From the NCBI GenBank assembly GCA_014190535.1, contig BJGO01000003.1:1-33225 (forward strand): 33,225 bases of DNA. Reading direction: 5' to 3'. Origin of the DNA: Bacteroidota bacterium. GTDB lineage: Bacteria; Bacteroidota; Bacteroidia; Chitinophagales; UBA10324. The notes under the pieces are model-generated. The model saw only the letters and a program-made list of their open reading frames with translations, searched no databases and was not told the origin of the DNA. The number at the start of each line of letters is the position of its first letter. Position 1 is the stretch's first letter. The translations under genes were made by a program, and so were the position numbers. Positions 1 through 33,225 of the stretch are shown here, piece by piece.

Positions 1-141
1 GTAAAGGATATCCTAAATCGAATGCATAACGATAGGGAGAGCTTATGTCATCATTTGTTCTTGCTGGCAAAGGATTTACTAAGTCAGCATCAGGTAGAGC
101 AGGCTTGGAAGGTATTGCTTTTAGTCAAAGAGTATTGCTAA
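1..141 (+). CDS. 3' end of a truncated CDS (C-terminal about 46 aa, ...VKDILNRMHNDRESLCHHLFLLAKDLLSQHQVEQAWKVLLLVKEYC*), function unknown
   Basis: Frame 1 is open from base 1 to a TAA at 139-141, convergent with the next gene at 152. The N-terminus lies outside the window. Confidence 0.5.
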   Translation, partial: VKDILNRMHNDRESLCHHLFLLAKDLLSQHQVEQAWKVLLLVKEYC

Positions 142-151
142 ACAAACATGG

Positions 152-634
152 TTAAAACCATTTGCCAAAAAAAGAACTCTTTCCCTTCATGAAAATATTA
201 GCCAGTCCCATCAATTTACCCATATCCGAGTAGTTAAACTTACCACTCAACACATCATCAATAATCTGAGGAATATCGATACCTCTTGATTTGGCTTCTG
301 TGATCTGATGATTATATTGATTAAAAATTTGAGGCACGGTGTTTTGGCTAAGTACCAGTGCGTCATCAAGGGGCATTCCTTTTTCTTTAAGAGATGCACT
401 GATATTTGAACATAGTTCTTGTAATCCGGGATTGCTTAAATCCTTATGCTCTCCATTGAAGAGATTTTGAATGAATCCCTTATTACCACGCTGAAACTCT
501 TGTTTAAATACATCTTGCAAGGCATCTGAAAGTAGTTTGATATCGTGGTCATTGTTGTATTTTTCGGTAACCGGATTTTGTGCAACAATATCTTTGAGTT
601 GAGATGTGAAAGCACTCAGTATGGTATCAATCAT
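152..634 (-). CDS. Hypothetical protein, 160 aa
   Basis: Complete ORF with a plausible soluble helical composition. No family recognised. Confidence 0.65.
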   Translation of the reverse strand: MIDTILSAFTSQLKDIVAQNPVTEKYNNDHDIKLLSDALQDVFKQEFQRGNKGFIQNLFNGEHKDLSNPGLQELCSNISASLKEKGMPLDDALVLSQNTVPQIFNQYNHQITEAKSRGIDIPQIIDDVLSGKFNYSDMGKLMGLANIFMKGKSSFFGKWF

Positions 635-666
635 CTATTCGTCTGGATTTTTGGTAAAAATACTTG

Positions 667-3600
667 CTATAACTTCAGCAGACGTAATGTTTTTGGTGTT
701 GATCCTACCGGAGTTAGTGTGATGAAGTATAACCCCGGACTAATAGGAGGTAACGGTAAGTGGTGACCATTTTGTAAACGCTCGTTAGCACTCAATACTA
801 ACTTACCATCTGCCGCATAAACGGTTAAGTAGTATGTGTTTTCAGGTATGCTACTAAATATAATTTCCTGATTAAACGGATTTATTAATCGAATCTCATC
901 TGTATGCTCTCTTTTAAGAACGATAATATTGGAAAATGATGTTGATCCGTCTAAATCCTCTTGCATTAATCGGTAGTAGGCGGTCTCTAATGGCACCAGA
1001 TGGTCATCATACTCATAAGCTGATGTCTGAGTTGTGGTTCCCTTGCCGTTGATGTATGCGAGGGTTTTGAACTCAATCCCATCAGTACTCCGTAAAAGAT
1101 GATATCCCTTGTTATTGTATTCTGAGGCTGTGTTCCAAGTAAGTTGATTATATTTTTCCCGGGTCTCACCATCAAAGGATGTCAAGGATACAGGCAATAA
1201 TGTAGCGGGCCCATTAAGGCTAAACTGATCAAGAGCCAATCCGGCGGCTGAAACAGTAAAGTCGCTTCTAAACACGATGCGGAAGGCAACATTGGTATTT
1301 CCGGCAAACTCCGACGTAGTATAGGAATATAATGTATAGGAAGCTTGTGTGCCGGTGATAAAGGCGCGGCCTGAAGGGAAGGCTGTACCACCTGTGGCAT
1401 TTGCAAAATTATTCCAGCCAGATTGTACTGTATTTCCCAAAGGTAGCCACGTGTCACCCTTATCGGTGGTATATTCAATATTGAAACCGTCATATTCATT
1501 TTCGAAAGCAAATTTTGCATAAAATGAAATCGTATAGGAGCCGGGCGCATTACACTTATAATTGGGGGAGTAAAGAAAAGAAGCCGAATTATCAGCATAG
1601 TTTCCGGTGAGTCCGGTTACCCAGGCATTGGCTCCCGAATACGTGCCGTTTTTGCCTGCCACCGCAGAATTGCCCCGTTCAAACGATGTTCCGTTTGTTG
1701 TAACAGATGCAAAATGCAAGGCATTCGACTCAAAATCTCCTCCATCACCGGGCATGTAGGGTGTTTGGCGATTCGGTAATACTTGTATATAATTATTTTT
1801 TAATTCGTTCGTTGCCGGATTATTGTTGATATACATAGATACCGGATAAAGGCCGGGTGCTGTATAGGCCTTAGTTGGATTTTGATTTGTACTATTGCTT
1901 GCATCACCAAAGTTCCATTGCCATTGTGTGGGTTTATATGATCCATCTAAAAATTCAATGGGTTTATTTACATAGCTCACACGTTTTTTAGCATCGAAGA
2001 GCGCCTTTGGATTTGTAAATGCATCGGTTGAAAAAAGACCACGTGCGTGTGTAGCGGCAATTACAAGATTGTCGCTACTCCTAATCTGCAACATATCAGT
2101 ACGCACATTGGCAAGACCACTATTGGTTGGCCCCCAGTTTGTGGAACCACCATTCAGCAAATCAGTGGACCATACACCCAGCTCAGTCGCCAGAAGACAT
2201 TGTTGTGCATTCAATGGATTGAATAGTGCCCATCGAATCGGCATGTCCGGAAGATTGCCCTCAACCGATGACCAGGAGGTGCCACCATTGATTGTTTCAT
2301 AAACACTGACTACACCATAGTTAAAAAATGTTACGAGGATATGGTTCTCATTTCCGCGCTCTACCTCAACACATGAAACTGATCCTGAAGGCATGCCGGC
2401 GCCACTATTGATTTGTGTGCCTGTAAATGAACTTCCACTGTGCGCATTATCCAGTAAAATAACCCTGCCATTTGATGTGCCGAAATAGACTCTATTATTT
2501 GTATTTGGTGAAACGGTTATTGCTGTTGCCCGGGATGTTCCAAATGAGGAGATGGTACAATTGGTATGGTTGTTACCGACGAGACTGGGATTGTTCCAGC
2601 GTACAAAACGTCCGTTTGCATCGGAGCAATACATTCGGTTATTAAGGTCATCATAATCAGTGGGATTGATAAAACTTGCTCCGGTATTGGAGCTTAAAGT
2701 TACCCCGGTGAAATTATTACCGCCGTTCGTTGATACATAGTATGAGTTATTTACATAAGATGTGAACTGAAACTGAGGTTCAGACTGATCTATATGACAA
2801 AAAGCACCATCGCCACCCGTTACCTCAGCGGTGCTGTTTATTCCAAATGCATTAAATCGGTGCGTACCATTATCCTGTGCTCCTGCAAGAAAATGATTGA
2901 TATAGGCAGTAGGATGGATTGCGCAGGAGTAAAATTGTGTTACGTTGTAATTATCACCTTTAAATAAAATTGAGTTGCCTGCGTCAGCACTACGGTATAT
3001 GCCTCCGTCATTTGCAAAATAAATTACTGAGCTGCTGGATGGCTGAAAGATAATATTATGTTGATCGGCGTGAACATACTGAAAACCAAAACCTCCATAC
3101 CAATGGGAGAGTTGTGACCACGTGGTACCACCATTGCTCGTTTTAAATAAATCGATACCTCCGGCATAAACAATATTCTCATTGTTGGGATCTACTGCAC
3201 AAGTTAGGTCATACCAGGCCTGACCTCTTGTGATATCATTTCCAATGCCCGGGTCAGCATCAGTTGGTTTAGTCAGGGTAGTCCAGTTAACACCTGCATT
3301 AATGCTCTTGTAAATATTTTGTAGCGTAGTTGCACTCTCAACCATAGCATAAAGCGTATTTGTATTGGAAGGGGCGCACGCAAGTTCAATACGCCCCATA
3401 GAGGCAGTAGGGAATCCACTGGCAAGCGTATTTAATTTGGTCCAGTCACCTGCCGCTCCTGTAGTAGATGTATATACACCATCAGCATTATCAATACCGG
3501 CGAACAATCGACCGCTGGCCGAAATATCGATATCGGTGATCTCATTACTTGCGGCTCCTGTTCCGTTACCTAATACTTTACTAAATGAAGTTCCACCATT

Positions 3601-4308
3601 TGTAGAACGAAATAAACCCTGACGGGTGGCGGCATAAACATGACCTGTTCCGGGATGAACTAAGAGTTTCTTGATGTAATAATAGTTTGTTCCGGTTGTT
3701 GCAGCGAGTTGATTCCATGTGTTTCCCCCATCAGACGATTTCCAAATTCCAAATCCGCGAATGGCATCGGCATTAAACCAGCCTTCGCCGGTTCCAAAAT
3801 AAAATTCCTGTGTGTTAAGGGGATTGTATGCGATGGCACATATTGCCATATTTGAAAAGAAGTTATTAATTGGAGTCCACTGTGGATTGGATGAGGTAAT
3901 ATCAATGCATTTGAATAAACCTCCTCCCACACCTGCCGCCCATATCGTTTTTTGTGTTGGATCGTTAGGATCAACCATCATAGCCCTTGTTCTACCTGAT
4001 ACGTTTGAGGGACCACGCTCTATCCAGTTAACTCCACTTATCGCCCCACGCTGTGCGGTTAATGTACGGGTATACGCATAAGCTTCAATCAGTCGTTCGC
4101 GAGGAACAAGACCTGTAGCCGGGTCTCGGGTTAATTCATTTTCTAATGCGATAAGTTCCTGCATATGACTGCGCTCCTTTTCACTATCTGATTCAGCCGG
4201 CAGATTTGATATGACAGGTTTTTGATACGTTATGTTATAGGAGTACCTATTCTTTGTTTGAGTAAACAGTATAAACAGAAAAATAAAAATTATGAGAATG
4301 TATTTCAT
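667..4308 (-). CDS. Large secreted VPS10/BNR-repeat protein with PKD domain and C-terminal T9SS-type region
   Basis: N-terminal hydrophobic signal; repeated SxDGGxTW-like BNR motifs (KSSDGGNTWNQL, RSTNGGTSF, KTSNGGTTWSQL, ETINGGTSWSSV); PKD motif WQWNFGDASNSTNQNPTKAYTAPGLYPVSM; C-terminal LPVSLTSFDGE...LTWNTASEYNNKGYHLLRSTDG and a terminal sorting-like domain. Confidence 0.88.
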   Translation of the reverse strand: MKYILIIFIFLFILFTQTKNRYSYNITYQKPVISNLPAESDSEKERSHMQELIALENELTRDPATGLVPRERLIEAYAYTRTLTAQRGAISGVNWIERGPSNVSGRTRAMMVDPNDPTQKTIWAAGVGGGLFKCIDITSSNPQWTPINNFFSNMAICAIAYNPLNTQEFYFGTGEGWFNADAIRGFGIWKSSDGGNTWNQLAATTGTNYYYIKKLLVHPGTGHVYAATRQGLFRSTNGGTSFSKVLGNGTGAASNEITDIDISASGRLFAGIDNADGVYTSTTGAAGDWTKLNTLASGFPTASMGRIELACAPSNTNTLYAMVESATTLQNIYKSINAGVNWTTLTKPTDADPGIGNDITRGQAWYDLTCAVDPNNENIVYAGGIDLFKTSNGGTTWSQLSHWYGGFGFQYVHADQHNIIFQPSSSSVIYFANDGGIYRSADAGNSILFKGDNYNVTQFYSCAIHPTAYINHFLAGAQDNGTHRFNAFGINSTAEVTGGDGAFCHIDQSEPQFQFTSYVNNSYYVSTNGGNNFTGVTLSSNTGASFINPTDYDDLNNRMYCSDANGRFVRWNNPSLVGNNHTNCTISSFGTSRATAITVSPNTNNRVYFGTSNGRVILLDNAHSGSSFTGTQINSGAGMPSGSVSCVEVERGNENHILVTFFNYGVVSVYETINGGTSWSSVEGNLPDMPIRWALFNPLNAQQCLLATELGVWSTDLLNGGSTNWGPTNSGLANVRTDMLQIRSSDNLVIAATHARGLFSTDAFTNPKALFDAKKRVSYVNKPIEFLDGSYKPTQWQWNFGDASNSTNQNPTKAYTAPGLYPVSMYINNNPATNELKNNYIQVLPNRQTPYMPGDGGDFESNALHFASVTTNGTSFERGNSAVAGKNGTYSGANAWVTGLTGNYADNSASFLYSPNYKCNAPGSYTISFYAKFAFENEYDGFNIEYTTDKGDTWLPLGNTVQSGWNNFANATGGTAFPSGRAFITGTQASYTLYSYTTSEFAGNTNVAFRIVFRSDFTVSAAGLALDQFSLNGPATLLPVSLTSFDGETREKYNQLTWNTASEYNNKGYHLLRSTDGIEFKTLAYINGKGTTTQTSAYEYDDHLVPLETAYYRLMQEDLDGSTSFSNIIVLKREHTDEIRLINPFNQEIIFSSIPENTYYLTVYAADGKLVLSANERLQNGHHLPLPPISPGLYFITLTPVGSTPKTLRLLKL

Positions 4309-4340
4309 TGGTAGAAGTGATCTGAGAAGTTCCTCATATG

Positions 4341-4361
4341 AGTAAATCTATGCGATTTACT
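4341..4361. repeat. Inverted repeat AGTAAATC-TATGC-GATTTACT in the 5' leader of the 667..4308 gene
   Basis: Perfect 8-bp arms around a 5-nt loop, read directly. Adjacent palindrome CTCATATGAG at 4333-4342. Confidence 0.5.
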
Positions 4362-4460
4362 TGCTTATCAAATTAAAAAATCGACGAATGATTCAAATTT
4401 TTTCAGGGAATGGTGTTTCTAATCACATCTCCTCCTTAGACTGAGTGGGTATATAATAAA

Positions 4461-4485
4461 AAAACCGCTGATTTACAGCGGTTTT
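4461..4485 (-). terminator. Rho-independent-type terminator downstream of metK
   Basis: AAAACCGCTG-ATTTA-CAGCGGTTTT perfect inverted repeat with A/T flanks, 20 bp past the metK stop. Confidence 0.8.
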
Positions 4486-4505
4486 AACTATTAAAAACGG
4501 GTTAA

Positions 4506-5786
4506 TTACTTTATACCAAAAGCTTTTTTGACTGCATCTACATAATCCAGTTTCTCCCAGGTAAAAAGTTCAACAATAACTTTCTTCTCATTGTCTTTTC
4601 CCTTATTAAATACCTTGGTTACAGTTTTTGGAGAACGGCCCATATGCCCGTAGGCGGCAGTTTCAGCATAAATTGGGTTTCTTAGTTTTAGTCGGGTTTC
4701 GATAGCATAAGGACGCATATCAAATATTTTTTCAACCATGCGGGCTATGTCGCCATCGCTCATATTTACTTTGGCTGTGCCGTAAGTGTTAATATACAAG
4801 CCGCAGGGTTTGGCTACACCGATAGCATAGCTCACCTGAACCAATACTTCATCGCAAAGGCCGGCGGCAACCAGATTCTTGGCTATATGACGGGTTGCAT
4901 AAGCCGCTGAACGGTCTACCTTGGAAGGATCTTTTCCGCTGAATGCGCCACCCCCGTGTGCACCTTTTCCTCCATAGGTATCTACAATAATCTTCCTTCC
5001 GGTAAGCCCTGTATCACCATGAGGTCCGCCGATAACAAATTTTCCGGTCGGGTTGATGTGGTAGGTGATTTTATCATTAAATAATTTCTGAATACTTGGT
5101 TTAAGCTGTTTCTTAACTCTTGGTATGATAATGTCAATAATATCTTTTCTGATTTTATCAAGCATTTTTTTATCGCTGTCGAAGGCGTCATGTTGTGTTG
5201 AAACCACAATGGTATCGATGCGGATAGGGTTATTATGGTCGTCATATTCAATCGTTACCTGACTTTTTGCATCAGGACGTAAATACTTAAGTTCTTTACC
5301 TGCTCGGCGAGTTTTTGAAAGTTCGAGTAATATTTTGTGTGCCAGGTCAAGAGCAAGCGGCATGTAATTATCCGTTTCGCGTGTGGCATATCCAAACATC
5401 ATACCTTGGTCGCCTGCACCCTGTGCATTTGCCTTTGCTTCGAAGTTCATCTTTTTCACCTCTCGATCTACACCACGATTAATGTCAGCGCTTTGTTCGT
5501 GAATGGCACTGAGAATACCGCAGGAATTTGCTTCAAACATATACTCTGCTTTGGTATAACCAATATTACGGATGACTTCACGGACAATGTCTTGAACATC
5601 CAGATACGTTTTTGATTTTACCTCACCGGCAACAACAACCTGACCGGTAGTGACCAGCGTTTCACAAGCTACCTTACTGTTTGGATCGTAGGCCAGAAAA
5701 TTATCTATTAGTGCATCACTGATTTGGTCAGATACTTTATCCGGATGACCTTCGGAAACGGATTCAGAAGTAAATAAATAGGGCAT
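4506..5786 (-). CDS. metK: S-adenosylmethionine synthase
   Basis: Hallmark motifs: [77 protein letters not shown]. Confidence 0.98.
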
Positions 5787-5809
5787 TTTTTTATGATTTT
5801 TGAGAGCGG

Positions 5810-5839
5810 CAAAAGTAACCGAATAATCATAACCAACAA
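5810..5839 (-). promoter_or_regulatory. Putative Bacteroidetes-type promoter of metK (-7 TACTTTTG, -33 TTG)
   Basis: Minus-strand TACTTTTG (plus-strand CAAAAGTA 5810-5817) matches TAnnTTTG. A TTG (CAA 5837-5839) lies 19 nt upstream. Confidence 0.5.
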
Positions 5840-5877
5840 GACTTAAATAAAAAACAAACTTTAGTTTATTCCGGGGC

Positions 5878-5885
5878 TATTTTTG
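5878..5885 (+). promoter_or_regulatory. Putative -7 element TATTTTTG upstream of the PorG-like gene
   Basis: Matches Bacteroidetes TAnnTTTG 81 nt before the ATG. No clear -33 TTG. Confidence 0.3.
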
Positions 5886-5965
5886 TGGCCTTTTATGCAA
5901 TTTATTTCAAAAAATAGCGTTTACTGTTCGCATCTTTTTTGAATGAAGAGCGTTTTAACTAACAC

Positions 5966-6799
5966 ATGGCATATAACCGAATAATAGCCTCATTACTAAC
6001 TGCACTGGTCATTACTGCATTCTCTTTTATGGGTATTGCACAACAAAATGAATTTGGGGTGGTTGGTGGTATCAGCAATTATTTCGGTGATCTCAACACC
6101 AATACGAGTTTTCAACTGATGAAACCCTCATTTGGCGCCTATTATCGTTACAATTACGATAGCCGTCTTTGTGCTAAATTACAGCTGGGATTTGCGAAAG
6201 TGGAAGGTAATGATGCGTTGGCTAACAACTATTATCAGATCCAGCGAAACCTCAGTTTTTACAGCGATATTTTCGAAGTGGCGCTTACCGGAGAGTTTAA
6301 TTTTATGGATTATGATTCAAAAAATCCCAAACATTATTTTACACCCTATCTGTGCACCGGAATCAGTGTGTTTAACTTTGACCCACGCACTACGTTTCAG
6401 GGCGAGGAGTACCGTCTTCAACCCATTGGCACTGAGGGACAGGGATTACCGCAATACCCCGACAGAGAGCCCTACAAACTGGTTTCACGTGCCTGGATCA
6501 TTGGTGGCGGATTTAAATTTCGCATTAACAGATATTTCAGTACCTTCATAGAGATAGCCAACCGAAAAACCAGAACCGACTATCTGGACGATGTGAGTAC
6601 AACTTATGCCGATCGGCAGATTATGTTTTCGGAAGGTGGTCCCTTAAAAGTATTGCTCAGCGACCGCTCACTCGAAGTGGGTGACGTACCTATCGGTACG
6701 ACGAACCGTATGCGTGGCGATGAACGGAAGCGAGATGATTATTTTATGGCATTACTGGGATTGTCGTTTACCATTAACACTTACAAATGTCCTTTCTGA
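5966..6799 (+). CDS. Outer-membrane beta-barrel protein, DUF6089/PorG-like (T9SS component family)
   Basis: Signal peptide; N-terminal QQNEFGVVGGISNYFGDLN; beta-rich repeats; C-terminal LLGLSFTINTYKCPF. Resembles the PorG/DUF6089 family. Confidence 0.7.
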   Translation: MAYNRIIASLLTALVITAFSFMGIAQQNEFGVVGGISNYFGDLNTNTSFQLMKPSFGAYYRYNYDSRLCAKLQLGFAKVEGNDALANNYYQIQRNLSFYSDIFEVALTGEFNFMDYDSKNPKHYFTPYLCTGISVFNFDPRTTFQGEEYRLQPIGTEGQGLPQYPDREPYKLVSRAWIIGGGFKFRINRYFSTFIEIANRKTRTDYLDDVSTTYADRQIMFSEGGPLKVLLSDRSLEVGDVPIGTTNRMRGDERKRDDYFMALLGLSFTINTYKCPF

Positions 6800-6851
6800 C
6801 CATACGATTTCAAGCGTAAGTCATCAAACGAATAATAACAACAGGCTAAAT

Positions 6852-6882
6852 AAAAATGCCCCGTAAATACAGGGCATTTTTT
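6852..6882. terminator. Bidirectional terminator between the PorG-like gene and the 6902..7270 gene
   Basis: AAAAATGCCC-cgtaaataca-GGGCATTTTT inverted repeat followed by T-rich sequence, between convergent genes. Confidence 0.75.
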
Positions 6883-6901
6883 CTTTATGCACATTTGCGA
6901 T

Positions 6902-7270
6902 TTATCGCCACTTGGTCAGAAAATCAATGTATTCCGAACGCAGATTGTTGAAGCATTTTTCAAATGAAGTCATATCCTCCGTGCCATCCACATCATCATC
7001 CAATAGGGGAGAGCTGGATAAATGATTATGATAGATGTGCTGATGTTGCAGTGATTTTAATTTGTGCTTGAGATCGGAGATTACTTTTTCCTGTATGTCG
7101 AACTGGTTGTCGAAATGATCAACCATAACAAGCACTTCGTGCTTATTATTATGCTTAACGGCTTCTGAAAGTCGCTTGCGCATAATCATAATTTCGTCCT
7201 GATAGAATTTCAGCTTATTGATTTGCTGTTTACTCTTCAGCGTTTGCTTAGGTGGTGTTTGTAGTTCCAT
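6902..7270 (-). CDS. Predicted coiled-coil hypothetical protein, 122 aa
   Basis: Complete ORF. Charged, heptad-like helices (KSKQQINKLKFYQDEIMIMRKRLSEAVKHNNKHEVLVMVDHFDNQFDIQEKVISDLKHKLKSL). Confidence 0.7.
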   Translation of the reverse strand: MELQTPPKQTLKSKQQINKLKFYQDEIMIMRKRLSEAVKHNNKHEVLVMVDHFDNQFDIQEKVISDLKHKLKSLQHQHIYHNHLSSSPLLDDDVDGTEDMTSFEKCFNNLRSEYIDFLTKWR

Positions 7271-7395
7271 AATTTTTTGGATTTAGTACTATGTAAGGTA
7301 ATCTTTAAGGGCGAATAAAAGAATGGCAGGGTATGACGAGTACTAAAATCTTATTCACCCTTTATTAACATTTTTAACATACCTGCCAATTAACC

Positions 7396-7403
7396 TATTT
7401 TTG
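7396..7403 (+). promoter_or_regulatory. Putative -7 element TATTTTTG upstream of valS
   Basis: Matches TAnnTTTG, 32 nt before the ATG. Confidence 0.4.
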
Positions 7404-7435
7404 CCCGTTGGATAACAAATGATATCCGATACATC

Positions 7436-10051
7436 ATGGAAAAAAATTATAATCACGCAGGTGTTGAACAACGGTGGTACAGTCATTGGCTTGAACATAA
7501 ATATTTTGAATCTAAACCGGATAGCAGACCGGCATATACCATAGTTATACCCCCACCTAATGTTACAGGAGTTTTGCACATGGGCCATTGCCTGAATAAT
7601 ACCATACAGGATATCCTGATTCGCCGTGCCCGGCAGAAAGGCTACAATGCCTGTTGGGTACCCGGCACGGACCATGCGTCTATTGCCACTGAGGCCAAGG
7701 TTGTAGCCATGCTCAGGGAGCGCGGCATTGATAAGAATTCTTTGTCACGTGATGAATTTTTGAGATATGCCTGGGAATGGAAAGAAAAATATGGTGGTAT
7801 CATTCTTCAACAACTTAAAAAATTGGGTTGTGCCCTCGACTGGTCAAGAACAGATTTTACCATGGATCCTGACTATTATCAGGCGGTAATCGATGTATTT
7901 ATCGATTTATATAACAAGGGTTATATACACCGGGGCGTGAAGATGATTAACTGGGACCCCAAAGCTAAAACGGCATTGAGCGATGAGGAAGTAATTTACA
8001 GAGAAGTAAAATCCAATTTGTATTATATCAGGTATAAACTGGATAGCGGTGACACCGATTATATTACAATTGCAACCACACGTCCCGAGACTATACTAGG
8101 TGATACTGCAATCTGTGTGCATCCCGCCGACGAGCGATACAAACATCTGGCAGGAGCTCACGCATTTGTTCCATTGATCCAACGCAAGATTCCTATCATT
8201 TTTGATGAATACATTGACATGACCTTCGGCACCGGCGCATTAAAGGTTACGCCTGCCCATGACATAAACGATTACCATCTCGGGCTCAAACATAAACTGC
8301 CTGTGGTTGATGTTCTTAACGATGACGGAACGATGAGTAAGGCCGCACAACTATATATTGGCGAAGACCGCTTTGTTGTCCGTAAAAAAATTGCTAAACA
8401 ACTTGATGCCGAAGGTTATCTGATTAAAACGGAAGAGCATTCCAACAACAATGGTTTTAGTGAACGAACCGATGTGGTGATTGAACCAAGGCTAAGCATG
8501 CAGTGGTGGTGTCGCATGCCTTCATTGGCAAAGCCGGCACTGGATGCGGTGATGCAGGATGATATCCGCTTTTACCCGGCAAAATTTAAAAATACATACC
8601 GGCACTGGATGGAGAATATCAAAGACTGGTGTATCAGCAGACAACTTTGGTGGGGGCACAGAATACCGGCCTGGTACAACGAGCAAGGAGAATTTGTTGT
8701 TGCACGCAACGAGGCAGAGGCCAAACGTCTGTTCGAAGAAAAATATCCGGGAAATCAGTTTGTCCTCAACCAGGATGAGGATGTGCTCGATACCTGGTTC
8801 AGCTCCTGGCTTTGGCCCATTGAAGTTTTTAAAGGATTTACCCAACCCGGTAATCAGGATATTGCCTACTATTACCCTACATCTACTTTGGTTACCGCAC
8901 CAGAAATTATTTTCTTCTGGGTGGCGCGTATGATTATGGCCGGTTACGAATACAGGGGGCAGAAACCATTTGACGCAGTTTATTTTACCGGAATTGTTCG
9001 CGATAAGCAAGGTCGCAAAATGTCAAAGTCGCTCGGTAACTCGCCCGATCTGCTGGAGCTGATCGATAAATATGGGGCTGATGCTGTTCGCTTTGGTATT
9101 CTGATAACATCTCCCGCCGGAAATGATTTGTTGTATGATGATAAACTGTGTGATCAGGGTAGAAATTTTAATAACAAGATTTGGAATGCTCTTCGACTCA
9201 TCAAAGGATTTACGATTTCGACAGACGGTTTCGAAAATGAATTTGCCATAAACTGGTTTGCCGCAAAACTCACCGAACAACGAAGAAAGATCGAAGACCT
9301 GATGAGTCAATATGCTATTTCAGAAGCACTTAAAACGGCTTACAAATTAATATGGGATGATTTCTGTTCCTGGTATCTGGAAATGATTAAGCCCGATTAT
9401 GAGCAACCAATCGGGCCACGTACTCATAAAGCCTCACTAGACTTTTTCAGGGAGCTGATGATTACGCTGCATCCATTTATGCCTTTCATTACTGAAGAGT
9501 TATACCAGGAGGTATGTGATGTCAATGCCCCTTTTCAATCGATATGCAATGTGCAGTTAAATGATTCCGAATCGTTGAATTCAACTATACTGGACCAGGG
9601 TGAATTACTCATTGAGTTGACTACAGCCATACGTGAGATACGGGCCAAGAATCAGATAAAACCAAAAGATGATATACGCCTGTTTCATAATAATTCGGAT
9701 CAAAACCATCTGTCGGCTATTGAGCAAACCCTCATTCGTCTGAATTACATCAGTGCTTTGGCTTATGCCGATAAGGCTGAGAATACGACACCACTTACAA
9801 TTAAAGGCGTTACGTATTATATGGAAGCCAAACGCGAAGTGGATCCTATTGCTGAAGCGGTAAGACTGGAACAGGAACTGGCTTACACAATTGGCTTTTT
9901 AGATAGTGTGATGAAAAAGTTATCCAACGAACGTTTTGTAGCTAATGCCAAGGCAGATGTTATAGACAGAGAGCGACAGAAAGCATCTGATGCCGAAAAG
10001 AAAATAATGGCACTCCGTGAGGAATTAGAACGCTTAGGTGCAAAAAAATAA
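7436..10051 (+). CDS. valS: Valyl-tRNA synthetase
   Basis: Class I signatures PPPNVTGVLHMGH and GRKMSKSLGNSPD; editing-domain region TTRPETILGDTAICVHP; DTWFSSWLWP; C-terminal coiled coil. Confidence 0.98.
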   Translation: MEKNYNHAGVEQRWYSHWLEHKYFESKPDSRPAYTIVIPPPNVTGVLHMGHCLNNTIQDILIRRARQKGYNACWVPGTDHASIATEAKVVAMLRERGIDKNSLSRDEFLRYAWEWKEKYGGIILQQLKKLGCALDWSRTDFTMDPDYYQAVIDVFIDLYNKGYIHRGVKMINWDPKAKTALSDEEVIYREVKSNLYYIRYKLDSGDTDYITIATTRPETILGDTAICVHPADERYKHLAGAHAFVPLIQRKIPIIFDEYIDMTFGTGALKVTPAHDINDYHLGLKHKLPVVDVLNDDGTMSKAAQLYIGEDRFVVRKKIAKQLDAEGYLIKTEEHSNNNGFSERTDVVIEPRLSMQWWCRMPSLAKPALDAVMQDDIRFYPAKFKNTYRHWMENIKDWCISRQLWWGHRIPAWYNEQGEFVVARNEAEAKRLFEEKYPGNQFVLNQDEDVLDTWFSSWLWPIEVFKGFTQPGNQDIAYYYPTSTLVTAPEIIFFWVARMIMAGYEYRGQKPFDAVYFTGIVRDKQGRKMSKSLGNSPDLLELIDKYGADAVRFGILITSPAGNDLLYDDKLCDQGRNFNNKIWNALRLIKGFTISTDGFENEFAINWFAAKLTEQRRKIEDLMSQYAISEALKTAYKLIWDDFCSWYLEMIKPDYEQPIGPRTHKASLDFFRELMITLHPFMPFITEELYQEVCDVNAPFQSICNVQLNDSESLNSTILDQGELLIELTTAIREIRAKNQIKPKDDIRLFHNNSDQNHLSAIEQTLIRLNYISALAYADKAENTTPLTIKGVTYYMEAKREVDPIAEAVRLEQELAYTIGFLDSVMKKLSNERFVANAKADVIDRERQKASDAEKKIMALREELERLGAKK

Positions 10052-10104
10052 CGTAACAATTAAAAAAAAGACTTATTTTCCCGATACCAAAAAAATCAAT
10101 TACT

Positions 10105-10281
10105 ATGGATCTCTACCACAAACTCAAAAATCTCGTAGCTGAAATGGAGCATGATTTTCAGAAATTCTATGAGAAGGGCAACAATGCCGCAGGTACCCGC
10201 ATCCGCAAGAGCATGCAGGACCTAAAAAAATTAGCTCAGGAAATACGTTCTGAAGTGCAGGACAAGAAAAAAGCAGAGTAA
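10105..10281 (+). CDS. Histone H1-like (Hc1-type) small basic protein, 58 aa
   Basis: ATG at 10105, TAA at 10279-10281: MDLYHKLKNLVAEMEHDFQKFYEKGNNAAGTRIRKSMQDLKKLAQEIRSEVQDKKKAE. Resembles Bacteroidetes Hc1-family proteins. Absent from the supplied ORF list (below 60 aa). Confidence 0.85.
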   Translation: MDLYHKLKNLVAEMEHDFQKFYEKGNNAAGTRIRKSMQDLKKLAQEIRSEVQDKKKAE

Positions 10282-10298
10282 GGTTACGCTCTTCTAAA

Positions 10299-10329
10299 TA
10301 AAAAGCCACAGTTTTTACTGTGGCTTTTT
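10299..10329 (+). terminator. Rho-independent terminator after the Hc1-like gene
   Basis: AAAAAGCCACAGT-TTT-TACTGTGGCTTTTT hairpin plus T tract. Confidence 0.85.
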
Positions 10330-10435
10330 GTTTAATGGCTATATCAGCTTTTCTACATTAACGATCTAAAAAAAATTGTGTGCACTTATACCAGTCACGC
10401 GTTGGACATTGGTAAAGTAGTAGTTGTCAAAAAAA

Positions 10436-12700
10436 TTACGCCAGCTCTCTGCGTATGATATTCAGAGCGGCACCGGCTTTAAACCATTCGATCTGATTTT
10501 CATTGTAGGTATGATTTACTTTTATTTCCTCACTACTGCCATCGCGGTGATTTAGTATGATGGTGAGTGGAGTACCGGGAGCAAATGCAGTTATTCCGAT
10601 GATATCCAGAATGTCATCTTCTTGAATTTTTTCATAATCGTTTTTATCGGCAAAGGTCAACGCCAGCATACCTTGTTTCTTTAAATTGGTTTCGTGTATA
10701 CGGGCAAAAGACTTAACCAGTATGGCACGAACACCCAGATGACGTGGTTCCATTGCGGCATGTTCGCGGCTCGAACCTTCGCCATAGTTTTCATCACCCA
10801 CTACGATACTGCCAATACCTGCGGCTTTGTAAGCTCGCTGTACCTTGGGCACTTCGTCATAGCTGCCGTTCAACTGATTTTTAACGGCATTAATTTTTCC
10901 ATTGAAATAGTTTGTAGCGCCAATCAACAGATTGTTAGAAATATTATCGAGGTGTCCACGGAATTTTAACCACGGTCCGGCCATTGAAATATGGTCAGTA
11001 GTGCATTTCCCTTTTGCTTTAATGAGCAGTCGTAAACCTTTCAGGTCAGTGCCTTCCCAGGCTTTGAATGGTTCTAATAGTTGTAAGCGATTAGAATCGG
11101 GTGATACCTGAACTTGTACAAGACTGCCATCGGCGGCAGGGGCCTGATAGCCTGCGTCTTCAACAGCAAAACCCTTTTGTGGAAGTTCGTCTCCGCTCGG
11201 CGGGTCTAGTTTTACTTTCTCGCCCCGCTCATTCGTCAGATAATCGGTCAATGGATTAAAGGTAAGATCACCGGCTATGGCCAATGCAGTAACTATCTCC
11301 GGAGAGGCCACAAACGCATAGGTATTCGGATTGCCGTCGTTGCGCGACTGGAAGTTACGATTGAACGAGTGTATGATGGTGTTTTTTTCTTTTTTATCAG
11401 CTCCCATGCGGTTCCACATACCAATACAAGGTCCGCAGGCATTGGCAAAAACCTTAGCCCCGATCTGGTCAAAGGCTTTAATGAAGCCATCCCGGTCTAT
11501 GGTATATCGTATCTGTTCGGAACCCGGAGTTATGGTAAATTCCGCTTTTGTCTTTAATCCTTTTTCAGCAACCTGTCTGGCCAGCGATACCGCACGGGAG
11601 ATATCTTCATAAGAGGAATTGGTGCAGGATCCAATCAAGCCCACTTCAATTTTTGAAGGCCAACCGTTTTTTGCGGCGGTCTCTTTCATTTGAGAAATCG
11701 GGGTGGCTAAATCCGGAGTGAACGGACCATTAATCTGAGGCTCCAGTTCAGATAAATCGATTTCATAAACTTCATCAAAATATTTTTCTGGTTGAGCATA
11801 TACCTCCGCATCGCCGGTTAAGTGTTCCTTAACCTGATCAGCCAGGGCCGCTACATCCGCTCTGCCTGTGGCTCTGAGGTATCGTGCCATCGACTCATCG
11901 TAACCGAAGGTAGAAGTAGTGGCACCAATTTCGGCACCCATATTACAAATGGTACCCTTACCTGTACAGCTTAATGCAAGCGCACCCTCGCCGAAATATT
12001 CCACAATGGCTCCGGTGCCCCCTTTAACCGTTAGCATTCCGGCCACTTTATTGATTACGTCTTTGGCCGATGTCCAACCGGATAAGGTGCCGGTTAGTTT
12101 GATGCCAATCAGTTTTGGCCACTTTAATTCCCAGGGTAAACCGGCCATAACATCGCAGGCGTCGGCACCGCCAACACCAATGGCAATCATACCCAGGCCA
12201 CCGGCATTTACTGTATGTGAGTCGGTACCGATCATCATACCGCCGGGGAAAGCATAGTTTTCCAATACAATCTGATGGATGATACCTGCTCCGGGTTTCC
12301 AAAATCCAATGCCATATTTGTTGGATACGGAGGCTAAAAAGTTGAAAACCTCACTGCTATCGCTGAGTGCATGATTCAAATCGGCTTTGGAGCCATCTTT
12401 AGCTACGATGAGGTGGTCGCAATGAACCGTGGACGGAACAGCCACCTTAGGTCGTCCGGCCTGCATAAATTGTAGGAGCGCCATTTGTGCCGTTGCATCC
12501 TGCATAGCCACGCGGTCGGGGGCAAAGTCTACATAATCTTTACCACGGCTGAATGCATTCACCGCCTGTTGTGTATGTAAATGAGCGTACAGAATCTTTT
12601 CTGCCAGTGTGAGTGGTTTGTTAGCCGTTTTACGGGCTGTCTCTATTTTGGAAGGTAATTCAGCGTATACCTTCTTGATCATTTCAATATCGTATGCCAT
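10436..12700 (-). CDS. Aconitate hydratase
   Basis: [48 protein letters not shown] and [21 protein letters not shown] are aconitase signatures. The ORF extends to 12745, but [16 protein letters not shown] (ATG ending at 12700) looks like the natural N-terminus. Confidence 0.95.
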
Positions 12701-12910
12701 AGCTTGATTTGTTTTTTCTTGATGTGCCGCGAAATTAATAAACATTCAATCCCGATTATACTGGAGTAGGAACATTAAAACGTGTTCATTGTTCATCAGA
12801 TTTGGTTACAAAAAAATGATGGTATTACATAAAGGAGGCTTGCATAAAAGGAATGACTTCTTGCTTTTTTATTAGATATATAAATGAGCCGATTGTTAAA
12901 AAAGTAAATT

Positions 12911-12924
12911 GTCGCCTAGGCGAC
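12911..12924. repeat. Perfect 14-bp palindrome GTCGCCTAGGCGAC, possible regulatory site
   Basis: Self-complementary, in the divergent intergenic region between aconitase and the haloperoxidase gene. Confidence 0.4.
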
Positions 12925-13001
12925 TAACGACTATTATTGTGTGGTTAACTAATAAACAAGTTAAATCATCGAAACATTAAATGTGCTCATCCGTTAGAGC
13001 C

Positions 13002-13009
13002 TACTTTTG
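13002..13009 (+). promoter_or_regulatory. Putative -7 element TACTTTTG for the haloperoxidase gene
   Basis: Matches TAnnTTTG, 25 nt upstream of the ATG. Confidence 0.4.
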
Positions 13010-13034
13010 TAACACTTAATCCAAACCCTTTTAT

Positions 13035-14405
13035 ATGAAACTAAAATCGTACACAACAAAAGTCCTTACGGCCGCACTGGTTGTTTTGGCGCTGGTTCAA
13101 ACAGCCTGTAAAAAAGAAAGCCTGATGAACCAGGAAGACATGTTATCTCCGGATCCTGAGCGTAAATTCGCTAAGGCTTGGACCAACGAGGTTCCGGTAG
13201 CCTGGTACAGCTTTCAATTGAAGCTCGTTCCTGCAACTTCCGGCTTTACGCCCCCTATCGCCGCACGTGCATTCAGCTACACAGGCGTGGCATTGTATGA
13301 GTCTATCAAACAATCTACTCCTAACTACACCAGTCTGATTGGTCAGCTTTCTGACTTGAACGCCTTACCACAGTCTGATCCAACGCTTACTTACAATTGG
13401 CCTATCGTTGCCAATACGGCTATGGCGCAAATGACCCGCTCATTATTTGCCAATGCCAGCGCAACCAATCTTGCTAAAATTGATTCAATCGAGTTATCTT
13501 GGAATAACTACTATACCACAACTTTTAATTTATCACCGGCTTTAGTAAATCGTTCTAAGAATCATGGCTTGACTGTTGCCAATGCCGTATTCCAATGGTC
13601 AACTACCGATGGCGGTCATCAGGCATACGCTGCGGTGTTCCCTTCATCTTATGTTCCACCGGTTGGTGGCGGTGCATGGGTGCCAACACCTCCGGCGTTC
13701 CAGGCAATTCCAATGTTACCTTACTGGGGCTCTAACCGCTTAATGGTCCCTGCAAATGGTTCACCAAGTGTTGCTCCTCCCGCACCTCCCGCCTATTCAA
13801 CAGACCCTAACAGTGATTTTTATGCTGAAGCGTTACTGGTTAAAAACACGGTTTCGAACATCACTTCGGAGCAAAGCACGATTGCTTTATTCTGGGCTGA
13901 TGGTGGCGGTACCTTTACTCCTCCAGGCCATATGATTGCCATCGCATTAAAAGAAATCCAGAACAAAAATTACAGACTGGATCGTGCTACTAAATTATTG
14001 TGTCAGGTAGGTCTTGGTTTATATGATGCTTCTATCGTATGCTGGAAAGCTAAATACGATCATAACTTGATGCGTCCTGTTACTTATATCAAAGCCAATA
14101 TCGACCCAAGTTGGAACACTTTGTTTGCAACACCACCGTTCCCTGCATACACTTCAGGTCACTCTACGTTCTCCTCTTCAGCGGCTGTAGTATTAACATC
14201 AACTTTTGGTGCTAACTACTCGTTCGTTGACGATTCAGAAGTGCCTAACGGTTTTGCTCCTCGTGCATTCCCTAACTTCACTGCCGCGGCTAACGAAGCA
14301 AAAATGTCGCGCCTGTATGGTGGTATTCACTATACATTCGATAATGAAGAAGGATTTAACTGCGGAACAGCTGTTGGAAACAATGTGATTAACCTGAATT
14401 GGTAA
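13035..14405 (+). CDS. Vanadium-dependent haloperoxidase / PAP2-superfamily lipoprotein
   Basis: Lipobox-like N-terminus (ALVQTACKKES). Complete vanadate/phosphate-binding triad KYDHNLMRP (K-x6-RP), FPAYTSGH, SRLYGGIH (SR-x5-H). Confidence 0.9.
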   Translation: MKLKSYTTKVLTAALVVLALVQTACKKESLMNQEDMLSPDPERKFAKAWTNEVPVAWYSFQLKLVPATSGFTPPIAARAFSYTGVALYESIKQSTPNYTSLIGQLSDLNALPQSDPTLTYNWPIVANTAMAQMTRSLFANASATNLAKIDSIELSWNNYYTTTFNLSPALVNRSKNHGLTVANAVFQWSTTDGGHQAYAAVFPSSYVPPVGGGAWVPTPPAFQAIPMLPYWGSNRLMVPANGSPSVAPPAPPAYSTDPNSDFYAEALLVKNTVSNITSEQSTIALFWADGGGTFTPPGHMIAIALKEIQNKNYRLDRATKLLCQVGLGLYDASIVCWKAKYDHNLMRPVTYIKANIDPSWNTLFATPPFPAYTSGHSTFSSSAAVVLTSTFGANYSFVDDSEVPNGFAPRAFPNFTAAANEAKMSRLYGGIHYTFDNEEGFNCGTAVGNNVINLNW

Positions 14406-14428
14406 TCAGCGTATAAAAAAATTAAGCG

Positions 14429-14453
14429 AAAGGCGGAGTTATTCCGCCTTTTT
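14429..14453. terminator. Terminator hairpin between the haloperoxidase gene and queG, overlapping the queG 3' end
   Basis: AAAGGCGG-agttatt-CCGCCTTTTT. The queG stop codon (TTA at 14439-14441) lies in the loop. Confidence 0.75.
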
Positions 14454-15395
14454 GCTTTTATAGAACTGTATATTTTTCTTCATCCCTTGCAGGGTAGCCC
14501 GTTTGAGTGGCGACTCCTTATAAAGTGTGTTAAATACATCTTCAGTCATATCCTCCCAATCCGTTACTGTAAGATGCATCAGCTGTTCGTTAATTAAAAA
14601 ATGAGGCTCTTGATGTGGCTCGGAGAAACGATTCCAGGGGCAAACATCCTGACAAATATCACAACCAAAAATCCAACCCTCACTCATACCATTAAAGGTG
14701 TCCGGTATGTGTTTGCGTAGTTCAATAGTCAGATAGGAAATGCATCGCGAGGCATCGAGTACCTTGCCGGGTAAAATGGCCTCGGTTGGGCACGCGTCGA
14801 TGCAACGGGTGCAAGTGCCGCAATAATCCTTAATCGGTATATCATAGTCGAGGTCCAGGTCGATAATCAACTCGGCCAGAAAAAAAAAGGAGCCCTGTTG
14901 CCGGGTAATCAGATTAGTATTTTTTCCTATCCAACCTAATCCACTTCTTGCGGCCCAGCTTTTTTCGAGTACCGGTGCAGAGTCAACAAATACCCGTCCG
15001 CTTACTTGTCCGATTTCTTCCTCGATGCGATGTAAAAATGCATATAGTTTTTCCTTAATCACAATGTGATAATCCTTGCCGTAGGCATATTTGGAGATAT
15101 GCGGCATCTCACCATTCTGAATCCGATCGGGGTAATAATTGTATAACAAACTGATTACAGATCGTGCTCCGGGTACCAGTAATCTGGGATCTACACGTAA
15201 ATCAAAATGGTTTTCCAAGTAACGCATCTCGCCATGATAATCTGATTGCAGAAAGGACTCCAGTCGTCGGGCATCGTCATCTAATTTTTGTGCTTTGGCA
15301 ATTCCGCAAGCCGTGAAGCCAAGATCAGCCGCAATCTTTTTAATGATGCCTGTATGTGTTCCTGTTATAGTCAATGGCGCTACGAAAATGGTCAA
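14439..15395 (-). CDS. queG: Epoxyqueuosine reductase
   Basis: Two 4Fe-4S motifs, CGTCTRCIDACPTEAIL and CDICQDVCPWN; RSGLGWIGKNTNLI motif; overall QueG organisation. Confidence 0.95.
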   Translation of the reverse strand: MTIFVAPLTITGTHTGIIKKIAADLGFTACGIAKAQKLDDDARRLESFLQSDYHGEMRYLENHFDLRVDPRLLVPGARSVISLLYNYYPDRIQNGEMPHISKYAYGKDYHIVIKEKLYAFLHRIEEEIGQVSGRVFVDSAPVLEKSWAARSGLGWIGKNTNLITRQQGSFFFLAELIIDLDLDYDIPIKDYCGTCTRCIDACPTEAILPGKVLDASRCISYLTIELRKHIPDTFNGMSEGWIFGCDICQDVCPWNRFSEPHQEPHFLINEQLMHLTVTDWEDMTEDVFNTLYKESPLKRATLQGMKKNIQFYKSKKAE

Positions 15396-15495
15396 TTAGT
15401 CCTGAAAAATAGAATTAATGCGACAGAATTGCCGAATAATAAGACCATTGATTGCTTGGCAATAGCTTTGATGTTATCCGATACAAACCGAAGAA

Positions 15496-18108
15496 ATGAA
15501 TCTGAATAAATTCACCATAAAAGCACAGGAAGCTGTACAGCAGGCGCAACAACTCGCCTTTGATGAAAAGAATCCTGCCATTGAACCCGTGCATATCCTT
15601 AAGGCCTTGCTGAGCACCGACGAGGATGTGATCCCCTATTTATTAAAAAAATCTCAGGCTAACTTATCATTGATACAAAGCCGGATGAACGATCTGATTA
15701 AGCGATTGCCGCGAACTGAGGGCGGCGATATTTATTTATCTAACAGCGCCTCGCAGGCTTTGATGCGGGCACAGAGCAGTATTCGTGATTTTAAAGATGA
15801 ATTTGTATCCGTAGAACACATCTTGTTGGGCTTATTAAATGGCAAGGATGATACAGCTCGATTGCTTAAAGATGCCGGACTCAGCGAGGGTACGTTAAAA
15901 CAGGCCATACTGGAACTGCGCAAAGGAAGTACCATAGATAGTCAGAGCGCAGATACGACCTTTAATGCCTTAAATAAATATGCCATCAATCTGAATGAGC
16001 GGGCCGAAAGCGGCAAGCTCGATCCGGTTATTGGTCGTGACGAAGAGATCCGGAGAGTCTTACACATACTCACCCGCCGCACGAAGAACAATCCAATTTT
16101 AGTTGGGGAGCCGGGTGTGGGAAAAACAGCCATTGCTGAAGGAATTGCACACCGCATAGTCAGTGGTGACGTTCCGGAAAATCTGAAAACAAAAATTATT
16201 TACACACTCGACATGGGCGCTCTGATGGCAGGAGCAAAGTACCGGGGTGAATTTGAGGAGCGATTGAAGGCTACGATCAAAGAGGTGACACAATCGGATG
16301 GTAAAATCATTTTATTTATTGATGAAATACACACACTGATAGGTGCCGGTGCTTCGGAGGGAGCTATGGATGCGGCCAATATATTAAAGCCTGCGCTGGC
16401 TCGTGGTGAATTGCGCACGATTGGCGCCACAACACTTAATGAGTATCAGAAATATTTTGAAAAAGACAAGGCGCTCGAACGTCGTTTCCAAAAAGTAACG
16501 ATTGATGAACCGGATACCGACTCTGCCATATCCATACTTCGTGGTTTGAAAGAGCGTTATGAAAGTCATCATAAGGTGCGTATCAAGGATGAAGCGATTC
16601 TGGCGGCTGTGGAGTTATCGCAACGCTATATCAGTGATCGTTTTTTACCGGATAAAGCGATAGATCTGGTTGATGAGGCCGCGGCCAAATTGCGACTCGA
16701 AATGGATTCATTGCCTGAGGAACTGGATGAATTGGAGCGTAAAATCCGTCAGTTGGAAATCGAGCGAGAGGCAATTAAACGCGAGAACGACGATAAGAAA
16801 GTAGCCGAACTATCGAAAGAGATTGCGGAGCGCATTACCGAGCGCGATGCGTTCAAGGCTCAATGGAAATCGGAGAAGGAGCAGGTTGACTGCGTTCAGG
16901 AAATAAAACAACAAATTGAACAACTGAAATTACAGGCGGAACAGGCTGAGCGAAGCGGCGACTACGGTAAAGTAGCGGAGATTCGTTACGGAAAAATAAA
17001 AGATGCCGAAGATCAGTTAGCTACGATTGAAGCCGCACTTAAGAGCAAAGACGACAGTAAGCGTATCATGAAAGAAGAAGTGGAAGCTGAGGACATTGCC
17101 GAGATTGTGGCCAAGTGGACTGGTATACCGGTAAGTAGGATGTTGCAGAGTGAACGTGAAAAACTGTTGCATCTTGAGGAGGAATTGCATAAGCGTGTTG
17201 TTGGTCAGGATGAAGCGGTTGTTGCTGTAGCCGATGCCATCAGGCGGAGCAGAGCCGGCCTGCAGGATGCCCGCAAGCCTATTGGCTCGTTCATCTTTTT
17301 GGGCACAACCGGTGTAGGTAAAACGGAGCTGGCCAAAGCATTGGCCCAGGTGTTATTCAATGATGATAGTGCGATGACACGTATCGATATGAGTGAATAT
17401 CAGGAGCGCCACGCTGTGTCTCGATTGGTAGGTGCGCCTCCCGGCTATGTGGGTTATGATGAGGGCGGACAACTGACTGAGGCCGTTCGCAGAAAACCAT
17501 ACAGTGTTATTTTACTGGATGAAATTGAAAAAGCGCACCCCGATGTTTTCAACATACTACTACAGGTGCTCGATGATGGACGCCTGACGGATAATAAAGG
17601 TCGTGTTGTCAATTTCAAAAATACGATCATCATTATGACATCCAATATGGGCTCAGCCATCATTCAGGAGAATTTCGAAAAAATCAATTCCAAAAATAAA
17701 TGGTCGGTGATGGAGACCACAAGACTTGAGGTTATTGAGTTATTGAAAAAAAGTATGCGTCCGGAATTTCTGAACCGAATTGACGAAATGATTATGTTCA
17801 CTCCGTTAATGAAAGAGGAGATCGCCGGCATTGTTTCGATACAGCTGGAGCAGTTGAAGCAATTGTTAGCCGATAATTCGATACAGCTTGAGTATACTGA
17901 GGCCCTGGTTTCGCATCTGGCAGAGGAAGGTTTTGATCCACAATACGGAGCAAGGCCATTGAAGCGTTATATTCAAAAAGAAATAGTCAATGTATTATCA
18001 AAGAAAATTCTTTCGGGCGAAATACAAACGGATAAAGTATTATTGCTAGATGTCGATACATCAGGAATGATTGTATTTAATAACACAAAACGTGAACCGG
18101 TACACTAA
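15496..18108 (+). CDS. clpB: ATP-dependent chaperone ClpB
   Basis: Clp N domain; two Walker A motifs ([16 protein letters not shown]); middle coiled coil; [37 protein letters not shown]. Confidence 0.98.
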
Positions 18109-18117
18109 AAATATATT

Positions 18118-20553
18118 ATGGAAGATTTAAAGGATCTCATATTCTCAGGCGGATTGGATGAAGATCAGGAGTTTGGTCCCTTGATGACGATTGAGGAAGA
18201 AAATGCAAATAAAAAATTAGAATACCCTGAGGAGATACCCGTATTGCCCCTACGCAACACCGTGCTCTTTCCGGGTGTCGTAATTCCTATAACAGTAGGA
18301 CGCGATAAATCGATTAAGGCCGTTAAGGATGCCCATGCAAAAGACAAACTGATAGGCGTAACGGCGCAGTTGGATGTACATATCGAAGAGCCCAAATTCG
18401 ACGAATTACATCGCATTGGTACTATAGCCAAAATACTGCGACTCATTAAAATGCCCGATGGCAGTACCACGGTGATCATACAGGGTAAAACGCGCTTCAA
18501 GATTACCGACAAGGTTGCTGAAGAGCCATATTTCCGTGCCCGCATTGTATCCCTAGTGGATATTATGCCCGATGATACGGATAAGGAGTACAACGCGCTC
18601 ATCTCTACTATCAGAGATATGGCCACCAATGCCATTAATCTGTCTCCTAATATTCCATCAGAGGCAACGATCGTGTTAAAAAATATTGAGTCGAATACCT
18701 TTCTGCTGAATTTCATTTCCAATAATCTGCAGATTGATTTAAAACTGAAGCAGAGTATCCTGGAAGAGCCTAATTTAAAAGCACGTGCGGAGATGGTACT
18801 CAAGCATCTGCAGAACGAGATTCATATGCTCGAGCTTAAAAATCAAATTCAGAATAAGGTACGAACCGATATTGACAAACAGCAACGCGATTACTTTCTT
18901 CATCAGCAGATGAAGACCATACAGGAGGAATTGGGTGGTGAACCCAATGCCCTACTGATTAAAAATCTTCGTGAGCAGGCAGAGAAGAAGAAATGGAGCA
19001 AGGATACTTCCGAGCACTTTGAACGGGAGTTGGCCAAGCTGGAACGTATGAATCCGGCGGCGGCGGAATATGGTGTGCTTTTAAATTATCTCGAACTGCT
19101 GTTGAATCTGCCCTGGAATGAAATTACTCAGGACCGATTCGATATTAAACGCGCCAAGAAAATACTCGACGAAGAACATTACGGTATGGATAAAATAAAG
19201 GATCGCATCCTGGAATATCTTGCCGTGTTGAAATTAAAAGGTGATTTGAAGTCACCTATACTTTGTTTTGTTGGCCCTCCTGGCGTTGGTAAAACTTCAC
19301 TTGGCAAGTCGATAGCCAAAGCACTCAACCGTAATTATGTGCGTATGGCATTGGGCGGATTGCACGATGAAGCTGAAATTCGCGGGCACCGGAGAACATA
19401 CATTGGTGCTATGCCCGGCCGTATTATTCAGTCGCTGAAGAAAGCCAAATCTTCGAATCCGGTTTTTGTGCTGGACGAGATCGATAAAGTTGGAAACGAC
19501 TTCAGGGGAGATCCGTCTTCAGCCTTACTCGAAGTACTCGACCCGGAGCAAAACAGTAATTTTAATGATAACTATGTAGAGCTTGAATATGATTTATCCA
19601 AAGTGATGTTTATTGCCACGGCCAACTCGCTGTCGACCATACAGCCGGCATTGCGTGACCGTATGGAAATCATTGAGTTGAGCGGTTACTCGGTAGAAGA
19701 AAAAATACAGATTGCAAAACGTCATCTTGTTCCAAAAGAGATGGAGGCTCACGGTATTAAGCCCAAGATGATGAGCATTACCGAGAGCGGATTGATGAAG
19801 ATGATTGAGGATTATACCCGAGAGAGTGGGGTCCGCGACTTATCACGAAAAATTGCATCGGTGATGCGTTATGTGGCAAAGGCATACACCCTGGGTGAGT
19901 CCAAATCGTTTAAAGTGGATGATCAGCTTGTGTTAAAAATTTTGGGTGCCCGCCGATTCGATAAGGATATTTACACCGAAGCAAACCCGCCGGGTGTTGC
20001 TGTTGGATTAGCGTGGACGAGTGTTGGAGGAGAAATTCTATTTATCGAGTCATCGGTTCATCAGGGTAAGGGAGGTTTAAAGCTTACCGGCAACCTGGGT
20101 GATGTAATGAAAGAGTCGGCATCTACGGCATTAACCTACCTAAAAACCAATGCTTCGGATTATCATATCAAACCAGATGACTTCGAAAAAAACGACGTAC
20201 ACATCCACGTGCCTGAAGGGGCTATACCTAAAGATGGTCCATCAGCAGGTGTTACCATGCTAACATCACTGGCATCAGTATTTACCGGCAAGAAGGTAAA
20301 GCCTTATCTGGCTATGACCGGAGAAATTACCCTTCGTGGAAAGGTGCTTCCGGTAGGAGGTATTAAGGAGAAAATCCTTGCGGCTAAACGTGCCGGCATG
20401 AAAGAAATTCTGTTGTGTTATCTGAATCAGAAAGATGTTCAGGAAATACAGCCGGAGTTTATTCGTGGTCTGAAATTTCATTATGTGCATACCATGAATG
20501 AAGTGCTGGAGTTTGCACTGCAATCCGGTAAAAAAGGCAAATCGAAGAAGTAA
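18118..20553 (+). CDS. lon: ATP-dependent protease Lon
   Basis: LON N domain ([19 protein letters not shown]), Walker [10 protein letters not shown], catalytic [11 protein letters not shown]. Confidence 0.98.
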
Positions 20554-21024
20554 TCAGTAAATGCGTTTCTTGCGCACCATCATGTAGTACGAGGGCTCAA
20601 TAGCTTCTGTTTTTCCCTGCAGGTTCAAGATAATACTCACCGTGCCACTCCGCTGATTTGCGCTCAGTGGGAGCAGGGTTATCTTGGCATTGTATTCCTT
20701 GATCAGTTCGCCGGGGTCGCTCTGAATAAAGGGCGATGCATCACTTTCATAATAACACTCTGCCTTTAAACCACCTGTTGAAGAATCGCAGATGGCGGCA
20801 AACATGTAATCGTATAACGAGTCAATAACGAAATATAATCGGAGCGGCTGATTCAAATAACTATATATCATTTTTGTTTCTACCTGTTCGTAGCCCGAAC
20901 GTTGCAGATTAAAATCGTAATTCAGATAAGCCGTTTCGGTATTCGGAGATGGAATTTCAGTTGGCTGTTGTGCAGAAGTATGTATAATAAAAAAGCAGAG
21001 TATGAGCGTAATACAGGTTTTCAT
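20554..21024 (-). CDS. Secreted hypothetical protein, 156 aa
   Basis: Signal peptide MKTCITLILCFFIIHTSAQQ. Convergent with lon, with zero intergenic bases. Confidence 0.7.
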   Translation of the reverse strand: MKTCITLILCFFIIHTSAQQPTEIPSPNTETAYLNYDFNLQRSGYEQVETKMIYSYLNQPLRLYFVIDSLYDYMFAAICDSSTGGLKAECYYESDASPFIQSDPGELIKEYNAKITLLPLSANQRSGTVSIILNLQGKTEAIEPSYYMMVRKKRIY

Positions 21025-21162
21025 GGAGTCGGTATTTGATGGCTAAAATTAATGTTTTCCTCAACGACTGCAAGTACTTTTTTGCCTACAATTAACGATT
21101 TGTATCGGGTAAATCAACAAGATTGATGAATAAGCCACGTACATAAACTTAACTTTGCGGCT

Positions 21163-23847
21163 ATGAAAATTCGTGTCGGAATATTTTTTGGCGGCTCCTC
21201 ACGCGAGCGGGAAATTTCATTTGCCGGCGGCAGAACGGTGTATGACAATCTGGATAAAGCACTATTTGATGCGGTGCCGATTTTTATTGATTCAGACAAT
21301 GAGTTGATTGAACTGGATTGGAAATATATTTACAAAGGAACCATTCGTGATTTTTACCCGCCTGTTGCATTTCATCCCACCTCAGAATTTCCATATCAGA
21401 TTTATCTGGAATCCTTAGGCAAAACAGATCGACAACAAAAAGATCAGATCATCGAAGCCGTAGGCAAACGTATTCAGCACCAAGATCTGAAATCGCTAAT
21501 CGATATTGCCTTTCTTGCTCTGCATGGCTCATCGGGAGAGGATGGCAGTATACAGGGCTTACTGGATTATCTTAACATACCATATACCGGATCGGGCATT
21601 TTGCCATCAGCCATCGGAATGAATAAAGCCATACAGAAAAAGTTTATGAATCTGGCCGGATTTGGAGCAACAGCCTATTTCACCATTACCCGAAGTGAGT
21701 GGGAGCAAGGTATATCCGTATACGATAAAGTGAAACAGGAAATAGGTTTTCCCTGTGTTATCAGACCCGCCAATCAGGGCAGTTCAATCGGGGTTAGCAT
21801 CCTTCAGGCTGACGATGAGCATGCGCTTAATGAAGCTGTCAAGAAAGCTTTTTTCTGTAAAGAGATTGATCTTAAAGCCTGGCGACACTTGCAGATCGGG
21901 GAGAAGCACCAGTTCATCCAAAGGTTAACGGATATTCGAGATCAGCTGGGCTTGCCCGTTGTGGCCGGTGAACGCATCGTGTATCACCCACAAGAATTAC
22001 TCGCCCTCCTTGATGCAACAACAGACGATACCATCCTGCTCAGGGCATACGATGGAGAGTGTGAGCTACTCGTTGAGGAGTTTATTGAGGGCAAAGAATT
22101 TTCGTGTATCGTAATACAGCATAAAGCAGGTGTGCCTATTGCATTACCGCCTACAGAAATTGTTAAGGGTAAGGAATTATTTGATTATCGCTCTAAATAT
22201 CTCGCCGGACTTTCTCGCAAAATAACTCCCATACAATTGCCGGATGAAGAGATTCACCGGATACGGATGGAGTGTGAGCGTCTGTTTCGTTTATTTGAAT
22301 TTAACGTATATGCCCGTATTGATGGCTTTTATAAAAATGATGGCACCATCATTTTAAATGATCCGAATACGACGTCAGGAATGTTACCTTCTTCATTCTT
22401 TTTTCATCAGGCCGCAGAAATCGGATTAAATCCATCACAGTTTCTAACCTATATTTTGTATACCTCGTTAAGTGAACGTATCCGTAGAGGATTTAAAGTC
22501 TATCACACCGAACGCATCCGTGAACAATTATTGAAAGATATGGATACATCATCCCAATCCGACAAACAAAAGATTCGTGTTGCGGTACTGTTGGGTGGCT
22601 ATTCCAGTGAGCGTCATATATCGGTTGAGAGTGGCAGAAATATTTATGAAAAATTATCTTCATCTGATAAATATGAACCGATACCGGTTTTTGTTATGGG
22701 TGATGATAAACAATACAGCCTTTGGCAGATTCCAATTAACATCCTGCTGAAAGACAATGCCGATGATATACGGGATAAAATTTTACAGTTTAAAAAGCAT
22801 TCGGTTATTGAATCCGTAAAAAAAGAGTGCATTGAAATAACGGGCACTTTCGCCACACAGGGCTATCGCTTTGAGCCAATGCAACTTTCCTTTACCGATC
22901 TGGCTCAGGAAGTTCAGGCAGTGTTTATTGCCCTTCACGGCAGACCGGGTGAGGATGGAACGATACAACGTGAGCTGGATAAAGTAGGCTTACCCTATAA
23001 CGGCAGTACGCCGGATTCATCCGAAAAAACAATAAATAAGTACGTTACCAATCAGCTATTGAAACGCAATGGCATGTTGATCACAGAACAAACTGTAGTG
23101 TCGAAGTCGGACTGGATAAAGAATCAAACTTTGTTTTTTGAGGAGATTTCCAAAAGGCACCATTTTCCATTAATTGTTAAACCTGTTGATGATGGATGCA
23201 GTTCTGCAGTAAAGAAAATTAATAATACTGGAGAACTGCAAGCATTTACTGCACTGATATTCAGGGATCACGACGAATTGGATGCTACTCATGCGCATAC
23301 ACTGAAATTAAAACCCAAAGAGGAGTTTCCCCGAAAGCAGGAATATCTGGTTGAAGATCTGATACAGGCAAATGGAGCCATACATTTTCTGGAAATAACC
23401 GGAGGTCTGCTTACCCATATGGATGAACGTGGACAGATTACCTACGAACTGTTTGAACCATCCGAAACGCTTACCACCAACGATGTGCTTTCGCTCGAAG
23501 AAAAATTTCTTGCCGGTGAAGGACTAAATATTACCCCGGCTCGTTTCTCAAAAGATGCCAAACAATACGAACATATTATGGAACAGGTAAAGCGTGATCT
23601 GGAGAAAGCCGCCCGTACATTGCAGGTTACCGGTTACTGCCGGATTGATGCGTTCGTGCGAATTTTTCCAGACGGGAGAGCCGAAACCATAGTAATAGAA
23701 ATAAACTCTTTACCCGGTATGACGCCGGCTACCTGTATTTTCCACCAGGCCGCACTACACAAATACAAGCCTTATGATTTCATAGATAAAATATTAACGT
23801 TTAGCTTTAACAAAAAAGTAAGTAAGGCGAATTCAGCAAATGTTTAA
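21163..23847 (+). CDS. Tandem D-alanine-D-alanine ligase-like protein (two Ddl/ATP-grasp modules in one 894-aa chain)
   Basis: Module 1: KIRVGIFFGGSSREREIS, LHGSSGEDGSIQG, FPCVIRPANQGSSIGVS, YARIDGFYKNDGTIILNDPNTTSGM. Module 2: KIRVAVLLGGYSSERHIS, LHGRPGEDGTIQ, FPLIVKPVDDGCSSAV, YCRIDAFVRIFPDGRAETIVIEINSLPGMTP. A continuous reading frame joins them. Confidence 0.93.
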   Translation: MKIRVGIFFGGSSREREISFAGGRTVYDNLDKALFDAVPIFIDSDNELIELDWKYIYKGTIRDFYPPVAFHPTSEFPYQIYLESLGKTDRQQKDQIIEAVGKRIQHQDLKSLIDIAFLALHGSSGEDGSIQGLLDYLNIPYTGSGILPSAIGMNKAIQKKFMNLAGFGATAYFTITRSEWEQGISVYDKVKQEIGFPCVIRPANQGSSIGVSILQADDEHALNEAVKKAFFCKEIDLKAWRHLQIGEKHQFIQRLTDIRDQLGLPVVAGERIVYHPQELLALLDATTDDTILLRAYDGECELLVEEFIEGKEFSCIVIQHKAGVPIALPPTEIVKGKELFDYRSKYLAGLSRKITPIQLPDEEIHRIRMECERLFRLFEFNVYARIDGFYKNDGTIILNDPNTTSGMLPSSFFFHQAAEIGLNPSQFLTYILYTSLSERIRRGFKVYHTERIREQLLKDMDTSSQSDKQKIRVAVLLGGYSSERHISVESGRNIYEKLSSSDKYEPIPVFVMGDDKQYSLWQIPINILLKDNADDIRDKILQFKKHSVIESVKKECIEITGTFATQGYRFEPMQLSFTDLAQEVQAVFIALHGRPGEDGTIQRELDKVGLPYNGSTPDSSEKTINKYVTNQLLKRNGMLITEQTVVSKSDWIKNQTLFFEEISKRHHFPLIVKPVDDGCSSAVKKINNTGELQAFTALIFRDHDELDATHAHTLKLKPKEEFPRKQEYLVEDLIQANGAIHFLEITGGLLTHMDERGQITYELFEPSETLTTNDVLSLEEKFLAGEGLNITPARFSKDAKQYEHIMEQVKRDLEKAARTLQVTGYCRIDAFVRIFPDGRAETIVIEINSLPGMTPATCIFHQAALHKYKPYDFIDKILTFSFNKKVSKANSANV

Positions 23848-24622
23848 ATTCCTTTTCAATAAAACATTCTTGTTTCATCTGGCGGCCGCCCTCTCCAGCA
23901 TCGTTGTATTATTTCTATTGGTCATATTTTTTATTCAGAATTACACGGTACACGGACAAACAATCACGGTTCCTGACCTAACCGGTAAAAGTATTAATGA
24001 GGTTAAGAAAATATTAGATAATAAAAACCTTGAATATAAAATTGTTGACTCCTCATTTAACGACAAATTTCTTCCGTTGTCTGTTTTAGATCAAAATCCA
24101 AAAGCCGATCATAAGGTAAAAGATGGTCGTACCATTTACCTTACCATTAACTCAAGACAGGCACCTAAAATAAAGATGCCCGACTTAAAAGACGTATCGC
24201 TCAAGCAGGCCGGGGTATTGCTCAACAGCTATGGTTTAAAAGTTGGCCGACTGATTTATAAACCGGATTTAGCTCAAAATGCCGTACTCGATCAAATGAT
24301 AAATGGTAAGAGCATCAAGCCCGGCGATTTTGTCTCAAAGGGATCGACAGTCGATTTGGTGTTGGGTGATGGTGTTGGGTTAGCCGACATAGAAGTTCCT
24401 GTACTTGTAGGCTTAACTCTTGCAGAGGCTAAATTTGTTCTGGATGGTGTTGGCTTAAATCTCGGCGCTGTAGTTGCCGATAATACAGTAAGTTCCGACT
24501 CGCTCTCTGCATATATATTCCGGCAAATACCCGATCCGTCTACACTTAATAATATGATCAAGCCCGGAGAGCCTGTTGATGTATTTATATCCAATGATCA
24601 GTCTAAAGTACCTCGTCAATAA
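23840..24622 (+). CDS. Membrane-anchored protein with three PASTA domains, no kinase domain
   Basis: One N-terminal TM helix, then three PASTA-like repeats (ITVPDLTGKSINEVKKIL, IKMPDLKDVSLKQAGVLL, IEVPVLVGLTLAEAKFVL). Overlaps the upstream ligase by 8 bp. Confidence 0.9.
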   Translation: MFKFLFNKTFLFHLAAALSSIVVLFLLVIFFIQNYTVHGQTITVPDLTGKSINEVKKILDNKNLEYKIVDSSFNDKFLPLSVLDQNPKADHKVKDGRTIYLTINSRQAPKIKMPDLKDVSLKQAGVLLNSYGLKVGRLIYKPDLAQNAVLDQMINGKSIKPGDFVSKGSTVDLVLGDGVGLADIEVPVLVGLTLAEAKFVLDGVGLNLGAVVADNTVSSDSLSAYIFRQIPDPSTLNNMIKPGEPVDVFISNDQSKVPRQ

Positions 24623-24640
24623 TCTTTAATCCAACGCCTG

Positions 24641-26491
24641 ATGCAATCAAATTTTCATATATGTAAGCAGCTGCGATTTACGAAACTGATGCTGTTTTTT
24701 TTACTCGTTATGGTCATCGTCCTCGACAGGGTGCAGGCTCAGGAGTTGCTTTCGGGTACCGATTACAATCCTTTACTGCGTAACGAGAAGCCTATAACTA
24801 TTGATAGCAGAGGCAGTACACTCACCTTGCCATTCATTGATGACTTTTCTTACTGTCAGCGTTCAAAATACCCTGATCCGCTTTTGTGGCAAAGCAATCA
24901 GACCTATGTAAACTGCACCTATCCCTTACGTCCTCCAACGATTGGTGTCGCAACTTTCGATGGGCTTGATGCCTCCGGTGTTCCCTACGATACCACTCAA
25001 ATCAGTTTTAATCCTAAGACGGCAGACACCTTACGATCCTTATCTATCGATTTGTCATCTTACACTGAGGCAGATTCACTCTATCTCAGCTTTTACTTTC
25101 AGGCACAGGGGCTCGGCGATACCCCAAATAATAATGATTCTCTGATACTTGAATTTTTACGCTTTAATGGTAGTTGGAGTAAGCGTTGGGGTGTGAATGG
25201 TCAGGCATTTAATGAATTTAAAATTGTCATGATTCCTATTAAGGCTACTGAATTCTTTCACGACCTATTTCAATTCCGCTTCATCAGCTTTGCTTCGGTA
25301 AATGGCAACAATGATCACTGGCATCTGGATTATGTAAAGCTCGATGCCAACAGGAATATTAATGATACGCTGATGAACGATATTGCCATAGAGCGTTTCA
25401 GCTCCAGCGTGCTCAGGAATTATACGGCCATGCCTTGGAATCAGTTTAAGGCAGATGCATTAAACGAGTTTGCCCCGGCGGGTACTATGTATTTCAAGAA
25501 CAACTATGGCATTGCCAAAAACACAACGTATAGTTTTAAAATTGAGGAAGTCAACTCATCGAGTGTATTGGCTACTCAGCCATTGCAATCATTTAATTTT
25601 AATGCACTGAATCGCGACAGTGCGCAAGTAACGGCTATTGACCCTACTGCTATTCTTTCGCAAACAAATGCACGGCTTAAGTCAACCTATTTCTGCTATG
25701 CTACAGGAACCGGTGATTTGCAAAGTGCCAATGATACCGTTATACAGTTTCTAGAATTTGATAATTACTTAGCCTATGATGATGGCTCTGCAGAGAAAGT
25801 TTATGGCATACTGGGAACAGGAGCCAAAGCGGCATTGCGTTATCATGTGAACACCCCTGATACGGTTCAGGCTATCCGTATCCATTTTGCCCGGCTGCAA
25901 GGTGTGCAGAGTGGTCTGTTATTCTCCGTATTAGTATGGAGTAAATTAAATCCTGAGATAATTCGTTATCAGCAGGATTTTAACAAACCGGACTATATTG
26001 ATTCATTGAACGGATTTGCTACCTACATCCTGGACAGCGGTATTGTAGTAAGCGATACATTCTATGTAGGGTGGTTACAATCGCAGCAGGATCTGATTTA
26101 TATGGGATTTGATCGCAATACGAATTCAAAACAGCATCTCTTCTACAATATTGGATCAGCCTGGCAGAATACTATTTTTGACGGCTCGCTGATGTTGCGT
26201 CCTGTTTTAGGTAAACGTGCCGACCTCAATGTCGGAGTACCTTCACCGTCTCGTACATCAACCATAACTTTATATCCGGTTCCCGCAACGGATATACTTA
26301 CTCTTGACGGGCTACACACAATGCAGGCAAGCCGTTATGAGATCTATTCAATAACCGGACAATGTATTCAGCAAGATGTATTATATGCTAAGTCGATTTC
26401 AATTACAGACTTAATACCCGGATTTTATGTTTTTAAACTCATACTACCCGATGGTACCGCTCAATCGTTTAAGTTTGTGAAAAATCAATAA
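24641..26491 (+). CDS. Secreted protein with C-terminal T9SS type A sorting domain
   Basis: Signal peptide. C-terminal TLYPVPATDILTLDGLHTMQASRYEIYSITGQCIQQDVLYAKSISITDLIPGFYVFKLILPDGTAQSFKFVKNQ matches the T9SS type A pattern. Confidence 0.88.
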   Translation: MQSNFHICKQLRFTKLMLFFLLVMVIVLDRVQAQELLSGTDYNPLLRNEKPITIDSRGSTLTLPFIDDFSYCQRSKYPDPLLWQSNQTYVNCTYPLRPPTIGVATFDGLDASGVPYDTTQISFNPKTADTLRSLSIDLSSYTEADSLYLSFYFQAQGLGDTPNNNDSLILEFLRFNGSWSKRWGVNGQAFNEFKIVMIPIKATEFFHDLFQFRFISFASVNGNNDHWHLDYVKLDANRNINDTLMNDIAIERFSSSVLRNYTAMPWNQFKADALNEFAPAGTMYFKNNYGIAKNTTYSFKIEEVNSSSVLATQPLQSFNFNALNRDSAQVTAIDPTAILSQTNARLKSTYFCYATGTGDLQSANDTVIQFLEFDNYLAYDDGSAEKVYGILGTGAKAALRYHVNTPDTVQAIRIHFARLQGVQSGLLFSVLVWSKLNPEIIRYQQDFNKPDYIDSLNGFATYILDSGIVVSDTFYVGWLQSQQDLIYMGFDRNTNSKQHLFYNIGSAWQNTIFDGSLMLRPVLGKRADLNVGVPSPSRTSTITLYPVPATDILTLDGLHTMQASRYEIYSITGQCIQQDVLYAKSISITDLIPGFYVFKLILPDGTAQSFKFVKNQ

Positions 26492-26511
26492 TACACTATA
26501 AAATTAATACC

Positions 26512-26817
26512 ATGGAAGATATTACCGTAGATGAACTGCGCCGCCGAATGATGCAGGGAGAACAATTACATATTGTTGATGTACGTGAGGAGTGGGAGTA
26601 TGATGAATTTAATATTGGCGCTAAACTGATTCCACTTGCTGAACTCCCTCAGCATATGGAATATTTGAATCAATTCAGAAATCAGGAATTGATACTTCAC
26701 TGCCGCAGTGGTGGTCGTAGCGGACAAGCAAAACAGTTTCTTGCAAGTCAGGGATTTACCGGCGTGAGGAATCTACTTGGCGGCATGCTCGAATGGCAGC
26801 GAACGGAGCAGGTTTAA
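26512..26817 (+). CDS. Rhodanese-like domain protein
   Basis: VDVREEWEYDEFNIGAKLIPLAEL and active-site loop HCRSGGRSGQA. Confidence 0.93.
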   Translation: MEDITVDELRRRMMQGEQLHIVDVREEWEYDEFNIGAKLIPLAELPQHMEYLNQFRNQELILHCRSGGRSGQAKQFLASQGFTGVRNLLGGMLEWQRTEQV

Positions 26818-28100
26818 AGCACCTCAGCAACAACAAACGTACTGCCTCCAATATAGATGATGTCATCAGCATTTGCCTGAGTCTTGGCTTTTTGCAGTGC
26901 TTCAGACACCCGGTTACAGGCTATGCCGTTAAGATGATGTGCAGAAGCAATTTGCAATAGCTCGTTGACATCAAGTCCTCTTGGCAGGTCGGGTTTACAG
27001 AAATAATAGGTTGCATCCTTTGGAAATAAGGTTATGATTTTATTGATGTCTTTATCCTTTACAAAGCCAATAACGAAATGGAGTTTTTTGCCGGATGATT
27101 TCAGTTGCTGAATCGTTTCAATTAATCCGCCTTCATTATGTCCGACATCAGCCAGGATTGTGGGCTTCTCTTGCAACAAATCCCAGCGACCGCGCAAACC
27201 GGTTTTTATTTTCACCATGCTCAATGCCCGATGAATCATATCTTCATGAATCATATAACCATATTCGTTAAGTACATCGCAGGCGGTGAGCACGCCGGCT
27301 ATATTTTTCATCTGATATAGTCCAGTTAAATCACATGCCACGGTTATCGGCTCCGGTTGATGATGAAAGTGATACTTTGCAAAATGATTAAATCGCTCAT
27401 AGCCTGCGGCCTGATAAAAATCGCTCGCGAAATAAACCGGAGCATCTTCACTTTTCGCTTTAAGATTAAAAACTGCTTCTGTTTCAGTTTGTCGTTCGGA
27501 TAAAACCACCGGAGTATTGGCTTTGATAATACCGGCTTTTTCGAAGGCAATTTTTGGGAGCGAATCACCCAGTAGGTCGGTGTGATCCAAGCTGATATTT
27601 GTAATGATGCTGAGATCGGGCGTGATGATATTTGTTGAGTCCAGTCGGCCTCCTAATCCGGTCTCTATCACCGCTACATCGATCTGTTGATCCGCAAATA
27701 GTTTAAACGCCATGGCCGTAGTAACTTCAAAGAAAGAAGCACTGAGGCTCTCAAAAAATAATCGATGGTCTTGTACAAAATCGATGATCGCCTGCTGACT
27801 AACCGGGGTGCCATTAATCCGGATGCGCTCACTGAAATCTTTAAGGTGCGGTGAGGTGTAAAGTCCGGTCTTATACCCGGCTTCCTGAAGGATGGCGGCT
27901 AACATATGAGAGGTAGATCCTTTTCCATTTGTGCCGGCAATATGAATCGTTCTGTATTGTTTTTGTGGGTGATGAAGGTGTTCACATAATGCAGTAATAT
28001 TTCCTAAGCCACTTTTATATGCGGCAGGTCCAATTCGTGTAAACATCGGCAGGCGACTGTACAGATAGGCTATCGTTTCGGTATAGTTGTTCATCAGCAA
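26814..28100 (-). CDS. folC: Bifunctional folylpolyglutamate synthase/dihydrofolate synthase
   Basis: HIAGTNGKGSTSHMLAAILQEAGYKTGLYTSPHL; VIETGLGGRLDSTNI; ISLDHTDLLGDSLPKIAFEKAGIIK; DVGHNEGGL. Confidence 0.96.
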   Translation of the reverse strand: MLMNNYTETIAYLYSRLPMFTRIGPAAYKSGLGNITALCEHLHHPQKQYRTIHIAGTNGKGSTSHMLAAILQEAGYKTGLYTSPHLKDFSERIRINGTPVSQQAIIDFVQDHRLFFESLSASFFEVTTAMAFKLFADQQIDVAVIETGLGGRLDSTNIITPDLSIITNISLDHTDLLGDSLPKIAFEKAGIIKANTPVVLSERQTETEAVFNLKAKSEDAPVYFASDFYQAAGYERFNHFAKYHFHHQPEPITVACDLTGLYQMKNIAGVLTACDVLNEYGYMIHEDMIHRALSMVKIKTGLRGRWDLLQEKPTILADVGHNEGGLIETIQQLKSSGKKLHFVIGFVKDKDINKIITLFPKDATYYFCKPDLPRGLDVNELLQIASAHHLNGIACNRVSEALQKAKTQANADDIIYIGGSTFVVAEVL

Positions 28101-28318
28101 ATTCCGGAGACCATACGGCCATCAATTTCTATTAGGGCATTTACCGGTATGGCTATGCCATTATCCAAAATAATTTTTGATTCCTCATCATCAAAATAGG
28201 CTCTTGATATTGCTCCGTATATGGTATGCAAGCTCTGATTATCGTTATAAATAATCTTAATGTGTTTATGATCAGCTATCAATGATTCTAGAAAAGGATA
28301 TAACGAATGCATCATCAT
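28094..28318 (-). CDS. Small hypothetical protein, 74 aa, possibly a small beta-barrel (Sm-like/Rof-like)
   Basis: ORF overlapping folC by 7 bp. Pattern HIKIIYNDNQSLHTIYGAISRAYFDDEESKIILDNGIAIPVNALIEIDG. Confidence 0.6.
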   Translation of the reverse strand: MMMHSLYPFLESLIADHKHIKIIYNDNQSLHTIYGAISRAYFDDEESKIILDNGIAIPVNALIEIDGRMVSGIC

Positions 28319-28341
28319 AAGATGAGATAAACGTAGTCTAT

Positions 28342-29172
28342 TTATTTTACCTTAAAGTTAAAGGTAATGGTACCGAACTGCTCTAAATCTTCACTTGGTG
28401 TAAGTTTCGATTCGTAGGCCGATTTTTCAGCCAGTTTAAACAGATATGCGTCTTCGGTAGTTGAACCTTGTCTGGTTGCCTGAGCGTGTATAACATTTCC
28501 AAACTTATCTACTTTGATATTTACCACCACCTTGCCTGTTTTTTGAGAATTATCTTTTACTACAGGTCGTTTGGAAAAACTTCTGCCGGCAAGATTTAAT
28601 CCTATTCCGTCACCTCCTGCTCCAAGCGGATTATCTCCACCTCCGACATTCGAATTGCCGTTCGTAAATGGATTGCCATTTACCTTGCCCTGATCACCAC
28701 TGCCAACCGTATTTCCCTGACTACTCACGTTATTATTCTTTGATCCGGTGAACAAGGCTTTAGGTTTTTGTACGGGTTTCTCTTGTGTCTGTGATGTAGT
28801 GGTGGTATTATTTTTCACAACCGGTTTATCAACCGGCGGCTTTTTAACTTTATTTTTTTCTTTGTTTAAAGAAATGCTCTGTTCGATATCCTGCGTTACC
28901 ACATCATTATTTTTCACCGGTGCAATGGTACTGGCCTCGGGTGGAGTAGGGACGTTATAATCCGTACTCTGCGGAATCTCAGTGCCGGAGCCTGTTTCTG
29001 AATCCCCAAAGTTAATCAGTATGCCTCCGCCGTCTTCTTCTTGTGGTATAGGCATGGGTAAAAGCTTAATCAATAATAGAATCAGGATAAGCATACCGTG
29101 GAAAACAATCGTGCCGATGATACCTCTGATTCGCTCTTTCTTTTCCTGTTTATTTTCGTATGTTGTTATCAT
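28342..29172 (-). CDS. TonB-like energy transducer
   Basis: N-terminal TM helix; Asn/Gly/Pro/Lys-rich linker; C-terminal GKVVVNIKVDKFGNVIHAQATRQGSTTEDAYLFKLAEKSAYESKLTP. Clustered with ExbB/ExbD. Confidence 0.87.
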   Translation of the reverse strand: MITTYENKQEKKERIRGIIGTIVFHGMLILILLLIKLLPMPIPQEEDGGGILINFGDSETGSGTEIPQSTDYNVPTPPEASTIAPVKNNDVVTQDIEQSISLNKEKNKVKKPPVDKPVVKNNTTTTSQTQEKPVQKPKALFTGSKNNNVSSQGNTVGSGDQGKVNGNPFTNGNSNVGGGDNPLGAGGDGIGLNLAGRSFSKRPVVKDNSQKTGKVVVNIKVDKFGNVIHAQATRQGSTTEDAYLFKLAEKSAYESKLTPSEDLEQFGTITFNFKVK

Positions 29173-29175
29173 GAA

Positions 29176-29580
29176 TTATTTCTCCGGTTGTGTTGCTAAA
29201 ACGAGTTTAACCTTCATTTTATTGGCTATGTCCATAACAGTTACTACATAGGAAATAGGTACGTTAAAGTCGGTATGTAAAATAATGGTAGGATTAGGTT
29301 CGCTACCAATTTTTTGTTCAAGTATTGCTCGAAGATTCGCAACATCCACCGGTTGTTCTGCAACAAAGTATTGCATATTCTCATTTATGGCCACCGATAT
29401 CGTAAGGTCTTTTTGCTTCTGAGAGGTAGTACTGTTGGGTAGAACCAGTTTTAAGGCATTTACATTAGGAACAATCATCGTAGTTACAAGCATAAAGAAT
29501 ATCAGCAATAGGAATACCAAATCCGTCATACTCGACATTTCAAGTGCCGGCCTAACATTATCACGCGTTTTAATTTTCAT
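29176..29580 (-). CDS. ExbD/TolR-type biopolymer transport protein
   Basis: ALEMSSMTDLVFLLLIFFMLVTTMIVPNVNALKLVLPNS is the ExbD TM/periplasmic motif. Confidence 0.95.
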   Translation of the reverse strand: MKIKTRDNVRPALEMSSMTDLVFLLLIFFMLVTTMIVPNVNALKLVLPNSTTSQKQKDLTISVAINENMQYFVAEQPVDVANLRAILEQKIGSEPNPTIILHTDFNVPISYVVTVMDIANKMKVKLVLATQPEK

Positions 29581-29585
29581 GTTGT

Positions 29586-30308
29586 TTACTTAACCGGTTC
29601 TTCTAATAAATCTAAAAATTCAATCGAACTGCTTTCCATTTTAAATATCACTTTTTTGATCATCGCCGATAATATGTTGTAACATACCAGCGCGATGATA
29701 CCTACCACCAGACCGGCCACGGTAGTGACCATAGCCTCGTACATGCCGCTGGATAAAACGCCAATATTTATGGACTCGTGTGTTCGTTGATACTCCATAT
29801 TCATGTCATAGAAGGCTCGCACCATACCGGTTACGGTTCCAAGAAAACCAAGCATAGGAGCCGCAGAGGCACAAGTTGCCAGGGCACTTAATCCCCGTTC
29901 CATCTTTACGACCTCAATATTGCCAACATTTTCGATAGCTTTTTCGATATCAGGCAGTGGTTTCCCGAGGCGCGATATCCCTTTTTCGATCATACGTGCC
30001 ACCGGGTTGTTAGTGTTTTTACATAAGGCTTTTGCGGCATCTATATTTCCCGAAGTGATGTAATCACGAATATTATTCATAAAATTCGAGGGATCCTTTG
30101 AAAGTTTATTGATGGCAATCAGCCGTTCAATAATGATATAGACCGCAACCACCGAGCAGATTAATATGGGAATCATAACGGGACCGCCGGCCATAAGCAA
30201 ATCGAACAATGTCATTTCTGACGTTGCGGGAACGGCGGTTTGTTGCAGAGCCGTTTGTGGTCCTAATGGTTGTGTGCTATCGATGATTTGAAGTAAGGTA
30301 TGCATCAT
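29586..30308 (-). CDS. ExbB/TolQ/MotA-type proton channel protein
   Basis: Three TM segments; ATCASAAPMLGFLGTVTGMVRAF; YEAMVTTVAGLVVGIIAL. Confidence 0.95.
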   Translation of the reverse strand: MMHTLLQIIDSTQPLGPQTALQQTAVPATSEMTLFDLLMAGGPVMIPILICSVVAVYIIIERLIAINKLSKDPSNFMNNIRDYITSGNIDAAKALCKNTNNPVARMIEKGISRLGKPLPDIEKAIENVGNIEVVKMERGLSALATCASAAPMLGFLGTVTGMVRAFYDMNMEYQRTHESINIGVLSSGMYEAMVTTVAGLVVGIIALVCYNILSAMIKKVIFKMESSSIEFLDLLEEPVK

Positions 30309-30348
30309 GGTCGTTTGAACGATGTTTATTTATTGTTATTGTATATCT

Positions 30349-30356
30349 CAAAAGTA
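30349..30356 (-). promoter_or_regulatory. Putative -7 element TACTTTTG of the exbB-exbD-tonB cluster
   Basis: Plus-strand CAAAAGTA, 41 nt upstream of the exbB start. No well-spaced -33 found. Confidence 0.35.
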
Positions 30357-30431
30357 GGTGCAGTGGCGTCTCTTGTTTTTTATATCAACCCACAAAAATT
30401 ATATTGTTGTAGGCAATTATATACAAGTTAT

Positions 30432-31178
30432 TTACAAGTACAGATAATAGGGCTTTAGTAATTCTAGGGTCCTCCGAGTATATGTACCGGGAACTTCATA
30501 GATAGTCAGATGATCGGTAATGATATCTTGTTTGCTCCGGCGTAGTTCCAGAATAATTCGAAATGGATTGGTATGTAAAAAATTTGAAATCAGACATTGC
30601 CGGGAGATAAAGAGTTGATTCGCCTCAAAAATGTTTTTGAAACGAACAGATGCATATGCGGGAATCAGGAAATAGGCTTGTCCCTGATCTGTGAGCAAAT
30701 TGCAACTTACTTTGGCAAGTTCTTCAAAGGAGAGCGTATTGGTGTGGTGTGCGGTATTTCGCCTACTATCCTTACCGGTTAACTGATGTTCGTGAAATGG
30801 GGGATTACAAATCAGTGTATCTGTTTTACCTGTAGAATTTAAGATATGACTCTGACGTATATCGCCTTGTATTAACCGTATTCGATCCATCCACGGCGAC
30901 TTATGAATATTATACGCTGCCTCCAGCGAGGCTTCTTTATCAAGTTCAATAGCTGTGATGCGGGCTTCAAATCGTTGAGCAAGCATTAAGCTTAACAGAC
31001 CGGTGCCACAGCCTATGTCCACTATATGTTCAGAAAATCCGGGATTAACATAGGCACCGAACAGGCAAGAATCCGTGCAAACCTTCATAGCACTTTGCTC
31101 TTGTTTTATGGAAAACTGCTTGAAATGAAATGTCGAATTACCCAAAAAATCTAAAATATCTGAAAAGCAAATTAACAA
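30432..31178 (-). CDS. tRNA1(Val) (adenine37-N6)-methyltransferase-like protein
   Basis: FHFKQFSIKQEQSAMKVCTDSCLFGAYV; SAM motif VDIGCGTGLLSLMLAQR; catalytic LICNPPFHEHQLTGKDSRRNTAHH. The true start may be downstream of the first ATG, for example the TTG before GNSTFHFKQF. Confidence 0.88.
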   Translation of the reverse strand: MLICFSDILDFLGNSTFHFKQFSIKQEQSAMKVCTDSCLFGAYVNPGFSEHIVDIGCGTGLLSLMLAQRFEARITAIELDKEASLEAAYNIHKSPWMDRIRLIQGDIRQSHILNSTGKTDTLICNPPFHEHQLTGKDSRRNTAHHTNTLSFEELAKVSCNLLTDQGQAYFLIPAYASVRFKNIFEANQLFISRQCLISNFLHTNPFRIILELRRSKQDIITDHLTIYEVPGTYTRRTLELLKPYYLYL

Positions 31179-31182
31179 CGGC

Positions 31183-31212
31183 TTGTTTTAATATGGAATT
31201 CTGTTATTTTTG
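31183..31212 (+). promoter_or_regulatory. Bacteroidetes-type promoter of tRNA-Arg (TTG ... TATTTTTG)
   Basis: TTG at 31183-31185, 19-nt spacer, TATTTTTG at 31205-31212, 21 nt before the tRNA 5' end. Confidence 0.6.
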
Positions 31213-31233
31213 CCTTCCGCTTTTAAAAGCAAT

Positions 31234-31307
31234 GGCCCCGTAGCTCAACTGAATAGAGCATTTGACTACGGATCAAAAGGTTTCAGGTTTGAATCCTGAC
31301 GGGGTCA
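31234..31307 (+). tRNA. tRNA-Arg (anticodon ACG), CCA not encoded
   Basis: Cloverleaf by eye: GGCCCCG/CGGGGTC acceptor (one G-U), GCTC/GAGC D stem, TTTGA-CTACGGA-TCAAA anticodon arm, TCAGG-TTTGAAT-CCTGA T arm, discriminator A. Confidence 0.95.
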
Positions 31308-31487
31308 CATAGTTACGACACAGAACGCTTTGTTTTATCTGTGCAATTTGGCGAAAATGTTTAATCAAGCCAATCAGTCTGCTAAACGTTCTAAATAAGA
31401 TATTCAACGAACAAAATAAGCTTCTTGTCAAATAAGCTATTTGTGTAACATTCAGGTAGCCTAATTTAGATTAATAAATCAAACCTT

Positions 31488-33225
31488 ATGATAACTAAAT
31501 TACAAGCTAAATTTATCGGTTCACTGCTCTCTTTTTTAACGGTATTCTTCGTTACATTATGTAGCGCACAAGTTTCAAACTATCAGTTTTTTCAGCTATC
31601 CGGCACGTATACACCTATAACCGGGGGCACGTTAATTAACGATGGAATATTGTCGCAATCGCGACAATTTGATGATGAAGAAGTTGAGAATATTCCTTTG
31701 GGTTTCACCTTTAATTATAATGGGTCTTCATTTACTACGGTTAATTTAAGTTCAAATGGTTTTTTAACCTTCAATCCGATCATCACTACATACTCCCCAA
31801 TCAGTTCATCTGCACCAAATCGGGTAATATCTGCTATGGGGGCCGACCTGGCTTCGGGTGTGAATATAATGGGTAACACCATTCAGGCGAGCAACCTGAT
31901 TACCAATGTGGCCAGTATAAATGGATTGAGTGTAGGGCAGGCAATTTCTCAAACAGGCAACAACGTTTTTCTACCGGGTACTACTATCACGGCCATTTCA
32001 GGATCCGGACCCTTTACATTAACGATGAGTGCTGAGGCTGATGCTAATGCAAGCGATGAGATTATCGAGTTTAATTTCGATAGTCAGGTGCCCGGGGAGA
32101 ATCCTTCGGAGTTACGTTATCAAACCATAGGTACAGCTCCAAACCGCACGTTTGTAGCCCAGTATACCCGCTTAACCCGTTACGGCTTTTTTTATGATAA
32201 TCTGAATTTTCAGATTCGTTTAAATGAAAATGGATCGATTGAATTTGTATATGGTGATTTTACCTGGAGTAGTTCATTACAAAATACCGCTCAGGTTGGT
32301 ATAAAGGGTAATACCAATAATGATTTTAATAATCGCAGGGGAACAAACTGGAATGCGACCACGCCGGGAACAACAAGAACAAGTTTTGTTGTTGCAGGAT
32401 CGAATAATATACCGCCTGTTTCAGGAACTACATTCCGCTGGGCCTTATGCACTTCGGCAGAGATAGTAGTAACTCCTGCAACAGATACGCTTTGTGCCGG
32501 TCAGTCATCGTCATTAACCGCTTCAGGAGCCGTTTCCTATACGTGGGCACCTGAAGCCGGACTCAATACCTCAACCGGAGCAAATGTAATCGCATCGCCG
32601 ACCACTAGTACGACTTACACTGTTCTCGGTTCGGATGCCAATGGATGTGTGAATACGGCAACAGTTTCTGTTTTGGTATCCGGAGGGCCCAGCATATCTG
32701 TTAATGATGCTACCATCTGTTCTGGTAATAATGCAGTGCTTACGGTGACACCATCCAATCTGAACTATAGCTGGTCTAATGGCGAAAGCACATCATCGAT
32801 AACTGTCAGTCCTGCATCTACAACTACATTTACCGTTACGGTAACGGATGAAGCTGGTTGCTCTGCTAGTGTTGATGGAACCATTACTGTTGATACGCTG
32901 ACTTTCAGTAACACCGACGTGGCGGTATGTAACAATCAGTTGCCATATAACTGGAACGGTAACGATTACAATGCGGCAGGAAGCTATGAAGTTACTTTGA
33001 GCGGAGCCAACGGCTGTGATAGTATCGCTACTTTAATCCTTACAGTAAATAACACCGGCAGTTCAACAACCGACGTGGCGGTATGTAACAATCAGTTACC
33101 ATATAACTGGAACGGTAACGATTACAATGCGGCAGGAAGCTATGAAGTTACTTTGAGCGGAGCCAACGGCTGTGATAGTATCGCTACCTTAATCCTTACA
33201 GTAAATAATACCGGCAGTTCAACAA
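31488..33225 (+). CDS. Large secreted/adhesin-like repeat protein, 3' end truncated by the window
   Basis: ATG at 31488; signal peptide MITKLQAKFIGSLLSFLTVFFVTLCSAQ; frame open with no stop to 33225. Ig-like/gliding-adhesin-type segments (TPATDTLCAGQSSSLTASGAVSYTWAPEAGLNTSTGANVIASPTTSTTYTVLGSDANGCVNTATVSV). Missing from the ORF list because it lacks a stop. Confidence 0.9.
   Translation, partial: MITKLQAKFIGSLLSFLTVFFVTLCSAQVSNYQFFQLSGTYTPITGGTLINDGILSQSRQFDDEEVENIPLGFTFNYNGSSFTTVNLSSNGFLTFNPIITTYSPISSSAPNRVISAMGADLASGVNIMGNTIQASNLITNVASINGLSVGQAISQTGNNVFLPGTTITAISGSGPFTLTMSAEADANASDEIIEFNFDSQVPGENPSELRYQTIGTAPNRTFVAQYTRLTRYGFFYDNLNFQIRLNENGSIEFVYGDFTWSSSLQNTAQVGIKGNTNNDFNNRRGTNWNATTPGTTRTSFVVAGSNNIPPVSGTTFRWALCTSAEIVVTPATDTLCAGQSSSLTASGAVSYTWAPEAGLNTSTGANVIASPTTSTTYTVLGSDANGCVNTATVSVLVSGGPSISVNDATICSGNNAVLTVTPSNLNYSWSNGESTSSITVSPASTTTFTVTVTDEAGCSASVDGTITVDTLTFSNTDVAVCNNQLPYNWNGNDYNAAGSYEVTLSGANGCDSIATLILTVNNTGSSTTDVAVCNNQLPYNWNGNDYNAAGSYEVTLSGANGCDSIATLILTVNNTGSST
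32916..33225 (+). repeat. Two tandem copies of a 156-bp (52-codon) in-frame repeat, second copy cut by the window edge
   Basis: Copy 1 is 32916-33071, copy 2 is 33072-33225. Only three differences seen by eye, all synonymous. Unit: DVAVCNNQLPYNWNGNDYNAAGSYEVTLSGANGCDSIATLILTVNNTGSSTT. Confidence 0.95.

Follow-up and report, generated by a model that had tools for sequence, protein, structure and literature searches.

A two-module D-Ala-D-Ala ligase with two different conserved active sites in Bacteroidota

Introduction

D-Ala-D-Ala ligase (Ddl), which produces the D-alanine pair of the bacterial cell wall, is a classic example of an essential enzyme. It is targeted by D-cycloserine and is regarded as a homodimer of single-module subunits. 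The usual Ddl (EC 6.3.2.4) is a protein of about 300-370 aa in which one N-terminal domain (Dala_Dala_lig_N, PF01820) is combined with one ATP-grasp domain (Dala_Dala_lig_C, PF07478). The catalytic residues and the metal and ATP ligands are, in DdlB numbering, E15, K97, K144, S150/S151, E180, E187, K215/Y216, R255, D257, E270, N272, and G276. For ligases of lactic acid bacteria, phenylalanine at the position equivalent to Y216 has been reported to predict depsipeptide activity, and tyrosine dipeptide activity (PMC5996685). Y216F is also the change present in PDB entry 1IOW, according to its title.

The gene described here is located in a 33,225-nt stretch of DNA from a member of the Bacteroidota (contig BJGO01000003.1, assembly GCA_014190535.1), referred to as the window. 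A first-pass annotation of this stretch had recognized two fused Ddl modules; differing invariant active sites, a link to PASTA proteins, and split, truncated, and inactivated relatives were absent from it.

Gene and domain architecture

The tandem ddl gene (21163..23847, + strand) starts with ATG and forms one uninterrupted frame of 894 aa containing two complete Ddl modules, in contrast to the usual single module. In the whole chain, PF01820 is detected as two stretches (170.4 bits) and PF07478 as four stretches (178.5 bits), because inserts split both ATP-grasp domains; both domains are present in both halves. When the halves are scanned alone, TIGR01205 is the top match of each, with 223.5 bits for half 1 and 146.1 bits for half 2. 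Either half falls short of the model's cut-off of 245.65 bits, which the whole chain passes with 363 bits. All motifs quoted in the first-pass annotation are present: the N-terminal signatures GIFFGGSSREREIS (residues 6-19, half 1) and AVLLGGYSSERHIS (residues 474-487, half 2), the LHGxxGEDGxIQ-type motifs LHGSSGEDGSIQ (residues 120-131) and LHGRPGEDGTIQ (residues 591-602), and an RID/N/GM motif at the C-terminus of each half. Its reading of two full modules in one chain is borne out by Pfam, TIGR01205, and the single frame. The FHQAA sequence that it had noticed is indeed found in each half, and the F-H-x-x-A block is rare in single-module Ddls.

Half 1 (residues 1-462; 21163..22548, +) carries a canonical Ddl active site. 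Its ATP-grasp domain contains an insert of about 60 aa (residues 232-293; 21856..22041, +) that lacks a counterpart in DdlA and DdlB in the alignment and that is folded into helices and strands in an AlphaFold model. The catalytic omega loop of half 1 lies around DYRSKYLAGLSRK, with low pLDDT at residues 337-349 (22171..22209, +) in the model. A helix at about residues 442-469 (22486..22569, +), assigned by DSSP of the same model, links half 1 to half 2 (residues 469-894; 22567..23844, +), which has a variant active site. The omega loop of half 2 comprises residues 772-787 (23476..23523, +) and places F782 at the DdlB Y216 position according to alignment and model. Half 1 is 31% and half 2 is 28% identical to E. 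coli DdlB, and the two halves share 24% identity with each other.

The AlphaFold model of the whole chain, calculated with 68 sequences, has a mean pLDDT of 86 and a pTM of 0.87 and shows one confident arrangement, with low confidence at both omega loops. The covalent pseudo-heterodimer proposed in the first-pass annotation is plausible in view of this model, and its halves may pack like the DdlB dimer.

The source genome is a 2.64-Mb draft in 261 contigs with a completeness of 99.9%. A domain search of the genome found no second PF01820 gene, so that the tandem gene is the sole D-Ala-D-Ala ligase gene found and a separate single-module ddl, whose presence had been left to be checked, was not detected. 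Other PF07478 matches were rejected as separate Ddls; they are located in frames of 385-504 aa that have no PF01820 match.

Distribution in Bacteroidota

A total of 122 homologues with both modules was collected, with full-length identities of 51-63% where tabulated. Among 40 relatives, more than half encode a full-length or near-full-length double Ddl, likewise with 51-63% identity. At least 548 encoding loci were revealed when 84,980 species genomes were scanned. The 80 loci retained from these, which include the isolates Adhaeribacter soli and Rhodocytophaga aerolata, all show 55-62% identity along almost the entire protein. In the order of the window, about 85 of 299 genomes have the double or a double-derived form. 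The double form also occurs in most families of the order of genome G228; this order includes family f29, which groups with Adhaeribacter in the tree. The usual single Ddl is found instead in family f21 and in nearly all members of family f28. The two-module form seems to be in use across large parts of the Bacteroidota, namely in the order of the window, in Saprospiraceae, in Hymenobacteraceae and relatives, and in Amoebophilaceae. This large family in several Bacteroidota groups is apparently undescribed: full-text literature searches for tandem or fused Ddl, for Ddl with PASTA, and for Saprospiraceae with Ddl yielded no paper describing a two-module Ddl architecture.

Two different active sites

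For each half, 19 catalytic and ligand positions were scored (38 in total), with an exchange of R and K allowed at position 201. All 38 positions are kept in 122 of 122 intact homologues (19/19 in each half). In half 1, the site residues include E15, K155, S207, S208, E305, E312, K345, Y346, R385, D387, N402, G406, and S411, and D400 takes the place of DdlB E270. All Ddl ligands are present in this half, with K144 as K or R and E270 as D. In half 2, the site is formed by residues including E483, K626, K673, C679, S680, E731, E744, K781, F782, R827, D829, E846, N848, and T857, and all ligands are present as well, C standing in for S150 and F for Y216. A loss of E187 in half 2, which had been suspected by eye, was dismissed, as a wider alignment places the invariant E744 at this position after a 6-aa insert.

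In a DdlB-numbered alignment with 31 single-module Ddls, half 1 is canonical except for E270D and P275S, and half 2 has the invariant substitutions E17H, S150C, G153A, Y216F, and S281T; each of these differences is present in all 29 halves sampled. Phenylalanine at the DdlB Y216 position is found in half 2 only and not in half 1. In pairs of intact doubles, both halves evolve at equal rates, with identities of 67-81%.

Origin of the two halves

In an unrooted maximum-likelihood tree, half 1, half 2, and the single-module Ddls each occupy one side of a branch (support 100/99, 100/100, and 90/80, respectively). As the singles lie on one side (90/80), the two halves share one attachment point among them, and trees built for each half separately place either half near DdlB and locus L035. 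This common attachment agrees with the internal duplication put forward in the first-pass annotation. Furthermore, 13 positions are common to both halves and rare in singles, including F414/F860, H415/H861, P424/P870, and F427/F873. The stem branches of the halves are long (3.2 and 1.8), and the tree tool flags a possible false join. An in-frame internal duplication of one ancestral Ddl is hence moderately supported by these comparisons: the shared attachment point and the 13 shared positions speak for it, and the long branches weaken it.

Linkage to PASTA proteins and genomic neighborhood

A gene encoding a 260-aa protein with a hydrophobic N-terminal segment and three PASTA domains (PF03793, three stretches; 23840..24622, +) follows downstream and overlaps the ddl stop by 8 nt. 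Of the 122 double loci, 77 have a PASTA gene next to ddl and 6 have a PASTA fusion; none was seen beside ddl in the other 39, in some of them because of a short flank. Fusions of the double Ddl with a C-terminal transmembrane (TM) segment and PASTA domains in frames of about 1200-1370 aa were found at loci L120, L150, L159, L096, L044, L066, and L227, with the fused form belonging to some Saprospiraceae-type genomes. PASTA genes also adjoin some single Ddl genes (L036, L038). Adjacency and fusion, including the position beside single Ddl genes, suggest an older functional connection of Ddl with the PASTA membrane protein.

Upstream of ddl lies lon, and a 156-aa ORF with a signal-like N-terminus and no Pfam match is located between the two (20554-21024, -). 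Two further ORFs in the window have no Pfam match at the thresholds used, one of 456 aa (13035-14405, +) and one of 579 aa that runs off the window (31488-33224, +). A Mur-ligase-type protein that is FolC-like and has middle and C domains only is encoded near ddl (26814-28100, -). Genes for ExbB and ExbD are followed by an unmatched 276-aa ORF at the place where a TonB-like partner would sit (28342-30308, -).

Decay of the double form next to a standalone Ddl

Family f18, which is taken as Saprospiraceae, includes 14 genomes from seven genera (g205, g192, g214, g287, g288, g249, g280), chosen by extra or divergent matches in the protein search, that encode a standalone Ddl in addition to a double-derived protein (decayed Ddl-PASTA loci L204-L208, L258-L265, L270). 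In all 14, catalytic residues are lost in both halves, with 3-15 of 19 positions remaining in half 1 and 2-16 of 19 in half 2. The standalone genes that were placed in the tree are of at least two kinds, DdlA-like (L168/L169) and DdlB-like (L177-L179). Conversely, a domain search found no standalone Ddl in 86 genomes with an intact double, 49 of which were also residue-scored and have 19/19 positions in either half. As 9 of the 284 f18 genomes lacked any match in the protein search, the domain search that covered 73 of the 86 genomes is the stronger statement on the absence of a standalone Ddl.

Changes between the intact and the decayed state number at least three on the full-chain tree and at least four on the tree of the PASTA part. 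In one close pair with decay, the halves are 66% and 49% identical and the TM and PASTA part is 71% identical, compared to 81/80/73% (half 1/half 2/TM and PASTA) in two intact neighbors. All 14 decayed doubles are fused to PASTA, and the retention of a dead Ddl may therefore merely reflect its place upstream of PASTA in one frame. The shrunken Ddl parts of L208 and L264 are consistent with retention by position only. A second, partial double-Ddl copy with an intact half 2 was observed at a contig end (L266) in genome G701, which has 4% contamination.

Split and truncated relatives

In family f87, which apparently includes Cardinium hertigii cEper1 and Amoebophilus asiaticus 5a2, most of the genomes checked encode half 1 and half 2 in two genes that are not linked (L296-L309, L321-L324, all in Cardinium/Amoebophilus-type genomes). 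Both of these strains are reported to be capable of peptidoglycan synthesis (PMC3486910). The half 1 genes of f87 score 18-19 of 19 positions and the half 2 genes 18 of 19, or 17 of 19 in the two smallest genomes, and G852A is found in all f87 half 2 genes. In the nine f87 genomes with an 18/19 half 2, the PASTA gene directly follows half 2. That both split genes are kept in genomes of only 0.7-1.9 Mb argues that both halves are useful and able to act in trans. In the 0.7-Mb genome G843 (96% complete), only half 2 was found (L320), with S at the C679 position; here, half 2 possibly acts alone, or a contig is missing. Unless this is an assembly gap, half 1 would not always be needed.

The opposite reduction is found in families f30, f71, and f73. 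Their sole Ddl is encoded in a frame of 558-657 aa consisting of half 1 and a degenerate half 2 N-domain without the half 2 ATP-grasp domain (L209, L210, L310-L315). No Ddl other than this form is present in 22 genomes checked from f30, f71, and f73, nor in G228 and G288. In the eight scored, half 1 has 19 of 19 positions, and D is kept at position 270. The f30 form is derived, as its half 1 falls inside half 1 of the doubles and a half 2 remnant is retained. With half 1 alone intact in a sole Ddl, this half apparently suffices for dipeptide synthesis in these families, and E270D is apparently tolerated. The persisting half 2 N-domain could serve as a dimer-like partner. A similar truncated gene from Bernardetia sp. 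(NZ_CP147018.1:82942-84657) is annotated simply as D-alanine--D-alanine ligase.

Discussion

Judged from sequence comparison, the double protein is probably a covalent asymmetric Ddl heterodimer linked to PASTA, with half 1 as the main ligase and half 2 as a conserved partner, and serves as the only Ddl of the cell. Sequence comparison shows the two-module architecture, the sole-Ddl status, the invariance of both sites, their joint decay beside a standalone Ddl, the splits and truncations, and the adjacency and fusion of PASTA; catalysis by each half, dimer-like packing, and the role of PASTA are inferred. Most probably, one ancestral Ddl was duplicated in frame, so that an asymmetric heterodimer within one chain would have replaced the usual homodimer. 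Half 1 with its canonical catalytic constellation would be the main D-Ala-D-Ala ligase. Half 2, as constrained as half 1, would be an ATP-grasp-competent partner whose substrate pocket is presumably retuned by the residues at DdlB positions 150 (C), 216 (F), and 281 (T); it would support or regulate half 1 and probably make the same dipeptide rather than a different essential product. Its site would be preserved while no other Ddl exists beside the double. Through the PASTA membrane protein, provision of the dipeptide is plausibly coupled to the condition of the periplasmic wall. The dispensability of half 2 catalysis in f30, f71, and f73 speaks against this explanation, as do genome G843 with half 2 only, the long branches that weaken the duplication, and the 39 double loci in which no PASTA gene was seen beside ddl.

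A sequencing or assembly artefact fusing two ddl genes, for which the draft state of the genome in 261 contigs could be invoked, has a negligible probability: the same unbroken architecture occurs in 122 homologues and many unrelated assemblies, and the two isolates named above also carry the full-length double. Chance, like the frameshift or false join that the first-pass annotation had considered, is excluded by full-length one-frame homologues in dozens of independent genomes. It is very unlikely that the halves catalyze successive or coupled steps with channeling as in carbamoyl-phosphate synthetase. The tandem ATP-grasp layout and a Foldseek comparison of the whole chain with large subunits of this enzyme (TMq 0.46-0.48) point in this direction, but the structures superpose badly (rmsd about 15 Å), a single ATP step is all that Ddl chemistry requires, and the halves also occur as unlinked genes and half 1 also without a second ATP-grasp domain.

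A bifunctional protein, in which half 2 would be a second ligase with another product such as D-Ala-D-lactate, is unlikely, though somewhat less so than channeling. The invariant F at the Y216 position, which in ligases of lactic acid bacteria is a predictor of depsipeptide activity (PMC5996685), would fit this role, as would the equally invariant S150C and S281T. However, half 2 degenerates along with half 1 in genomes that have a standalone Ddl, and every standalone Ddl in the alignment carries the usual Y; an ordinary Ddl releases both sites from selection, which makes a different essential product of half 2 unlikely. Moreover, the half 2 ATP-grasp domain is wholly lost in f30, f71, and f73, and scores with models of D-Lac and D-Ser ligases are far below their cut-offs (NF000206, 188 vs 550 bits; VanG, 243.6 vs 495 bits; VanA, 144.3 vs 775 bits). 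A stronger competitor, held to be a serious possibility with roughly one chance in three, is that half 2 is a non-ligating regulatory subunit that adjusts the activity of half 1 after binding nucleotide together with D-Ala or dipeptide. This would agree with an altered substrate-side pocket next to retained Mg and ATP ligands, with a half 2 N-domain that outlasts deletion of its ATP-grasp domain, and with PASTA being fused right after half 2 or encoded directly downstream of the half 2 gene in split genomes. Yet the complete catalytic set of K626, K673, K781, R827, D829, E846, and N848 is invariant, although a pure sensor should require less. Overall, ligation by half 2 is given an even chance, ahead of regulation. 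The more specific proposal that half 2 senses nucleotide and substrate and is in physical contact with the periplasmic wall via the TM and PASTA protein is doubtful; if it were true, the state of the wall would control the dipeptide supply from half 1.

In the asymmetric heterodimer favored here, a two-module Ddl departs from the single-module homodimer picture of the D-cycloserine target. The natural splits, truncations, and pseudo-enzymes turn ligation by half 2, the need of half 1 for an N-domain, the wiring to PASTA, and the presence of both halves in genomes of Cardinium size into concrete, testable questions.

Comparison with known systems

Each half resembles DdlA and DdlB (PF01820 and PF07478, TIGR01205) in fold, motifs, and catalytic residues. 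In contrast to these enzymes, the protein described here has two modules per chain, and both of its ATP-grasp domains contain inserts; half 1 carries E270D, and half 2 carries S150C, Y216F, and S281T. LmDdl2 and the depsipeptide ligases of lactic acid bacteria share with half 2 the F at the DdlB Y216 position, whereas half 2 additionally carries S150C and S281T and shares its chain with a Y-type half, without which it was found in one MAG only. The bifunctional MurC-Ddl protein (NF011171) likewise contains a Ddl module in a fused chain, but Pfam finds no Mur ligase domain in the double Ddl, which scores 190 bits with NF011171 against a cut-off of 1015. With the large subunit of carbamoyl-phosphate synthetase, a member of a different family that superposes poorly with the whole chain, the double Ddl has the tandem ATP-grasp layout alone in common.
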